Assembly: GCF_028736035.1 (NCBI RefSeq)
Contig: NZ_CP117866.1
Coordinates: 7,192,001 to 7,256,000, forward strand
Reading direction: 5' to 3'
Length of the DNA stretch: 64,000 bases
Origin: Streptomyces sp. T12
GTDB taxonomy: Bacteria; Actinomycetota; Actinomycetes; Streptomycetales; Streptomycetaceae
Shown here: positions 1 to 64,000 of the stretch, one piece after another
Layout of the letters: the number at the start of each line of letters is the position of its first letter
Position numbering within the stretch: the first letter of the stretch is position 1
The notes under the pieces: generated by a model
The model's database searches: none
Told to the model about the DNA's origin: nothing
The model's input: only the letters and a program-made list of their open reading frames with translations
Program-made: the position numbers and the translations under genes

Positions 1-328
1 AGGAGCCGGAGGTGAACTGGAATTCCACGCCCAGCTTCTTGCCCAGCGCGGCGGCGATGTCGGGGTCGACACCGACGATCTTGCCGCCCTCCTGGTACTC
101 CATCGGGGCGTACTCGGCGTTCGTGCCGGCCTTGATGACGCCCGCGTCCTGGATCTTCTTGGGCAGCTTGTCGAACAGCGGGGCGGAGTTGGTCTGCGTG
201 CCGCCGTTGTCCTTCTCCGTCTGGTCACCGCAGCCAGTGAGAATCAGGGCGCCTGCGACCGCGATCGCACCTACCGCGGCTGCCCTGGAGCGCGCGGCGG
301 ACGTACGGCGGGTGGAGCTTGCGGTCAT
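1..328 (-). CDS. ABC transporter substrate-binding lipoprotein (amino-acid type), N-terminal part
   Basis: The gene starts at the ATG at 328 on the minus strand and runs off the left edge, so only about 109 codons are present. It is preceded by a GGAGG ribosome binding site. The protein begins with an Arg/Ala-rich signal peptide ending in a lipobox (LTGC near residues 31-34), so the mature protein should be a lipid-anchored extracellular solute receptor. After the Cys comes an Asn/Gly linker and then the start of an SBP_bac_3 domain (GVIKAGTNAEYAPMEY, then VGVDPDIAAALGKKLG), typical of receptors for polar amino acids such as glutamate. Membrane permease and ATPase partners would lie beyond the left edge. 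The substrate cannot be told from this fragment. The family call is firm, the ligand is not. Confidence 0.85.
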   Translation of the reverse strand, partial: MTASSTRRTSAARSRAAAVGAIAVAGALILTGCGDQTEKDNGGTQTNSAPLFDKLPKKIQDAGVIKAGTNAEYAPMEYQEGGKIVGVDPDIAAALGKKLGVEFQFTSGS

Positions 329-981
329 GGTGGGTTCCTCCGGCGGATGGGTGGAGTTGCCGATGGGGCGACAACTGCCGATGGGCTCGGCAGCGCGTGG
401 TCGACGAGAACACACGTCTTCGAGTGTCGCGACCTCGTGTGATTACGGCATCTTGCCATTCGGACTGAGCCATTCAGGACGCTCGCCATGTCAAAATCGG
501 ATAACGGGTGACCCCCGAACCGCCTCAGGTCGGTACATCACGACCGCACCTTCTGCGGGAATCTGTGCTTCCGGCCGGAAGATCTTCGGTGCAAGTCGGG
601 ATGCGGACCGGTTGAGTGCGAAGTCTGCGGTTGTCAGTGACTTTATGCGGCTTCTGGTGCCGATTGTCCGCTTATTGGGCCATGGATCACAGCGGCTATG
701 ACGCCGGGCCGTGTCCGATTCGTGTCGTCGGGGTGGGTGTTTCCATTCCTGTCATGTGATCTTGCAGATATTGGACTCGTCGTCGGTAGCGTCCGTCCGG
801 TAAGAAGGTTCTTTACACCCCTCATCCGGGGCTCAGGGCGCGTGTGCGGCGCGCCCGTCGCGTATGTGTCCGTACGTCGTACGTCGTACGTATCAACGAG
901 CAGGGCCATGCGCGGTCCCGCCCACTTCTCACCAGGAGTGGTCCCACCCTCAAACCATGAACACTTAAGGGGTCAGACAAA
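329..981. other. Intergenic divergent promoter region (lipoprotein / malic enzyme)
   Basis: This is 653 bases with no convincing gene. It separates two divergently transcribed genes and must hold both promoters. A ribosome binding site (AAGGGG, about 966-971) sits ahead of the malic enzyme GTG. Base composition is less GC-rich around 480-800 than in the neighbouring genes, as expected for promoter DNA. The only structured element I see is the short tandem repeat listed separately at 871-891. The open frames crossing it have no family resemblance. Confidence 0.6.
871..891. repeat. Three perfect tandem 7-bp repeats (CGTACGT)
   Basis: The heptamer CGTACGT occurs three times without interruption, about 90 bases upstream of the malic enzyme start. 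Each unit contains the palindrome ACGT. It could be a regulator-binding cluster or a chance microsatellite. Nothing else in the sequence decides between these. Confidence 0.6.
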
Positions 982-2205
982 GTGGCAGCGGAGATCGTGA
1001 ATCCTCGCAGCGAGAGCAATACCGATCAGGACGGCGGGGTCGAACCCCTCGATTCCTTCGATCCGGCGTTCGCGCTGCACCGTGGCGGCAAGATGGCCGT
1101 GCAGGCCACCGTGCCGGTCCGCGACAAGGACGACCTGTCCCTGGCTTACACGCCCGGCGTCGCGAAGGTGTGCAGCGCGATCGCCGAGCAGCCGGAACTC
1201 GTGCACGACTACACGTGGAAGTCGTCCGTCGTCGCCGTCGTGACCGACGGGACGGCCGTTCTCGGGCTCGGGGACATCGGGCCCGAGGCCTCCCTTCCGG
1301 TGATGGAGGGGAAGGCGATTCTGTTCAAGCAGTTCGGTGGCGTGGACGCGGTGCCGATCGCGCTCGACTGCACGGGTGTCGACGAGATCGTCGAAACCGT
1401 GGTCCGGCTCGCGCCGTCCTTCGGTGGTGTGAACCTGGAGGACATCTCGGCGCCTCGGTGCTTCGAGATCGAGCGCAAGCTGCAGGAGCGGCTGGACATC
1501 CCGGTCTTCCATGACGACCAGCACGGTACGGCCGTCGTGACGCTGGCCGCGCTGCGGAACGCCGCGCGGCTGACCGGGAAGGGGCTCGGGGATCTGCGGG
1601 CCGTCATCTCGGGGGCGGGGGCGGCTGGTGTCGCCATCGCGAAGATGCTGGTCGAGGCCGGGATCGGGGACGTCGCGGTGGCCGACCGCAAGGGCATCGT
1701 GTCGGCCGACCGGGATGACCTGACGTCGGTCAAGCGGGAGCTGGCCGGGTTCACGAACAAGGCGGGCATCACCGGGTCGCTGGAGGCGGCTCTGGAGGGC
1801 GCCGACGTCTTCATCGGCGTCTCCGGCGGTACGGTGCCGGAGGAAGCGGTCGCTTCCATGGCCGAGGGCGCGTTCGTGTTCGCCATGGCCAACCCGAACC
1901 CCGAGGTGCACCCCGACGTCGCGCACAAGTACGCGGCGGTCGTCGCCACCGGGCGGTCGGACTTCCCGAACCAGATCAACAACGTGCTGGCGTTTCCGGG
2001 GATCTTCGCGGGCGCGCTTCAGGTGCGGGCGTCCCGGATCACCGAGGGCATGAAGATCGCGGCGGCCGAGGCGCTGGCCGCTGTGGTGGGCGATGACCTC
2101 GCCGCGGACTACGTCATTCCGTCGCCGTTCGACGAGCGGGTGGCGCCGGCGGTTACTGCTGCTGTGGCTGCTGCGGCTCGGGCGGAGGGGGTTGCGCGGC
2201 GGTGA
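982..2205 (+). CDS. NAD(P)-dependent malic enzyme
   Basis: Oxidative decarboxylation of malate to pyruvate with NAD(P)H production, a cytosolic anaplerotic enzyme that in streptomycetes feeds storage-lipid and acetyl-CoA metabolism (family knowledge). The 407-residue protein has the bacterial short-form layout. An N-terminal malic domain carries the AYTPGVA segment with the catalytic Tyr near residue 56, the MEGKAILFKQFGG segment with the catalytic Lys near 111, and the FHDDQHGTA metal-binding stretch near 176. A Rossmann NAD(P)-binding domain follows with GAGAAG near 212-217. The start is the GTG at 982, chosen because AAGGGG lies about ten bases upstream. It is transcribed alone and followed by a strong hairpin terminator. 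Cofactor preference (NAD or NADP) cannot be read reliably from the sequence. Confidence 0.93.
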   Translation: MAAEIVNPRSESNTDQDGGVEPLDSFDPAFALHRGGKMAVQATVPVRDKDDLSLAYTPGVAKVCSAIAEQPELVHDYTWKSSVVAVVTDGTAVLGLGDIGPEASLPVMEGKAILFKQFGGVDAVPIALDCTGVDEIVETVVRLAPSFGGVNLEDISAPRCFEIERKLQERLDIPVFHDDQHGTAVVTLAALRNAARLTGKGLGDLRAVISGAGAAGVAIAKMLVEAGIGDVAVADRKGIVSADRDDLTSVKRELAGFTNKAGITGSLEAALEGADVFIGVSGGTVPEEAVASMAEGAFVFAMANPNPEVHPDVAHKYAAVVATGRSDFPNQINNVLAFPGIFAGALQVRASRITEGMKIAAAEALAAVVGDDLAADYVIPSPFDERVAPAVTAAVAAAARAEGVARR

Positions 2206-2234
2206 CGCTGCGCTGCTCGTGACGTGAGGGGAGT

Positions 2235-2268
2235 GGCCCCGCCCGGGTTGGGCGGGGCCGTTTCTTTG
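2235..2268 (+). terminator. Rho-independent terminator of the malic enzyme gene
   Basis: A perfect 10-bp stem (GGCCCCGCCC at 2235-2244 and its complement at 2250-2259) with a five-base loop is followed by a T-rich run (GTTTCTTT). It lies 30 bases past the stop codon. Confidence 0.88.
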
Positions 2269-2277
2269 GGTGTGCGG

Positions 2278-2446
2278 GGGCCTCCGGCGGTGGGGCGGGG
2301 GGGGGGGCCTGCGGGTGCCTTCGGCGGTGGGGGCGGGGTGCCTGCGGCGGCCTGTGCGGGTGCCTTCGGCGGTGGGCGGGGTGCCTGCGGCGGCCTGTGC
2401 GGGTGCCTTCGGCGGTGGGCGGGGATGCCTGCGGCGGCCTGTGCGG
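2278..2446. repeat. GC-rich tandem repeat array of about 44-bp units (repeat element copy A, left part)
   Basis: Three consecutive, almost identical units of 45, 43 and 44 bases occupy 2315-2359, 2360-2402 and 2403-2446. Each starts GTGCCTTCGGCGG and ends GCGGCGGCCTGTGCGG. A degenerate, truncated unit with a run of 11 G residues precedes them (2278-2314). There are no unique spacers, so this is not a CRISPR. A related but more diverged array stands next to the second hairpin element at about 46.3 kb. The Gly/Pro/Arg-rich frames through it look like artefacts. Confidence 0.85.
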
Positions 2447-2495
2447 GTGGGGTGGGGGTGCGCGTAGCGCCTTGGGTTGTGTTGTGGGTCGGGGC

Positions 2496-2618
2496 CGTGC
2501 CGGGGGGTGTCCGTCCTCGGTCGGGCGGTTGCCGTTGGGCTAGAGGTGCTGTTTCTTGACGCCCGCCGCTGCGGGCGGACACCCCCCGGCACGTCCCCTT
2601 CCCGCCGTACGCGGCTGC
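2496..2618. repeat. Dispersed hairpin element, copy A
   Basis: Perfect 18-base inverted arms lie at 2496-2513 (CGTGCCGGGGGGTGTCCG) and 2576-2593, separated by about 62 bases. The right arm runs into a 27-base block (2592-2618) that is identical at 46670-46696. Inside the element, 23 bases (2500-2522) and 24 bases (2565-2588) are also identical to the copy at 46579-46601 and 46643-46666. Arm spacing is conserved (62 versus 61 bases), while the loop has diverged. This pattern suggests selection on structure or recent common origin. I do not recognise a coding capacity or a known RNA family. Confidence 0.85.
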
Positions 2619-2894
2619 GGGTACGTCCGCCCCAGCCGCGGGCAGTCGTGCCGCTGGGGCGGCACGGGTGGGCGCGGGCGGCGCCCCGTCAGCGCCGGGC
2701 CGCGCGACTCCCTCCGCCCAGCCGCGGCGCCGGGTGACCGGCAAGCAGGCGGTGTCTGTGGCTTGGTCCGGCCGACGCAGTGGCCCCGTGCGGCCCCCGC
2801 CGGCCGGCCACGATGGCGGGCGCATTGACAAGAGGGCGTGTGTCACAGGGGTCTGTGGTTCCGTCGGTCGTTGGCGGAGCCTATCGTCAAAGTC
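2619..2894. other. Intergenic spacer with a further hairpin
   Basis: No gene is seen. A second perfect 10-bp inverted repeat (CCGCCCCAGC at 2627-2636 and its complement at 2653-2662) follows the dispersed element and is not present in copy B. The promoter of the downstream oxidoreductase gene must lie in the right-hand part. Confidence 0.5.
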
Positions 2895-3857
2895 ATGTTC
2901 GCTGTCTATGCCGCCCGAACCGACCGCGACGAGCCGCTCTCCGGACTGGAGTTGGGGGAGCGTCCGGCCCCCGAGGCCCGTCCCGGCTGGAGCACCGTCG
3001 ACGTCAAGGCCGCCTCCCTCAACCATCACGACCTCTGGTCACTGCGGGGCGTCGGCCTCGCGGAGGACAAGTTGCCGATGATCCTCGGCTGTGACGCTGC
3101 CGGGGTCGATGAGGACGGCAACGAGGTCGTCCTGCACTCCGTGATCGGACAGAGCGGGCACGGGGTGGGGCCCAAGGAGCCTCGTTCCATCCTCACCGAG
3201 CGGTATCAGGGCACGTTCGCGGAGCAGGTCGCCGTGCCGACCTGGAACATCCTGCCCAAGCCCAAGGAGCTCTCCTTCGAAGAGGCGGCCTGTCTGCCGA
3301 CCGCCTGGCTGACCGCGTATCGGATGCTGTTCACCAACGCGGGGGTGCGGCCCGGGGACTCCGTGCTCGTGCAGGGGGCCGGGGGCGGGGTCGCCACCGC
3401 TGCCATCGTGCTCGGGAAGGCCGCGGGGCTGCGTGTCTTCGCCACCAGTCGGGACGAGGCCAAGCGCAAGCGTGCCCTGGAGCTGGGGGCCGTGGAGGCC
3501 GTGGAGTCGGGGGCTCGGCTGCCGCAGCGGGTCGATGCCGTGATCGAGACGGTGGGGGCCGCCACCTGGTCGCACTCCGTGAAGTCGCTGAAGCCGGGCG
3601 GCACGCTGGTCATTTCCGGTGCCACCAGTGGTGACCGGCCCTCGCACGCCGAGCTCACGCGGATCTTCTTCCTGGAGCTGAAGATCGTCGGGTCCACGAT
3701 GGGGACCAAGGACGAGCTCGAGGATCTCCTGGCCTTCTGTGCTGCCACAGGTGTGCGGCCCGTGATCGATGAGGTGCTTCCCATGGACCGGGCTCGTGAG
3801 GGCTTTGAGCGGATGCAGTCGGGGGAGCAGTTCGGGAAGATCGTGCTCACCAACTGA
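2895..3857 (+). CDS. Zinc-independent MDR-family oxidoreductase (quinone oxidoreductase-like)
   Basis: A 320-residue medium-chain dehydrogenase/reductase. The GroES-like N-terminal part holds the substrate-site motif LNHHDLW and a GCDAAGVDEDG turn. The NAD(P)H-binding Rossmann fold starts with VQGAGGGVATAA near residue 160. The four structural-zinc cysteines of alcohol dehydrogenases are absent, which points to the quinone oxidoreductase/enoyl-reductase branch rather than a zinc alcohol dehydrogenase. The natural substrate is unknown. I chose the ATG at 2895 because the family alignment begins at MFAVYA. The upstream in-frame codons (from 2838) are not family-like. It is monocistronic, facing an HTH gene 110 bases downstream. 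Confidence 0.88.
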   Translation: MFAVYAARTDRDEPLSGLELGERPAPEARPGWSTVDVKAASLNHHDLWSLRGVGLAEDKLPMILGCDAAGVDEDGNEVVLHSVIGQSGHGVGPKEPRSILTERYQGTFAEQVAVPTWNILPKPKELSFEEAACLPTAWLTAYRMLFTNAGVRPGDSVLVQGAGGGVATAAIVLGKAAGLRVFATSRDEAKRKRALELGAVEAVESGARLPQRVDAVIETVGAATWSHSVKSLKPGGTLVISGATSGDRPSHAELTRIFFLELKIVGSTMGTKDELEDLLAFCAATGVRPVIDEVLPMDRAREGFERMQSGEQFGKIVLTN

Positions 3858-3921
3858 CAGGTCCGAGCGCGGCGACTTTGCGGCGGGTTCGAGGTTTCCA
3901 CCTCGGGCCCGCCGTTCGTTT

Positions 3922-3967
3922 GTCAATTTGGGTTGACGGGTGTGGTGTGTCAACGTAAGTTGACGCC
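3922..3967 (+). promoter_or_regulatory. Leaderless promoter overlapped by two 16-bp operators
   Basis: Two palindromes of the same design, GTCAA(N6)TTGAC, lie at 3922-3937 and 3949-3964, 27 bases centre to centre. They agree at 12 of 16 positions. A -35 hexamer TTGACG (3933-3938), a 17-base spacer and a -10 hexamer TAAGTT (3956-3961) place the expected transcription start at 3968, the A of the downstream ATG, so the mRNA would be leaderless. One palindrome covers the -35 and the other the -10, the arrangement expected for autorepression by the small HTH protein encoded next. The geometry is directly visible. The identity of the regulator is inference. Confidence 0.72.
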
Positions 3968-4177
3968 ATGACGGAAGCGACAGATCTCGCCGAGCGTGCC
4001 GGTGACCGTGATCCGCGGGTCGGCCTGCGGGCCGTCGCCGCCCTGCGCCGGTTGCTGGAGCAGTTGGAAGCCGTACAGGTGCGCAGTGCGCGCAATCAGG
4101 GGTGGTCGTGGCAGGAGATCGCCGCGGAACTCGGGGTCAGCAGGCAGGCCGTGCACAAGAAGTACGGGAGGCGTTGA
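3968..4177 (+). CDS. Small helix-turn-helix DNA-binding protein
   Basis: A 69-residue protein with an acidic then Arg-rich N-terminal helix and a C-terminal helix-turn-helix (GWSWQEIAAELGVSRQAVHKK, about residues 45-65) of the sigma-region-4/HTH_23 kind. It ends immediately after the recognition helix. It probably acts as a dimeric repressor. Its own promoter carries two matching palindromes, and no Shine-Dalgarno sequence precedes the ATG, consistent with a leaderless message. The stop codon overlaps the ATG of the Clp-N-domain gene (TGATG), so the two proteins are co-translated and probably function together. The ligand or signal is unknown. Confidence 0.85.
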   Translation: MTEATDLAERAGDRDPRVGLRAVAALRRLLEQLEAVQVRSARNQGWSWQEIAAELGVSRQAVHKKYGRR

Positions 4178-4740
4178 TGTTCGAGCGGTTCACGAAGGAT
4201 GCCCGTGCCGTGGTGACGGGTGCGGTCGAGCAGGCCGAGAGGGGCGGGGCGCAGACCGTCGATGCCGCGCACTTGCTGCTCGCCCTGCTCGACCGGGAGG
4301 GGAGCCGGGCCTCGTTTGCACTCGCCGCACTCGGGGGCGGGCAGTGGCTGGACTCCGTGCGGCGGGCCTTGGGGGAGGCTCGGCGGCGGGGCGGGCTGTC
4401 GCAGGCCGAGGCCGATGCGCTGGCCGGGTTGGGGATCGATGTGGGGGAGATCGTCGCCCGGGTGGAGGAAGTGCACGGGGTGGGGGCGATGGCCGGGGAC
4501 CGGAAGGACAAGGGGTGGTGGTCGGGGCGCCGTTCGTTCAGCCGGGAGGCCAAGGACGTGCTGGAGCGGTCGTTGCGTATTGCCGTCGCCCGTCGGGATC
4601 GGCACATCGGTGATGAGCACATCCTGTTGGCGCTGACCAGCCGTCCTGGCGTGCCCGGCGAGGTTCTCGCCGATCACGGGGTGACCTACGAGTCCGTGGA
4701 CCGGGTGCTGTACGGCGGGGGAGAGGCCGAGGCCGGCTGA
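4177..4740 (+). CDS. Clp N-terminal (Clp R) domain protein without an ATPase
   Basis: A 187-residue protein with two Clp repeat motifs: MFERFTKDARAVVTGAVEQA at the N-terminus with AAHLLLALLDREG, and FSREAKDVLERSLRIAV with HIGDEHILLAL near residues 125-155. This is the substrate/adaptor-docking N-domain of ClpA/ClpC chaperones, but no Walker motifs follow, so it cannot unfold proteins itself. Stand-alone Clp-N proteins are thought to bind partner proteins or compete for Clp adaptors. The function here is not known. It overlaps the preceding HTH gene by one base. The pair is likely a regulator plus sensor unit. The gene ends facing the PadR gene across a shared hairpin. Confidence 0.87.
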   Translation: MFERFTKDARAVVTGAVEQAERGGAQTVDAAHLLLALLDREGSRASFALAALGGGQWLDSVRRALGEARRRGGLSQAEADALAGLGIDVGEIVARVEEVHGVGAMAGDRKDKGWWSGRRSFSREAKDVLERSLRIAVARRDRHIGDEHILLALTSRPGVPGEVLADHGVTYESVDRVLYGGGEAEAG

Positions 4741-4751
4741 GGATGGGCGGG

Positions 4752-4793
4752 CCCTGGGCGGTGCGGCTGAGGTGGTGGCCGTACCGCCCAGGG
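4752..4793. terminator. Bidirectional terminator between convergent genes
   Basis: A long stem is formed by CCCTGGGCGGTGCGGC (4752-4767) and its near-perfect complement (4778-4793, one G-U pair) with a ten-base loop. It sits exactly between the stops of the Clp-N gene and the PadR gene. No long T-run is present, as is common in streptomycetes. Confidence 0.8.
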
Positions 4794-4798
4794 GGGCC

Positions 4799-5848
4799 TC
4801 AGGGCTTCGGTGTGCGCAGTAGCGCTCCGATGTGTGCCGCCGCTGTCGACAGGTGGCGGCGGGTGTCGCGGAGTTGGTCCGGTGTCACGCCGTGGTCCCT
4901 TGCCGCGTCGCGGATGTCGTCGCGGAAGCGGTCGAGCAGGCGGTCCAGGTCGCGGGCGGGGTCGCCGGTGGGGGGCTCGTGGGCCCAGGTGGGTTCGTAG
5001 TCGGCGGGGAAGTCCTGAGGGGTGTCGGAGTAGTCGGGGTGCTGCTGCGCTGACTTGGGAGTGTCCGGGCGGCCGAAGCCGAAGTCCCGGCCGAGCCCCT
5101 TCCCGTAGTCCTTGCCGAAGTCGCCGAACTCCTTGGCCAGTTCCGTCAGGCCCTCGCGCACGCCCGTCGGCCAGTCACCGCGTGCGAAGTGGTCCTGTAC
5201 GTGTTCCTGGACCCGGCGGGCGATGCGCTGGACCTCCTCCTGGGCCTGGGCCCGGGCGTGGTCCTGTGCCTCCTTGGCCTGGCGTCGGGCGCGCTGTGCC
5301 TCGTCGCGGGCGCGGCGGCTCTCGTCCTTGGCCCGTCGGGCCTGTTCCTTCCACTCCTGCTTGGCGCGGCGCATCTCCTCCTTGGCGGCGCGCCACGCCT
5401 CCTTGTCGGTGTAGTCCGAGAGGTCACCGAAGGGTGTGTCCGCCTTGGCGCCGTTCCCCTGGCGTGCCTCGGACGCCGCCGCCCGCATCTCGCGCCGCAG
5501 GTCGCCCGCCGCGCCGCGTACGTCGGCCCGGATCTCGGCGGCGAGTTCGGCGACCGACTCCCTGATCTCCAGCTCCAGGTCGGCCAACTCGCCGCTGCGG
5601 TCGGCGAGTTCGGCGCGGCCGGCGTCCGTGATGGCGTACACCTTGCGGCCGCCCTCGGTGGTGTGGGTGACCAGGCCCTCGGCTTCCAGCTTGGCCAGGC
5701 GGGGGTAGACGGTGCCGGCCGACGGTGCGTACAGCCCCTGGAAGCGCTCTTCGAGGAGGCGGATCACCTCGTAGCCGTGGCGCGGGGCTTCGTCCAGCAG
5801 CTTCAGCAGGTAGAGGCGGAGGCGGCCGTGGGCGAAGACGGGAGGCAT
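4799..5848 (-). CDS. PadR-family transcriptional regulator with long charged helix
   Basis: A 349-residue protein starting MPPVFAHGRLRLYLLKLLDE, the classic PadR winged helix (HGYEVIRLLEERFQGLYAPS, GTVYPRLAKLEAEGLV, then GGRKVYAITDAGR; residues 1-85). It continues through an Ala/Glu/Arg-rich region of about 150 residues predicted to be one or more long charged helices (EMRRAKQEWKEQARRAKDES and similar), then an acidic, Pro-rich tail. PadR proteins usually have about 110-180 residues, so this one is unusually long. The start at 5848 is set one base after the stop of the upstream DUF4097 gene, and the two form an operon. Palindromes at the operon promoter (6923-6936) fit PadR autorepression. 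Confidence 0.88.
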   Translation of the reverse strand: MPPVFAHGRLRLYLLKLLDEAPRHGYEVIRLLEERFQGLYAPSAGTVYPRLAKLEAEGLVTHTTEGGRKVYAITDAGRAELADRSGELADLELEIRESVAELAAEIRADVRGAAGDLRREMRAAASEARQGNGAKADTPFGDLSDYTDKEAWRAAKEEMRRAKQEWKEQARRAKDESRRARDEAQRARRQAKEAQDHARAQAQEEVQRIARRVQEHVQDHFARGDWPTGVREGLTELAKEFGDFGKDYGKGLGRDFGFGRPDTPKSAQQHPDYSDTPQDFPADYEPTWAHEPPTGDPARDLDRLLDRFRDDIRDAARDHGVTPDQLRDTRRHLSTAAAHIGALLRTPKP

Positions 5849-5849
5849 G

Positions 5850-6842
5850 TCAGAGCACCTTCTTGTCGGTCGTGCCGTCGGCCGGGGCGGCGGTGGGGTC
5901 ATCGCCCTGGCCGGTGACGGAATTGTCCCCCGAGTCGTCCTGTGCGCTGTTCACCGGGTCGGCCGTCGGGCCCGTGGGTGGGGTGTCCGTGGCGGGCTCG
6001 GGCTCCTCCCATGCCTCCGCCTCCCACGGCTCGTCCTCCTTGGGCGGGCGGCGCAGCAGGGCGATCGAGCCGGAGACCGTCGTCGCCCGGAGCTTGCCGG
6101 TGCCGGCGCCGAGGCGGCCGGTGATCTTGTGGGCGCCCCACTGGCCGTGGACCCGCAGGCCCTCGAAGGCGTTGGAGATCGTGCCGCTCGCGGTGTTGGC
6201 CTCGACGTCCGCGTCCGCCGGGGCCGGCAGCCGGATGGCGATCTCGCCCGAGACGCTGGTCAGCCGGACGTCGGTAGGGCCCTCCGGGTCGAGGTCGACG
6301 ATCATGGAGCCGCTGACGGAGTCGGCCTTCACCGAGGAGCCGGAGCCCTCGACGACCGTGAGGTCACCGGAGACGGAGTTGAAGCGGAGGTCGCCGGTGA
6401 CGGCCTGGGCCTCCAGGTTCCCGGAGACCGTGTCGGCGCGGACCGGGCCGGACAGGGCGACGAGCGTCGTGTCGCCGGTGACGCCCTTGACGACCGACGG
6501 GCCGTGGATCCCGGAGACGACCGCCCCGGCGCCGACCACGCCCACCTCGACGCGCGTGTCCGCCGGCACCGCCAGGGAGACCACCGCGCTGCGGCGCCAG
6601 CCCTTGCGGTCGAGCCACTTGAGGAAGCCCTTCCAGGGCAGGTCCTCGTACGCCACCGTCAGTGTGCCGCCCTGCTGGGTCACCGCCAGGGGTGGGCCCT
6701 CGATCTCGGAGACCTGCAGGCGGGCGGAACCTTCGTCCGTCCCCACGACGTTCACCGTGCCGTTGACGATGCGTACGTGGAGCTCGCTCACCGGCTCGTC
6801 GAAGGTGAGCTTGCTGGGCTCTGCAACGGACCACTCGGACAT
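5850..6842 (-). CDS. DUF4097 family (adhesin-like beta-helix) protein
   Basis: A 330-residue protein dominated by repeated, evenly spaced VSG/VTG turns (KADSVSGSMIV, VRLTSVSGEIAI, LRATTVSGSIALL), the signature of the DUF4097/DUF2807 single-stranded beta-helix. There is no signal peptide or membrane segment, so it is presumably cytosolic. The tail is acidic. Its role in this family is unknown, but it very often accompanies PadR regulators, as here. I start it at the ATG at 6842 because an excellent AGGAGGT lies eight bases upstream; the longer frame to 6899 lacks a site. Expression should respond to the PadR protein encoded by the next gene of the operon. Confidence 0.85.
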   Translation of the reverse strand: MSEWSVAEPSKLTFDEPVSELHVRIVNGTVNVVGTDEGSARLQVSEIEGPPLAVTQQGGTLTVAYEDLPWKGFLKWLDRKGWRRSAVVSLAVPADTRVEVGVVGAGAVVSGIHGPSVVKGVTGDTTLVALSGPVRADTVSGNLEAQAVTGDLRFNSVSGDLTVVEGSGSSVKADSVSGSMIVDLDPEGPTDVRLTSVSGEIAIRLPAPADADVEANTASGTISNAFEGLRVHGQWGAHKITGRLGAGTGKLRATTVSGSIALLRRPPKEDEPWEAEAWEEPEPATDTPPTGPTADPVNSAQDDSGDNSVTGQGDDPTAAPADGTTDKKVL

Positions 6843-6897
6843 GCTGCGGACCTCCTGGGCGACCGGACACGGCCGCACGGCCGGACCTGAACACGAC

Positions 6898-6951
6898 ACG
6901 CCATATCGCGTCTTCCGTAAAACACGATATATCGTGGGCGTCGTAAGTCAA
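6898..6951 (-). promoter_or_regulatory. Promoter and PadR-type operator of the DUF4097-padR operon
   Basis: Reading the minus strand, TTGACT (6951-6946), a 16-base spacer and TATCGT (6929-6924) form a good vegetative promoter. A perfect 14-bp palindrome CACGATATATCGTG (6923-6936) covers the -10. A second, 12-of-14 palindrome with the same ATAT core (6898-6911) lies just downstream. AT-rich dyads of this kind are typical PadR targets, so autoregulation is likely. Confidence 0.7.
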
Positions 6952-7012
6952 GGCACTCGTTCTGGTGATCACAAATCACGCGAGACGGACAAACTGGCCT
7001 AGCGTGTGTGCC

Positions 7013-7858
7013 ATGCCGACGGAAGAGTCCCGGGCCGCTCGCCAGGCCCGTCCCGCCCCGGGCGCCCTGCTGCTCTGCCGTGCGGAGCCCGAGTCCGTCG
7101 CCCCCGCCGCCCAGTTGCTGCGCGAGCACATGCTGCTCGCGTCGGCCGGCGGGGAGTGGAGCGTGCTCGTCCCCGAGGGCAGGCCCTGGCTGGAGGGCGC
7201 CGAACCGGTCGACCGCGTCCTCACCGGCTGGGCCACCGCCCTCGCCGTCGGTGCCCCCTGGCCCGTCCTCGCCCTCTGGTGGGACGCCGACCGCGCCGGA
7301 TACACCCTCGCCTCCGGCTTCCGCCGCCCCGTCGGCTACATCTGGCTCGCCAACGGCACCCCGGCCGGCGAGGACGAGGCCATGCACACCTTCGCCGGCC
7401 GGCTCGGCCTCGATCCGGTGCTGGACGTGCAGTCCCTCGACGAGCTGACGGAACTCGACCCCGCGGCCGACGCGCGGGCACGCATGCGTGGCCTGCTCGC
7501 CGTCCTCACGCGCGCGGGCGTGTCCCTGCCCGCCGGCCTCGCCCCCGGTGACAGCGCCGACCGCCTCCACGAGGCCGCCCGCGACCACCCGCACGTCCGC
7601 ATCGAGTGGCCGGGGGGCTGGCGCAACGCCTTCCGCGCGGAGCTCGACGCCGTCGAGGGCAGCCGCCTCGGCCCCTGGCTGCCCTGGGCCGGCGGCCCCC
7701 AGTCCCACCGGCTCGCCCTGGCCCAGGTCGTGGCCGGTCTGCCCGTCACGGCCTGGGGCCTGCGGCGCCACAGCACCGGGTGGATCGCCGCGGGCGCGGT
7801 GCTGCTGGCACAGGGCGCGCTGGGGCTGGCGTACGCCCTCGCGCACCCGCGCGACTGA
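7013..7858 (+). CDS. Hypothetical protein with C-terminal membrane segment
   Basis: A 281-residue protein I do not recognise. An Ala/Pro-rich N-terminus is followed by a globular region with many Trp residues (WWDADRAGYTLASGFRRPVGYIW near 85-110). A C-terminal hydrophobic stretch (WIAAGAVLLAQGALGLAYAL, about 258-278) probably spans the membrane once, leaving the protein facing the cytoplasm. No catalytic motif is obvious. I use the ATG at 7013. No Shine-Dalgarno is visible and a TAGCGT hexamer ends eight bases upstream, so a leaderless message is possible but lacks a convincing -35. It is divergent from the DUF4097 operon. Confidence 0.7.
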   Translation: MPTEESRAARQARPAPGALLLCRAEPESVAPAAQLLREHMLLASAGGEWSVLVPEGRPWLEGAEPVDRVLTGWATALAVGAPWPVLALWWDADRAGYTLASGFRRPVGYIWLANGTPAGEDEAMHTFAGRLGLDPVLDVQSLDELTELDPAADARARMRGLLAVLTRAGVSLPAGLAPGDSADRLHEAARDHPHVRIEWPGGWRNAFRAELDAVEGSRLGPWLPWAGGPQSHRLALAQVVAGLPVTAWGLRRHSTGWIAAGAVLLAQGALGLAYALAHPRD

Positions 7859-8048
7859 GGCCGGCCGACGCAGGGGCGGCTCGGTGCGGCATCCCCCCGA
7901 GGGAGCAGGTCCCGAGGCTCATGCGGAGCAGCTGTGAAGACGGCGAATACTCCTGCAACCAACCTGGGTATTAGCCTCGTCGCAGTTCAAGTGGGCGCTG
8001 CCCACGTTCGGTTGACCTGACGGCGCAGGCTCTGCGGGGGGGAGCGGA

Positions 8049-8408
8049 ATGAGTCACATCCAGGACATCGAACTGCCGGACGGCACGGTGATCACCGCCA
8101 GGATCGGCGCGGCCGACGCCTACGACGACCAGGAGGACGTCGGCTTCACCGAGGCCGCGGTGGCCAAGCTCGACCAGCTCCAGGAGCTGATCAAGGGCGT
8201 CGGCGGCACTGTGCTGACGGCCGCCCGAGAGGCCAGGCCGCACGAGGCCGCCATCACCTTCGGCGTGGAGCTGACCGCCAAGGAGGGCGTGGCCGTCGCC
8301 GTACTCGCCCGGGGTGAGGTCAAGGCGTCCCTGCAGGTCACCCTCACCTGGCAGTTCGACGGCACCACCGCAGGGGAGGCCGACGAGAGCGCGGCCGCGC
8401 ATGAGTGA
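8049..8408 (+). CDS. Trypsin-co-occurring domain protein (CU044_2847 type)
   Basis: A 119-residue protein that begins with a strand-rich segment (IELPDGTVITARI), then a helix (FTEAAVAKLDQLQELIKGV) and ends with a pair of strands (EAAITFGVELTAKEG and ASLQVTLTWQF). This layout matches the small Trypco1/CU044_2847 family that is encoded beside trypsin-like proteases in actinobacterial conflict systems. It overlaps the protease start by eight bases (ATGAGTGA), so the two are translationally coupled. GGGGAG precedes the ATG. It probably associates with or is processed by the protease, but this is inference. A relative is encoded at the far end of the same island (19513-19845, minus strand). Confidence 0.8.
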   Translation: MSHIQDIELPDGTVITARIGAADAYDDQEDVGFTEAAVAKLDQLQELIKGVGGTVLTAAREARPHEAAITFGVELTAKEGVAVAVLARGEVKASLQVTLTWQFDGTTAGEADESAAAHE

Positions 8409-10359
8409 GCGCGACGACCGCCTCTTCGACCTCGTCCGGGCCGCCACCGTCCATCTGCTCCCCGCCGAAGGAAAGGACAGCCCCCTGTGGGGCAGCGGCT
8501 TCTTCGTCGCGCCCGGCTGGGTGCTGACCGCCGCCCACGTGCTGCGTCCCCACCTCCTGACGGACCGCCAGACCGCGTTCCGGGTGCGCGGCGAGGGCGT
8601 CGACGCCGAGGCGCGACTGGTGCGGTGGCTGATCACCGACCCCCGCTGCCCCAAGGTCCCGCTGGCCGAGGACCTGGCCCTGGTGCGGCTGACGGGCGAC
8701 CCCGACGAGCACTCCCACGAATGCGTGTGGCTCACCGACCGCGCCGCCCCTCACTCCGGCGCCCTCAAGGCGTGCGGCTACTACCCCGAACCGCGTGAGG
8801 CCCGCTTCCGCATCGTGGACGCCGTGATCAACGGGCGCGAGGACCCGTACGGCCTGATCATCAAGCCCGACATCGACTTCCCGAGCGGTATGTCGGGCGG
8901 TCCGCTGCTCGACCCAGGGACGGGAGCGGTCGTCGGGCTGATCAAGTCGCGGCGCAAGGAGAAGGACGGCGGCAAGGCGGTGGCGATCGCCGCGCTGCGC
9001 CGCTTCGGGGAGACGTACCGCACGGTCATGGCGGCCCACGACCGCTGGCACGGCGCGGAGCCGGTCTCCGAGAGCGGGGACAACTGGATCGACCTCCAGC
9101 ACGGGCCGTCGACCGACCAGAGCCCGGCATGGACGCCCCGCGACCGCCGCAAGGCGCTGGCTCTGCTGGCCGCGCTGCCGCCCCCGCCCGACGAGCCCAC
9201 CGTGCGTCTCATCGCCAAGGAGGCGCGCAGCGGCAACCAGTGGGCCGGCGCCACGCCCGAGCTGCGGACCTGGCGCGACGGCCACGGCCTGCTCTACGAA
9301 GGCACCGCCCCGCTCGACCCGCTCATCTTCCTGCGCTACATGAGGCTCGTCGGCGCCCACGCCTGCGCGCGCGACGCCGACAGCCCCGCCCTCACCGGCT
9401 GGATCGACGAACGGCTGCGCGGCGACACCCGCCGGTACCTGCACGCTCTGGCCCGCGACGTCACCCTCCCCGACGGACTCCAGCCGTCCCCCGAGGACGA
9501 CGGTCCGGAGCGCATCGTGATCCCCTACCCCGGCCCCGGTGAGGGCCCCGTGGTGGCCCTGCTGCTCGACCCGGTGATCGGCTCGCAGCCCGTCCGGTTC
9601 TTCTGGCAGGTCTGGTACGACGACGGCGACGGCCTGCCCGAGGTGCACGAGACGGACGGCTCGGTGCACGGATGCCGGCCCGACGAGCTCGTCCAGGCAC
9701 TGCGCGTCCCGCTGGGCGGACTGCTGGCGTCCAAGGACCGTCAGGGGCACCCCGTACCGCTCGAAGTCGCCCTGCCCGCCGAGCACTTCGACACCGCCGT
9801 GCACCGCTGGCGGTTCGAGGACATCGCCGCGCTGAACGACCCCGGACACCTGGGCGCGCGCCGCCGCCTGGTGCTGCGCGCCCTTGAGCGCCGGGGAGAT
9901 CCGGACAATCTCTGGGTCGACCGCTGGCAGCGCATGACGGCCGGGCGGCGCTTCCAGGGCTGGCGCATGCCTCCGCCGGGCGCCGTGGACACCGTCGGCT
10001 ACCGCGGCGCGGAGTGCGACCGCATCCCCGTCATGTGCCGGCCGGCCGGACAGGGCACCGGCCGGGTCGCCATGAACCGCGCCCTGGAGAGCGGCCACGG
10101 TGTCGCTCTCTGGCACATCGGCTCCCACCCCGAGCGGGCCTGTCTGCCGGAGTGCGAAAGCCTCCACGCGCGGATCGAGAAGTTCCTCGGGGCGCTCGGC
10201 TCGCTGTCCGAACTCCCCGACCGGCTGCGGCACGTGCGGCAGGACATCAGCGAACAGCGGGCCGACAGCGCCTGGGCCGAACCCCTCGCGCTGCTCTACG
10301 ACGACCCGCGCCGCCCCCTGCCGGACGAGGAGACCGATCCGGTGGACGCGCCGCTGTGA
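8401..10359 (+). CDS. Trypsin-like serine protease with effector-associated and VMAP-C-like domains
   Basis: A 652-residue cytosolic protein (no signal peptide). Residues 1-200 form a trypsin/HtrA-fold peptidase with an intact triad: His46 in LTAAHV, Asp91 in EDLALVRL and Ser165 in SGMSGGP. Residues about 250-330 (RKALALLAALPPPPDEPTVR and following) resemble an effector-associated adaptor domain. The rest, rich in Trp/Asp/His (FFWQVWYDDGDG, HRWRFEDI), resembles the VMAP-C module of vWA-MoxR-associated proteins. In the conflict systems described for this family, such proteins are proteolytic effectors switched by MoxR and vWA partners. Both follow directly downstream here. The start at 8401 is fixed by the overlap with the previous gene. 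The domain call past residue 250 is by resemblance. Confidence 0.82.
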   Translation: MSERDDRLFDLVRAATVHLLPAEGKDSPLWGSGFFVAPGWVLTAAHVLRPHLLTDRQTAFRVRGEGVDAEARLVRWLITDPRCPKVPLAEDLALVRLTGDPDEHSHECVWLTDRAAPHSGALKACGYYPEPREARFRIVDAVINGREDPYGLIIKPDIDFPSGMSGGPLLDPGTGAVVGLIKSRRKEKDGGKAVAIAALRRFGETYRTVMAAHDRWHGAEPVSESGDNWIDLQHGPSTDQSPAWTPRDRRKALALLAALPPPPDEPTVRLIAKEARSGNQWAGATPELRTWRDGHGLLYEGTAPLDPLIFLRYMRLVGAHACARDADSPALTGWIDERLRGDTRRYLHALARDVTLPDGLQPSPEDDGPERIVIPYPGPGEGPVVALLLDPVIGSQPVRFFWQVWYDDGDGLPEVHETDGSVHGCRPDELVQALRVPLGGLLASKDRQGHPVPLEVALPAEHFDTAVHRWRFEDIAALNDPGHLGARRRLVLRALERRGDPDNLWVDRWQRMTAGRRFQGWRMPPPGAVDTVGYRGAECDRIPVMCRPAGQGTGRVAMNRALESGHGVALWHIGSHPERACLPECESLHARIEKFLGALGSLSELPDRLRHVRQDISEQRADSAWAEPLALLYDDPRRPLPDEETDPVDAPL

Positions 10360-10507
10360 GCACGGGGCCGTACCCGCCCGACCGCTGGCCGAAATCACCC
10401 GTGTACCAGGGCTGTTCTGGGTACATTTCCAGGGGCCCGTTGCGGGCGCACGATGCCCCCGTCGGCCAGGCCGTGGACTACCACCGACCGTCGACGAGGA
10501 GCGCACC

Positions 10508-11506
10508 GTGAGCGAGTGGTTCATCTACCAGGGGATCGGACGTCCGGATCCGGCCAGGATCGACCTGCTGCCAGACCCGCCCCCCTGGCGGGCGTTCGAC
10601 GCTCGATCCGTCGACTACGAGGTCCCGGAGCTCGACTCCTCCACCCACCGCAGGCTCGGCGCGCGCACCGTCCCGCTGCCCGTCCAGGACCCGGACGCCC
10701 TGGAACTCGTCAACGCCGCCCTGTACCTGAGGCGCCCGCTGCTCGTCACCGGCGAACCCGGCGTCGGCAAGTCGACGCTGGCCCACTCCGTCGCCTACGA
10801 GCTCGACCTCGGCCGCGTCCTGGAATGGCCGATCGTCAGCCGCAGCGAACTGCGCGACGGCCTCTACACCTACGACGCCATCGGCCGCCTCCAGGACTCC
10901 CAACTGCCCGGCGACCCCGCGTCCCAGGACATCGGCCGGTACATCAAACTCGGCCCGCTCGGCACCGCGCTGCTCGCCGCCGACAAGCCACGCGTGCTGC
11001 TCATCGACGAGCTGGACAAGAGCGACATCGACCTGCCGAACGACCTGCTGAACGTCCTGGAGGAGGGCCGGTTCGCCATTCCGGAGCTGGAGCGGATCGC
11101 CGACCGCACCCCGGAGGTCGACGTCCTCACCGACGACGGGCGCCGGGTGACCGTGACGGGCGGTCAGGTCCGCTGCCGGGCGTTCCCCTTCGTCGTCATG
11201 ACCAGCAACCGCGAACGCGAGTTCCCCGCCGCGCTGCTGCGCCGCTGCATCCCCCTCGATCTCAAGGCCCCGCGCGACGAACGCCTCGCCGCCCTCGTCC
11301 AGGCCCACTTCGGGCAGGGCTCCTACGACGACAACCGCGACCTCGTCGACCAGTTCACCCAGTCCGAGGCGGACGGCTCACTGCGTCCCACCGACCAACT
11401 CCTCAACGCCATCTTCCTCGCCCAGCACGCCGCCCGGGACGCGGCCCAGCGGCGCGAGGAGATCTCGGAGCTGTTGATGCAGCCCCTCGACCGAGGGCCG
11501 CGGTAG
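10508..11506 (+). CDS. MoxR-type AAA+ ATPase
   Basis: A 332-residue AAA+ ATPase with Walker A GEPGVGKST (residues 82-90), Walker B VLLIDELDK (about 165-173), sensor 1 in VVMTSNRE and an arginine-finger region at ALLRRCIPLDL. The N-terminal 60 residues are acidic and Pro-rich. It is the MoxR component of a MoxR/vWA/VMAP set. These ATPases act as chaperones that load or remodel vWA-domain partners. The start is the GTG at 10508, preceded by GAGGAG. A 148-base gap separates it from the protease gene, and the vWA gene starts three bases after its stop, so they are co-expressed. Confidence 0.9.
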   Translation: MSEWFIYQGIGRPDPARIDLLPDPPPWRAFDARSVDYEVPELDSSTHRRLGARTVPLPVQDPDALELVNAALYLRRPLLVTGEPGVGKSTLAHSVAYELDLGRVLEWPIVSRSELRDGLYTYDAIGRLQDSQLPGDPASQDIGRYIKLGPLGTALLAADKPRVLLIDELDKSDIDLPNDLLNVLEEGRFAIPELERIADRTPEVDVLTDDGRRVTVTGGQVRCRAFPFVVMTSNREREFPAALLRRCIPLDLKAPRDERLAALVQAHFGQGSYDDNRDLVDQFTQSEADGSLRPTDQLLNAIFLAQHAARDAAQRREEISELLMQPLDRGPR

Positions 11507-11509
11507 CCG

Positions 11510-14500
11510 ATGACCTCCCGCGCTCCCGGCATCCCGGCAGGCGACGTGAGCCCCGTGCTCACGGCGCTGGTCGCGCGTATGCGGGACGCGGGCATCGCGC
11601 CCGGAGTCGAGGAGCTCGCGGACGCGCTGTGGCTCGCCCGCTGGCTGCCACGGTCCGCGCAGCAGCCCGACCGGCCCGGGACCGCCCCGGCCGACGCGGC
11701 CACCGACCCGCTCGCCGACCCCGGCGCGCTGCCCCCGGGGGCGACGCACAGGCCCCACCTGCCCGCCCAGGACAGCGAGCCGCAACAGTCCGAGAGGGCA
11801 GGGCTGTTCGCGCCCGGCCCCGGAGGCGACGTCGCCGACTCCCGGATGACCCGGGTCCGCGTCCCCGCCGCACCCGCCCTGCCCGAACCCCTCGCCCTGC
11901 AACGGGGGTTACGGCCCCTGCAGCGCTACCGGGCGCCCGTACGGCCCGTGCCGCGCACCCTCGACGAGCGCGCCACCGCCGAGCGCGCCGCGGAGTCCGG
12001 CCTGGTCCTGCCCGTCCTGCGCACGGACCGGCGCCGCGAGGCACGCCTGCTGCTCCTGATGGACATCTCCACCTCGACGGTCGTATGGCAGCAGGCCTTG
12101 GACGAGCTGCGCCAGGTCTGTGCCCGCGCCGGTGCCTTCTGCGAGGTGCAGGTGCGCTATCTGCACGAGGCGCCCGGCGGACGGCCCGGCTGTGCGTCCA
12201 CCCCGGAACCCGCCGCCGCGCTCTACGCACCGGAGCAGCTCAGCGACCCGACCGGGCGGCGCGTCACCTTGGTCCTCAGCGACTGCGCCGGACCCATGTG
12301 GCGCAGCGGCCGGGTGCAGCGGCTGCTGTACCGCTGGGCCGCGACGGCGCCCGTGGCCGTCGTACAGCCGCTGCCGCAGCGGATGTGGCTGCGCACGCAT
12401 CTGCCTGCCCGGCGCGGGCTGTTGCGACGGCGCGAAGGGCCCGCCGGGTCGCTGCTGTTCCGGCCCGACAAGGGGCCGGTGGAAGCCGGCGCGCTGCCGG
12501 TCCCCGTGCTCGCGCTGCGCCGGGAGTCGGTGGAGGGCTGGGCGCGGCTGGTGTCCGGCGCCACCGGACAGTCGCTGTCCGCCGCGGCCGGCTGGGTGCG
12601 GGCCGACCATCCCGAGTCCGCGGCGCCGGTGCGGGCCACGCAGGAACGCAGCGGTGCGGATCGCGTCCGCGCCTTCTGGCGTCCGGCGTCCTCCGAGGCG
12701 CGTCGGCTGGCGGTGTATCTGTCCGCGGTGCCGCTGTACCTGCCGGTGATGCAGCTCGTCCAGCACGCCATGCTGGCCGGGAGCGGGCCGGACGTGTTGT
12801 CCGAGGTGCTGCTGAGCGGGCTGCTGCGGCGGCGGGAGGACGCGGACGATCCGCGGGCCGTGCGCTACGACTTCCTGCCGGGGGTGGCCGGCGAGCTGCG
12901 GTCCCGTCTGTCGGTCGACGAGGTGGAGCTGCTGTTCAAGCACTGCTCCGAGTACGTGGAACGGAAGTTCGGGCGCAGTGCGCGCAACTTCCCCGCGCTG
13001 GCGGGGGCGTTCCTGCGGGGCGCGGTGCCGCCGGACGGGGAAGCGCCCGCTGCCTCGGGCGAGCGGGAACCGGCCGGGCTGCGGGCGTTCGCCGAGGTGT
13101 CCGCGGAGGTGCTGCGGGACCTGGGCGCGCGGCTGCCGACGGTGCCGGTGGGGCCGGGGCACAGCGCGTCGGAGCTGCTCGACCTGGGCCGCCAGGCGCT
13201 GGCCCGGTTCAACGAGGAGGGGCTCACCCGGGAGCTCGATGCCGCGGTGGGGTGTCTGCGGCAGTCGGTCGTGGCCGCGCGGTCGGGCGGTGAACGGGCC
13301 CTGGCGGGCGAGGTGTTGGCCGCCGCGCTGCTCGCCCGCTGGCGGGTGCGGCGCGTGGGGGAGGACCTGCGGGAGGCGTGGGAGGCGGTCGAGGGGCAGA
13401 CCGTCACTGCGCGCGGGCGGCTCGTGCGGGGGTTGGTGTGCTGGGCTCAGGCGCAGGAGGTACGCGGGAGCGGGGTCGACTTCGACGGGATCGCGGAGAG
13501 CCTGCGGGAGTGGGCCCGGGCGAAGCCGGGGCGGGTCGAGGAGCGTGCGCTGCGTGTGTTGCTGTATCTGGCCGACGAGAGCCTGACCGCCGTCCTCGCC
13601 GACGAGGGCACGCAGGCCGAGGAACTGGAGCGGCGCAGGGTCGCCGCGGAGGCGCTGGCGGGTGTGCGGCGGGCTGTGGGGGAGCTGGGGCCGCGGAGGA
13701 AGGACACGGTTGAGAAGTGGTACGTCCGTCACCTGCAGCGGGCCGTCGACGCGGCGGACGTCTGGCTCGACCTGGTCCGGTCCGAGCAGGGCCTGGTCGT
13801 GCGGGGGCGGTTGTGGCTCGATCTTGCGCGGCAGTACGCGGGGTACAGCCCGGACGGGCAAGCCGCTTCGCAGGCGGCCGGCTGGGCGTTGCGCGCCGCC
13901 GAGGACCTCAAGGCCGCAGTCGGCGCATCCGTCCTGCCGGACGATGAGCGCTGCCGGATCTGGCTGGACGTGGCGGACGCTGTCGAGATCGAGCAGTTCC
14001 TGCGCCATGGCGACCGGATGAGTGAGGCGCTGTTGGACGCGGTGGGGCACGCCCGGCGGGCCGCAAGGGACGACGTAGGACTGATTCTTGAGTGCCTGGT
14101 GCGGATCGGGGGCATCCACAACGAACGGTATGAACGGACCGGCGAGCTGCACGACCTGGAACGAGCCATCGCCGCATGGACGGACGCCGTACCACTGCTC
14201 GACGAGGACGACTCCCTTCGGTCCGACCTGCTCGCCACCCTCGGCATCGGCTGGCTCCAGCGGGCGGTGCGACCGGACTCGGCCGACGACGTCGTCAACC
14301 GAGCCATCGACGTGCTGCGCCTCGCGGTCGAAGAGTCCCCGCCGGACTATCCGCTCCTGCCCATGCGACGCCGGCATCTGGCAGACGCGTACGTCATGCG
14401 CTACGACCTCACCCACGTGCTTACCGACCTGTACGAGGCCGACTGGCTGCTCGCGGAGGCCGCTCGCGGTTCGGAGGACGCGGTTCTCCGCGCGGAGTGC

Positions 14501-14791
14501 CTGAGCGGTCGCGGCCGCGTTGCCTCGATGCTGTACGAGCGCACGGAAGTGATCGCGCATCTGCACAAGGCGATCGAGTTCTTCAGCCAGGCCATTGAGC
14601 ATGCCGAGGAGGCGGGCGACAACGCGCTGGTGGCCGCGGCTCTCATGGGACGCGGCCAGGCACGAGAGCTGCAGGGCAGGCCCAGCACGGCCCGGTCCGA
14701 CTACGAGCACGCCGGCCGTCTGACGGCCGACCGCGACCGCCCCCTGCGTCGGCACATCTCCCGCCTGTCCCCCGAAACGGCCGACGAGTGA
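11510..14791 (+). CDS. SAV_2336-type vWA domain protein with C-terminal helical repeats
   Basis: A 1093-residue protein. The N-terminal helical domain (LVARMRDAGIAPGVEELADA) is the SAV_2336-type segment, followed by a Pro-rich linker. A vWA fold then carries the metal-ion site DISTS (Asp185-Ser189). The C-terminal 450 residues are all-helical and TPR-like (for example LLDLGRQALARFNEEGLTRE and ERAIAAWTDAVPLLDEDDSL). It is the presumed scaffold and switch of the conflict module with the MoxR ATPase upstream. Codon 134 is TTA (11909-11911), the only in-frame TTA I found in the window, so its translation should need the bldA tRNA. Its stop overlaps the GTG of the precursor peptide gene (GTGA). 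The last third is less GC-rich than the middle. Confidence 0.85.
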   Translation: MTSRAPGIPAGDVSPVLTALVARMRDAGIAPGVEELADALWLARWLPRSAQQPDRPGTAPADAATDPLADPGALPPGATHRPHLPAQDSEPQQSERAGLFAPGPGGDVADSRMTRVRVPAAPALPEPLALQRGLRPLQRYRAPVRPVPRTLDERATAERAAESGLVLPVLRTDRRREARLLLLMDISTSTVVWQQALDELRQVCARAGAFCEVQVRYLHEAPGGRPGCASTPEPAAALYAPEQLSDPTGRRVTLVLSDCAGPMWRSGRVQRLLYRWAATAPVAVVQPLPQRMWLRTHLPARRGLLRRREGPAGSLLFRPDKGPVEAGALPVPVLALRRESVEGWARLVSGATGQSLSAAAGWVRADHPESAAPVRATQERSGADRVRAFWRPASSEARRLAVYLSAVPLYLPVMQLVQHAMLAGSGPDVLSEVLLSGLLRRREDADDPRAVRYDFLPGVAGELRSRLSVDEVELLFKHCSEYVERKFGRSARNFPALAGAFLRGAVPPDGEAPAASGEREPAGLRAFAEVSAEVLRDLGARLPTVPVGPGHSASELLDLGRQALARFNEEGLTRELDAAVGCLRQSVVAARSGGERALAGEVLAAALLARWRVRRVGEDLREAWEAVEGQTVTARGRLVRGLVCWAQAQEVRGSGVDFDGIAESLREWARAKPGRVEERALRVLLYLADESLTAVLADEGTQAEELERRRVAAEALAGVRRAVGELGPRRKDTVEKWYVRHLQRAVDAADVWLDLVRSEQGLVVRGRLWLDLARQYAGYSPDGQAASQAAGWALRAAEDLKAAVGASVLPDDERCRIWLDVADAVEIEQFLRHGDRMSEALLDAVGHARRAARDDVGLILECLVRIGGIHNERYERTGELHDLERAIAAWTDAVPLLDEDDSLRSDLLATLGIGWLQRAVRPDSADDVVNRAIDVLRLAVEESPPDYPLLPMRRRHLADAYVMRYDLTHVLTDLYEADWLLAEAARGSEDAVLRAECLSGRGRVASMLYERTEVIAHLHKAIEFFSQAIEHAEEAGDNALVAAALMGRGQARELQGRPSTARSDYEHAGRLTADRDRPLRRHISRLSPETADE

Positions 14792-14940
14792 CCCTCCCCA
14801 CCGACGACACCCACATACGCCTGCCGGAGATCGCCCCACCCGACCACACCGACCACCCGGTATTGGCCGCGATCCTCGCCGAACTCCGCACCCGTGAGGG
14901 GGAGAGCATCGTCGTCGCCCACTACGAAGACGCGCCATGA
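14788..14940 (+). CDS. RiPP precursor peptide ending in Tyr-x-Asp-x-x-COOH (FxSxx-COOH-like)
   Basis: A 50-codon gene too short for usual ORF calling. The GTG at 14788 overlaps the vWA stop (GTGA), and its TGA overlaps the ATG of the radical SAM gene (ATGA). Its peptide has an acidic, His/Pro-rich leader, a helical segment (VLAAILAELRTREGES, residues 25-40) and the C-terminus VVAHYEDAP. Placed against FxSxx-COOH precursors, which end in VAGFxSxx, the Phe and Ser positions are Tyr46 and Asp48. The neighbouring FxsB-like enzyme would be expected to join the aromatic ring to a side-chain carbon within Tyr-Glu-Asp (or His-Tyr-Glu), giving a three-residue cyclophane. The reading frame and overlaps are seen. 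The modification is inference from the FxsB/triceptide family. Confidence 0.8.
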   Translation: MTLPTDDTHIRLPEIAPPDHTDHPVLAAILAELRTREGESIVVAHYEDAP

Positions 14941-16160
14941 CCACTCACCCTCACCCGCCTCCCCACCCCCACCCGCCGTGGCCGTACGCCCTTCTCGACA
15001 CCACGGCCCACCGGCCCGTCCCCTTCCGGCAGTTCGTGCTGAAGGTGCACGGCCGGTGCAACCTCGACTGCACCTACTGCTACCTCTACCAGGGCCCCGA
15101 CCACGGCTGGCGCGACCGCCCGGCCCGCACCTCCGAGCGCACGATGCGCCACACGGCGGACCGCATCGCCGAGCACGCCCGCACCCACGGCCTCGACGCC
15201 ATCCGCATCGAACTCCACGGCGGCGAACCCCTCCTGAGCGGCCCCGGCCCCGTCCTCGCCTACGCCCGAGCCGTACGGGAGGCCGTCCCCGCCGGCTGCC
15301 GGATCACCGCCACCGTCCAGACCAACGGCACCCGCCTGACGGCCGAGGCCCTCGACCGCCTCGCCGACGCCGGCATCCGGGTCGGCCTCAGCCTCGACGG
15401 CGGTCGGGCCGCGCTCAACGCCCGTCGGGTCGACCGCGCCGGACGCCCCGCCTGGCCCGCCGCCCGCGCGGCGGCACAGCGGCTCGCCGCGCGGCCGCGG
15501 ACGTACGCCGGAATCCTCTGCACGATCGACCTGGCCGCCGAACCGCTGGACGTCTACCGCTCGCTGCTCGAACTGCGCCCGCCCGGAGTGGACTTCCTGC
15601 TCCCGCACGCCAACTGGGACCGGCCGCCCCCGGGCACGGTCCGCCGGTCCCCCGGGCGGCACCGCCCGCATCCCACCCCCTACGGCGACTGGCTCGCCGC
15701 CGTCTTCGACGCCTGGTGGGACGGGGCGCGGCTCGGCACGCGCGTACGGCTGTTCCAGGAGATCGCGGGGCTGCTGCTCGGCGCGCCCAGCAGGGCCGAG
15801 GCCGTGGGGCTGTCGCCGGTGGCCGCCGTCGTGGTCGAGACGGACGGCGGCATCGAGCAGGTCGACTCGCTCAGGTCGGCGTACGAGGGCGCCTCGGAGA
15901 CCGGCCTCGATGTCTTCCGGCACTCCTTCGACCGCGCCCTGCGCCATCCCGGCGTCGCCGCACGGCAGCTGGGGGAGCGGGCGCTGGCCGACGAGTGTCT
16001 GGGCTGTCCCGTGGGGAAGGTGTGCGGGGGCGGGAACTACGTGCACCGGTACGCTCCCGGGACGGGGTTTTTGCACCCCAGCGTCTACTGCGCCGATCTG
16101 GAGCGGCTCGTCCGGCACATCGCGCACCGGCTGGAGCGGACGTCCCGGGGAGACCGGTGA
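14937..16160 (+). CDS. fxsB: FxsB-like radical SAM/SPASM cyclophane-forming peptide maturase
   Basis: A 407-residue radical SAM enzyme. The [4Fe-4S]/SAM motif is CNLDCTYC (Cys41, Cys45, Cys48), followed by the ELHGGEPLL motif that contacts SAM. The C-terminal SPASM region has Cys354, Cys357, Cys363 and Cys385 in the FxsB-typical arrangement (CPVGKVCGGGNYVHRY, then PSVYC). The family forms carbon-carbon cyclophane bonds in small C-terminal peptides. It stops after SPASM, so it lacks the beta-hydroxylase-like extension seen on some FxsB proteins. The ATG at 14937 overlaps the precursor stop, which leaves little doubt about the substrate. The gene symbol is used in the family sense: the partner peptide is a Tyr/Asp variant rather than a true FxSxx peptide. 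Confidence 0.88.
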   Translation: MTTHPHPPPHPHPPWPYALLDTTAHRPVPFRQFVLKVHGRCNLDCTYCYLYQGPDHGWRDRPARTSERTMRHTADRIAEHARTHGLDAIRIELHGGEPLLSGPGPVLAYARAVREAVPAGCRITATVQTNGTRLTAEALDRLADAGIRVGLSLDGGRAALNARRVDRAGRPAWPAARAAAQRLAARPRTYAGILCTIDLAAEPLDVYRSLLELRPPGVDFLLPHANWDRPPPGTVRRSPGRHRPHPTPYGDWLAAVFDAWWDGARLGTRVRLFQEIAGLLLGAPSRAEAVGLSPVAAVVVETDGGIEQVDSLRSAYEGASETGLDVFRHSFDRALRHPGVAARQLGERALADECLGCPVGKVCGGGNYVHRYAPGTGFLHPSVYCADLERLVRHIAHRLERTSRGDR

Positions 16161-16217
16161 CCCGAACCATGCTCAACTTGGCACCTCTGGAACCGATTTG
16201 ACGCACAATTGAATAAC

Positions 16218-16278
16218 CTGTGCACAGTCGTGACCAGGTTCAGTCGAGCCAGGTTCAGTCGAGCCAAGTTCAGTCGAG
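16218..16278 (+). repeat. Palindrome and three tandem 15-bp repeats ahead of the NB-ARC/TPR gene
   Basis: A 15-base unit, CCAGGTTCAGTCGAG, occurs three times head to tail at 16234-16248, 16249-16263 and 16264-16278 (one mismatch in the last). The array runs into the ribosome binding site (GAGGGGG) of the next gene. A perfect 10-bp palindrome CTGTGCACAG (16218-16227) lies just upstream. The 15-base period and position suggest binding sites for a regulator or a 5' UTR control element. Some reading frames start within the array, but the ATG after the binding site is the better start. Confidence 0.75.
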
Positions 16279-16291
16279 GGGGAACGGCGAG

Positions 16292-19252
16292 ATGGCGGCG
16301 GAACTCGGACATGTCACGGTGGTCTTCGCCGGACAGAGCGAGTCCTGGGCCAAGTGGATCGACCACCAGATCCGGGCCGCGGGACGGGGCACCACGCTGA
16401 TCAGGTGGAACCCGCTGCGGCGCCCCCCGACCGCCGAGGCGTTCACCGACCTGCTGAGCGCGCCGGGACGCGTTTTGCTCGTGATCGACGACTGGCACGA
16501 ACGCCTGGGCAGCGAGCGGTTCGAGGCCTGGGCCCAGGCCCTGCGGCAGGTGCTGCCGGCGTACGAGGACCGGATCGCCGCCGTGAGCATCACCGCCCGC
16601 CCCATGCCCGAGGCCGTCATCGCCCTGGCCCCCGTCGAACTGCGCGGCCTTCGGCCCGAGGTGGCGCGCAGCCGGGTCCTGGAGTGCGCGGGCATACCCG
16701 CTCCGGGCGCGCTGATCGACCTGAGCCGCGGCCCCCGGTTCCCCGACGACCCGCCGGACGTCTGGCAGGTCCCGCGCCGCAACCGCCGCTTCATCGGCCG
16801 CACCGAACTGCTGGAGAAGGTCTACGGCGCCTTCTCCGCCGCCGGAGACGACGGCGCCGCCGTGGCGCTGCTCGGCCCCGGCGGCTTCGGCAAGACCCAG
16901 CTGGCCCTGGAGTACGTCCACCGGTTCGCCGGCGAGTACGACATCGTCTGGTGGGTCAACGCCGCCCAACGCGTCACCGCCCGCCAGCAGTTCGCCGACC
17001 TCGCGTCGGCCCTGGACCTGCGGGACTCCGGCGACCTCGGGTCCACCATCACGGCCGTACGCCGTGAACTCGACCGCACTGCGCGGCCCTGGCTGCTCGT
17101 CCTGGACGGCGCCGGCGACCCGGAGCGGCTGGACGGCCTCGTGCCCGAAGGACGCGGCCACGTCCTCGTCACCACCCACCGCAGCGAGTGGGGCGCCCAC
17201 GCCGAGAACATCGCCGTACCGGCCTTCGAACGCCGCGAGAGCGTCGCCTTCGTCGAGCGCCGCACGGCACGCCTCAGCGACACCCAGGCCGCGCGCCTCG
17301 CCGAGGCCGTGGAGGACATGCCCCTGCTGCTCGACCAGACGGCCGCCTGGCTGGACATCAACCCGACCGTGCCGGTCGACGACTACATCCGGGACATCCG
17401 CGACGGCCGCCCGGACCGCTTCGGCGTCATGGCCTCCGGCCAGTACCCGGAGAGCTTCGAGGTCGCCTGGGCGAAGCTCGTCAACACCCTGCGCGAAGGC
17501 TCGGAGACCGCCTGGCAGCTGCTCAACCTGCTCGTCTGCTTCTCGCACGACGTGGTGCCGGTACGGCTGCTGCAGACCGCCCGGCACGGCGACCTGCCCG
17601 CCGAACTGGTCGAGCTGATCGCCGAGCCCAGCACCTGGAACACCGCCCTGCGCCGGCTGTCCGAGATCACCTCCATGCGGATCGAGTACGAACCCGGGCC
17701 GCGGATGGACTCCCAGACCGTCGGCACGCTGCGCATGCACCGCCTCTTCCACCGCTTCGTACGGTCCATCCAGTCGCCCGCCGACGCCGAGCGCTACTCG
17801 GCCGCCGCCCGCAAGGTCCTCGTCTCCGCCGACCCGCGCGACTCCTCCTCGGCCGGCAACTGGGCCCGGTACGCCGTCCTCATCCCGCACCTGGAACCCT
17901 CCGGGGCCCTGGAGTCGGCCGACGACGACGCGCGGGAACTCGTCCTCAACTGCATCGAGTACCTGCGGATGCGCGGCGAGTACCACGACGGCTGGTGGCT
18001 CAGCCGCACCGCCGTGGAGCACTGGCGGGCCACCTCCGGCGACACCGACCGCTCGGTGCTCGTCGCCGTCCACCAGCTCGCCAACATGCTGCGCAGGCTG
18101 GGGAAGTACCCGGAGGCGGAGACCGTCGGCCGCGAGATCCTCGGGCGGCTCGAACGCGCCGACGACGTACGCCCCATCGAGGTGATCCGCGCCAGGGACG
18201 GCCTCGGCGGCACCCTCATGGCCCTCGGCCGCTACCCGGAGGCCCGCGCCCTGTTCGAGGAGGCGGCCGCGAGCGCCGCCGCGGAGCTCGGCGGCGAGCA
18301 GGTGCCACGCACCCTCGCCATCCGCAGCAACCTCGCCGTCGCCCTCGGCCTCCAGGGCCACTACACCGAGTCGCTCGCCCTGCACCGCAAGGTCTTCGAG
18401 GCCCGTGTGGAGGTACTCGGCGGACGCGACGCCCTCACCCTCAACTCCGCGCTGCGCGCCGCCTGGATGCTGCGCCTGCTCGGCAGCTACCGTGAGGCGC
18501 TGGCCATCCAGGGCCACAACTCCCGCGTCCACAGCCAGGTCCTGGACCGCACTCACAGCCAGACCCTGCTCGCCGAGCACAACCTCGCCCTGTGCGCCCG
18601 CCGGGTCGGAGACCTGCAGTTCGCGCACGCCATGCTGCGCGGGGTCCGCGAGAAGCTGATGCGCCGCCGCGGCCCGCTGCACCCGGAGACACTGATGGTC
18701 TCCTGCGACTACGCGATGCTGCTGCGCGACCTGGAGCGCACCGAGGAGGCCAGGGACCTGGCCGAAGCCACCGCCACGCACTACGCCGCCCAGCTCGGCG
18801 ACCGCCACCCCTACGCGATCGGCGCGCGGGACAACGTCGCCACCGTCATGCGCGACATGGGCGAGACACGGGCCGCGCTGGAGCTGTCCCGGCAGACGGC
18901 GCGGCAGATGCGGCGGGCGGTCGGCCGGGCCCACCCGTGGGCCATCGGCTGCGCCAAGAACGAGGTCGCCGCACTCGCCGCCGTGGGTGACGCCGACGCC
19001 GCGGCCGCCCTGGGCCGGGAGACCGCCGACCGCTCCGCCCGCGTTCTCGGCGACGCGCACATCCTCACCATCAGCCTGCGGGCCGGGCTGGCGCTGGACC
19101 TGGCCGAGCTGGGCGAACACGCGCAGGCCGAGAGGCTGCACCAGGACGCGGTCGCCCGGCTCACTTCAGTGCTCGGCGCCGACCACCCGCACACCCGCAC
19201 CATCCTCGAACGGCACCGCCCCTACTGGGACTTCGAGCCCCAGCCCATCTGA
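16292..19252 (+). CDS. fxsT: FxSxx-COOH-system-type TIR-like/NB-ARC/TPR protein
   Basis: A 986-residue cytosolic signalling ATPase. Residues 1-135 resemble a TIR-like fold (GHVTVVFAGQSESWAKWIDH, then RVLLVIDDWHERLG). An NB-ARC NTPase follows with the P-loop GPGGFGKT near residues 193-201 and Walker B WLLVLDGAGD near 267. The C-terminal 400 residues are tetratricopeptide repeats (for example LGGTLMALGRYPEARALFEE). Proteins of this architecture are regular partners of FxsA/FxsB genes and resemble STAND sensors used in defence or self-recognition. The start at 16292 is chosen for its GAGGGGG site. It is separated from the maturase gene by 131 bases that contain a repeat array, so it may have its own promoter. 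Confidence 0.85.
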   Translation: MAAELGHVTVVFAGQSESWAKWIDHQIRAAGRGTTLIRWNPLRRPPTAEAFTDLLSAPGRVLLVIDDWHERLGSERFEAWAQALRQVLPAYEDRIAAVSITARPMPEAVIALAPVELRGLRPEVARSRVLECAGIPAPGALIDLSRGPRFPDDPPDVWQVPRRNRRFIGRTELLEKVYGAFSAAGDDGAAVALLGPGGFGKTQLALEYVHRFAGEYDIVWWVNAAQRVTARQQFADLASALDLRDSGDLGSTITAVRRELDRTARPWLLVLDGAGDPERLDGLVPEGRGHVLVTTHRSEWGAHAENIAVPAFERRESVAFVERRTARLSDTQAARLAEAVEDMPLLLDQTAAWLDINPTVPVDDYIRDIRDGRPDRFGVMASGQYPESFEVAWAKLVNTLREGSETAWQLLNLLVCFSHDVVPVRLLQTARHGDLPAELVELIAEPSTWNTALRRLSEITSMRIEYEPGPRMDSQTVGTLRMHRLFHRFVRSIQSPADAERYSAAARKVLVSADPRDSSSAGNWARYAVLIPHLEPSGALESADDDARELVLNCIEYLRMRGEYHDGWWLSRTAVEHWRATSGDTDRSVLVAVHQLANMLRRLGKYPEAETVGREILGRLERADDVRPIEVIRARDGLGGTLMALGRYPEARALFEEAAASAAAELGGEQVPRTLAIRSNLAVALGLQGHYTESLALHRKVFEARVEVLGGRDALTLNSALRAAWMLRLLGSYREALAIQGHNSRVHSQVLDRTHSQTLLAEHNLALCARRVGDLQFAHAMLRGVREKLMRRRGPLHPETLMVSCDYAMLLRDLERTEEARDLAEATATHYAAQLGDRHPYAIGARDNVATVMRDMGETRAALELSRQTARQMRRAVGRAHPWAIGCAKNEVAALAAVGDADAAAALGRETADRSARVLGDAHILTISLRAGLALDLAELGEHAQAERLHQDAVARLTSVLGADHPHTRTILERHRPYWDFEPQPI

Positions 19253-19277
19253 GTGGCGTCCGGCGGGCCGGCTCCGC

Positions 19278-19460
19278 CTACACGTCGTCGTCCTCGTCGT
19301 CCAGCCGGGCCAGCCACGTCGCCAGCCGCTCGACCGGCACCTCGAAGTCCGGGTTCAGGTCGACGAAGGTGCGCAGCTGCTCGGCCAGCCACTCGAAGGT
19401 GATCTCCTCCTGGCCGCGCCGCTTCTCCAGTTCTTCGATGCCTCGGTCGGTGAAGTACAT
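19278..19460 (-). CDS. DUF6104 family small protein
   Basis: A 60-residue acidic protein that begins MYFTDRGIEELEKRRG and ends in a run of Asp residues. This is a small conserved actinobacterial family (DUF6104) of unknown function. The ATG at 19460 matches the usual family start. A GTG nine codons upstream (19487) is possible, but neither start has a clear ribosome binding site. It is convergent with the NB-ARC/TPR gene and lies 52 bases downstream of the Trypco1-like gene on the same strand, so both may share a transcript. Confidence 0.75.
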   Translation of the reverse strand: MYFTDRGIEELEKRRGQEEITFEWLAEQLRTFVDLNPDFEVPVERLATWLARLDDEDDDV

Positions 19461-19512
19461 GAGCTGAGGATATGTCGTGCTCGCCACGCGTGCGTGCCGG
19501 GCCTGCGGCAGC

Positions 19513-19845
19513 TCACACGCCGGGGTCCTTCCGCTCCCAGCCGAGCTTGACGACGAGATGGCCCTCGACGCCTGCTTTGGTCAGCACGGCCCCCGCGCTG
19601 GCGTTGAGCTTCACGCCGAACTCCAGCTCCACCGTGTCGGGCTGGGCCGCCTGGAAGGTGCGCAGGGTCGCCTCCGCGGCGCGCCGGATGGGGACCAGGG
19701 CCTCCTCCAGGGAGACGGAGGCCTCGCGCATCCGGTCGCCGACGCGGGAGGCGCGGACCATGCCGGGCTCGTCGTCGTCGACCTCGACGACCAGCTGTCC
19801 CTCGCCGTCCTCGTCGCCCATGGCGATCCGCAGCAGCTCGGCCAT
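19513..19845 (-). CDS. Second trypsin-co-occurring domain protein
   Basis: A 110-residue protein of the same small family as the product of 8049-8408. Strand (QLVVEVDDDEPG), long helix (MREASVSLEEALVPIRRAAEATLRTF, given here as separate parts MREASVSLEEALVPI and RRAAEATLRTF), then paired strands (VELEFGVKLNASAGAVL and HLVVKLGWERK). The conserved E-F-G-V-x-L motif is present in both copies. It has no protease gene beside it and lies in the opposite orientation at the end of the island. It may act in trans with the trypsin-like protease 10 kb away. Function otherwise unknown. Confidence 0.8.
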   Translation of the reverse strand: MAELLRIAMGDEDGEGQLVVEVDDDEPGMVRASRVGDRMREASVSLEEALVPIRRAAEATLRTFQAAQPDTVELEFGVKLNASAGAVLTKAGVEGHLVVKLGWERKDPGV

Positions 19846-19946
19846 TCGCGCCCCCGTGTGTCACAACCGGCCCGACGGCCGGGTCGGTCCAGCGTGTCGG
19901 TCCTGATCAATCTACTGGGCCGGCGGGCGAGTTGGCCGTAAATGCC

Positions 19947-19990
19947 ACAAGGCCCGGGCCCCGTCACCTGGACGGGAACCCGGGCCTTGT
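19947..19990 (-). terminator. Terminator downstream of kgd
   Basis: A perfect 12-bp outer stem (ACAAGGCCCGGG at 19947-19958, complement at 19979-19990) encloses a perfect 5-bp inner stem (CCCGT/ACGGG) with a seven-base loop. It lies 22 bases past the kgd stop on the minus strand and also faces the Trypco1-like gene's start region. Confidence 0.87.
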
Positions 19991-20011
19991 CGGTCAGACC
20001 CGTGCTGAGGC

Positions 20012-23000
20012 TCAGGCCTCGAACACCTCGCGGACCAGCTGCTCCTGCTCGGCCTGGTGCCGCTTGGCGGAACCGACGGCCGGGGACGAGCCGTGCGGAC
20101 GCGAGATGCGGCGCAGGCGCTCGCCGTGCGGGACGTCGGCGCCGACGGCCAGGTCCAGGTGGTCGATCAGGTTGAGCGCGATGAACGGCCACGCACCCTG
20201 GTTCGCCGGCTCCTCCTGGGCCCACAGGTACTTCTCGGCGTTCGGGTACTTGGCGATCTCGGCCTGGAGCTCGGCACCCGGCAGCGGGTACAGGCGCTCG
20301 ATGCGGATGATCGCCGTGTCCGTGACGCCGCGCTTCTTCCGCTCGGCCTCGAGGTCGTAGTAGACCTTGCCGGCGCAGAAGACGACCTTCTTGACCGCGG
20401 CCGCGTCGACCGAGGAGTCACCGATGACCGGCTGGAACTGCCCGGTCGTGAACTCCTCCGCCTTCGACGCCGCGGCCTTCAGACGCAGCATCGACTTCGG
20501 GGTGAAGACGACCAGCGGCTTGTGGTGCGGGTTGTGCGACTGCCACCGCAGGAGGTGGAAGTAGTTCGACGGGGACGTCGGCATCGCGACCGTCATGTTG
20601 TTCTGCGCGCACAGCTGCAGGAACCGCTCCGGGCGGGCCGAGGAGTGGTCCGGGCCCTGGCCCTCGTAGCCGTGCGGCAGCAGCAGGACGACGCCGGACG
20701 TCTGGGCCCACTTCTGCTCGGCCGACGAGATGAACTCGTCCACGACCGTCTGGGCGCCGTTGACGAAGTCGCCGAACTGGGCCTCCCACATCACGAGCGC
20801 GTCGGGGCGGGCCAGCGAGTAGCCGTACTCGAAGCCCATGGCCGCGTACTCGGACAGCAGGGAGTTGTAGACGTTCAGCCGCGCCTGGTCCTCGGAGAGG
20901 TACTGCAGCGGCGTGTACTCCTCGCCCGTCTCGCGGTCGATGATCACCGCGTGACGCTGGCCGAACGTACCGCGCTGCGAGTCCTGGCCGGCCAGACGCA
21001 CCGGGACGCCCTCCAGCAGGAGGGAGCCGACGGCGAGGGTCTCGCCCATGCCCCAGTCGATGGTGCCGTCCTCGACCATCGACGCCCGGCGCTGCAGCTG
21101 CGGCAGCAGACGCGGGTGGACGGTGATGTGGTCGGGGATGTTGACCTGGGACTCGGCGATCCGCTTGACGACCTCCGAGGTCACCGCGGTGTTCACGGCG
21201 ACCGGGAACTCGGCCTGCGGGTCCGAGGGCTCCGCGGCGGCGGGCTGCGAGGTGGCCTCGCGGACCTCCGTGAAGACCTTCTCCAGCTGGCCCTGGTAGT
21301 CCTGCAGTGCCTGCTCGGCCTCTTCCAGGGTGATGTCGCCGCGACCGATCAGGGACTCGGTGTAGAGCTTGCGCACCGAGCGCTTCTTGTCGATCAGGTC
21401 GTACATCAGCGGCTGGGTGAAGGCCGGGTTGTCCGACTCGTTGTGACCGCGGCGGCGGTAGCAGATGAGGTCGATCACCACGTCCTTGTTGAACGCCTGG
21501 CGGAACTCGAAGGCGAGCCGCGCGACGCGGACCACGGCCTCCGGGTCGTCGCCGTTCACGTGGAAGATCGGGGCCTCGATCATGCGGGCCACGTCGGTGG
21601 CGTACATCGACGAGCGCGAGGACTCCGGGGCGGCCGTGAAGCCGACCTGGTTGTTGATGACCACGTGGACCGTGCCGCCGGTGCGGTAGCCCCGCAGCTG
21701 CGACATGTTCAGGGTCTCGGCCACCACGCCCTGGCCCGCGAAGGCCGCGTCGCCGTGCAGGGCGACCGGCAGGACGGTGAAGTCCGTGCCGCCCTTGTTG
21801 ATGATGTCCTGCTTGGCGCGGGCGACGCCCTCCAGGACCGGGTCGACCGCCTCCAGGTGCGAGGGGTTGGCGGTGAGCGAGACCTTGATCTGCTCGCCGT
21901 CCAGGCCGGTGAAGGTGCCCTCGGCGCCCAGGTGGTACTTCACGTCGCCGGAGCCGTGCATCGACTTCGGGTCGAGGTTGCCCTCGAACTCGCGGAAGAT
22001 CTGGGCGTACGACTTGCCGACGATGTTGGCGAGCACGTTCAGGCGGCCGCGGTGGGCCATGCCGATGACGACCTCGTCCAGACGGGACTCGGCGGCCGAG
22101 TCCAGCACCGCGTCCAGCAGCGGGATGACGGACTCGCCGCCCTCCAGGCTGAAGCGCTTCTGGCCGACGTACTTCGTCTGCAGGAAGGTCTCGAAGGCCT
22201 CCGCCGCGTTCAGCCGGCGCAGGATGCGCAGCTGCTCCTCGCGCTCCGGCTTGGTGTGCGGGCGCTCGATGCGGTCCTGGATCCACTTGCGCTGCTTGGG
22301 GTCCTGGATGTGCATGAACTCGATGCCGGTGGTGCGGCAGTACGAGTCGCGCAGCACGCCGAGGATGTCGCGCAGCTTCATCAGGGACTTGCCGGAGAAG
22401 CCGCCGACCGCGAACTCGCGCTCCAGGTCCCACAGGGTGAGGCCGTGCTCGGTGATGTCCAGGTCGGGGTGCTTGCGCTGGCGGTACTCCAGCGGGTCGG
22501 TGTCGGCCATGACGTGGCCGCGGACCCGGTAGGAGTGGATCAGCTCGAAGACCCGCGCGGCCTTGGTGACGTCGTCGTCGTGCGACGCGTCGATGTCCTT
22601 GAGCCAGCGGACCGGCTCGTAGGGGATGCGCAGGGCCTCGAAGATCTCGTCGTAGAAGTTGCTCTCGCCGAGCAGGAGGTTCGCGACGATCCGCAGGAAC
22701 TCGCCGGAGGCGGCGCCCTGGATGACCCGGTGGTCGTAGGTCGACGTGAGCGTCATGACCTTCGAGATGCCGAGCTTGTTCAGGGTGTCCTGGGACGTGC
22801 CCTGGAACTCCGCCGGGTAGTCCATGGAGCCGACGCCCATGATCACCGACTGGCCGGGCATCAGACGCGGCACGGAGTGGACGGTGCCGAGGCCGCCGGG
22901 GTTGGTCAGGGAGACCGTCACACCGGTGAAGTCGTCCATGCCCAGCTTGCCGTCACGGGCACGCCGGACGATGTCCTCGTAGGCCTGCCAGAACTCGAAG

Positions 23001-23818
23001 AAGTTCAGCGTCTCGGCCTTCTTGATGCCCGCGACGACCAGCTGGCGGTCGCCGTTGGGCTTCACCAGGTCGATGGCGAGGCCGAAGTTGATGTGCTCCG
23101 GCTTGACCAGGGTCGGCTTGCCGTCCTTCTCCGCGAAGGAGTAGTTCATCGACGGCATGGCCTTGATGGCCTGCACCATCGCGTACCCGATGAGGTGCGT
23201 GAAGGAGATCTTCCCGCCCCGGGCGCGCTTGAGGTGGTTGTTGATGACGATGCGGTTGTCGAAGAGCAGCTTCACCGGGACCGCGCGCACGGACGTGGCC
23301 GTGGGCACCTCCAGGGAGGCGTTCATGTTCTTCGCGACCGCGGCGGCCGGGCCGCGCAGCGTCACGAGCTCAGGGCCCTCCGAGGGTGCGCCGGCTGCGG
23401 CGGGCTCGGCCTTCTTCGGCTGAGCGGGCTTCGCGGCCGGGGCGGGCGCGGCGGGCTTCGCCGCGGCCGGGGCCGGGGCCGGAGCCGGGGCGGCAGGCGC
23501 GGCGGCCGCGGGCTTCGGGGCCGCGGGAGCCGGCGCGGGGACCGACGGAGCGGCAGGCGCCGGAGCGGCCGGAGCCGTGGTGGTCTCTGCGGCCCCCGCG
23601 GCCGCAGTACCCGCCGGAGCCGAGGCGGCGGGCGCCCCCGGCTTGTAGTCGGCGAAGAAGTCCCACCAGGCTCGGTCTACCGAATTGGGGTCCTGGAGGT
23701 ACTGCTGATAGATCTCGTCGACGAGCCACTCGTTCGGACCGAACGCGGCCGCGGGGTTCTTGCCCGCTTGGTCGGTGTCGGTCGAGATGCTCGAGTTACT
23801 GGGGGACTGTGGCGACAC
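20012..23818 (-). CDS. kgd: Multifunctional 2-oxoglutarate dehydrogenase/decarboxylase (E2-E1 fusion)
   Basis: A 1268-residue actinobacterial KGD-type enzyme of the TCA cycle. Order: ODO N-terminal segment with [20 protein letters not shown] (GarA-contacting in relatives), an Ala/Pro-rich flexible linker (about residues 50-140), a succinyltransferase-like E2 catalytic domain ([20 protein letters not shown] region), then the thiamine-diphosphate E1 domain ([57 protein letters not shown]). It works with lipoyl carrier and E3 subunits encoded elsewhere. I start it at the GTG at 23818 (SPQSPSNSS follows), downstream of GAAGAGGG. A GTG at 23846 is the alternative. It is monocistronic with a strong terminator. 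Confidence 0.94.
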
Positions 23819-24099
23819 GGCGGCAACCGCCCTCTTCCGCTTCACAAGGTGATGGACAGCGGAAATAAAGGCTACGCCCCTATGGCCGCGAAGGTCAGGC
23901 TGAGCAAGGTCATCGTCGCGTAAGTCACATCGGAAAGCGTGTTTCGTGCCTGGAAATGGCGGGAAACAAGCGTGGTTCCGCATCAGCTGGGAAGGCGCGA
24001 CCGCGGCCCGGCACGCCACAGGCGCGGGGCTCTGCCTGATCACACGTGTCCGTCAGTCAGGACGCACATGGATCTTGTCGCTCCGCTTCGAACTTTACG

Positions 24100-25206
24100 T
24101 CAACTTGGCACAGATGGCTGCCCGGGAAGTGTGACAAGAATCCGGCAACCCCGATCGGATTCGGCCACACCGATCCGGCCGCCGTGCAGATCGACGGCCC
24201 AGCGTGCGATCGCCAGCCCCAGCCCCGTACCGCCGTCGCTGCCCGGCCCGTGCGGCCGGATCACGGCGCCCCGGTTGAACCGCTCGAAGACCCGGTGCCA
24301 GTCCGACCGCGGAATGCCCGGACCCTCGTCCAGGACCTCCAGCTCCAGCGACTCCGGGTACGCCCCGCGCCGTGCCTTGACCGTCACGCGGCCGTGCGCC
24401 GGGCTGTGCTTGATCGCGTTGTCGATGAGGTTGGCGACGACCTGGTGGATGCGCTCGGGGTCGGCGTGCGCGGTCAGCTCCGGCGGGGAGACGTCGAGGT
24501 GCAGATGGACGTCCGTACGCGTGTGACTGCCGGAGCCCGACGCCATGCCCCCGCGCGCGGAGGCGACCATGTTGGCCTCCTTCAGCACGCCGGACAGGTA
24601 CGGCCAGACCTCGAAGCGCCGCATGCGCAGCGGTACGACGCCGTTGTCCAGGCGGGACAGGTCCAGGAGTGTCTCCACGAGCCGGCCCAGCCGCTCGGTC
24701 TGCTTCAGTGCCGTGCGCATCGTCTCGGGGTCGGCCTCGGCGATGCCGTCGACCACGTTCTCCAGGACGGCCCGCAGACCCGCGATCGGGGTGCGCAGCT
24801 CGTGCGAGACGTTCGCCACCAGCTCCTTGCGCTGCTGGTCCTGGGCCTCCAGCTCGTCCGCCATGAGGTTGATCGTCCCGGCCAGGTCGCCCAGCTCGTC
24901 CCGGCGGTTCTCCCGCACCCGGCGGGTGTAGTCGCCGTGCGAGATGGACCGGGCCACCGCGTTCATCTCGTCCAGCGGTGCGGTGAGCGAATGGGCCACG
25001 AACTGCGTAATGAGCAGTGTGGCGATCATCGAGAAGACCGTGATGAAGCGCAGCTCCGTCTGGGTGCGCACGGCGATCATCGACAGTCCTGTGGTGATCA
25101 GGACCGCGATGATGACCAGTGCGCCCAGCTTGGTCTTGATCGAGAACGGACGTACGCCGCCCCAGGGCTCCCCGGGGCCTCTCCGCGCGGCCGGCCCGTC
25201 GCTCAT
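24100..25206 (-). CDS. Membrane sensor histidine kinase
   Basis: A 368-residue kinase. Two closely spaced membrane segments (about 26-46 and 54-72) leave almost no extracellular loop, so it probably senses the membrane or an intramembrane signal. A HAMP segment (SLTAPLDEMNAVARSISHGD) leads to the H-box NVSHELRTP with phospho-acceptor His135. The N-box (LIDNAIKHS) and G-boxes (DEGPGIP, GGTGLGLAIARW) of the ATPase domain are intact. Its ATG overlaps the stop of the response regulator (ATGA), so the pair is translated together. It lies 281 bases upstream of kgd in the same direction, but is probably a separate unit. Confidence 0.9.
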   Translation of the reverse strand: MSDGPAARRGPGEPWGGVRPFSIKTKLGALVIIAVLITTGLSMIAVRTQTELRFITVFSMIATLLITQFVAHSLTAPLDEMNAVARSISHGDYTRRVRENRRDELGDLAGTINLMADELEAQDQQRKELVANVSHELRTPIAGLRAVLENVVDGIAEADPETMRTALKQTERLGRLVETLLDLSRLDNGVVPLRMRRFEVWPYLSGVLKEANMVASARGGMASGSGSHTRTDVHLHLDVSPPELTAHADPERIHQVVANLIDNAIKHSPAHGRVTVKARRGAYPESLELEVLDEGPGIPRSDWHRVFERFNRGAVIRPHGPGSDGGTGLGLAIARWAVDLHGGRIGVAESDRGCRILVTLPGQPSVPS

Positions 25207-25940
25207 GGCGTCGGGGTCTCCAGGGCGTAGCCCACGCCGTGCACGGTGCGGATCCGCTCGGCGCCGATCTTCCGGCGCAGCGCCTTGATGTGGCTGTCGA
25301 CCGTGCGGGTGCCGGAGGCATCCGCCCAGTCCCACACCTCGGCGAGCAACTGCTCCCGGGAGAGCACCGCGCGCGGGGTGTTCGCCAGGCACACCAGGAG
25401 GTCGAACTCGGTCGGGGTGAGGTGGACATCCTCACTGCGCACCCGCACACGCCGCTGCGCGTGGTCGATCTCCAGCTCGCCCAGGCGCAGGATGCCCGAC
25501 CGCGGGGTCGTGGCGGCCAGCGCGGCCCGCTCGACGCGGCGCAGCAGTACATGCACGCGTGCCGCCAGCTCCCGCATCGAGAACGGCTTGGTCATGTAGT
25601 CGTCGGCGCCGACGCCGAGCCCGACCAGCATGTCGGTCTCGTCGTCGCGCGCGGTCAGCATCATCACCGGTACCGGCCGCTGGGCCTGCACCCGGCGGCA
25701 TACCTCCAGGCCGTCGAAGCCCGGCAGCATGATGTCGAGGATCAGCAGGTCGGGCTGCCAGGCCTCGGCCGTGTCGACGGCCGCCGGACCGTCGCCCGCG
25801 GTCTGCACGAGGAAACCCTCGGCACGCAGGCGGGCCGCGATGGCGTCCACGATGGTCGGATCGTCCTCGACCACGAGGACCCGGCGCTGAGCGCCGGGAG
25901 TCGCCGCCGTGCCGTTGTGGGAGGTGTGTGTCTGCTCCAT
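25203..25940 (-). CDS. OmpR-family response regulator
   Basis: A 245-residue two-domain regulator. The receiver has the acidic pair VVEDD, phospho-acceptor Asp69 in LILDIMLPG, Thr in MLTARDDE and Lys in MTKPFS. The C-terminal winged helix (HLTPTEFDLLVCLANTPRAV, then RTVDSHIKALRRKIG) binds DNA. It has a 15-20 residue Thr/Gly-rich N-terminal extension. The start at 25940 follows GGGGCGGG at a suitable distance. It is the first gene of a two-gene operon with the histidine kinase. Targets are not evident from the sequence. Confidence 0.91.
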   Translation of the reverse strand: MEQTHTSHNGTAATPGAQRRVLVVEDDPTIVDAIAARLRAEGFLVQTAGDGPAAVDTAEAWQPDLLILDIMLPGFDGLEVCRRVQAQRPVPVMMLTARDDETDMLVGLGVGADDYMTKPFSMRELAARVHVLLRRVERAALAATTPRSGILRLGELEIDHAQRRVRVRSEDVHLTPTEFDLLVCLANTPRAVLSREQLLAEVWDWADASGTRTVDSHIKALRRKIGAERIRTVHGVGYALETPTP

Positions 25941-26072
25941 CGCCCGCCCCAAAGTTGCTTTCCGGAATCCGTGGGGTGATCCCGCTACCTGGCTATGCCT
26001 GCGCATGCTTGCGATTGACGCTTGAATGATCCGCGTCAGAGAAGCAGAGTACGGGGAGTCACCGTGCCACGG

Positions 26073-26750
26073 CTATCCAGGTCGGACGGCGAGGTGCACG
26101 ACGTCCGGAACGCCCCGGGCAACGGGGATCTCTTCGGTACGCACCTGTTGGAATCCGGCATTACGCAAGGTTTCTTCGAATTCCGGAGAGGGTTGGGCGG
26201 ACCATACGGCCAGCACCCCACCCGGCCTCAACGCCCCTGCGCAGGCCGCCAGTCCGGCCGGTGAGTACAGGCTGTCGTTGCCCTCGGTGACGGTCCAGCC
26301 AGGGCCGTTGTCGATGTCGAGACACAGTGCGTCATACGTGTCGTAAGTCTCAGTTACGTGCGCCACCAGATCCGTTTCCAGAATCTCGGTGCGCGGATCG
26401 GCGAGGGCACGGGCGGAGAAGTCGGACAACGGCCCGTCGAGATGCCAGCCGATAATCGCGGGCTCGCGCTCGACGACGGTGATCCGTCTCGGGCGCGGAT
26501 CGGCGGCGGCGTGTGCGAGCGAGAACCCGACGCCGAGCCCGCCGATCAGCACCTCCGGGTCCGGCCGTCCGGCCAGCGCGCCGAGCGCCGCGTCGACCAG
26601 CAGCCGCTCCGAGTGCCCGTCGGAGGTGTCCATCAAAAAGCAGCCGTTCGCGATGATCTGGAGCAGTTCGCCGTGCCGCCGCAGCACGATCTCGCCGTAC
26701 GGGCCCTCGCGACGGTCCAGTACTTCGGGGATGTCGTACGAAGTGGGCAT
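26073..26750 (-). CDS. Spermidine-synthase-like/SAM-dependent methyltransferase-fold protein
   Basis: A 225-residue Rossmann-fold protein resembling polyamine synthases: an N-terminal beta-hairpin (REGPYGEIVLRRHGELLQII, FLMDTSDGHSERLLVDAAL) then the cofactor-binding loop VLIGGLGVGFSLAHA, acidic residue in TVVEREPAI, and ALCLDIDNGP near the usual active-site Asp. The Gly-Gly-x-Gly motif is kept, but the canonical polyamine-binding Asp/Tyr positions cannot be verified by eye. Its real substrate is therefore open (polyamine synthase-like or methyltransferase). It is divergent from the rhomboid-like gene across a region with an 18-bp perfect palindrome. Confidence 0.78.
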   Translation of the reverse strand: MPTSYDIPEVLDRREGPYGEIVLRRHGELLQIIANGCFLMDTSDGHSERLLVDAALGALAGRPDPEVLIGGLGVGFSLAHAAADPRPRRITVVEREPAIIGWHLDGPLSDFSARALADPRTEILETDLVAHVTETYDTYDALCLDIDNGPGWTVTEGNDSLYSPAGLAACAGALRPGGVLAVWSAQPSPEFEETLRNAGFQQVRTEEIPVARGVPDVVHLAVRPG

Positions 26751-26809
26751 CCGGCCATCCTCGCAGCTGAGAGCGGGACGGCCGAGGGAATTACGTCAGA
26801 GAGCGAGCG

Positions 26810-26827
26810 CGTGCCCGTACGGGCACG
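26810..26827. promoter_or_regulatory. Perfect 18-bp palindrome in a divergent promoter region
   Basis: CGTGCCCGTACGGGCACG is fully self-complementary with no loop. It is 60 bases ahead of the methyltransferase-fold gene and 145 ahead of the rhomboid-like gene. An unlooped dyad of this length fits an operator better than a terminator. No candidate regulator is adjacent. Confidence 0.55.
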
Positions 26828-26942
26828 GCCTCACGACTGGCGGGGGAGATTCTTGGGAAGACGCGAGAGCTTCTTGAGAGGTTGCTGAGAATCTGCTGTC
26901 GTGTGGCGCTGATCACAGACATGAGGTGGGGGCCGGTCCGAG

Positions 26943-26971
26943 GGTGAGGTAAACGGAAGGAGCGCCTCACC
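26943..26971 (+). promoter_or_regulatory. Hairpin enclosing the ribosome binding site of the rhomboid-like gene
   Basis: GGTGAGG (26943-26949) pairs perfectly with CCTCACC (26965-26971), which abuts the GTG start. The 15-base loop contains the Shine-Dalgarno GGAAGGAG. The start codon would therefore sit at the base of a small stem, which may dampen or time translation. Confidence 0.5.
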
Positions 26972-28018
26972 GTGGAACGGACTGTGACTGCGGGTACGGC
27001 GGTCTCGACTTCGAAGCCGGCGTCTTCGAGCGCGGCCGGTCCTTCCGGCGACGCGGGCCTGCCCGAGGTGGCCGGGCTGCTGGACGGGATGCCGCGCCAG
27101 CGCGGACCACTGAGCGCCACTCCCGCGCCGACCCCGGCGCCGGTCGTCCCCGAGCCCGCCGCGGTCACCGAGCTCGCCGGGGCCACCCGGGCCGCCGAGG
27201 CCAGAGCCCGCGCCTTCCACCCCTGGCGGCTGCTCCCCACCCCCACCGGAACCCCCTTCACCTGCGCTTACGCCGCCGTACTGGCCGTCACCTCACTCAT
27301 CGCCACCTACGCCGACCCCGCCCTCGTCCACGCCCTGCACCAGGGCTCCAGCACCGATGTGGCGCATCTCGTGCGGACACCCGCGATGGTGCTGATCGCC
27401 AGCGCGCTGTGGATCGCGGGCGGGATCATGGCGCCGTACACGCTCGGCCTCCTGCTCGTGCTCACCGCGCTGGAGCGGCGGATCGGCGGTGCTCGCACGG
27501 CCGTCGTCTTCCTTGCCGGGCACGTCCTTGCGACCCTCGCGACCGAGGTCCCGGTCGGGCTGGCGGTGCTGGTCGGACACCTCCCGGACAGTTCGCTGCA
27601 CCGCCTCGACTACGGCATCAGCTTCGGCGTCGCCACGAGCGTCGGCGCGCTGGCCGGGCTGCTGCGGCCGTGGCTGCGGTGGCCGGTTCTGGTGCTGTTC
27701 GGCGGGATGTTGGTCCAGGACCTGCTGAATCTCACGGACCCGCTGACCAATTGGGGGCATCTGATCTCCCTGGTCATCGGGATCGCGCTGTGGCCGGTGG
27801 TGCGCCGCTGGTACGCCTCGGATTCAGTCGGCCACGGGCGACCACACGTAGGGCGTGGTCGTCGTCACCGCAGCGAAGCCCAGCCGCCGCAGGATCGGCG
27901 CGCTGTCGTCGGAGGCGTCCACATGCAGGTAGCCGACCCCGCGGGCGACGGCGAGCGCGGCGCGGGTGGCGACCAGGGCACGGTAGATGCCGCGGCCGCG
28001 CCACTCGGCCAGCGTTGA
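26972..28018 (+). CDS. Rhomboid-like membrane protein, probably not proteolytic
   Basis: A 348-residue protein: a Ser/Ala/Pro-rich cytoplasmic N-terminus of about 85 residues, then about six membrane segments between 95 and 285 (AYAAVLAVTSLIATYA, LVLTALERRIGG, VVFLAGHVLATLATEV, WPVLVLFGGMLVQDLL, LISLVIGIALWPVV). The late-helix His of rhomboids is present (NWGHLISL), but the GxSG serine motif is replaced by GVATSVGALAG, so it looks like a rhomboid-like pseudoprotease. The last 60-65 residues after RRWYAS are basic, low-complexity and lie antisense to the GNAT gene. They look like read-through past a lost stop. The GTG start has a GGAAGGAG site. Confidence 0.78.
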   Translation: MERTVTAGTAVSTSKPASSSAAGPSGDAGLPEVAGLLDGMPRQRGPLSATPAPTPAPVVPEPAAVTELAGATRAAEARARAFHPWRLLPTPTGTPFTCAYAAVLAVTSLIATYADPALVHALHQGSSTDVAHLVRTPAMVLIASALWIAGGIMAPYTLGLLLVLTALERRIGGARTAVVFLAGHVLATLATEVPVGLAVLVGHLPDSSLHRLDYGISFGVATSVGALAGLLRPWLRWPVLVLFGGMLVQDLLNLTDPLTNWGHLISLVIGIALWPVVRRWYASDSVGHGRPHVGRGRRHRSEAQPPQDRRAVVGGVHMQVADPAGDGERGAGGDQGTVDAAAAPLGQR

Positions 28019-28618
28019 CCCGCCCCACAGGCTCGCGAACCCGGTCCCCTCGCGGAACACCAGCCACGCCGCGGACACGACCTCGCCGTCCGCCTCGGCG
28101 ACGTACACGGCGATCTGGTCCGGGGCGGACGCGACCCGGCCGATGAGATCGTCGGCGAGCCAGCTCCAGTCCTGGCCCCACACGACCGACTCCATCACGG
28201 CGATGCGGCGCATGTCCGCGTCCGCGGTGACCCGCCGCAGCGTCACCCCCTCCGGCAGGACGGGCTGTCGTACGGCCATGTCGGCGGCCCGTCCCACCAG
28301 CACCGTCTCCTGCTCCTCGGGCACGAAGCCCGCCGCGCGCAGGCGGTCGGTGAGGTCGGCCGGGTCGTCGTGGGACCGGGTCTTCCACTCCACCGCCTCA
28401 TCGCGCGCCGCGAAGTAGTCGCGCTGCCGGGCGATGAGCCCGTCGAGTTCGGCGCCGCGTACGCCGAGCGAGCGCGGGCCGCTGACGAGGCCCCGGAATC
28501 CGCCGACGATCCGCAGCAGGGGGCCGTCCTGTTCGTACGTCACACCGGCGGGCGGGGTCGGGGGCGCGCCGCGCATCTGGTCGTCGTAGGCCGCGAGAAG
28601 GAACTCTGTGTCTGTCAC
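27824..28618 (-). CDS. GNAT-family N-acetyltransferase
   Basis: A 264-residue protein. The C-terminal half is a GNAT domain with YVAEADGEVVSAAWLVF (strands 4-5 region) and the acetyl-CoA loop WGGSTLAEWRGRGIYRAL, containing R-G-R-G-I/Y. It closes with LHVDASDDSAPILRRLGF, typical of the C-terminal arm. The N-terminal half is a degenerate copy of the fold. The acceptor substrate is unknown. The 3' end overlaps the convergent rhomboid-like reading frame by 195 bases. The GNAT frame is the family-supported one in that overlap. Confidence 0.87.
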   Translation of the reverse strand: MTDTEFLLAAYDDQMRGAPPTPPAGVTYEQDGPLLRIVGGFRGLVSGPRSLGVRGAELDGLIARQRDYFAARDEAVEWKTRSHDDPADLTDRLRAAGFVPEEQETVLVGRAADMAVRQPVLPEGVTLRRVTADADMRRIAVMESVVWGQDWSWLADDLIGRVASAPDQIAVYVAEADGEVVSAAWLVFREGTGFASLWGGSTLAEWRGRGIYRALVATRAALAVARGVGYLHVDASDDSAPILRRLGFAAVTTTTPYVWSPVAD

Positions 28619-28746
28619 GGGGAGACGGTGGGGGAAGAACCGGCCCTCGGCAACCGTTTATTCACAAAAGCCGAGGTCGCAGGGTGTGGCGCAGTTGATC
28701 GCTCACAGCGAACGAAGGCCTGGGAACATTCAAGCCCCTCCATGCA

Positions 28747-28765
28747 TTGAGTCGGCATAACTCAA
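28747..28765 (+). promoter_or_regulatory. HAIR (HspR) operator of lon
   Basis: TTGAGT, seven bases, ACTCAA is a perfect inverted repeat matching the core of the HspR-associated inverted repeat known from streptomycete dnaK, clpB and lon promoters. It ends 22 bases ahead of the lon ATG. Repression by HspR under non-stress conditions is expected from that knowledge. Confidence 0.83.
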
Positions 28766-28787
28766 CTTGACTGCCGAAGGGGAGATC

Positions 28788-31202
<2,415 letters not shown>

Positions 31203-31221
31203 CGGACGCGACCGGACAAGG

Positions 31222-31254
31222 AGGCCCGGGCTCTCGTGAGGGAGGCCCGGGCCT
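31222..31254 (+). terminator. Terminator of lon
   Basis: AGGCCCGGGC (31222-31231) and its perfect complement (31245-31254) are separated by 13 bases, 20 bases past the lon stop. There is no strong T-run. Confidence 0.78.
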
Positions 31255-31423
31255 TCGGCGTACTGCGCGGCCTCGTACGGCTGGTGGGTGAGTATTCGAA
31301 CTGTCAGTGATCGCGATTGTTCGAACGTACGGCCGCAACGACAGCACCCCCCCACCCCAGGATCTGGGGCCTCACATCGGCAACGGTGCGAGTAAACGCC
31401 TGGTGTGGTAGCCCATGGGGGAT

Positions 31424-32254
31424 TTACCCGTTGGCGAGTGCTACGACCCTGTCGAGAGCACCGTTGAACTTATTGTGGTCTCCGACCGTCGGTCCCGATG
31501 ACGTGTACTGCCAGGCCGTGTAGTAATCCCAGCCCGCAGGCAGTTCGCCCACCGTCGTCGCGTACCGGGCGATCCACAGCGGGTTGGCCGAGGCGAAGCC
31601 GCTGTGGTTGCCGGTGCACTGTTTCCACCAACTGGTGGCCGTGTAGATGACGGCGTCCCGCCCGGTCCGTGCCCTGTACTGGTTCAGGAAGTCGCGGATC
31701 CAGGTGACCATCCCGCTCGCTGTCTTGCCGTAGCAGGCGTCGCCGTACGGATTCCACTCGATGTCGAGGACGCCGGGCAGGGTCTTGCCGTCGCGGGACC
31801 AGCCGCCGCCGTGGTCGACGAAGTAGTTGGCCTGGGTTGCTCCATTGGTGGTGTCCGGGGTGGCGAAGTGGTAGGCGCCGCGGATCATGCCGATGTTGTA
31901 GGAGCCGCCGTACTGCTGGGTGAAGTAGGGGTTGGTGTAGTACGTCCCCTCGCTTGCCTTGGTGTAGGCCCACTTGACCCCGCTGTTCCACAGGGTCGAC
32001 CAGTCGACGTTGCCCTGGTGGCTGGAGACGTCCACGCCTTCCGTCTGTGCGGCCAGGGTGTCGGCGGGGCTGCCGTGCACGCCGTCGTGGGCCGCGACGC
32101 CCATGCCCATGTGGGCGGAGCCGCGCGGCGGGGTGTCGTCGGCGGATGCGGGCGAGGGCTGGACGGCGAGGAGGAGGGAGACGGCGGCGGCGAGCAGGAG
32201 CCGGGTGCGGTGGGGGCGCCGGGGGCGGAGCGGTTCGGGTCTGTGCACGGGCAT
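31424..32254 (-). CDS. Secreted GH25 muramidase (lysozyme)
   Basis: A 276-residue secreted peptidoglycan hydrolase. Arg-rich n-region, hydrophobic core (LLLAAAVSLLLAV) and a signal-peptidase site at ASA-DD near residue 38. The GH25 barrel starts at EGVDVSSHQGNVDW (catalytic Asp75) and has the paired acidic residues LDIEWNPYG near residue 164. It ends with WQYTSSGPTVGDHNKFNGAL, a normal GH25 terminus. It cleaves N-acetylmuramyl bonds in cell walls. The start at 32254 has GGAGG seven bases upstream. It is alone, with a 275-base upstream gap containing a hairpin at 32347-32370. Confidence 0.92.
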   Translation of the reverse strand: MPVHRPEPLRPRRPHRTRLLLAAAVSLLLAVQPSPASADDTPPRGSAHMGMGVAAHDGVHGSPADTLAAQTEGVDVSSHQGNVDWSTLWNSGVKWAYTKASEGTYYTNPYFTQQYGGSYNIGMIRGAYHFATPDTTNGATQANYFVDHGGGWSRDGKTLPGVLDIEWNPYGDACYGKTASGMVTWIRDFLNQYRARTGRDAVIYTATSWWKQCTGNHSGFASANPLWIARYATTVGELPAGWDYYTAWQYTSSGPTVGDHNKFNGALDRVVALANG

Positions 32255-32346
32255 AGCGTGCCTCCGAAGGCTCGGTGATGCTCGGTGGGGAAACGGGCTG
32301 GGGGTGTGACTGCGGTTGGGTGACTGCAGTGGGGTGGCTTCGGTTC

Positions 32347-32370
32347 GGCATGCAGTGGCGTGTGCATGCC
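32347..32370. repeat. Short perfect hairpin upstream of the muramidase and MarR genes
   Basis: GGCATGCA (32347-32354) and TGCATGCC (32363-32370) form a perfect 8-bp inverted repeat with an eight-base loop. It lies in the region shared by the divergent muramidase and MarR genes and could be an operator for the MarR protein. Confidence 0.5.
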
Positions 32371-32529
32371 AGTCAAGGGCTGGTGGAGAAGCTATGCACG
32401 GAGAAGGGCAGGTGGAAGGGGGTCCGGAGGCTGCCGTTGGTCTAAGCCTGCGAAATACTGGCGGAGCTGCGGCGATTACGGCGTTCGGCGGAAACTTTCA
32501 GGAACGGGAAAACCGAGGCAGGGGCTGAC

Positions 32530-33042
32530 GTGCACGAAGACGGAAACGGCGACGGACGCCGAGTCGGATCCGGGGGTGCCCCCTCTGGAGGAGTGTCCGG
32601 AACCGGTGTGGACCAGCCTGAGTTCCTGGACCTGGAGCGCGAGTTGACGGTGCTTTTCCGGCGCGCCCGGGCCAAGCAGGGCGAGATGGCCCGCGAGGTC
32701 CACCCGGAACTGGAGTCGGCGGCGTACGGGCTCCTGGTCCGTCTCGACGAGTACGGCCGGCAGCGCGCCACCGACCTCGCCGCCTATATCGGCGTCGGCA
32801 AGGCCACCATGTCGCGTCAGCTGCGTGCGCTGGAGGACCTGGGGCTGGTGGCGCGCGAGCCGGATCCTGCCGACGGGCGGGCGTGGCTGGTTCACCTCAC
32901 TGAGGAGGGGCGCAGCCGGGTCGGCAGGGTGCGGGAGGCGCGACGGGCGCGGTACGTCAGTCAGTTCGCGCAGTGGGACAGGGGCGAGGTCGCGGAACTG
33001 GCGCGGCTGCTGCACCAGTTGAACCTGGGGATGGAGAAGTAG
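32530..33042 (+). CDS. MarR-family transcriptional regulator
   Basis: A 170-residue regulator with a Gly-rich N-terminal extension (about 30 residues) and a canonical MarR winged helix: RARAKQGEMAREVHPELESA (dimer helix), RATDLAAYIGVGKATMSRQL (recognition helix), then DPADGRAWLVHLTEEG (wing). It is likely autoregulated and may control the divergent muramidase. The start is the GTG at 32530. An internal start near residue 28 would give a more usual length. The 3' end overlaps the convergent histidine kinase gene by 86 bases. Confidence 0.88.
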   Translation: MHEDGNGDGRRVGSGGAPSGGVSGTGVDQPEFLDLERELTVLFRRARAKQGEMAREVHPELESAAYGLLVRLDEYGRQRATDLAAYIGVGKATMSRQLRALEDLGLVAREPDPADGRAWLVHLTEEGRSRVGRVREARRARYVSQFAQWDRGEVAELARLLHQLNLGMEK

Positions 33043-34282
33043 GAGGCAGCCGCAGGGTCGCCTCCGCACCCCCGTCGGGATGGTTGCGGAAGGTCAGGCG
33101 GGCGCCGAGCAGCCGGGCCTGGCCGGAGGCGATGGTCAGGCCCAGGCCCAGGCCCGTTCCCGCGGACTCGCAGCCGGTGCGGAACCGCTGAGGGCCGGAG
33201 GCGGTGAGGACGGCAAGCAGGTCGGGCGGGAAGCCGGGGCCGTGGTCGCGGATGCGGACGAGCGGCCCGGCGCCGTCCCCGTCAGTCTCGGCGTTTGTCT
33301 CGGCGTCCACCTCGACCGTCACCTGCGGCGTGCCGTGCCGCAGGGCGTTGGTGACCAGGTTGGTGAGGATCCGCTCCACGCGCCGAGGATCGGTCTCCGC
33401 GAGCGTGTCCGTGACGATCCGCACCTCCACCCGGCCTTCTGCCCCGTCGAGCCCCGTGACCGCACGGCGGGCCATCGCGCTGACCTGGCGGGGCTCGGTC
33501 TCCACCGACACCGCGTGGGCGTCGAGGCGGGCGACCTCCAAAACGTCCTCGACCAGCCCGCGCAGCTTGCGCACCCCGCCCGCCACCAGGTCGGTGGCCG
33601 GACCGGGCGGCAGCAGGCCGGTCGCGGTCACCATGGCCGTGACGGGGGTGCGCAGTTCGTGCGCGATGTCGGCGGTCACCCGGCGTTCCGCCTCCAGGCG
33701 GGCGCCGAGCGCGTCGGCCATGGCGTTCACGGACGCGGCGAGCCGGGCGATCTCGTCCCGCCCTTGCGGGCCGATACGGGCGTTCAGGTCGCCGTGGGCG
33801 ATACGTTCCGCCGTACGGGCGGCGGCCGTGGCCCGGCGGCCCATGCGCACGCCGAGGGCCAAGCCGGCCAGGGACACTCCGGCGGTGGCCGCCGCACCTG
33901 TGGTGACCAGCGTCCGGTCCAGCGCGGCCAGCTCGTCGGCCTCATGGCCGTAAGGACGCGACAGTGCGAGCACGGTGCGGTCGGAGACGCGGGTCGCCGC
34001 CCACAGCACCGGATCCGGTCCGTCCTGGAGGTAGGTGACGCGGTCGCCGCGTCGTACCGCCTTCGACACGGCCGCGGGCAGGTCCGGCGGGTCGAGCCGG
34101 GCCGCGGACTTGCGGCCGGCCGCATGGTCGTAGACGGCGCTCATCAGCTGCCGATCGAGGTCGGAGCGGGCCGTGGCCAGCTGGTCGGCGGCGGTGATGC
34201 GGTGGACGAGCAGGCCGACCGTGCTCGCGACGCACAGGGCCGCCGCGGCGACGGCCAGTGCCACCTTCGTGCCGATGTCCAT
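32957..34282 (-). CDS. Membrane sensor histidine kinase (CseC-like architecture)
   Basis: A 441-residue kinase with membrane segments at about 7-28 and 127-147 flanking a 100-residue extracytoplasmic domain (YDHAAGRKSAARLDPPDLPA region). A HAMP domain (ARTAERIAHGDLNARIG) is followed by the H-box TADIAHELRTP with His208, an N-box (NLVTNALRHGT) and G-boxes (DHGPGFP, GTGLGLGL). The C-terminus has a Pro/Arg tail reading antisense to the MarR gene. It is the third gene of a lipoprotein / response regulator / kinase set, resembling sigE-cse type envelope-stress operons. The kinase at 54969-56204 is a clear relative (shared GPQRFRT segment). The start at 34282 fits the membrane topology. Confidence 0.88.
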   Translation of the reverse strand: MDIGTKVALAVAAAALCVASTVGLLVHRITAADQLATARSDLDRQLMSAVYDHAAGRKSAARLDPPDLPAAVSKAVRRGDRVTYLQDGPDPVLWAATRVSDRTVLALSRPYGHEADELAALDRTLVTTGAAATAGVSLAGLALGVRMGRRATAAARTAERIAHGDLNARIGPQGRDEIARLAASVNAMADALGARLEAERRVTADIAHELRTPVTAMVTATGLLPPGPATDLVAGGVRKLRGLVEDVLEVARLDAHAVSVETEPRQVSAMARRAVTGLDGAEGRVEVRIVTDTLAETDPRRVERILTNLVTNALRHGTPQVTVEVDAETNAETDGDGAGPLVRIRDHGPGFPPDLLAVLTASGPQRFRTGCESAGTGLGLGLTIASGQARLLGARLTFRNHPDGGAEATLRLPPTSPSPGSTGAAAAPVPRPRPCPTARTD

Positions 34283-34307
34283 GGGAGCCGTACCAATTCC
34301 CGGGCCG

Positions 34308-34976
<669 letters not shown>

Positions 34977-35087
34977 GTGTGTCCTACCTTTCTGATGTCT
35001 CCTGAGACCTCGTGCTCCGGCCCCAAGAGGACCAGTCGTATGTGTCGGTGACCCGGCGGCCGGATCACGGCCGCGCGGCGAACGGCG

Positions 35088-35543
35088 TCACGCCTTCGGC
35101 ACGCGCAGGCGCACGTCACCGACGTCGAACGCCCAGGCGGGCGCGGGCGGGTGGTCGGGGGTCAGTACCGCGTGGTCGTAGTAGGCGGCGTACTCGCGCT
35201 TGACGAGGCCGCTGAGGACGAGGTGGGCCGGGAAGGACGGCGGGTCGGACTCGCCGTGGGGGCAGTCGGACACGCAGGCGAAGTCGATCACCAGACCGGT
35301 CGCGACGGCTCGGGACGTGCCCCAGCCGTGCCATGTCAGGCCGTACAGGGTGGTGGTCTCGGTGAGATCCACTACGTCGGGGTGCTGCCGCGGAATCGAG
35401 CGCGCATCGCTGACGTAGACCGGCCCCGACCAGGGGACCGCGGTCGGCGCCGGGCCCTCGACCCGCGTGCCGCCGGCCACCGTGCCGCACCCGGCCAGGC
35501 TCAGGGCGAGCAGCAGGCACAGCGCCGGTACGCCGAATCGCAT
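35088..35543 (-). CDS. Small lipoprotein of a two-component locus
   Basis: A 151-residue protein with a lipoprotein signal (ALCLLLALSLAGC, Cys near residue 20). The mature part is a small domain with two Cys (FACVSDCPHGESDPPSF) that may form a disulfide, and a hydrophobic ending (AWAFDVGDVRLRVPKA). I do not recognise a domain. Its position ahead of a CseB/CseC-like pair suggests a role like CseA, a lipoprotein that damps its kinase, but sequence similarity to CseA was not established. I chose the ATG at 35543 because of GGAGAGGAG just upstream; the longer frame has no site. Confidence 0.78.
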   Translation of the reverse strand: MRFGVPALCLLLALSLAGCGTVAGGTRVEGPAPTAVPWSGPVYVSDARSIPRQHPDVVDLTETTTLYGLTWHGWGTSRAVATGLVIDFACVSDCPHGESDPPSFPAHLVLSGLVKREYAAYYDHAVLTPDHPPAPAWAFDVGDVRLRVPKA

Positions 35544-35803
35544 GCCGCTCTCCTCTCCGCCGGCACCAAAGGGACGACCACCTTTGCGGCTCCCGATGAA
35601 CGAGACATGTCCTGACATCAAGGAGTCGGCAAACGACGGAAGCGCTCCCACATCTCTGTAACAGCTGTACGTCATTTCCGACCGGCAGCTGTGATCCGGC
35701 TGCCGAGCCACTGTCACGCGCGGCTGGTCTTCTTCGGTCAGCCGGGGCGCACAGCCTCGGAAGGATCCGGAACCAGGACCCGAGACAAGATCAAGGAGCC
35801 ACC

Positions 35804-36454
35804 ATGTCCTCATCCGAGATGCTGGAGACGACGCCCGAGAACCGGCGCGGTTCTGCCCGGCGGCGGCGCGCCCGGATGGTCGCGATTCCCGCCATGCTGC
35901 TCAGCCTCACGGTCGGCGGGCTCGGCATGGCGGAGGGCGCGCACGCTGCCGATGCCCCCAGCTGCACGACCCTCCCCGGGGCCACTTGCCCGGCGCCGGC
36001 GCCCAACAAGGGCAAGGCCAAGATCACAGGCAACGAACAGCACCCGGGAAAGCTGACTCAGGGAAAGATGCAGGCCATCACCCTGAAGCTCTGGCAGAAC
36101 TTCGGTTGGCCCAACTGGCGCGGCATCGGCGACCGTGACGCCTCCTGGGAGGTCAACAACTATGTCGACGGGCACGGTAACCACCACCACGAGTGGATCG
36201 AGACGGGCGGTCGATACTGGGACAACGGCGACTCGCTCCGGGACTTCATGAACCACGGCGAGGCCGGTCCGTCGTCGCGGAACTACCGGGGAACGTTCCA
36301 GGAGTACGTCGCGCACTTCTTCGACCACGCCCCCAGGGAGAACGACAGGACGGGCCAGGACCGGTTCGTGCGTGCGATCAACACCGGTGACGTGTGGTTC
36401 ACGCGGGACCACTACAAGAGCTTCGTCTACCTCGGTAAGGGCCCGTTTCGGTAA
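35804..36454 (+). CDS. Secreted barnase-like ribonuclease
   Basis: A 216-residue secreted protein. Signal peptide with an Arg-rich start, hydrophobic core and AHA-AD cleavage near residue 49. The C-terminal 55 residues follow the barnase/RNase N1-T1 pattern: FQEYVAHFFDH with Glu167 at the general-base position, DRFVRAINTGDVWFT with Arg187/Arg190, and DHYKSF with His203. All three catalytic positions appear kept. The middle (NNYVDGHGNHHHEWIETGGR) is His-rich and unusual. No barstar-like inhibitor gene is nearby, as expected for an exported enzyme. The start at 35804 has AAGGAG upstream. The terminator follows directly. The nuclease call is by motif resemblance. Confidence 0.72.
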   Translation: MSSSEMLETTPENRRGSARRRRARMVAIPAMLLSLTVGGLGMAEGAHAADAPSCTTLPGATCPAPAPNKGKAKITGNEQHPGKLTQGKMQAITLKLWQNFGWPNWRGIGDRDASWEVNNYVDGHGNHHHEWIETGGRYWDNGDSLRDFMNHGEAGPSSRNYRGTFQEYVAHFFDHAPRENDRTGQDRFVRAINTGDVWFTRDHYKSFVYLGKGPFR

Positions 36455-36471
36455 GCCACAGGGTCGGTAGG

Positions 36472-36509
36472 AACCCCCGGGGCCGGGCCCCGGGGGTTTC
36501 GTGATTTTC
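36472..36509 (+). terminator. Terminator of the RNase gene
   Basis: AACCCCCGGGG (36472-36482), a five-base loop and the perfect complement CCCCGGGGGTT (36488-36498), followed by TCGTGATTTT. It is 18 bases past the stop. Confidence 0.87.
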
Positions 36510-36554
36510 ACCGTACGCGCCCGATCGGCTCCTCTGTGTTCCTGTCCTGGGTCC

Positions 36555-37034
36555 ATGCCTCAGCCGAAGAATCTGGACCCCGCCTCGATGAAGGAGTTCT
36601 ACGGCGCCGAGTTGCGGCGCCGCCGCGAGGACGCGGGGTTCTCACAGTCCGGGCTGCTGATGGACCCGGCCGACCCCGATCTGTGGTTCATCATCCACGA
36701 GGCGGCGCTGCGCATGGCGGTCGGCGGGAACCAGGTGATGCGCGAGCAGTTGGAGCGCATCGCCGAGGTGGCCCGGAGCGATCAGGCCATCATCCAGGTG
36801 ATGCCGTTCTCGGCCGGGCCGAACCTGCTCCTGTACGGCACGACCACCCTCATGACCTTCACCGACGAGCCGCCCGTGGTGTACACCGAGGGCGCCTACT
36901 CGGGCCAGTTGATCGAGGATCCGGCGGTGGTCGCGAGCAACACCAAGTCCTCCGATCTGGCCAGGGCTGCCGCCCTCTCGCGGGAGGCGTCCCTCGCCTT
37001 CGTCGAAGGTCTACTCGCGGACTACTCATCATGA
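36555..37034 (+). pseudogene. Collapsed XRE/DUF5753 regulator (internal deletion)
   Basis: A 159-codon open frame. It starts like a full Scr1/BldB-associated HTH regulator (LDPASMKEFYGAELRRRRED, then AGFSQ), breaks off inside the helix-turn-helix, and jumps to the middle of a DUF5753 ligand domain (DLWFIIHEAALRMAVGGNQV, IIQVMPFSAGPNLLLYGTTT, PPVVYTEGAYSGQLIEDPAV). Relatives are about 270-290 residues, so some 110-120 residues covering the recognition helix and the first half of DUF5753 are missing in frame. DNA binding is probably lost. The stop overlaps the DUF397 ATG (ATGA), the normal pairing for this family. It may be decayed or act as a stand-alone DUF5753 domain. Confidence 0.75.
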
Positions 37035-37522
37035 ACAGCACGTACGACCTGCATTCCGCCCGCTGGCGCAAGTCGTCGTACAGCAACGCGGACGGCGGCG
37101 ACTGCGTCGAGGTAGCCGACGGCCTCCCCGGCATCGTCCCCGTCCGGGACAGCAAGGTTCAGGGAGGCCCGGTCGTGACCGTGTCCGCCGGCGCCTGGGC
37201 GGCGCTCATACGCGGAGCCGTCAAGCAGCCCCCACGGCTCACCACTCCACGTACACGACCGTCGCGTCATCATGCGTCTTACTACGCCTCAGATACGCCC
37301 GCTCCTCCGCGTCGGCCCGCTCCAGAGCCCGTACCCGGTCCACCAACTCCCGCGCCCCCTCCTTCCGCAGGAGCCGGAAGCAGTCCCCCCAGTCCCCCTC
37401 CCGGAACTTCTCCACCCACCGGGTCGCCCCGTCCGTCAGTGCGGCCAACGCGCGCACCTCCCCCCGCGCCAACACCCCCGTCAGCGCCCGCCCGGCCACC
37501 GACGGATCCGCGGCGGCCGTGA
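37031..37522 (+). CDS. DUF397 protein with aberrant C-terminal extension
   Basis: The first 60-65 residues are a typical DUF397 domain (ARWRKSSYSNADGGDCVEVA, VPVRDSKVQGGPVVTVSAGA, then WAALIRGAV). DUF397 proteins of 60-75 residues partner DUF5753/HTH regulators, here the truncated one upstream. The frame does not stop at the usual place and runs on for nearly 100 Pro/Arg/Ala-rich residues, antisense to the phosphatase gene, to 37522. The extension is not family-like, so the stop was probably lost. The functional part ends near 37230. Confidence 0.65.
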   Translation: MNSTYDLHSARWRKSSYSNADGGDCVEVADGLPGIVPVRDSKVQGGPVVTVSAGAWAALIRGAVKQPPRLTTPRTRPSRHHASYYASDTPAPPRRPAPEPVPGPPTPAPPPSAGAGSSPPSPPPGTSPPTGSPRPSVRPTRAPPPAPTPPSAPARPPTDPRRP

Positions 37523-38027
37523 AGAAGCCGCCCTCCTTGTTGCGGATGTGGGCGTCGATCAAGGCGTCCGTGGCCAGGGATGCGCGGGGCAGGCGGGACA
37601 GGCGGTCGTCCAGGTATGGCGTGATCGCGCCGTCCGGCGACTCCACCAGCAGGGCCGAGTCCGAAAGGATCAGGTACTCCAGCGACTGCGCCGACCATCG
37701 CGCCAGAACCACCGTTGCCTGTGGGGTGCGTGGGTGAGAAAGGTCACAGGTTTCGGCGTGGGCCTCAGCGGTACGTGCGATGGCGCGGGCCAGGGCGTCG
37801 ACGAGGGGAACATCAGGGAGTGAAACGGTCAGTTCGGTCAGGGCTCCGCCCAGTCGGGCGGTGAACCAGGGGACGGAATGCAGACAGCCCGTCTCACCCC
37901 TCGGCGGGGTCACCCCGTCCAGGACCACCAGTGCGCCGCCCTGTCCCGAGGCGGGAAGGCCGACGCTCGCGAAGTCCTCGTTGGGGCGGGCCGGGTCACC
38001 GGGCTCCGAAACAAGCTCTGTTCGCAT
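37239..38027 (-). CDS. PP2C-like serine/threonine phosphatase family protein
   Basis: A 262-residue protein with a PP2C-like layout: NEDFASVGL near the N-terminus, VVLDGVTPPRG (the DG metal-site motif), ILSDSALLVESPDG (the SDS/GDS motif), ALTDGATRWV and the C-terminal HDDATVVYVEW. The pattern of Asp residues for the metal pair (D16 or so, D35, D210 region, D255) seems preserved, so it may be active against Ser/Thr phosphoproteins. It is smaller and more diverged than SpoIIE-type PP2C. The start at 38027 is the first family-like Met; a GTG five codons upstream is possible. The 3' part overlaps the extended DUF397 frame. Confidence 0.8.
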   Translation of the reverse strand: MRTELVSEPGDPARPNEDFASVGLPASGQGGALVVLDGVTPPRGETGCLHSVPWFTARLGGALTELTVSLPDVPLVDALARAIARTAEAHAETCDLSHPRTPQATVVLARWSAQSLEYLILSDSALLVESPDGAITPYLDDRLSRLPRASLATDALIDAHIRNKEGGFFTAAADPSVAGRALTGVLARGEVRALAALTDGATRWVEKFREGDWGDCFRLLRKEGARELVDRVRALERADAEERAYLRRSKTHDDATVVYVEW

Positions 38028-38393
38028 CCGGCCAGTCTGCACGAGGCCTTCACAAGGTTCACGGAGGGGTTGCGTCGGTTGCCGAATGAGTGCAGCGACG
38101 CAGGTCAGGTGCCTGATTTGGGGTGGAATGGTTCACTCCGGCCGGGCGTGGCGGCGAATACTGCCATCGCCTGTCGCAGACGTCCAACCGGCCCGCCGCG
38201 CAAGGCATGTGCACGCGCCAGAGGAACTTGCCCGCCAACTCCACTCCGGGGTTCACTCCTTCGGGTGGCGGGTCAGGTGATGCGCGGCCGCTGCCCACCG
38301 GCACTGGGAGGGTCGGGAACCGCATCGAGTGTACGTACAGTCGGCGGCAGTTGACGGAGCGTCACTCGGACCCATGGGTATCACGAGTCAGGA
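38028..38393. other. Intergenic divergent promoter region (phosphatase / conservon)
   Basis: This is 366 bases without a gene. A 10-bp palindrome TGTACGTACA (38330-38339) precedes a TTGACG hexamer (38351-38356), a possible -35 for the conservon. The -10 is not convincing. Confidence 0.5.
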
Positions 38394-41282
38394 ATGCGAG
38401 CACCGGTGCAGAAGATGCGGCCTCGTCGCTCAGGCAAGCAGACGTCCTCCGCAGGGGGCGCGCAGTCCACGCCCGGCACCACAAACGGCACAGCGAACGG
38501 CACAACGGCCGACGCCGCACCCGTCGGCAGGGGGCGCCCGACGCACGTACGGAACCGGCTGATCGTCGCCGTGGCCGTCGTGGCCGCCGCCATCGCCGGA
38601 GCCGGAGTCCCCTCGGTCGTCGCCGCCTCCGGGCAACTGCACGACTCCCAGAAGCTCGTGACCCTCGCCGAGCAGACCGAGAACGCCCTCACGCTCGCGC
38701 ACTCCCTCGCCGACGAGCGCGACGAGGTCACCTCCTATATCGCCGCCGGGCGGCCCAAGTCCAAGGCGCCGAGCGAGCAGCGCAGCGTCCGCGTCGACCG
38801 GCAGGTCGAGGAGTTGCGCGCCGACACCGACACGCCCGCCTCGCTGCTCGGCGACCTCGACGACATCGCGACCCTGCGCAGGGCCGCGCTCACCGGCAAG
38901 AGCACCGCGCTGGAAGCGCACCGGGCCTACTCGGTCACCATCACCGAACTCCACCGGCTCGCCGAGCAGCTGGCCGAGCAGATGCCGCCCCGCGCGGGCG
39001 CCGGCGCCTACGCCCTCGCCGAGCTGGACTCCGCCGTGCAGCAGGCCGCCGCCGCCCGCGGGCTGCTGCTCGCCGCCCTCAGCGTGCCGACCGCCACCGA
39101 GACCGTCATCGACCCGATCACCGGCCTCGCGACCACCCAGAAGACCTCCTCGGACGCCGACGCCAAGCAGCGCGCCGCCCTCAGCGCAGCCGCCCAGCAG
39201 GCCCGCCTGCGCTCCGACGCCGCCCTCGCCGACTTCCACGACACCGCGCCCAAGACCGCGCGCACCTCGTACGACTCCACGGTCACCGGCCCCGAGGTCA
39301 CCACCGCCGAGCGCTATCTCGCCGCCCTCACCGACCAGGCCGCGCTCTCCGACCGGGACCTGGCCACCAACACCCAGCGCGCCGAGGCCGCCCTCTCCTC
39401 CCGTGTCGACCTGATGCGCGGCGTGGAGTCCGCGCTCTACGACCGCCGCACCAAGGCCCTCGAACAGCTCCGCGACGACGACGTCACCGCGCTGGAGATC
39501 CGCATCGCGATCCTCGGCGCGCTGATGCTGCTCGCCGTGGGCGTCGCCACGGGCATGGCCCGCAGCCTCACCCGGCCCCTCGCCGTCCTGCGGCTCGGCT
39601 CCGCCCGGCTCGCCCAGGCCGAGGACCCGGCGGCCGAGGAGCCCGTCAAGTTCACCGGCCGCAAGGACGAGTTCGCGCAGGTCGTCAACTCCGTCAACGC
39701 CCTGCACGCGCACGCCGTCGCCCTCCACGAGCGCATCACCACCCTGGAGTCGGACCGCAAGCACCTCGTCGGGCAGCGCCAGAAGATGGCCGACGCCCGC
39801 GAGGAGCTGCGCACCGAACTCGCCGACTCCGCCGCCCAGTTGGAGCGGCTGCGGGACACCATCGGCTCCACCTTCGTGAACCTCGCCCTGCGCACCCTCG
39901 GCCTCGTCGAGCGCCAACTCGGCGTCATCGAGAGCCTGGAGGAGCGCGAGCAGGACCCCGACCGGCTCGCCACGCTGTTCAAGCTCGACCACTTCGCCAC
40001 GGTCATGCGCCGGCACAGCGAGAACCTTCTCGTCCTGGCCGGCAACGAGCACGTCCAGCAGCATGCCGGACCGGTTCCGCTCGTCGACGTCGTCCGTGCG
40101 GCGGTCAGCGAGATCGAGCGGTACGAGCGGGTCCGCATCGCCGCGCTCCCGCCGCACGCGCATGTGGCGGGCTTCGCGGCCGACGACCTCTCCCACCTCC
40201 TGGCCGAGCTGATGGAGAACGCGTCGTCGTTCTCCCCGCCCGACCTGCCCGTAGAGGTCTCCGGCTGGCTGCTGGAGAACGGCGAGGTCATGCTCTCCGT
40301 CCACGACGAGGGCATCGGCATGACCGCCGAGCGCATGACCCGCCTCAACTCCCGCCTCGCCGACTTCGACCCCGAGGCCACCTACGACCAGGAGGGCGAC
40401 GACGGCCTGGGCCTCGGCCTGTACGTCGTCGCCCGCCTCGCCCACCGCCACGGCATGCGTGTCCAGCTCCGCGAGCAGAAGCAGGGCGGGGTCGCGGCGG
40501 TCGCGGTCCTGCCCAGGGGCCTGCTGGCAGCCGCCCCTGCGGCCGCGGTACCCTCGGAGTCGCCGCACCACACCGGCACCCACACCTTCTCCCTCCCGGG
40601 CGCCGACGCGGAGGCCAACTCCAACGTCCTGCGCGGCCGCTCCAAGAACGGCGATCCGTTGGTCGCGCTGGCGGAGAAGGCTGTACGGGAGACGCCGGAG
40701 ACGCAGCCGGGTACCCCTGAGGCCGAGCGGGAGCGGGAGCACCCTGCCGAGACCACGATGGAGCTCCTGATCCCGGCACAGCCGACGGGTGAGCCGACAC
40801 CTGCCGGGCCGGCGGTCGCTGATCCAGCGATCGTGGCCCCTGCGGCTGACGAACCCGCGGCCGCAGCCGATCCCGAGGCCGCCGAACCCGCGGCCGCCGG
40901 CGGCGAGGACGCCCCACAGGGGCCACTCGCACCCGACGACGATGGCCGCACGGGTGGTGCGGGTGGGAACGAACCCGCCGAAGGCGAAGCCGAGGCGGAC
41001 ACCACACACGAGCGCGTCCCCGACGAACCCGAGGACCCCGTCACGGACAAGGGCCTCCCCAAACGCACCCCGAAGATCACCACCCCGGCCCAGGCCCCGC
41101 GCCAGCGGACCGGCAGCGTGGACGCCGACGCCCTCCGCAGGAGGCTCGGCGGCTTCCGCAGGGGAGCGGAGGCCGGCCACCGCGACGTAGCGGCGGAGAT
41201 CGCCGAACAGACAGGCCAGACCAAGGCACCGACAGAAGGATCCGCAGCCACGGGGGGCACAGTCGAGGAGGCAAGCAGTTGA
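38394..41282 (+). CDS. cvnA: CvnA: nitrate-sensor-like membrane histidine kinase of a conservon
   Basis: A 962-residue membrane protein. First membrane segment about residues 53-75, then a 290-residue extracytoplasmic helical domain (NIT/nitrate-sensor type), second segment near 368-388, HAMP-like linker (SLTRPLAVLRLGSARLAQAE), then an ATPase domain with N-box ELMENASSFSPPD and G-boxes DEGIGMT and GLGLGLYVVARLAHRHG. There is no canonical phospho-acceptor H-box. The last 250 residues are a disordered Ala/Pro/Glu tail. CvnA proteins anchor a G-protein-like complex (CvnB-C-D) at the membrane. The stop overlaps the TTG of cvnB. The start at 38394 is the best ATG, though GTG 38406 or ATG 38415 remain possible. 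Confidence 0.88.
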   Translation: MRAPVQKMRPRRSGKQTSSAGGAQSTPGTTNGTANGTTADAAPVGRGRPTHVRNRLIVAVAVVAAAIAGAGVPSVVAASGQLHDSQKLVTLAEQTENALTLAHSLADERDEVTSYIAAGRPKSKAPSEQRSVRVDRQVEELRADTDTPASLLGDLDDIATLRRAALTGKSTALEAHRAYSVTITELHRLAEQLAEQMPPRAGAGAYALAELDSAVQQAAAARGLLLAALSVPTATETVIDPITGLATTQKTSSDADAKQRAALSAAAQQARLRSDAALADFHDTAPKTARTSYDSTVTGPEVTTAERYLAALTDQAALSDRDLATNTQRAEAALSSRVDLMRGVESALYDRRTKALEQLRDDDVTALEIRIAILGALMLLAVGVATGMARSLTRPLAVLRLGSARLAQAEDPAAEEPVKFTGRKDEFAQVVNSVNALHAHAVALHERITTLESDRKHLVGQRQKMADAREELRTELADSAAQLERLRDTIGSTFVNLALRTLGLVERQLGVIESLEEREQDPDRLATLFKLDHFATVMRRHSENLLVLAGNEHVQQHAGPVPLVDVVRAAVSEIERYERVRIAALPPHAHVAGFAADDLSHLLAELMENASSFSPPDLPVEVSGWLLENGEVMLSVHDEGIGMTAERMTRLNSRLADFDPEATYDQEGDDGLGLGLYVVARLAHRHGMRVQLREQKQGGVAAVAVLPRGLLAAAPAAAVPSESPHHTGTHTFSLPGADAEANSNVLRGRSKNGDPLVALAEKAVRETPETQPGTPEAEREREHPAETTMELLIPAQPTGEPTPAGPAVADPAIVAPAADEPAAAADPEAAEPAAAGGEDAPQGPLAPDDDGRTGGAGGNEPAEGEAEADTTHERVPDEPEDPVTDKGLPKRTPKITTPAQAPRQRTGSVDADALRRRLGGFRRGAEAGHRDVAAEIAEQTGQTKAPTEGSAATGGTVEEASS

Positions 41283-41782
41283 CCGCGCCCAGTACCTTCG
41301 GACTGAGCAGTGAAGCCCGCAACCTGCACTGGTTGTTGACGAATCTGGTCGAGGAGGTGCCGGGCATCCAGTCAGTCGCGGTGGTCTCCTCCGACGGGTT
41401 GCTCCTGCTCTCCTCGGACCACGCTCGCAACACCGAGGCCCGGGAAGCCAGGAGCGACAAGCCCACCGGCCCCCGCGGCTCCTCCGCCGACCTCGCCACC
41501 ATCGTCTCCGGCATCGGCAGCCTCACCATCGGCGCCGCCAAGCTGATGCAGTTCGGCGACGTGAAGCACACGATGGTGGCGATGGACGAGGGCAGCCTCT
41601 TCGTGATGTCCATCAGCGACGGCTCGCTGCTCGGCGTGCACGGCTCGGCGGACTGCGACATGAGCGTGGTGGCCTACCACATGGCGCTCTTCGTGGGCCG
41701 CGCCGGCCACGTCCTGACTCCCGAACTCCGCAGCGAGCTACGGAAGTCCCTCGAGACCGAGTCGGCAGGGAGTACCCGATGA
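41279..41782 (+). CDS. cvnB: CvnB: roadblock/LC7-domain protein
   Basis: A 167-residue roadblock/LC7 protein (ARNLHWLLTNLVEEVPGIQS, then VVSSDGLLLLSSD, and HTMVAMDEGSLFVMSISDGS), similar to GTPase-regulating MglB. It starts at a TTG (41279) that overlaps the cvnA stop. A GAGG lies upstream at a proper distance. It is expected to act with the GTPase CvnD. A typical member of the conservon order A-B-C-D. Confidence 0.92.
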   Translation: MTAPSTFGLSSEARNLHWLLTNLVEEVPGIQSVAVVSSDGLLLLSSDHARNTEAREARSDKPTGPRGSSADLATIVSGIGSLTIGAAKLMQFGDVKHTMVAMDEGSLFVMSISDGSLLGVHGSADCDMSVVAYHMALFVGRAGHVLTPELRSELRKSLETESAGSTR

Positions 41783-42198
41783 GCAACGCCCCGCAGAACA
41801 GGCCCCAGCTCCCCGTCCGCGGCGGCGACCGCAAGCCCGCCCGTGTCCGCCCCTACTCGCTCACCGGCGGCCGTACCCGCTTCGGCCACGTCCTCCTCGT
41901 CGAGACGTTCGTGGCGGCGCTGGAGGCGCCTCAGGAGCGCAAGGAACTGACGAATGGTTCCCTCACCACCCGGGTCATGCCGGAGATGCGGGCCATCGTC
42001 GAACTGTGCCGCCGTATGCGCACGGTGGCCGAGATCGCCGCGCTGCTTCAGATGCCGCTCGGCGTGGTCCGCGTGCTCCTCAGCGACCTCGCGGACCAGG
42101 GAAAGATCCGGGTGTACGGCACGGGAACCGGCCACGGCACGGGCCGGCCGGACCGCGCTCTGCTGGAAAGGGTGCTGAGTGGACTCCGTCGTCTCTGA
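41779..42198 (+). CDS. cvnC: CvnC: DUF742 protein
   Basis: A 139-residue protein of the DUF742 family: RPYSLTGGRTR, VMPEMRAIVELCRRMRTVAE, then IAALLQMPLGVVRVLLSDLA (winged-helix-like). It overlaps cvnB (ATGA) and cvnD (20 bases), so it is translationally coupled on both sides. Role in the complex is unknown at the molecular level. Confidence 0.92.
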   Translation: MSNAPQNRPQLPVRGGDRKPARVRPYSLTGGRTRFGHVLLVETFVAALEAPQERKELTNGSLTTRVMPEMRAIVELCRRMRTVAEIAALLQMPLGVVRVLLSDLADQGKIRVYGTGTGHGTGRPDRALLERVLSGLRRL

Positions 42199-42817
42199 CG
42201 CCGCTCGCGGTGTCTCCCCGCTCCTCGCCGAAGAGGGGCCCGAACAGCCCTGGCAGACGGACCGCACCCGAGCCCCGATCGCCACGAAGATAGTCGTGGC
42301 CGGCGGCTTCGGCGTCGGCAAGACCACGCTGGTCACCGCCGTCTCGGAGATCACGCCCCTGCAGACCGAGGCGCTGATGACCGAGGCGAGCGAGGGGACC
42401 GACGACCTCACCTCGACGCCTGGCAAGCTGACCACCACCGTGGCCATGGACTTCGGCCGTCTCACGCTCGACGACGACCTGGTGCTCTACCTGTTCGGCA
42501 CGCCCGGCCAGCAGCGGTTCTGGTTCATGTGGGACGACCTGGTGCGCGGCGCGATCGGCGCGGTCGTCATGGCCGACACCCGGCGCCTGAAGGACTGCTT
42601 CCCTGCGCTGGACTACTTCGAGAGCTGCGGACTGCCGTACGTCGTCGCGGTCAACCACTTCGACGGCAGCGAGCGGTTCGAGCCGGAGGACGTGCGGGAG
42701 GCGTTGACGATCCCCGCGCACATACCTGTAATGATCATGGATGCGCGGCGGCGGATCTCGGTGATCGAGACTTTGCTGTCTCTCGTCGGCCACGCACTGG
42801 ACGTCACCCCCGAGTAG
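42179..42817 (+). CDS. cvnD: CvnD: GTP-binding protein
   Basis: A 212-residue small GTPase-like protein: P-loop GGFGVGKTT (42-50), switch Thr in EGTDDLTSTPGKLTTTVAMD, switch II LFGTPGQQRFWFMWDDL, and the VAVNHFDGS specificity motif. This is the conservon G protein. The GTG at 42179 lies inside cvnC. It is followed after 14 bases by a flavin monooxygenase gene, so the operon continues. Confidence 0.93.
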   Translation: MDSVVSDAARGVSPLLAEEGPEQPWQTDRTRAPIATKIVVAGGFGVGKTTLVTAVSEITPLQTEALMTEASEGTDDLTSTPGKLTTTVAMDFGRLTLDDDLVLYLFGTPGQQRFWFMWDDLVRGAIGAVVMADTRRLKDCFPALDYFESCGLPYVVAVNHFDGSERFEPEDVREALTIPAHIPVMIMDARRRISVIETLLSLVGHALDVTPE

Positions 42818-42831
42818 GAGAACATCCCGGC

Positions 42832-44085
42832 ATGCGGAAGATACTCGTCGTCGGAGCCGGCCAGTCCGGACTCCAGATCGCCCTCGGACTCCAGTCGCAC
42901 GGGTACGAGGTCACCCTGATGTCCAACCGGACGGCGGACGAGATCCGCTCCGGCCGGGTCATGTCCACCCAGTGCATGTTCCACACGGCACTGCAGCACG
43001 AGCGCGATCTCCAGCTGAACTTCTGGGAGTCCCAGGCCCCGAAGATCGAAGGGCTCGGCGTCTCGGTGGCGGCCCCCGGCTCCTGGGGCGAGGGCCCCGC
43101 GGCGCGGGCGATCGACTGGGTGGGGCACCTCGACGGGTTCGCGCAGTCGGTCGACCAGCGGGTGAAGATGGCCGGCTGGATGGAGACGTTCGCACAGCGC
43201 GGCGGCCAGCTGGTCATCCATGGCGCGGCGGTCGGCGACCTCGACTACTTCTCCCGTACGTACGACCTGGTGCTGGTGTCGGCCGGCAAGGGTGAGCTCG
43301 TCCAGATGTTCGGGCGGGACGCGGAGCGGTCCCCGTACAGCGAGCCGCAGCGGTCGCTCGCCGTGTCGTACGTGCACGGTCTCGGCCCGCGTCCGGAGCA
43401 CCCGGACACGGAGGCCGTCCGCTGCAACCTCGTCCCCGGTGTCGGCGAGCTGTTCGTCATGCCCACCCTGACCACCTCGGGACGCGCGGACATCCTGTTC
43501 TGGGAGGGCATACCCGGCGGGCCGCTCGACGTCTTCGACGGCGTGAAGGACCCGGCGGAGCACCTCTCCCTGACCCTGGAACTCATGGAGAAGTACACCC
43601 CGTGGGAGTACGCGCGGGCGGCCAAGGCCGAGCTCACGGACGCCGGCGGCGTGCTGAGCGGGCGGTACGCGCCGACCGTTCGCAACCCCGTCGGGCGGCT
43701 GCCCGGTGGCGGGCTCGTGCTGGGTGTGGCGGACGTCGTCGTGGCGAACGACCCGATCACCGGGCAGGGCTCCAACTCCGCCTCCAAGTGCGCGGCCGCC
43801 TACCTCGCCTCGATCGTCGAGCACGGGGACAAGGAGTTCGACGAGGCGTGGATGCGCGCCACCTTCGACCGGTACTGGGCCACCGCCCAGCACGTGACCA
43901 AGTGGACGAACGCGATGCTGGCGCCGCCGCCGGAGCACATCCTCAACCTCATCGGCGCGGCGGGCCAGCTGCCGCCGGTGGCCGACCGGTTCGCCAACGG
44001 GTTCAACGATCCGTCCGACTTCGAGAACTTCTTTTATGAGCCGGAGAAGACCGAGGCTTACCTCGCGGAGGTTTCGGGGGCCTGA
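42832..44085 (+). CDS. Styrene/indole monooxygenase-type FAD protein in the conservon operon
   Basis: A 417-residue flavoprotein of the StyA-like two-component monooxygenase group: N-terminal FAD motif VVGAGQSGLQIALGL (8-13 are the glycine turn), the CMFHTALQHERDL segment, and the late FAD motif DVVVANDPITGQGSNSASKC. It needs a reductase that is not encoded nearby. The substrate is unknown. TAGGAG precedes the ATG. Conservons are often followed by cytochrome P450 genes; here the oxygenase is of a different fold, which suggests the operon couples a G-protein switch to an oxidative reaction. The 3' end overlaps the convergent NlpC/P60 gene by 83 bases. Confidence 0.87.
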   Translation: MRKILVVGAGQSGLQIALGLQSHGYEVTLMSNRTADEIRSGRVMSTQCMFHTALQHERDLQLNFWESQAPKIEGLGVSVAAPGSWGEGPAARAIDWVGHLDGFAQSVDQRVKMAGWMETFAQRGGQLVIHGAAVGDLDYFSRTYDLVLVSAGKGELVQMFGRDAERSPYSEPQRSLAVSYVHGLGPRPEHPDTEAVRCNLVPGVGELFVMPTLTTSGRADILFWEGIPGGPLDVFDGVKDPAEHLSLTLELMEKYTPWEYARAAKAELTDAGGVLSGRYAPTVRNPVGRLPGGGLVLGVADVVVANDPITGQGSNSASKCAAAYLASIVEHGDKEFDEAWMRATFDRYWATAQHVTKWTNAMLAPPPEHILNLIGAAGQLPPVADRFANGFNDPSDFENFFYEPEKTEAYLAEVSGA

Positions 44086-45154
44086 CCTGCGGGCGTACGG
44101 CTCCCAGGACCGGGTTCGACGCGATCGGCGAGATCTTGACCTTCTCGCCGGTGCGGGGGGCCTGGACCACCTTGCCCTTGCCGAGGTACATGGCCACGTG
44201 GGTGGCGTCCGGGAAGTAGACGACCAGGTCGCCGGGGCGCAGTTCGGTCAGCGGGACACGGTCGAGCCGCGCCCACTGCTCCTGGCTCGTGCGGGGGATC
44301 GGGGTGCCGGCGTGGGCCCAGGCCTCTGACGTCAGGCCCGAGCAGTCGTACGACTTCGGGCCCTCCGCGCCCCACCTGTACGGCTTTCCCACCTGCTTCT
44401 TGGCGTAGCGGATGGCGCGGGTGGCCTCGGGGGACGGTTTGTGGTCGTCTTTGGCGAGGGCGCCGGACGCCATGAAGGCCCTCTGGGACGTGGCGATGTC
44501 CTGCTTCTCGAATGCGGCCAAAGCGGTGAGCTGCGCGGCGGTGAGGGAGGCGAGGAGTTCCTCGACCTTCTTCAGCCGCTTTCGTACGGCGTCCCGGTCC
44601 TTCTTCTGGCGCTCGGCCAGGGCGAGTTGGGCGTCCAAGGCCGTGCGGGCCCGGTGGGCCAGCTCGTCGGCCTTCTTCTCCGAGCCGGTCAGGCGGCCGA
44701 CCGTCTCGGCGCGCTCGCGGGCCAGCCGGCCGATGACATGGCCCTGGTCCAGGGCGTGCTGGGGGTCGCGGGCCAGGAGCAGGCGGACGTAGGGGGAGAT
44801 GTCGGTGCTGTTCTGGTACTGCTGGCGGGCCAGCCGGCCGGCCGCTCGGCGGCTGTCGTGCAGGGAGAGGCGGGCGCGGGCCAGGGCGGTGTCCAGGCGG
44901 GTCACCTCGGTGCGCTGTTTCTTCAGCTTCTCCTCGGTGGCGTTGTAGGTCTCCGTGGCCTGCTCGGCAGCGCGGTACAGGCGCTGAAGGTCGGTCAGGA
45001 GTTCGGCCGTGGATCGCGCCTGGGGTTCGGGGGCCGGGGCGGCCGCCGCGGGTGCCGGTGACAGGAGCGGTGCCGGTGAGAGGAGGATGGCGGCCGTCGT
45101 CGCGGTCGCCGTTGCCGCCGCCGTGCATGCCAGACGCAGAAGTCTTCCTGACAT
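44003..45154 (-). CDS. Secreted NlpC/P60 (C40) peptidoglycan endopeptidase
   Basis: A 383-residue secreted cell-wall hydrolase. Signal peptide about residues 1-40 (LLRLACTAAATATATTAAIL, cleavage near AAA-AP). A long coiled coil (about 50-235, rich in Leu/Glu/Arg/Lys) precedes the NlpC/P60 domain: catalytic Cys near 270 in YDCSGLTSEAW, His near 317 in DATHVAMYLG. The coiled coil resembles RipA/CwlO-type regulatory stalks. It ends in a basic Pro/Arg/Ser tail. The start at 45154 has GGAGGTGA upstream. Confidence 0.92.
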   Translation of the reverse strand: MSGRLLRLACTAAATATATTAAILLSPAPLLSPAPAAAAPAPEPQARSTAELLTDLQRLYRAAEQATETYNATEEKLKKQRTEVTRLDTALARARLSLHDSRRAAGRLARQQYQNSTDISPYVRLLLARDPQHALDQGHVIGRLARERAETVGRLTGSEKKADELAHRARTALDAQLALAERQKKDRDAVRKRLKKVEELLASLTAAQLTALAAFEKQDIATSQRAFMASGALAKDDHKPSPEATRAIRYAKKQVGKPYRWGAEGPKSYDCSGLTSEAWAHAGTPIPRTSQEQWARLDRVPLTELRPGDLVVYFPDATHVAMYLGKGKVVQAPRTGEKVKISPIASNPVLGAVRPQVRPPKPPRGKPRSSPAHKRSSRSRTDR

Positions 45155-45256
45155 GTCATCACCTCCGGTGCGGAGAGGCTCTCTGCTCCACACCGTGAGG
45201 ATTAGACCGGGGCGGCGGGTTTGCGCGGCGGGTGTGCGCGGTTCGGCGCAGCGGTG

Positions 45257-45559
45257 TCACTCGTCCGTGGCGTCCGGCTTGCGCTGCGGCGTGGCGTCTG
45301 GCTTGGACCACGGCCAGTTCAGGCGGCGGGTCTGCTTCCCTTCGGGGGCGTACTCGTACTTCCAGCGCTGGGAGAGGCCCATGCGGCCGCCCGGGGTGCG
45401 GGGTACGCGGTGGTAGACGAGGACGGTCGGCGGGCCGCCTTGGGGGTCGGGGACGGGGATGCGGTACGTCTTGGGCGGGTGGCCCGTGATGCCCAGGAGC
45501 ACCGGCAGTACGCGGCCGTCCATGGGGCCGCCCTCGAAGGGGGTCTCTTCGCTCTTCAC
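45257..45559 (-). CDS. Hypothetical small protein
   Basis: A 100-residue protein I do not recognise. It has no signal peptide or membrane helix, contains a Pro/Tyr-rich middle (PPKTYRIPVPDPQGG, then VLVYHRVPRTPGG) and a charged Pro-rich tail. Conserved-looking features are WKYEYAPEG and LNWPWSKP. It starts at the GTG at 45559, ten bases downstream of the TetR stop in the same direction, so it may be co-transcribed with tetR. Confidence 0.65.
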   Translation of the reverse strand: MKSEETPFEGGPMDGRVLPVLLGITGHPPKTYRIPVPDPQGGPPTVLVYHRVPRTPGGRMGLSQRWKYEYAPEGKQTRRLNWPWSKPDATPQRKPDATDE

Positions 45560-45569
45560 GGCACCAGTC

Positions 45570-46223
45570 TCAGCTATCCGCCGCAAGCTTGTGCGTCAGC
45601 GCCGCGGTCTGTGCGTCTCGGTCCGCCGTGACGGAGAGCACGGCGACGAACTGGTCGACCAGCCAGTCCCGAAGCTCCTCGACGGGAGGCTGCTTGTCCT
45701 CGTCGAGCCAGATCAGGGAGGCCGCCTCCACCGCGGTGATCCACATCCGTACGGTCATGCGCAGGCGCAGGCCGGGGTCGGTGACCTCCAGGTGGCTGAG
45801 GATGTGCTCGGCCGCGGCGCGGCGTACGCCGTCGACTATGGCCGTCGTACGGGACGTCTCCACGACGCTGCCGCCCTGGAGCAGCGCGCTGAATCCGGCG
45901 TCGTGCTCGTCCACGAAGGCGAGGTAGCGGTCCAGGGCGCGGGCGAGGCGGGGGAGGAGCGGGCCGTTCGGGGGTTCGTCGAAGCAGCGCTGGAGCTCTT
46001 CGGCGGCCGAGCGCAGGGCGGCCTCGTAGAGCTGCTGCTTGCCGCCGGGGAAGTAGCGGTACACCAGGGGTCGGGATACGCCGGCCGCCTCGGCCACGTC
46101 GTCCAGGGACACGTCCTCGGGGGCTCGGTGTGCGAAGAGGGTGAGGGCGGCGTTGAGGAGTTGGCTGCGGCGTTCCTCGACGCTCAGGCGGCGGTAGGCG
46201 GGGGTGGGGGCCGAGGGCGTCAT
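45570..46223 (-). CDS. TetR-family transcriptional regulator
   Basis: A 217-residue TetR regulator. HTH at about 36-58 (SLDDVAEAAGVSRPLVYRYF) preceded by the usual RRSQLLNAALTLFAHR helix. The ligand domain has no decisive motif (WITAVEAASLIWLDEDKQPP). It lies next to a pair of diiron proteins, for which TetR control would be natural. The start is at 46223. Upstream is the repeat element copy B, so its own promoter is embedded in or next to the repeats. Confidence 0.9.
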   Translation of the reverse strand: MTPSAPTPAYRRLSVEERRSQLLNAALTLFAHRAPEDVSLDDVAEAAGVSRPLVYRYFPGGKQQLYEAALRSAAEELQRCFDEPPNGPLLPRLARALDRYLAFVDEHDAGFSALLQGGSVVETSRTTAIVDGVRRAAAEHILSHLEVTDPGLRLRMTVRMWITAVEAASLIWLDEDKQPPVEELRDWLVDQFVAVLSVTADRDAQTAALTHKLAADS

Positions 46224-46248
46224 GACCAGCAGCGTAGAGCCTCCGGCG

Positions 46249-46550
46249 GTTCAGCCGGGTGCCTCCGGCGGTTGGGCGGGGGTGCCTGCGGCGCCTGTGC
46301 GGGTGCCTTCGGCGGTTGGGCGGGGGTGCCTGTGGCGGCCTTCGGTGGTGGGGCCGGGATGCCTGCGGGTGCCTTCGGCGGTTCAGCCGTGATGCCTGCG
46401 GCGGCCTGTGCGGGTGCTTTCGGTGGTTGGGCGGGGGTGCCTGTGGCGGCCTTCGGGGGTGGGGCCGGGATGCCTCGGGTGCCTTCGGTGGGGGTGCGTC
46501 TCGATGCCTGCGGCGGCCTGTGCGGGGTGGGTGGGGTTCGCGTAGCGCGT
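46249..46550. repeat. Diverged GC-rich tandem array (repeat element copy B, left part)
   Basis: A run of related units built on G-T-G-C-C-T-T-C-G-G-C-G-G and T-G-C-C-T-G-C-G-G-C-G-G-C-C. Unit lengths alternate between about 45 and 66 bases, and many differences separate them, in contrast to the nearly uniform array at 2315-2446. The order of parts (array, GCGTAGCGC block, hairpin) and the orientation are the same as in copy A. No reliable gene lies here; the reading frames are Gly/Pro/Arg artefacts. Confidence 0.8.
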
Positions 46551-46578
46551 GCGGTTCGGTGGGTGGGTCGGGGCCGCG

Positions 46579-46696
46579 CCGGGGGGTGTCCGTCCTCGGT
46601 CCGGCGGCTCGGTTGCGCAGGAGGTGCTGTGCGTTGACGCCGGCCGCTGCGGGCGGACACCCCCCGACGCGTCCCCTTCCCGCCGTACGCGGCTGC
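46579..46696. repeat. Dispersed hairpin element, copy B
   Basis: Perfect 13-base arms CGGGGGGTGTCCG (46580-46592) and CGGACACCCCCCG (46654-46666) are separated by 61 bases. Blocks identical to copy A: 46579-46601, 46643-46666 and 46670-46696 (23, 24 and 27 bases). Copy B is intergenic between tetR and the stop of the AurF-like gene and lacks copy A's second hairpin. Confidence 0.85.
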
Positions 46697-46720
46697 CGCG
46701 TCGTGGGGGTGCGTGGTCGG

Positions 46721-47659
46721 CTACGCCAGTAGGCCCGACGACCTCCACAGCCTGCGGCCCGGTCCTCGTAGTACGCCTATGTCGTCCAGGAAGTCGGTGA
46801 GCTTCTTGGCGCCTGTCTGCATGATCTCCCGGCGGTGGGCGCTGGCCTTCACCTGGGCCATGGCCTCGCGTTTGTCCAGGCCTACGTTCGTGTAGACCTC
46901 GGGGTTGACGAAGGCTACGGAGAAGATGCGGGCGAACTCGCCGGACGTGATGCGGGTGAACTCCTGGGACCACTTCGGGGCCGTCAGCATCTGGCGGCGG
47001 AGTTCCTCGCGGGCGTAGCGGACGTGGCGGGCCTCCTCGACCACGTGGATGCGGGTGACGCCGCGTATCAGGGGCTGCACCCGCTCGTCGGGGAAGGTCA
47101 GCCGCTGCATCCAGTCGAGGACCTCCTCGCCGAGGAGGGTCGCCGTGAAGGAGCCGGGGGTGGTGGAGATCGTCTTGAAGAGGCGGCCCAGGTGCTGGTG
47201 GGCGCGGCTGACGGGGTGCCAGGGGGTGCCGCCGTGGGAGATCAGGCGGGCGAACATCTTGGAGTGGCGGCACTCGTCCTCGATCTCGGTGAGTGCGTAG
47301 CGGACGTGTGCGCTGGTCGCCGACTTGTCGTAGATGTGGCGGACCAGGAGTTGCATGAGGATGATCTCGAACCAGATCCCCAGGGAGGCGAGCGCGGCGG
47401 CCTCGTGCCGGGAGAGCAGGAGGCGCTGTTCCTCGCTCATCCGCTTCCACAGGGGGGTGTCGTAGAGCGAGAGCAGCTCCGGGGGCCAGAACCACTTGCC
47501 CTCCTCGAAGGGCGCGTCCCAGTCCAGTTCCCTGTCGGGGTCGAAGGAGTGCTTGGCGGACGAGGCGAGGAGGCGCTCGGCCACCTGTTCGCGGTCCTTG
47601 AGCAGGCCGAGGGCGTCGCGCAGGCCGTCGAGCGCGTCGGCTTCCGTCAGGGTTGTCAT
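46721..47659 (-). CDS. AurF-like diiron oxygenase
   Basis: A 312-residue protein of the AurF/p-aminobenzoate N-oxygenase diiron family. Iron ligands are visible in the helical pairs: EIEDECRHSKMFARLI (E..ExxH) and VEEARHVRYAREEL (E..ExxH), with further Glu in EAAALASLGIWFEIILMQLL. These enzymes oxidise amino groups or related substrates using O2. The substrate here is unknown. The gene is divergent from a second diiron-type protein at 47786 and faces the repeat element at its 3' end. It starts at the ATG at 47659, preceded by a GAGGTGAG site. Confidence 0.87.
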   Translation of the reverse strand: MTTLTEADALDGLRDALGLLKDREQVAERLLASSAKHSFDPDRELDWDAPFEEGKWFWPPELLSLYDTPLWKRMSEEQRLLLSRHEAAALASLGIWFEIILMQLLVRHIYDKSATSAHVRYALTEIEDECRHSKMFARLISHGGTPWHPVSRAHQHLGRLFKTISTTPGSFTATLLGEEVLDWMQRLTFPDERVQPLIRGVTRIHVVEEARHVRYAREELRRQMLTAPKWSQEFTRITSGEFARIFSVAFVNPEVYTNVGLDKREAMAQVKASAHRREIMQTGAKKLTDFLDDIGVLRGPGRRLWRSSGLLA

Positions 47660-47785
47660 CGGTCACTCACCTCGTTACCGGGGGGTACGGCGTGCGACAC
47701 TTATGAGACTGCTTGTCAGCAAGGTCGTCAATCCCCTGCGCATGACTTGTTGACCCGGCATCTACTACGTGTGAGCCTGCCGGAC

Positions 47786-48892
47786 ATGCCGACATTCGAC
47801 GTGTACGCCAACGATCCGGGAGACCCTCTCTGGCCGGTGCCCGCGACCGGCGCGGCCCGTTTCAGCTGGGAGTACGACGACGGCCGCGACCGGCTGCTGG
47901 CCCTGTACCAGAAGGGCAAGGACAAGCAGTGGGACGGGCAGTCGAGGATCGACTGGGACCTGGAGGTCGATCCGTACGACGCGCTCGGTACGCCGGAAGA
48001 GGCGATGGCCCTGTACGGGACGCCGTACTGGGCGAAGATGAGCGAGCGGGAGAAGGGCGAGCTGCGGAAGCATTACGCCTCCTGGCAGTTCAGCCAGTTT
48101 CTGCACGGCGAGCAGGGCGCGATGATCTGCGCGGCGCGGATCGTGGAGTCGGTGCCCGATCTGGACGCGAAGTTCTACTCGGCGACGCAGACGATGGACG
48201 AGGCGCGGCATGCCGAGATCTACGGGCGCTTTCTGCACGAGAAGATCGGGATGGTCTATCCGATCAACGACAACCTTCAGTCGTTGCTGGGGGACACGCT
48301 GCGCGACAGCCGTTGGGACATGCCCTACCTCGGAATGCAGGTGTTGATCGAGGGGCTGGCCCTCGCTGCCTTCGGCATGATCCGGGACACCACGAACAAG
48401 CCGCTGCCCAAGCAGATCCTGGCGTATGTGATGCAGGACGAGGCGCGGCACGTGGCCTTCGGGCGTATGGCGCTGCGGGACTACTACAAGCAGCTGACCG
48501 ATGCCGAGCTCCGCGAGCGCGAGGAGTTCGTCATCGAGGGCTGCTATCTGATGCGCAACCGGCTGCGGGGCGTGGAGGTCCTGGAGAACTTCGGGATTCC
48601 GAAGGCCGAGGCGGAGCAGATCAGCGAGCGGTCAGAGTTTCTGCAGTTGTTCCGGCGGCTGCTCTTCTCTCGCATCGTCCCCTGTGTGAAGGACATCGGA
48701 CTGTGGGGCGAGCGCCTTCAGCAGGCATATGTGGACATGGGGGTGTTCGAGATGGGGGACTCGAATCTGGACCTGCTGATGGCTCAGGACGAGGAGATCG
48801 CCGAGAAGCTCGACGCCGAGCGGTTCGCGGTGGAGGAGCGGGAGCGGGTGGCGGAGGTGGAGGAGGCGATCGAGGCCGGCGGTGAGGGCTAG
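47786..48892 (+). CDS. Ferritin-like/ribonucleotide-reductase-R2-like diiron protein
   Basis: A 368-residue helical diiron protein. Ligand helices: QFLHGEQGAMICAARIVE, TMDEARHAEIYGRFLHEKIG (DEARH), MQVLIEGLALAAFGM and QDEARHVAFGRMALRDYYK (DEARH). The two DEARH motifs and paired Glu fit an oxygen-activating ferritin-like domain with a hydrophobic pocket. Function unknown. There is no clear ribosome binding site; a GTG five codons upstream is possible. It is divergent from the AurF-like gene. The two may act on related substrates or in one pathway under the TetR protein. The last four bases overlap the convergent DUF3291 gene. Confidence 0.85.
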   Translation: MPTFDVYANDPGDPLWPVPATGAARFSWEYDDGRDRLLALYQKGKDKQWDGQSRIDWDLEVDPYDALGTPEEAMALYGTPYWAKMSEREKGELRKHYASWQFSQFLHGEQGAMICAARIVESVPDLDAKFYSATQTMDEARHAEIYGRFLHEKIGMVYPINDNLQSLLGDTLRDSRWDMPYLGMQVLIEGLALAAFGMIRDTTNKPLPKQILAYVMQDEARHVAFGRMALRDYYKQLTDAELREREEFVIEGCYLMRNRLRGVEVLENFGIPKAEAEQISERSEFLQLFRRLLFSRIVPCVKDIGLWGERLQQAYVDMGVFEMGDSNLDLLMAQDEEIAEKLDAERFAVEERERVAEVEEAIEAGGEG

Positions 48893-49407
48893 GCCGAGCA
48901 GCCCAGGTCGTCCGGCACTTCGCCGAACACCGGCTCCGCCCCCTGTGGCGGGAACGACGTGCGCAGGGTGAAGGCGTACGGGGTCGGGCCGTTGGTGCGC
49001 AGGTGCAGGAGGCGGGACTCCGCCTCCGCGACCGTCGGGCGGTGGCCCGCGGGGACCCACCACAGAGTCGTCATCGCCTCCTGCACCCGTTCGAACCACT
49101 CCCGGCGGCGGGCCAGCATCTCGCGGTGACGGCCCTGGTACATGTACGCCGTCAGGGCGTTCGTGTCGCGCCACATCGTCAGGTTGATGATCAGCCAGTC
49201 GTCGCCGAAGACGCTCACGTCCGTCGCGTCGCCGGAGTCGCCCTTCAGTCGCCAGACGAAGCCGTCGGCGGCCTCGGCGTCGGCGTTGACGGGGTCGAGG
49301 TTGTCGACGAAGTCCTTCAACTGCGGGGAGTCCAGCGGGGCCTTGAGGCGGGCGATGTTGACCTGGGCGAGTTCGTAGGCGGCTTCCGGAGCGGTCGATG
49401 ACGTCAT
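48889..49407 (-). CDS. DUF3291 protein (dimeric alpha-beta barrel type)
   Basis: A 172-residue cytosolic protein with the DUF3291 pattern: YELAQVNIARLKAPLDSPQL, FVDNLDPVNADAEAADGFVW, then LIINLTMWRDTNALTAYMYQ and WWVPAGHRPTVAEAESRLLH. This is a relative of antibiotic-biosynthesis monooxygenase-like barrels. The enzymatic role, if any, is unknown. It starts at the ATG at 49407. Confidence 0.86.
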   Translation of the reverse strand: MTSSTAPEAAYELAQVNIARLKAPLDSPQLKDFVDNLDPVNADAEAADGFVWRLKGDSGDATDVSVFGDDWLIINLTMWRDTNALTAYMYQGRHREMLARRREWFERVQEAMTTLWWVPAGHRPTVAEAESRLLHLRTNGPTPYAFTLRTSFPPQGAEPVFGEVPDDLGCSA

Positions 49408-49525
49408 GGACCGAACGATAGGTCGGGGCGCAGCCGCAGGCCCAGGGTGCGTCTCAGTACGTGGGCACATGTCCCTCTTTCACAGGCGGGCCGGCGTGCG
49501 CGTGAGTACCTGTGTACCGGCGCCT

Positions 49526-49563
49526 TACGGGCGGGAAACCGTGCCCTGACCGGCCCGCCCGTA
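49526..49563 (+). promoter_or_regulatory. Hairpin in the 5' leader of the NIT-domain kinase gene
   Basis: TACGGGCGGG (49526-49535) and CCCGCCCGTA (49554-49563) form a perfect 10-bp stem with an 18-base loop, ending 12 bases ahead of the ATG and next to the GGAG site. A control element or attenuator is possible. Confidence 0.5.
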
Positions 49564-49575
49564 GCCTCACGGAGC

Positions 49576-51546
49576 ATGACGGGGAACGTACTGACCACCA
49601 TCCTCCGCTCGATCGTCCGGCGCCCGGCCGCCCTTCCCGGCTGGAGCTCCATTCGTGGCCGTATGGCCATAGTGCTGGCTGTCCCGACCTGTTTGCTGCT
49701 CGCTCTCATCGGTCTCGGCGTCGCCGACCGTGCCGCCGACTGGTCCGCCGCCCGGGGGACCGAGGCGCAGGTCGGGGTGCTGTTGCGGGCGCAGGAGCTC
49801 GTCCGGGAGGTGCAGCGCGAACGCGGCCTGACCAACGGCCTGTTGGGCGGCGAGGCCGGGTACCGCGACGACGTCGCCGCGCAACGCGGCCGTACCGATG
49901 AGGCACGGGACGCCCTGAGTGCCGCGCTCGACGAGGAGAGCGGTGCGCTGCCCGGCGCCGCGGTCTCCGCGCTGCGGGCCGCCGACGATCCCCTCGCCAC
50001 CCTCACCGCGACGCGCGAGGACGTCGACGCCGGCACCGCCGACCGTGCCGCCACCCTGCGGACGTACACCAAGGCGGTCACCGCCCTCATCGACGCCGAG
50101 TCGGCCGGTACCCCGGACGGCGACCGGCGGATCGCGCAGGGCGTGCAGGCGCTCCAGGCCCTCGCCCGGGCCACGGAGGCCGTCGCTCTCGAACGCGGCT
50201 CCCTCAACGGGGTGTTCGCGGCCGGGCGGTTCCGTGCCGGGGAGTACCTCGACTTCACGGAGGTCCGGGCCGCCCGGGTGGCCGCGCTGGGACAGTTCCG
50301 GCAACTCGCCGGGGGAGACCAGGAGTCCGCGCTCGACGGTGCCTTCGGCACGGCTGCCGCGCGCCGGGTCGGCGGGTACGAGGCGCGGGCCGAGCGGGGG
50401 GCCGACGGGTCCGCCCTCGCCGTTCCCCCTGGCCGCTGGTGGGCCGACATGACGACCCTCGTCGACGATCTGCACGGTGTGCAGCGGGCGGTCGGGGACG
50501 ACGTCCGTGCGCGTGCCGACGAGGCCGGATCCGCCGCCACGCGGCAGCTCGGCGGCTTCCTCGCGCTCGGGGCGCTGATCCTCGCCGTGGCCGTCGCGCT
50601 CGCCGTCTTCTCGGCCCGCTCCATCACCCGGCCGCTGGGCGCCCTCGCCGACGAGGCGGACGCCGTCGCCGGAAGCCGGCTGCCCGAGGCTGTCCGGCAA
50701 ATCCAGGAGGCCGACCCCGACACCCCGCCCGCGCCGCAGTTCGCGCGACCCCGGCCGCCCGGGGGCGCACGGGAGATCAGCCGCCTGGCCGCCGCCCTGC
50801 GCAACGTCGAGGACACCGCCGTAGGACTCGCCGCCGAGCAGGCCGTCCTGCGCCGCACCAGCACCGAGTCCCTGGCCAGCCTCGGCCGCCGCAACCAGAG
50901 CCTGCTCAACCGGCAGCTCGGCCTGATCACCACCCTGGAGAGCCAGGAGCTCGACCCGGACGCCCTCGCCGAGCTCTTCGAACTCGACCACCTCGCCACC
51001 CGGATGCGCCGCAACGCCGAGTCCCTGCTGGTGCTCGCCGGTGAGGAGTCGCCGGCCCGGTCCTGGAAGGGCACGGTCGCCGTCGCCGACGTGGTGCGGT
51101 CGGCCGTGTCGGAGGTCGAGCAGTACCGGAGGGTGGCCGCGGTGGACATCCAGCAGTGCGGCGTCCGCGGCCACTGCGTCGCCGAACTGTCCCACCTGCT
51201 CGCCGAGTTGGTGGAGAACGCGCTGATGTTCAGCCCGCCCAAGCAGCCCGTCGAGGTCTACGGCTGGCGGGACGGCGCCGAGTACTGCCTGGCCGTCGTG
51301 GACCGGGGCATCGGGATGACCCCGGAGCGCCTGGCCGAGTCCAACGCCGTGCTGGCCGGCAAGGGCGACTCCCTGCACACCGCCCCGACCAGGTTCCTGG
51401 GCCACCACGTCGTCGGCGCCCTCGCCGCCCGCCTCGGTGCCCATGTCGAGCTCCGTCCCACCCAGGGCACGGGCGTCACCGCGTACGTCGCCCTGCCGGC
51501 CGTCCTGATCCAGGAACCGACGTCAACCACCGCCCTGCGAAGGTGA
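49576..51546 (+). CDS. Orphan NIT-domain sensor kinase-like membrane protein
   Basis: A 656-residue protein with the CvnA-like layout: membrane segment 29-50, a 270-residue NIT (nitrate/nitrite-sensing) domain with the ERGLTNGLL motif and a second copy ERGSLNGVF, second segment near 333-352, HAMP-like stretch and an ATPase domain (N-box ELVENALMFSPPK, G1 DRGIGMT). The usual GLGL loop is replaced by RFLGHHVVGALAAR, and no H-box is seen, so kinase activity is doubtful. No cvnBCD genes follow. The ATG at 49576 has GGAG close by. Its 3' end overlaps the convergent PBP gene by 24 bases. Confidence 0.82.
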   Translation: MTGNVLTTILRSIVRRPAALPGWSSIRGRMAIVLAVPTCLLLALIGLGVADRAADWSAARGTEAQVGVLLRAQELVREVQRERGLTNGLLGGEAGYRDDVAAQRGRTDEARDALSAALDEESGALPGAAVSALRAADDPLATLTATREDVDAGTADRAATLRTYTKAVTALIDAESAGTPDGDRRIAQGVQALQALARATEAVALERGSLNGVFAAGRFRAGEYLDFTEVRAARVAALGQFRQLAGGDQESALDGAFGTAAARRVGGYEARAERGADGSALAVPPGRWWADMTTLVDDLHGVQRAVGDDVRARADEAGSAATRQLGGFLALGALILAVAVALAVFSARSITRPLGALADEADAVAGSRLPEAVRQIQEADPDTPPAPQFARPRPPGGAREISRLAAALRNVEDTAVGLAAEQAVLRRTSTESLASLGRRNQSLLNRQLGLITTLESQELDPDALAELFELDHLATRMRRNAESLLVLAGEESPARSWKGTVAVADVVRSAVSEVEQYRRVAAVDIQQCGVRGHCVAELSHLLAELVENALMFSPPKQPVEVYGWRDGAEYCLAVVDRGIGMTPERLAESNAVLAGKGDSLHTAPTRFLGHHVVGALAARLGAHVELRPTQGTGVTAYVALPAVLIQEPTSTTALRR

Positions 51547-52998
51547 CTTCAGCACCGCCTCCATCACCGCCCGCGCGATCGGCGCCGCGTCCCCGCCCCC
51601 GCTGATCTCACCCCGGTCCGCGTCCGCGTCCTCCACCACCACCGCGACCGCGACCTTGGGCTCCAGGTCGCGGTCGCCCTGCGCCCAGGAGACGAACCAG
51701 GCGTACGGAGTCCCGGAGTTGCCCAGGCCGTGCTGGGCCGTGCCGGTCTTGCCGCCGACCGTCGCGCCGGGGATCCAGGCGTTCGTGCCGGTGCCCTCGC
51801 GCACCGCGTCCGCCATCAGTTCCTTGACGAGTACGGCGGTCGACGGGTGCATGGCCTGCCGCACCGGGCGCGAGGGGGCCGTCGACACCGTGGCGCCGCT
51901 CGCCCGGGTCGTGCGCTCCACCAGATAGGGCGAGCGCACCTTGCCGCCGTTCGCCACGGCCGCCGCGACCATCGCCATCTGCAGCGGAGTGGCCCGGGTG
52001 TTGTACTGGCCGATCGACGACAGGGCGAGCTGCGCCCGGTCCACCTTCGGGTCGAAGGTGGACTCGGCGACCGAGAACGGGATCCTCAGGTCCGCGTCGT
52101 TGAACCCGAAGGCACCCGCCGTCGCCGCCATCCGCCGCGCCCCCACCCGCACCCCCAGCTTGGCGAACACCGTGTTGCAGGACCACTCGAAGGCCTTCCG
52201 CAGCGGGACGTCCTCGCAGCCCTCGGACGCGTTCGTCAGCGAGGTCCTGGTGCCGGGGAGGCGGTACGGAACCGGGGAGTCGGTCGGCTCGTCCAGGTCC
52301 TCGACCACGCCCGAGTCCAGCGCCGCCGCCGCGGTCACCACCTTGAAGGTCGAACCCGGCGGATACGTCTTGCGCACCGCCCGGTTGAGCATCGGCTTGT
52401 CCGCGTCGCCGTTCAGGGACTTCCAGGACCGGGCCACGGACGAGCCGTTCCCCGACAGCACGGACGGGTCGTACGACGGGGCGGACACCAGGGCCAGGAT
52501 CCGCCCGGTCGCCGGTTCGATCGCCGCCACCGCGCCCTTGCGCCCGGCCAGCCCTTCGTACGCCGCCTCCTGCGCGCCCCGGTGCAGGGTGGTGACGACG
52601 TCGCCGCCGGGGTTCCGGTCGCGGGCGAGGTCGTTCCACAGCGGGAACGGCGACAGCAGCGGGTCCGTGCCCGACAGGACGCCGTCCTCGGTGTGCTCCA
52701 GGAGCGTCGTGCCGTACACCTGCGAGGCGTAGCCGGTGACGGGGGCGTACATCGGGCCGTTGGTGTACGTCCGTTCGTAGCGCAGGTGCTCGCCGGTGTC
52801 GTGGGATCCGGTGACCGGTTCGCCGCCGACCAGGATGTCGCCGCGGGGCTGCCCGTAACGGGCGATGTTGGTGCGGCGGTTGGCGATGTTGTCGGCGTAG
52901 GAGGAGGCCTCGAAGACCTGCAGGCGGGTGGCGTTCACGAGCAGCGCGATCAGCAGCAGGGCGCAGAAGAACGCGGCATGCCGGATGTGCCGGGTCAT
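51523..52998 (-). CDS. Class B penicillin-binding protein (transpeptidase) paired with FtsW/RodA
   Basis: A 491-residue class B PBP. One N-terminal membrane anchor (AAFFCALLLIALLVNATRLQ), a dimerisation region (ARYGQPRGDILVGGEPVTGS), then the transpeptidase domain: Ser-x-x-Lys in PPGSTFKVV, SxN in EWSCNTVFAKLG, KTG in VGGKTGTAQHG. It cross-links peptidoglycan. Together with the SEDS glycosyltransferase encoded just upstream (ATGA overlap) it makes a complete synthase pair. This resembles the PbpA-RodA pair of actinobacteria. The start at 52998 is set by the overlap. Confidence 0.93.
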   Translation of the reverse strand: MTRHIRHAAFFCALLLIALLVNATRLQVFEASSYADNIANRRTNIARYGQPRGDILVGGEPVTGSHDTGEHLRYERTYTNGPMYAPVTGYASQVYGTTLLEHTEDGVLSGTDPLLSPFPLWNDLARDRNPGGDVVTTLHRGAQEAAYEGLAGRKGAVAAIEPATGRILALVSAPSYDPSVLSGNGSSVARSWKSLNGDADKPMLNRAVRKTYPPGSTFKVVTAAAALDSGVVEDLDEPTDSPVPYRLPGTRTSLTNASEGCEDVPLRKAFEWSCNTVFAKLGVRVGARRMAATAGAFGFNDADLRIPFSVAESTFDPKVDRAQLALSSIGQYNTRATPLQMAMVAAAVANGGKVRSPYLVERTTRASGATVSTAPSRPVRQAMHPSTAVLVKELMADAVREGTGTNAWIPGATVGGKTGTAQHGLGNSGTPYAWFVSWAQGDRDLEPKVAVAVVVEDADADRGEISGGGDAAPIARAVMEAVLKSPSQGGG

Positions 52999-54386
52999 CG
53001 GACGGCCTCCTCGCCCTTGGGCACGCCGAGCTGACTGCGCGACCTGTCGCTCACCCGGATCAGCAGCGCCACCATCGCCCAGTTGGTCACCACCGACGAG
53101 CCGCCCTGCGCCAGGAACGGCATCGCCATGCCCGTCAGCGGGATCAGGCCCGTCACCCCGCCCGCGATCACGAACACCTGGAGCGCCACGATCGAGGCGA
53201 TCCCGACCGCGAGCAGCCGGCCGAAGGGGTCCCGCAGGGCGAGGCCCGCCCGGTAGCCGCGCTCCACCAGCAGGCCGTAGAGGAGGAAGATCGCCGACAG
53301 GCCCGCCAGGCCCAGCTCCTCCCCGGCCGTCGCCAGGATGAAGTCCGACTTGGCCGCGAAGCCGATCAGGATCGAGTGGCCGAGGCCCAGTCCCGTGCCG
53401 AGCACGCCGCCCGCCGCGAAGGCGAACAGCGACTGGGACAGCTGGTTGGGGCCCTGGCCCGCGTCGATCGACGCGAACGGGTGCTGCCAGTCCTCGACCC
53501 TGCTGTGCACATGCGGCTCCAGTTGGCCGACGGCCACCGCGCCGAGCGCCGCGAGCAGCAGGCCGAGGGCGATCCAGCCGGTGCGGCCGGTGGCGACGTA
53601 GAGAAGGACCACGAACAGGCCGAAGAACAGCAGCGACGTGCCCAGGTCGCGTTCGAGGACGAGCACCCCCACGCTCAGCAGCCAGATGGCGACGATCGGG
53701 CCGAGGACGCGCCCGGTGGGCAGTTGCAGTCGGTCGATCCCGAGGACCCGACGGCCCGTGTACGCCAGCGCACTGCGGTTGGCGGCCAGATAGGCCGCGA
53801 AGAACACCGCGAGCAGCACCTTCGCGAACTCGCCGGGCTGGATGGAGAATCCGGCGATCCGGATCCAGATGCGGGCGCCGTTCACGGACGGGAAGAAGAT
53901 CGGCAGGGTGAGCAGCACGAGAGCGGCGACGACACAGACGTACGAGTAACGCTGGAGCACCCGGTAGTCGCGCAGCAGGAGCACGACCACGATGAACAGG
54001 GCCACCCCCAGCGTGGACCACACGAGTTGGGCGGGCGCCGCCTGGTCGCCCGGTGTCTCCAGGTCGAGCCGGTAGATCAGGACCAGGCCGAGGCCGTTGA
54101 GCAGCACGCCGATCGGCAGCAGCAGCGGGTCGGCGCAGGGGGCGCGCAGGCGCACCGCCAGATGAGCGACCAGCGCGAGCACGCCGAGCCCGGCGCCGTA
54201 ACCGGCGGCACCGGGCGGGACGGTGCCGTGCTGGGCGAGGCCGACCGCGCAGTAGCCGTACACGGAGAGCAGGACGGCCACGACGATGAGGGCCAGTTCG
54301 ATGCCACGGCGCCGGGGGAGCGGTACGGCGGGAGCGGGCGCGTCCGCTGCCACCAGGGTGGTTCCGGTGGTTCCGGCCTTGGTCAT
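52995..54386 (-). CDS. FtsW/RodA/SpoVE (SEDS) peptidoglycan glycosyltransferase
   Basis: A 463-residue polytopic membrane protein with about 10-11 segments and SEDS motifs: INGARIWIRIAGFSIQPGEF in slightly variant form (VNGARIWIRIAGFSIQPGEF), VLERDLGTSLLFFG and the terminal FLAQGGSSVVTNWAMVALLI. It polymerises lipid II into glycan strands. It has a Pro-rich cytoplasmic N-terminus. Its stop overlaps the PBP start by four bases. It may serve lateral growth or sporulation rather than the main division locus. The start at 54386 is the first family-compatible Met. Confidence 0.93.
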   Translation of the reverse strand: MTKAGTTGTTLVAADAPAPAVPLPRRRGIELALIVVAVLLSVYGYCAVGLAQHGTVPPGAAGYGAGLGVLALVAHLAVRLRAPCADPLLLPIGVLLNGLGLVLIYRLDLETPGDQAAPAQLVWSTLGVALFIVVVLLLRDYRVLQRYSYVCVVAALVLLTLPIFFPSVNGARIWIRIAGFSIQPGEFAKVLLAVFFAAYLAANRSALAYTGRRVLGIDRLQLPTGRVLGPIVAIWLLSVGVLVLERDLGTSLLFFGLFVVLLYVATGRTGWIALGLLLAALGAVAVGQLEPHVHSRVEDWQHPFASIDAGQGPNQLSQSLFAFAAGGVLGTGLGLGHSILIGFAAKSDFILATAGEELGLAGLSAIFLLYGLLVERGYRAGLALRDPFGRLLAVGIASIVALQVFVIAGGVTGLIPLTGMAMPFLAQGGSSVVTNWAMVALLIRVSDRSRSQLGVPKGEEAVR

Positions 54387-54429
54387 GCCCGGAACTTACC
54401 CAAATAGTCCGTCTTGTGTGCCTTACGGC

Positions 54430-54855
54430 TCAGCACCAGCGCGGCGCGGGCCCGACGTTGTCGATGAACCGGGCCGCCCCCCAGGCCCAGGTGCCGTCCG
54501 CGAGCAGGTACCACAGGGGGTTGCCCTGGACCCGCTGGCCCGGCGTCTTGCAGAAGATCCTGACGATGTCGCCCCGGTGGACGACCCGGATCACCTGGCT
54601 GCTCCGGTTGGGCGCACTGCGCAGCAGCAGGGTGTTCGCGGTGACGCGCCCCGTGGCGAACCGTCGGCCGTCGTCGCCCCAGTCGCCACCCTCGTTGCCG
54701 CCCCCGTCGCCACCCTCTGCCCCCCAGTCCCCCTGTGACTCCCCTGAGTCGTTCCCGGACCCCCACTCGTCATCGGCGACAGCGGGAGGGGCGAAGGCCG
54801 CGGCGGCGAGAGCGCCGGCGGCGATGGATATGGCGAGGCGCGAACGCAGGGCCAT
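54430..54855 (-). CDS. Secreted SH3-like domain protein
   Basis: A 141-residue secreted protein: signal peptide (LAISIAAGALAAAAFAPPAVA, cut near AVA-DD), a Gly/Asp/Trp/Glu-rich acidic linker, then a bacterial SH3-like domain (NTLLLRSAPNRSSQVIRVVH, RGDIVRIFCKTPGQ, WYLLADGTWAWG), usually a cell-wall or protein-binding fold. Two Cys may pair. It is in the same direction as the FtsW/PBP pair, 43 bases upstream of it. The start at 54855 follows GGAGGT. Confidence 0.83.
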   Translation of the reverse strand: MALRSRLAISIAAGALAAAAFAPPAVADDEWGSGNDSGESQGDWGAEGGDGGGNEGGDWGDDGRRFATGRVTANTLLLRSAPNRSSQVIRVVHRGDIVRIFCKTPGQRVQGNPLWYLLADGTWAWGAARFIDNVGPAPRWC

Positions 54856-54968
54856 GGGGACCTCCGTGAGAGAGGGGGCGAACCTGACTAACCGCCACAT
54901 TAGGGTCGATGTCGGTCCCTCGCGCGTCCTGATGGGCCAGAGGAGAAGCGCCCCGTTCTCGGTACTTC

Positions 54969-56204
54969 CTAGCGGAGCGTCAGCGTGGCCACGGCCCCGC
55001 CGTCCACCGCGTTGGCGAACGTCAGCCGCGCGCCGAGCACCTCCGCCTGCCCCAACGCGATGGTCAGCCCCAGCCCGTGCCCCTTGGCTCCGCCCTCCGT
55101 GCGGAACCGCTGCGGCCCATGCGCGACGAGATATTCCGGGTAGCCGACGCCGTGGTCCCGCACGGTGACCACCGGCCCGTCCACGGTCACGGACACCGGT
55201 CCCCGCCCGTGCTTGTGCGCGTTCGCCACCAGGTTCCCGAGCACCCGCTCCAGCCGCCGCCGGTCGGTCTCCACCACGGCGTCCCGTACGACGACGACCT
55301 CCGTGTCGGTCCCGGACCCGCGCACCACCCGCTCCGCGAGCGCCGCGAGCGGCTCGGCGTCCGACTCCAGCCGTTCACGCCCGGAGTCCAGCCGCGAGAT
55401 CTCCAGCAGATCCTCGGTCAGCGTGCGCAGCGCGGCCACCCGGTCCCGCACCAGCTCCGTCGGCCGCCCGGGCGGCAGCAGCTCGGCCGCCGCGTGCAGC
55501 CCGGTCAGCGGCGTACGCAGCTCGTGCGCCACGTCCGCGGTGAACCGCTGCTCGGACAGCAGCTTGCTCTGCAGCGAGGACGCCATCGAGTCGAGGGCGG
55601 CGGCGACGGCGGCCACCTCGTCCTGCGGCCTGGTCGGATCCTTCGTACGGGGATCGTCGACCCGCGCGTCCAGGTCGCCGCCGCTGATCCGCCGGGCCAC
55701 CCGGGCCGTGGCGTGCAGCCGCCGCGTCACCCGGGTCACCGCGAACGCGCCCACCAGCAGCGTCGCCCCGATCGCCAGCCCCGACGACCACAGGATCGCC
55801 CGGTCCAGCCCCTCGATGGTGCGCGTCTGCTGCGAGTAGTCGACCTCGACCGCGAGCGCTCGCTCGCCGTCGGCCGGGCCCGCCGCCCACATCGTGGGGC
55901 GCCCGTGGTGGTCGGCGACCATCGTGCCGCGCTCCCCGGCCACCGCCAGCTCCCGCAGCGAATCCGGCAGCTCCGGCGGATCCAGGCGGACGCCGTGCCC
56001 GAGCGGGTCCCCGGCCTCGAACGCCGTCGTCGCGTCCTCCAGCCGGGACAGTGCGAGGTCGCGGGCCTGACCGACGGTCTGGTTCGTCACCGAGACGTGC
56101 ACGAGGATGCCGAGCAGTGCCGCGAGCGCGCAGCACATCACCGTGATGAAGACGGCGGCCTTCACGGCGAGCGGGCCGGCCCACTGGGGGAGCGCGAGCC
56201 TCAT
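54969..56204 (-). CDS. Membrane sensor histidine kinase (CseC-like) without adjacent regulator
   Basis: A 411-residue kinase. Membrane segments near 16-38 and 137-160 enclose an extracytoplasmic domain with repeated LDPPELPDSLRELAVAG and MVADHHGRPTMWAAG segments. HAMP (TARVARRISGGDLDARVD), H-box TADVAHELRTP (His228), N-box NLVANAHKHG and G-boxes DHGVGYP, KGHGLGLTIALGQAEVLG. It is closely related to the kinase at 32957-34282. Its ATG overlaps the stop of a lipoprotein gene (ATGA), so the two form a unit. No response regulator is present at either side. Confidence 0.89.
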   Translation of the reverse strand: MRLALPQWAGPLAVKAAVFITVMCCALAALLGILVHVSVTNQTVGQARDLALSRLEDATTAFEAGDPLGHGVRLDPPELPDSLRELAVAGERGTMVADHHGRPTMWAAGPADGERALAVEVDYSQQTRTIEGLDRAILWSSGLAIGATLLVGAFAVTRVTRRLHATARVARRISGGDLDARVDDPRTKDPTRPQDEVAAVAAALDSMASSLQSKLLSEQRFTADVAHELRTPLTGLHAAAELLPPGRPTELVRDRVAALRTLTEDLLEISRLDSGRERLESDAEPLAALAERVVRGSGTDTEVVVVRDAVVETDRRRLERVLGNLVANAHKHGRGPVSVTVDGPVVTVRDHGVGYPEYLVAHGPQRFRTEGGAKGHGLGLTIALGQAEVLGARLTFANAVDGGAVATLTLR

Positions 56205-56980
56205 GGGGTGCTCGCCGAGGGGGAGGCGGACCGGGAGGGTGAGGCGGAACGCGAGGGCGAGGGCGCGGCGGAACGTGAGGGCGACGGGTGGGGCGTCTTC
56301 TTGTGGTGGCCGGTGCGCAGCATCTCGTCGTGCGTGAGCAGCATCGCCTTCTGGTCCGCGTCCCAGGTCCACTGCAGCCGGTACTCGTACCCGGCGACCT
56401 CGGACGGCGAGCGCAGGATCACCGACCGTCCGGCCAGTTCGACGGCGCTGATGGCGTCGTCCCACTCCATCACCTGCACGAGCCGGCGCTTCTCGACGGT
56501 GTAGACGCGCACCGCGGTCGTTTTGCCGGGCATCAGCCGGAAGCCCAGCGTCAGCTCGGGGTGCCCGTCGCCGGTCAGATCCCGGTAGTACGGCTGGAGC
56601 ACCGGGCACCTGCCGTGCCCGGCGCCCTTGGCGCACGCGGTCATCAGACGGCCGGTCTGCCCGTACGACGCGTCCTTGCCGTCGTAGTCGCCCGGACTCT
56701 CGGCGATCTCCTTGCGTACGACCGCCACCGGGTCCACGTCGCGGATGTCGCCGCCCGGGACGGTGACGCCCTTCACGACCTCCCTGTTCACCTCGCCGAT
56801 CTCATAGGCGGGGCTGGACGCCGGCGTCAGCTCCGGCCAGAGCTTGTCCGGGCTGACCGCGGTCTCGGTCGGGCCCGCGCCCTGGAGTCCCCCGGCGTCA
56901 CCGCAGGCCGTCGCCGCCGCCAGCAGCAGTGCGACCAGGGCACTGAGCGCGACGGTGCGCGTGGGGCGGCTGCGAGGCAC
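56201..56980 (-). CDS. Putative lipoprotein partner of a histidine kinase
   Basis: A 259-residue lipoprotein: signal peptide with lipobox ATAC (Cys about residue 26), then a globular domain (VVRKEIAESPGDYDGKDASY, RDLTGDGHPELTLGFRLMPG with an FG-GAP-like DLTGDGHPE turn, RRLVQVMEWDDAISAVELAG). The tail is Ser/Pro/Ala-rich and extremely repetitive (SRSAAPSPSRSASPS), a wall-spanning linker type. CseA-like function, damping the adjacent kinase, is an inference from position. The GTG at 56980 has CAGGAG six bases upstream; a longer ATG start at 57049 has no site. Confidence 0.76.
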   Translation of the reverse strand: MPRSRPTRTVALSALVALLLAAATACGDAGGLQGAGPTETAVSPDKLWPELTPASSPAYEIGEVNREVVKGVTVPGGDIRDVDPVAVVRKEIAESPGDYDGKDASYGQTGRLMTACAKGAGHGRCPVLQPYYRDLTGDGHPELTLGFRLMPGKTTAVRVYTVEKRRLVQVMEWDDAISAVELAGRSVILRSPSEVAGYEYRLQWTWDADQKAMLLTHDEMLRTGHHKKTPHPSPSRSAAPSPSRSASPSRSASPSASTP

Positions 56981-57073
56981 GGTTCTCCTGGGGCCGGGGA
57001 TGGGCGTAGGCCCGTACACCCTATTCGTACGGAAGTCCTTTTTGCGCACCCGGTGGGCGGACGGGCGAAACGG

Positions 57074-57580
57074 TTACTCGGCGAGTTCCTCGAGGAGCCG
57101 GGCGGTCGAAAGGCCGGCCCGGAGGTAGTCGACGAACAGCTCGTTGTGCAGGGCCCACGGAGAGCGGCGGGAGCGTATCAGCCGGATCGCCTGCTCGGCG
57201 GAGTGGCTCCGGCGGACCAGGGTGTGCGCGATGACGAGCCCCGAGCGGTTGTACCCGTGGTAACAGCGAACGAGGACCCTGTGGCCCTCGTCCAGCGCCT
57301 CGCACGCCGCCTCCGCCAGCCGTATCACCCCGGCGAGCTGGGTCCCGTCCAGCGGTCCGTCGGGAATCGGCCACACATGGTGCTCGACCCCGGGATCGGG
57401 TCCGTGCCCCGGCAGGCGCAGCAGAGTCTGTACGAGATCGAACTCGTCCTGCACGACGGCGAACTCCAGTTGTCCCGACGGCCCCCGGAACTCGTGCCCG
57501 CCCATCCACAGGCCGGGCACGATCTCGCTCCACGGGCTGTCCGGAGCCGGTACGTCGGGTTGCTTCCTGCGGGTACGCAA
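57074..57580 (-). CDS. Dual-specificity/tyrosine-type protein phosphatase
   Basis: A 168-residue cytosolic protein. The catalytic P-loop is RCYHGYNRSGL near residue 107 (Cys-x5-Arg), as in dual-specificity phosphatases, though the His before Cys is Arg. The conserved Asp of such enzymes may lie in WPIPDGPLDG. It starts at a TTG at 57580 with GGGGAGG just upstream; the GTG at 57598 lacks a comparable site. It belongs to a small convergent/divergent gene set with no operon partner. Confidence 0.78.
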   Translation of the reverse strand: MRTRRKQPDVPAPDSPWSEIVPGLWMGGHEFRGPSGQLEFAVVQDEFDLVQTLLRLPGHGPDPGVEHHVWPIPDGPLDGTQLAGVIRLAEAACEALDEGHRVLVRCYHGYNRSGLVIAHTLVRRSHSAEQAIRLIRSRRSPWALHNELFVDYLRAGLSTARLLEELAE

Positions 57581-57691
57581 CGGCGCCTCCCCAACCACTC
57601 CCGGGGGGTCTGCCCAACTCCGCTCAAAGGTAACCGGGTTCTTGCCCCCGCAGCACCCCGCCTGTTCCCATGGTCAGTGGGGTGATGGTGC

Positions 57692-58501
57692 ATGAGTGGA
57701 CTGCGCGTCATACCGACCTGGCGGCACGGCCGGGAACGGCTCTACGTCTGCCTCACGGACGGGCGGAACCTCGCCTGGTACGACCGTGAGGCGGCCAGGA
57801 TCAACCTGCTCAGCGACGACCGCAGGGAGGATGTGCTGGAGGCGCTCGGCCCCTTCGTCACCGGCCCGGTGACGGTCGGCCCGCCGCCGGTCCCCACGCC
57901 CGCCGAGCTGGCCCGGCTGACCCTCCACCCGGACGACGACCTGGCGCCCAACCGTCCCGGCGAGGCGCTCCTGGTCTCCCTCGACCGGGATCCGGGCCCC
58001 TCCCACCTGCTGCGCCGCCCGGACCCGCGGCGCCGGGCGCTGACGGCGGAGCAGACGGTCGGCGAGGCCCTGGACCGGCTGGACGGCGCGGGCTGGCACG
58101 CGCTGCACTCCATCCCGCTGCCCGGCGGCGACCGGATCCACCACCTCGTGATCGGCCCCGGCGGGCTGTTCGTGCTGCACAGCCTGTACGCCCGTAAGCA
58201 GAAGGTGACCGTCGCCGATCCGATGGTCTGCCTCGGGCGCCGCGAACCGTACCCCCTGCTGCGCCGCGTCCGCGCCGACGCCGACCGTGCCTCCTACGCC
58301 CTGACCGCCGAGGTCCGCCCGGTCCTCGCGCTGGTCGGCCCGGCCGACGTGGCGATCCCGGGGCCGCTGCGGGAGGTCCGGGTCCTCAGGGACACGGAGG
58401 TGGAGGGGCTGGCCCGGCTGGGTGGGCTGCTGAAGCCGGCGGATGTGGAGGCGCTGCATGCGATGGCTCGGGACCGGCGTACTTGGGGTTCCGTTGGTTG
58501 A
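57692..58501 (+). CDS. NERD-like domain protein
   Basis: A 269-residue cytosolic protein. The C-terminal half carries a NERD-like (nuclease-related) region: EQTVGEALDRLDGAGWHALH, IPLPGGDRIHHLVIGPGGLF and VLHSLYARKQKVTVADPMVC. In the NERD family these correspond to the E...GE and D...DH.(V).G.(G).(V) motifs. The key Asp/Glu positions are partially present. The N-terminal half is unrelated. Function unknown. It starts at the ATG at 57692 and converges on the LigD-polymerase gene. Confidence 0.78.
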   Translation: MSGLRVIPTWRHGRERLYVCLTDGRNLAWYDREAARINLLSDDRREDVLEALGPFVTGPVTVGPPPVPTPAELARLTLHPDDDLAPNRPGEALLVSLDRDPGPSHLLRRPDPRRRALTAEQTVGEALDRLDGAGWHALHSIPLPGGDRIHHLVIGPGGLFVLHSLYARKQKVTVADPMVCLGRREPYPLLRRVRADADRASYALTAEVRPVLALVGPADVAIPGPLREVRVLRDTEVEGLARLGGLLKPADVEALHAMARDRRTWGSVG

Positions 58502-58528
58502 GGGCTCACGTCGGCTGTCGTGCCGGCC

Positions 58529-59416
58529 CTAAATATCTGGCAGCGTGCCCGCCCGGTCCCGCTCCAGGAGCGGGACCAGTAGGTCGCCGAAGTCCTGGAG
58601 GCGTGGGGCCAGGTCCGGGGCGAGGAAGGTCAGGGACCGGGGGGAGCGGCAGTCCTGTACCTCCTCCCAGGTCACCGGCGCGGACACGGTGGGGTCGCGG
58701 CGGGCGCGCAGGGTGTAGGGCGTGGCCGTGGTCTTGCGGGCGGCGTTCTGGCTCCAGTCGACGAAGACCTTGCCGGGCCGCAGGCTCTTCGTCATCCGGT
58801 GGATCGCGAGCTGGGGCATGGCCTTCTCGGCCTCCACGGCGAGTTCCTTGGCGTACTCGGTGGCCTGATCGGAGGGGGCCGGCCGGATGGCGGCGACGAG
58901 ATGGAGCCCCTTCGAGCCGGAGGTCTTGGCGTACGCCTCGATGCCGTCGGCGGCCAGCCGTTCCCGCAGCCAGAGGGCGACCTCGCAGCACTCGACCACG
59001 GTGGCGGGCGAGCCGGGGTCGAGGTCGAAGACCAGCCGGTCGGCCTCGCCGGGCGCGTCGATCAGCCACTGGGGCGTGTGGAACTCCGTGACGAGGTTGG
59101 CCGCCCACATCAGCGAGGGCAGATCCTGCACCAGCACCATCCGCGCCGGCCCCTCCGCACGCGGCACCTCGGCGGTGGTGACCCACTCGGGCGTACCCGG
59201 CGGCACGTTCTTGGTGAAGAACACCTGTCCGTCCGGCCCGTCCGGGTAGCGCAGGAAGGACACCGGCCGGTCGCGCAGATGCGGCAGCAGCACCTCGGCG
59301 GTGGTCGCGTAGTAGTGCAGCACCTCGCCCTTGGCGAACCCGGCCGCCGGATACAGCACCTTCTCCAGGTTGCTGAGCGCGAGCCGCCGCCCCTCCACCT
59401 CTGTGATCGGCGTCAT
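58529..59416 (-). CDS. LigD-type DNA polymerase/primase (end-joining polymerase)
   Basis: A 295-residue stand-alone LigD polymerase domain: RLALSNLEKVLYPAAGFAKG, PVSFLRYPDGPDGQVFFTKN, LVFDLDPG with the metal-binding Asp pair, YAKTSGSKGLHLVAAI and FVDWSQNAARKTTATPYTLR. It fills and edits ends during non-homologous end joining and works with Ku and an ATP-dependent ligase encoded elsewhere. Start ATG at 59416. It is divergent from ku, with only 51 bases between them for shared promoters. Confidence 0.93.
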   Translation of the reverse strand: MTPITEVEGRRLALSNLEKVLYPAAGFAKGEVLHYYATTAEVLLPHLRDRPVSFLRYPDGPDGQVFFTKNVPPGTPEWVTTAEVPRAEGPARMVLVQDLPSLMWAANLVTEFHTPQWLIDAPGEADRLVFDLDPGSPATVVECCEVALWLRERLAADGIEAYAKTSGSKGLHLVAAIRPAPSDQATEYAKELAVEAEKAMPQLAIHRMTKSLRPGKVFVDWSQNAARKTTATPYTLRARRDPTVSAPVTWEEVQDCRSPRSLTFLAPDLAPRLQDFGDLLVPLLERDRAGTLPDI

Positions 59417-59467
59417 ACGATGAGAATCACACGAAATAGGCCGGAAACGCCTCGAAAGGTGCTGAAC

Positions 59468-60523
59468 GTGCGATCCATCTGGAACGGCGCCATCTCCTTC
59501 GGCCTGGTCAGCATCCCGATCAAGGTGGTGAACGCGACCGAGAGTCATTCGATCTCCTTCCGCCAGATCCACACCGAGGACGGCGGCCGGATCCGCTACC
59601 GCAAGTTCTGCGAACTGGAGGACCGCGAGGTCAGCCAGGGCGAGATCGGCAAGGGGTACGAGGACGCGGACGGCTCGATCATCCCCATCTCCGACGAGGA
59701 CCTGGCCGAGCTGCCGATCCCGACCGCGAAGACGATCGAGATCGTGGCCTTCGTGCCGGGTGACCGGATCGACCCGCTCCAGATGGACGCGGCGTACTAC
59801 CTCGCCGCGAGCGGTGCCCCGGCCGCCAAGCCGTACACCCTGCTGCGCGAGGCGCTCAAGCGCAGCAACAAGGTCGCCATCGCCAAGTTCGCGCTGCGCG
59901 GCCGGGAGCGGCTGGGCATGCTGCGGGTCGTCGGCGACGCCATCGCCATGCACGGACTGCTCTGGCCCGACGAGGTGCGCGACCCCGAGGGCGTCGCCCC
60001 CGACACCGGCGTCACCGTCCGCGACAAGGAACTCGACCTCGCGGACGCCCTGATGGACACCCTCGGTGAGGTCGACCTCGACGATCTGCACGACGAGTAC
60101 CGCGAGGCCGTCGAGGAGGTCATCGCCGCGAAGGCGGCCGGCGAGGCCCCGCCCGCCGCCCCCGAACCCGCCACCGGCGGCAAGGTCCTCGACCTCATGG
60201 CGGCCCTGGAGAGCAGCGTGCGCGCGGCGAAGGCGTCCCGCGGCGAGGAGCCGGCGGAGGTCAGGCGTCTGCCGGAGCGCAAGTCGGCCAGGGCGGCCCC
60301 GAAGCAGGCTGCGGGCAAGAAGTCGACGACGGCGGCGAAGAAGACCGCGGCGAAGAAGACGGCCGCGTCGGCCAGGAAGTCGACGTCGAAGACGGCCCAG
60401 GGGACGAAGAAGACGGCAGCGAAGAGCACGGCGAAGAGCACGGCCAAGAGCACGGCGAAGAAGACCACGGCCAAGACCGCCAAGACCGCCAAGAAGACGG
60501 CGGCCCGCAAGCGCAGTGCGTGA
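59468..60523 (+). CDS. ku: Ku protein (non-homologous end joining)
   Basis: A 351-residue bacterial Ku: RSIWNGAISFGLVSIPIKVV at the N-terminus, the ring core to about residue 250, then a long Lys/Ala/Thr-rich tail (KKTAAKKTAASARKSTSK and similar), histone-H1-like and longer than that of minimal Ku proteins. It binds DNA ends and recruits LigD activities. The tail DNA contains a tandem 12-bp repeat (60421-60456). The GTG at 59468 is the usual start; a shorter site AAAGGTG lies about ten bases upstream. Divergent from the polymerase gene. Confidence 0.95.
   Translation: MRSIWNGAISFGLVSIPIKVVNATESHSISFRQIHTEDGGRIRYRKFCELEDREVSQGEIGKGYEDADGSIIPISDEDLAELPIPTAKTIEIVAFVPGDRIDPLQMDAAYYLAASGAPAAKPYTLLREALKRSNKVAIAKFALRGRERLGMLRVVGDAIAMHGLLWPDEVRDPEGVAPDTGVTVRDKELDLADALMDTLGEVDLDDLHDEYREAVEEVIAAKAAGEAPPAAPEPATGGKVLDLMAALESSVRAAKASRGEEPAEVRRLPERKSARAAPKQAAGKKSTTAAKKTAAKKTAASARKSTSKTAQGTKKTAAKSTAKSTAKSTAKKTTAKTAKTAKKTAARKRSA
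60421..60456. repeat. Tandem 12-bp repeat inside the Ku tail
   Basis: GAAGAGCACGGC occurs twice perfectly and a third time with one change (CAAGAGCACGGC), giving a Lys-Ser-Thr-Ala repeat. It is prone to unit gain or loss, so tail length may vary between strains. Confidence 0.85.
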
Positions 60524-60541
60524 GCGGGGGTGACCGGAGCC

Positions 60542-61813
60542 TCACCTCGACCGGCGCAGCACCAGCACCGCGTTGTGCCCTCCGAAGCCGAACGAGTTGC
60601 TGAGCGCCAGGTCCCCGTCCTCCGGCAACGCGCGCGGTGCCCCGCGCACCACATCCAGGCCGATCGCGTCGTCGACCTCGCCGCCCCCCACCGTCGGCGG
60701 CACCACCCCGTGGTGCAGCGTCAGCACGGCGGCAACCGCCTCGACCCCGCCCGCGGCCCCCTGCAGATGCCCCAGGTGCCCCTTGAGCGCGGTGACCGGT
60801 ACGGACCGTCGCCCGAGCACCGCCCGCAGCGCGACCGCCTCCGCGAGGTCGCCCTCGACCGTGGCCGTGGCATGGGCGTTCACGTGGACGACGTCCCCGA
60901 CCCGGCCCCCGGCGTCCCGCAGGGCCCGCCGCAGGGCGAGCGCGATGCCGTTGCCGGACGGGTCGGGCGCGGCCATGTGGTGGGCGTCGGCGGAGAGTCC
61001 CCAGCCCGCGGCCTCGCAGTAGATCCGCGCTCCCCGGGCCCGTGCGTGCTCCTCGGCCTCCAGTACGAGGACCCCGGCACCCTCGCCGTTGACGAATCCG
61101 CCCCGGTCCTTGGCGAAGGGCCGGGAGGGCGAACCGTCGGCCAGGTCCCCGTCCGCCAGGGCCCGCATCGCCGCGAAGGACGCCATGATCGCCGGCGTGA
61201 CGACGGCCTCGGCGCCGCCCGCGAGAGCGACGTCGATGCGCCCGTACCGTATGCGGTCGATCGCCTGCCCTATGGCCTCGGTCCCCGACGCGCACGCGCT
61301 CGTCACGGTCCGGGCCTCGCCGGTGATGTGCAGGTCGAGCGAGACCTGGGAGGCGGCCTGCGAGGGCACGGTCATGGGAGTGGTGAGCGGCGAGACGGCC
61401 CGGGGTCCCTTCTCCCGCAGCTTGCGGTCCCCGCCCACGAGTACGGACGCGTCACCGAGGATGGCCCCCAGGCTCACCCCCACCCGCTCCGGATCGATCC
61501 CGCTCTCCCGGGTACCGCCCGCCACGAACCCGGCGTCGGCCCACGCCTGACGAGCGGCCAGCACCCCGAGCTGGGCGGCCCGGTTCATCCGCCGGGCGAC
61601 GGGCCGAGGCAGCAGCCGACCGGGATCCACGGGTACGACCCCGGCGACCCGCACGGGCAACCCGTCGAACTCGGGATCCTGCAACTCCCGTATGCCGTGC
61701 CGCCCGTCGAGCAGTCCCTGCCACAACTCGCCGGCCCCGACACCCAGCGGTGTGACCGCCCCGAGCCCGGTCACGACGACTCTGCGCGGTGCGGACACGG
61801 CGGCCTCGCTCAT
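60542..61813 (-). CDS. Beta-ketoacyl-ACP synthase (FabF-like/KAS II) of a polyketide cluster
   Basis: A 423-residue decarboxylating ketosynthase. Active-site Cys in TVTSACASGTEAI, His in NAHATATVEGD, second His in KGHLGHLQGAAGG, and the C-terminal NSFGFGGHNA motif are all present. It condenses acyl and malonyl-type units. It begins VVVTGLGAVTPLG, after a short Ala/Ser extension. The start is at 61813. It is separate from the KS-ACP protein upstream but in the same direction. The thioesterase gene lies between, so the three probably share an operon. The order fits a small polyketide or modified-fatty-acid cluster. Confidence 0.88.
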   Translation of the reverse strand: MSEAAVSAPRRVVVTGLGAVTPLGVGAGELWQGLLDGRHGIRELQDPEFDGLPVRVAGVVPVDPGRLLPRPVARRMNRAAQLGVLAARQAWADAGFVAGGTRESGIDPERVGVSLGAILGDASVLVGGDRKLREKGPRAVSPLTTPMTVPSQAASQVSLDLHITGEARTVTSACASGTEAIGQAIDRIRYGRIDVALAGGAEAVVTPAIMASFAAMRALADGDLADGSPSRPFAKDRGGFVNGEGAGVLVLEAEEHARARGARIYCEAAGWGLSADAHHMAAPDPSGNGIALALRRALRDAGGRVGDVVHVNAHATATVEGDLAEAVALRAVLGRRSVPVTALKGHLGHLQGAAGGVEAVAAVLTLHHGVVPPTVGGGEVDDAIGLDVVRGAPRALPEDGDLALSNSFGFGGHNAVLVLRRSR

Positions 61814-61893
61814 CTGGGCATGCCCCCCTCTGGTGGTTGAAAGGGAAACATGCCCCGATTCCTCAGGTCCTGCACGTCCGTTCGAGCGCCGTC

Positions 61894-62646
61894 TCATGCC
61901 GACTGCGCGGCGATGAACGCGAGCAGCTCCTCTTTCCGCTGGCGGAGATAGAAGTGGGCCCCCTCGAAGACCCGGAGGTCCAGCCCCTTCGTCGTGACGT
62001 CCGACCAGGACTTGAGGTCCTCGACGGTGCACACGGGGTCGCGGTCGCCTCCGCACACGGTGACCGGAACTCCCAGCCGGTGCAGGTGCGTCGGGCGGTA
62101 CGCGGCGAGGATTCCGAAGTCCGCGCGCAGCGCCGGCATGATCACCCGCTGCAGCTCGGGGTTCGCGTAGAGGTCGGCGCCCTCGGGGTCCAGCAGGCGG
62201 ACGTAGTCCAGGACCTCGGGGTCGGTCGGGGCCGGCCTGGGTGCCTGCTCCTGCGGGAGGCGGGGCCGCTGCCGGCCCGACACGATCAGGCGGGTGAGGG
62301 TGCGTGAGGGGTCGTCCTCCAGGCGGCGGGCCACCTCGTACGCCACCGACGAACCCATGCTGTGGCCGAAGAAGGCCAACGGCCGGTCGCCGGGCAGTTC
62401 CCGCTGCAGGGCCGTCGTGATCGCGTCCGCCAGCTCCTCCATCGTGCTCGCGCACGGCTCGTACACGCGGTCCTGGCGGCCGGGGTACTGCACGGCCACG
62501 ACCTCGATCTCCGGCGGGGCCAGCGCGGCCCAGTCATGGAAGGCGACCGCCCCTCCGCCCGCGTGCGGGAAGCACAGCAGGCGGATCCTCGCGTCGGGCA
62601 CGCTCACGCCCCTGAACCACAGGGTCCGGATGTCGGGGACGGTCAC
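61894..62646 (-). CDS. Type II thioesterase
   Basis: A 250-residue alpha/beta hydrolase of the external thioesterase family: LLCFPHAGGGAVAFHDWAAL, nucleophile Ser in FFGHSMGSSVAYE, Asp in VTVCGGDRDPV and His in FEGAHFYLRQRKEE. Such enzymes clear aberrant acyl groups from carrier domains of PKS/NRPS. The GTG at 62646 overlaps the stop of the upstream PKS gene (GTGA), which shows they are translated together. Confidence 0.93.
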   Translation of the reverse strand: MTVPDIRTLWFRGVSVPDARIRLLCFPHAGGGAVAFHDWAALAPPEIEVVAVQYPGRQDRVYEPCASTMEELADAITTALQRELPGDRPLAFFGHSMGSSVAYEVARRLEDDPSRTLTRLIVSGRQRPRLPQEQAPRPAPTDPEVLDYVRLLDPEGADLYANPELQRVIMPALRADFGILAAYRPTHLHRLGVPVTVCGGDRDPVCTVEDLKSWSDVTTKGLDLRVFEGAHFYLRQRKEELLAFIAAQSA

Positions 62647-64000
62647 GACTCCGCCTCGAACTCGGAGAGAAGGGCATCGAGGGCGTCGTCCGCGGCACCG
62701 TTCTGCTTTATCTCGCAGATGCTCGTCGTCATGTCCTTCAGTGTGATCGGTTCGAGGAACAGCTGGATCGGCACGTCGATGCCCAACTCGTCGCGGAGCC
62801 TTCCGGCGAGGTGAACGGCCGTCAGCGAGTCGCCGCCCGCCTCGAAGTACGTCTGCGCGAGATCGGCGGCACTGTTCAGATCCAGCGCCTCGATCACCAG
62901 CTCGCTCACCTTGTGCCCGAGCTCGGTCTCCGGGGCGGGTGCCGCGACGTCGGTCGCCGCCTCCTCGTGCGGCTCCTGCGCGGCGGGCCTGAGCAGCGTC
63001 AGCGCGCCGTAGCTCTCGCCCGCGAACGGGTACGTCGGGAGCTGGACCCGCCGTACGTCACCTCCGAGAGCCGGCCAGGTCACCTCCTCGCCCATTACCC
63101 ATGCCTCGCCCAGCGGGTCGGTCGTCGTGTCCCGGCGGCCCCCGGCCGTCGTCGTGAGCCGGTCGGCCGCCTCCTCCCGCGTACCGGCCACGACATAGGC
63201 CCGTACGGGCAGCCGGACCCGGCCCGTGCGCAGGGTGTGCGCGACGTCGGTCAGGGACGGGGCGTCCGCCTCGCGCAGTCTCCTCGCCAACCGGTCGGCC
63301 AGCGCGGCGAGTTGCGGCTCGGTGCGCGCCGACAAGGGCAGGACCAGGGGGTGCGCAGCGTCGGCCGCCGAGTGCGTCGCCGTACCCGCCGGCGACGGCC
63401 GCTCGGGCGCCTCCTGCACCACCACATGCACGTTCGTGCCGCCGATACCCACCGACGTCACCCCCGCCAGCCGGGGCAGGCCCGCACGGCTCGGCCACTC
63501 CTCGGCCTCGGTCACCAGCCGCAGCGGCGACTCCTGAAGGGCGGCGAGCGGGCTCGTGACGTCCACCGTCGGCGCCAGCGTCGCGTGCTCCAGCATCAGG
63601 ATCGTCTTGATCAGCGCCGCCGCCCCGGCCGCCGCGTCCGCGTGCCCGATGTTCGACTTCACCGAGCCGAGGCCGATGCCGTCGCCGCCCGCGAAGGCCG
63701 CGCTCGCCGCCTCCAGCTCGATCCGGTCCCCGAGTTCGGTCCCCGTCCCGTGCGCCTCCACGTACTGCGCCGCCGACGGCTCCAGCCCCGCCGCCGCCCA
63801 CGCCTCTGTGATCGCGGCCGACTGCTGGTCCACCCCCGGAGCGGTGAAACCGACCTTGCCGGAACCGTCGTTGGTGACCGCCGTACCCCGGATCACCGCG
63901 CGCACCGGGTCACCGTCGGCCAGTGCGTCCTCCAGTCGGCGCAGCACCAGCACGCCCACGCCGCTGCCGGGCACCGTGCCGGCCGCCTTCTCGTCGAAGG
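62643..64000 (-). CDS. AT-less polyketide synthase (KS-ACP), C-terminal part; cut by right edge
   Basis: About 452 codons reach the right edge, so the N-terminal part of the ketosynthase is missing. Visible: the end of a KS domain (EAHGTGTELGDRIEL with the first active-site His, SVKSNIGHADAAAGAA with the second, GVTSVGIGGTNVHVVV), a KS-associated linker, then the VRRVQLPTYPFAGESYG segment that usually follows KS in AT-less modules, and an ACP with the phosphopantetheine Ser in GGDSLTAVHLAG near the C-terminus. No acyltransferase fold lies between. A trans-acting acyltransferase is implied. The thioesterase overlaps at the end. Confidence 0.88.
   Translation of the reverse strand, partial: FDEKAAGTVPGSGVGVLVLRRLEDALADGDPVRAVIRGTAVTNDGSGKVGFTAPGVDQQSAAITEAWAAAGLEPSAAQYVEAHGTGTELGDRIELEAASAAFAGGDGIGLGSVKSNIGHADAAAGAAALIKTILMLEHATLAPTVDVTSPLAALQESPLRLVTEAEEWPSRAGLPRLAGVTSVGIGGTNVHVVVQEAPERPSPAGTATHSAADAAHPLVLPLSARTEPQLAALADRLARRLREADAPSLTDVAHTLRTGRVRLPVRAYVVAGTREEAADRLTTTAGGRRDTTTDPLGEAWVMGEEVTWPALGGDVRRVQLPTYPFAGESYGALTLLRPAAQEPHEEAATDVAAPAPETELGHKVSELVIEALDLNSAADLAQTYFEAGGDSLTAVHLAGRLRDELGIDVPIQLFLEPITLKDMTTSICEIKQNGAADDALDALLSEFEAES

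Follow-up and report, generated by a model that had tools for sequence, protein, structure and literature searches.

The window analysed here, a stretch of 64,000 nucleotides from Streptomyces sp. T12, contains a 50-codon frame wedged between two longer genes, and it raises the question of whether this frame encodes a peptide, how such a peptide would be modified and what it might do in the operon that surrounds it. The explanation that best accounts for the data as a whole, and that we regard as fairly probable, is that the frame encodes a precursor of the triceptide-type RiPPs on which an FxsB-type enzyme would form a Tyr46-Asp48 ring, as part of a VMAP-ternary system.

A small gene and its relatives

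The frame (positions 14788..14940, + strand) begins with a GTG that lies within the stop of the upstream gene at 11510-14791 (an overlap of 4 bases, GTGA), and its TGA shares 4 bases (ATGA) with the ATG of the radical SAM gene at 14937-16160. The 50-aa translation finishes ...SIVVAHYEDAP, leaving YEDAP-COOH at the C-terminus. The first-pass annotation had reported an unlisted precursor gene that bridges a vWA and a radical SAM gene and overlaps both; the frame is present as claimed, and ‘unlisted’ is a fair description of a peptide whose named homologues are called hypothetical or uncharacterized. Such a frame could be a spurious product of chance between two genes, given its small size, its GTG start codon and a GC-rich genomic background in which spurious frames abound.

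A search of 5.8 billion proteins returned 33 homologues at E<=1 among 33 candidates (best E 1.3e-24), one of which (P0003, 98% identical) is probably the window's own copy. Of these, 28 of 33 are 49-51 aa long, and the alignment begins at a common start. The YEDAP-COOH tail is invariant in all 34 aligned precursors (window included), as are V42-A44 within the tail region (Y46-P50 being YEDAP itself) and residues P13, T21, D22, H23, P24, V25, A27, I29, L30, L33 and R36, an invariance that is partly selected because the homologue search requires shared five-residue words. An alignment of relatives had been proposed as the check on the Tyr-x-Asp-x-x ending, and it bears this ending out in 34 of 34. 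The median dN/dS of the precursor genes is 0.41 (120 pairs among 16 related genes, which are 16 of 20 clade members after four were removed for length). The existence of homologues, the invariant tail, purifying selection and a constant position beside the enzyme make a chance frame vanishingly improbable; conservation rules that reading out, and 14788-14940 is confirmed as a real, small, conserved peptide-coding gene.

The family to which this peptide is related is NCBI's model of YxD-tail cyclophane-containing RiPP peptides, NF041709, which the window precursor matches at 37.3 bits (E 1.9e-9), short of the curated cut-off of 55 bits. Precursor residues 20-50 align to profile positions 16-47 of 47, so the YxD tail meets the end of the model. 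All 34 aligned members match NF041709 at E<=0.01 (best E 1e-10), and the five that were scored in bits range from 30.6 to 37.3, from which it appears that none of the 34 reaches the cut-off; judged by its sequence, the precursor is a divergent relative of the YxD family. Membership of the FxSxx-COOH family was rejected: TIGR04268 gave no match to the window peptide at E<=1, and its tail is not of the FxSxx form. The same model weakly matches 5 of the 34 relatives (best E 3.8e-4). A precursor profile whose seeds had Tyr-, His- and FxS-type tails also recovered unseeded tails of the WGFNNSF type.

Scanned across the whole genome, the YxD model places this frame first (E 1e-7; next match 0.1), and in 14 control genomes it gave chance matches at E<=10 in 13 of the 14 and at E<=0.01 in none. 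Across 394 genomes of the taxonomic family, 137 contain a match at E<=0.01 and 18 a match above the cut-off; the figure of 137 is not a tally of YxD systems, because many weak matches span the leader only (profile 1-37), and the five leader-only matches that were fetched (L075-L078 and L080) bear FxSxx tails. In a sample of 396 genomes from across the phylum there were six matches at E<=1e-5, all in the window's genus and one the window's own, of which four are leader-only.

The neighbouring enzyme and the predicted ring

The gene that overlaps the end of the precursor (14937..16160, + strand) encodes a 407-aa radical SAM/SPASM protein of the FxsB family, the predicted ring-forming enzyme. It scores 420.2 bits against TIGR04269 (FxsB; curated cut-off 370), in line with the FxSxx-related enzyme that the first-pass annotation had expected beside the precursor, and 309.2 bits against the YhhB model, below the cut-off of 445, so it is not YhhB. 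Its iron-sulfur cysteines are conserved among the enzymes compared, with Cys41/45/48 in 113 of 114 and Cys354/357/363/385 in 114 of 114. The nearest solved relative is the radical SAM domain of ChlB (PDB 9gm3, E 3e-70), which we take to be a fused radical SAM/alpha-ketoglutarate-HExxH enzyme.

Characterized enzymes of this kind suggest what the reaction could be. According to the review PMC11002830, YxdB forms a C3(Tyr)-Cbeta(Asp) bond, HaaB forms a C2(His)-Cbeta(Ala) bond and YhhB joins Tyr and His to Arg. The conserved tail VVAHYEDAP (14911..14937, + strand) places Tyr46 (14923-14925) and Asp48 (14929-14931) as the predicted ring partners, a placement made because of homology to YxdB and conservation, and the tail very probably receives a Tyr-to-Asp ring from the neighbouring enzyme. 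The assignment of Tyr and Asp to the bond-forming positions of a precursor homologous to FxsA and YxD peptides is thus supported by the 34 conserved tails. An accompanying hint of new chemistry is weakened, since the YxdB bond described in that review makes the predicted ring chemistry already known and NF041709 already models YxD tails.

To place these tails in a wider sample, named genomes were scanned with 31 aligned radical SAM proteins drawn from near NF041709 matches, and the best 80 of 501 relatives were kept, giving 79 loci whose titles name Streptomyces, except for one Streptantibioticus and one ‘Actinobacteria bacterium’. These loci contain 83 distinct enzymes, 82 with an assigned tail (YxD 56, HxD 4, FxD 5, FxN 13, FxS 3 and WxN 1), and the acceptor is Asp in 65 of the 82. 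Together with the window and 40 fetched stretches they make up 120 stretches with 127 enzyme matches and 114 distinct proteins. A tail was assigned to 112 of these by a pattern that requires F/Y/H/W-x-D/N/S, which in part guarantees that a donor and an acceptor appear; 90 are Asp-type (donor Y 73, H 11, F 6) and 22 are Asn/Ser-type (FxN 13, FxS 8, WxN 1). A tail of the [D/E]-x-Pro form occurs in 43 of the 112, and its stop overlaps the start of the radical SAM frame in 35 of the 43, vs 13 of the 69 others; the overlapping, short-tail form seen in the window is therefore a recurrent arrangement.

The first-pass annotation had left the ring on either Tyr-Glu-Asp or His-Tyr-Glu. A ring on His45-Tyr46-Glu47 (His to Glu), or a second ring there, would suit the invariance of Glu47 in all 34 relatives and the composition of the 90 tails of Asp type: the position just ahead of the donor (Y 58, H 14, F 10, D 2, R 2 and one each of A, S, Q and E, nine residue types in total) is aromatic or His in 82, and the middle residue (E 64, D 17, A 3, S 3, G 3) is Glu or Asp in 81. 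However, position 45 among the 34 close relatives is H in 25, Q in 5, R in 2 and D in 2, so that nine lack a ring residue there with the tail otherwise unchanged, Tyr46 and Asp48 never vary, and the known bond of this type, as given in the review, is Tyr-Asp. A ring that involves His45 is therefore quite improbable, and Tyr-Glu-Asp is the favoured site. The tail data, in which 42 of 90 Asp-type tails stop exactly two residues past the Asp, favour an i to i+2 bond to Asp in which the ring at i can be exchanged.

Variation on this theme was also observed. Three precursors (adjacent to the radical SAM gene at L106, L107 and L149) contain two core-like repeats (AYFSDAP ... AYFADAP or AYFADTP), a multi-core form, and seven loci (L048, L054, L057, L115, L117, L118 and L144) contain two adjacent enzyme-precursor pairs with differing tails, for example AYHEDSP and AFYEDGPYQL. 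Enzyme position 289 holds Ala in 65 of 73 Tyr-donor proteins and Ser or Thr in 17 of 17 His- or Phe-donor Asp-type proteins. As a donor-specificity residue it is a weak lead only: the rule is broken by 8 Tyr-donor proteins and by 7 of 21 Phe-donor Asn/Ser-type proteins, the column was selected as the top one among 373, and supported independent pairs number only 2.

The operon and the possible role of the peptide

The peptide gene is the fourth of six on the + strand, in the order VMAP, AAA ATPase, SAV_2336/TPR, peptide, radical SAM enzyme and TIR-like-NB-ARC-TPR. The VMAP gene (8314..10359, whose true start may be the ATG at 8401) encodes a trypsin-like peptidase (Trypsin_2, 59.6 bits) joined to VMAP-C (118 bits), and its catalytic triad is conserved among aligned loci (His75 94/94, Asp120 91/93, Ser194 90/90); the genome has four VMAP-C genes, one of them in the window. 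The AAA ATPase gene (10100..11506; AAA_5 33.9 bits, cut-off 22) has an uncertain true start and is the MoxR component by layout. By layout also, the next gene (11510..14791; SAV_2336 N-terminal domain, NF041121 442.8 bits) is the vWA component of the ternary system; its C-terminus has a weak TPR match (TPR_12, below cut-off), and no Pfam vWA domain was found in it. Downstream of the enzyme lies the TIR-like/NB-ARC/TPR protein of FxSxx systems (16220..19252; NF040586 778 bits, NB-ARC 32.1 bits), in which TIR_2 scores 22.2 bits, under its cut-off of 28. NADase activity of this protein is doubtful because, when the window's Glu, Asp and Trp positions in the first 190 residues were compared, no Glu of the TIR-like region was conserved in more than 80% of 116 loci. 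Between the enzyme and TIR-like genes a 15-base repeat occurs three times at 16234-16278 (ccaggttcagtcgag, the third copy with one change), and the TIR-like gene may start beyond these repeats, at the ATG at 16292. The operon is adjoined by an ordinary multifunctional 2-oxoglutarate dehydrogenase-type gene (20012-24043, - strand); a + strand frame over it (20057-23923) gave no family match and is probably spurious.

This arrangement recurs beside Asp-type tails. The VMAP, ATPase and SAV_2336 genes are all upstream in 65 of 90 Asp-type cases, the other 25 lacking at least one of them within the stretch covered, some of these stretches stopping at a contig end; 76 of the 90 have a TIR-like gene no more than 300 bases downstream, and 14 have no close one. 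PADLOC gave only general similarity (radical SAM, peptidase, ATPase). Section 23 of PMC7159879 describes this operon layout for FxSxx peptides, and in layout the window's operon matches the VMAP-ternary conflict system presented there; it is a putative immunity operon. VMAP-C and the AAA ATPase are present, the third gene is SAV_2336-type with no Pfam vWA match, and the downstream NB-ARC/TPR protein that the same section gives an N-terminal TIR is found (NF040586, NB-ARC) with a weak TIR match. The HExxH metallopeptidase that it calls the core of the peptide-processing module is absent, as the enzyme gene leads directly to the TIR-like gene.

The absence of the HExxH gene extends to other Asp-type systems. 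When such genes were sought by tblastn with one HExxH protein query (>60 bits, same strand, <=2.5 kb after the enzyme stop), a search that could miss diverged HExxH genes, they were found in 0 of 90 Asp-type vs 19 of 22 Asn/Ser-type cases, and the latter becomes 21 of 22 with L126 and L158, where HExxH (HELQH) is fused to the radical SAM enzyme in a single frame. The remaining Asn/Ser-type locus, L125 (FEN tail), has no HExxH gene, and L127, the only Asp-type locus whose stretch contains any HExxH match, has it upstream, beside another TIR-like gene. An enzyme tree built by a quick method shows nine changes of donor and just two of acceptor type. There are only 2 independent pairs, and in an average of 0.9 of them the HExxH gene goes along with the acceptor; the link is a clade-level association and not proof of a functional one. 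TIGR04267, the HExxH family that NCBI now describes as a peptide beta-hydroxylase, has one match in the window's genome, below cut-off, in a second FxsB gene that lies elsewhere (L079). That gene has a degenerate beta-hydroxylase-like extension with no HExxH motif in frame and a below-cut-off match to NF040587; an FxsC gene is present, and the 1.3 kb upstream yielded no precursor.

From these features a path can be proposed in which the leader of the precursor is bound by the coupled FxsB-type enzyme, which would join the Tyr46 ring to the beta carbon of Asp48 and yield a three-residue Tyr-Glu-Asp cyclophane two residues before the C-terminus; HExxH-type beta-hydroxylation would not be expected. 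The peptide and enzyme would be part of the VMAP-ternary system with the TIR-like-NB-ARC-TPR protein, to which the modified peptide may be tied, signalling or acting as an effector inside the producing cell or close to it, perhaps after release by the VMAP trypsin domain. No cut site is claimed for this peptidase: all 34 aligned precursors have Arg36, but the residue six before the catalytic Ser varies among relatives (E 33, D 30, R 17, Q 3, G 2, A 1). A more specific and distinctly tentative proposal is that the cyclophane serves as an internal alarm ligand, which the trypsin domain frees upon attack and which then activates the TIR-like-NB-ARC-TPR protein, an NLR-like protein of bacteria; if so, Asp-type systems would form a signalling branch that lacks the beta-hydroxylase accompanying the Asn/Ser-type branch.

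The peptide could instead be an exported antibiotic or intercellular signal whose location in a conflict operon is secondary. Antibiotics are common among the cyclophane RiPPs (PMC11002830 names darobactin and dynobactin), and the section of PMC7159879 on this layout offers a toxin or signal as the role of the peptide. However, the scan of the operon genes revealed no transporter, and in most loci the gene is kept between SAV_2336 and the radical SAM gene, upstream of the TIR-like gene, so export is an unlikely reading, and a role within the proposed VMAP-ternary system remains the one that we prefer.

Relation to known systems

Taken singly, the ring chemistry, the YxD family model and the layout of the conflict system were known before. 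In the literature searched, which covered few subscription papers, we found no statement on YxD peptides in VMAP systems, so what is possibly unreported is that YxD peptides are a further VMAP peptide type and go without the HExxH gene. The analysis thus sets a ring chemistry that is already characterized within a putative immunity operon, and draws attention to a clade of YxD peptides still annotated as hypothetical. Both the natural Tyr, His and Phe swaps against a fixed Asp and the Asp vs Asn/Ser split that tracks the HExxH gene provide ready-made pairs for studying enzyme selectivity and peptide function.

Among known systems, the NF041709 model presumably corresponds to the YxdB system, with which the window shares a homologous leader end, a YxD core and an FxsB-type neighbour; it differs in that its precursor scores below the cut-off, has 50 residues and stops at YEDAP, whereas loci above the cut-off often have longer tails, such as AYYEDGPEKVLH. 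The window resembles FxSxx-COOH systems (FxsA, TIGR04268/TIGR04269) in its FxsB-family enzyme, FxSxx-type TPR protein and operon layout, but has Tyr/Asp in place of Phe/Ser and lacks the HExxH gene. ChlB has the solved radical SAM domain nearest to that of the window enzyme, which is without the HExxH domain. Finally, the window shares with the VMAP-ternary module, as laid out in section 23 of PMC7159879, a separate TIR/NB-ARC/TPR gene downstream and VMAP and ATPase genes upstream, and it departs from that module in lacking the core HExxH metallopeptidase and in having a YxD peptide, which lies outside the four types given there (FxSxx, RxD, acidic and FtsH-associated).
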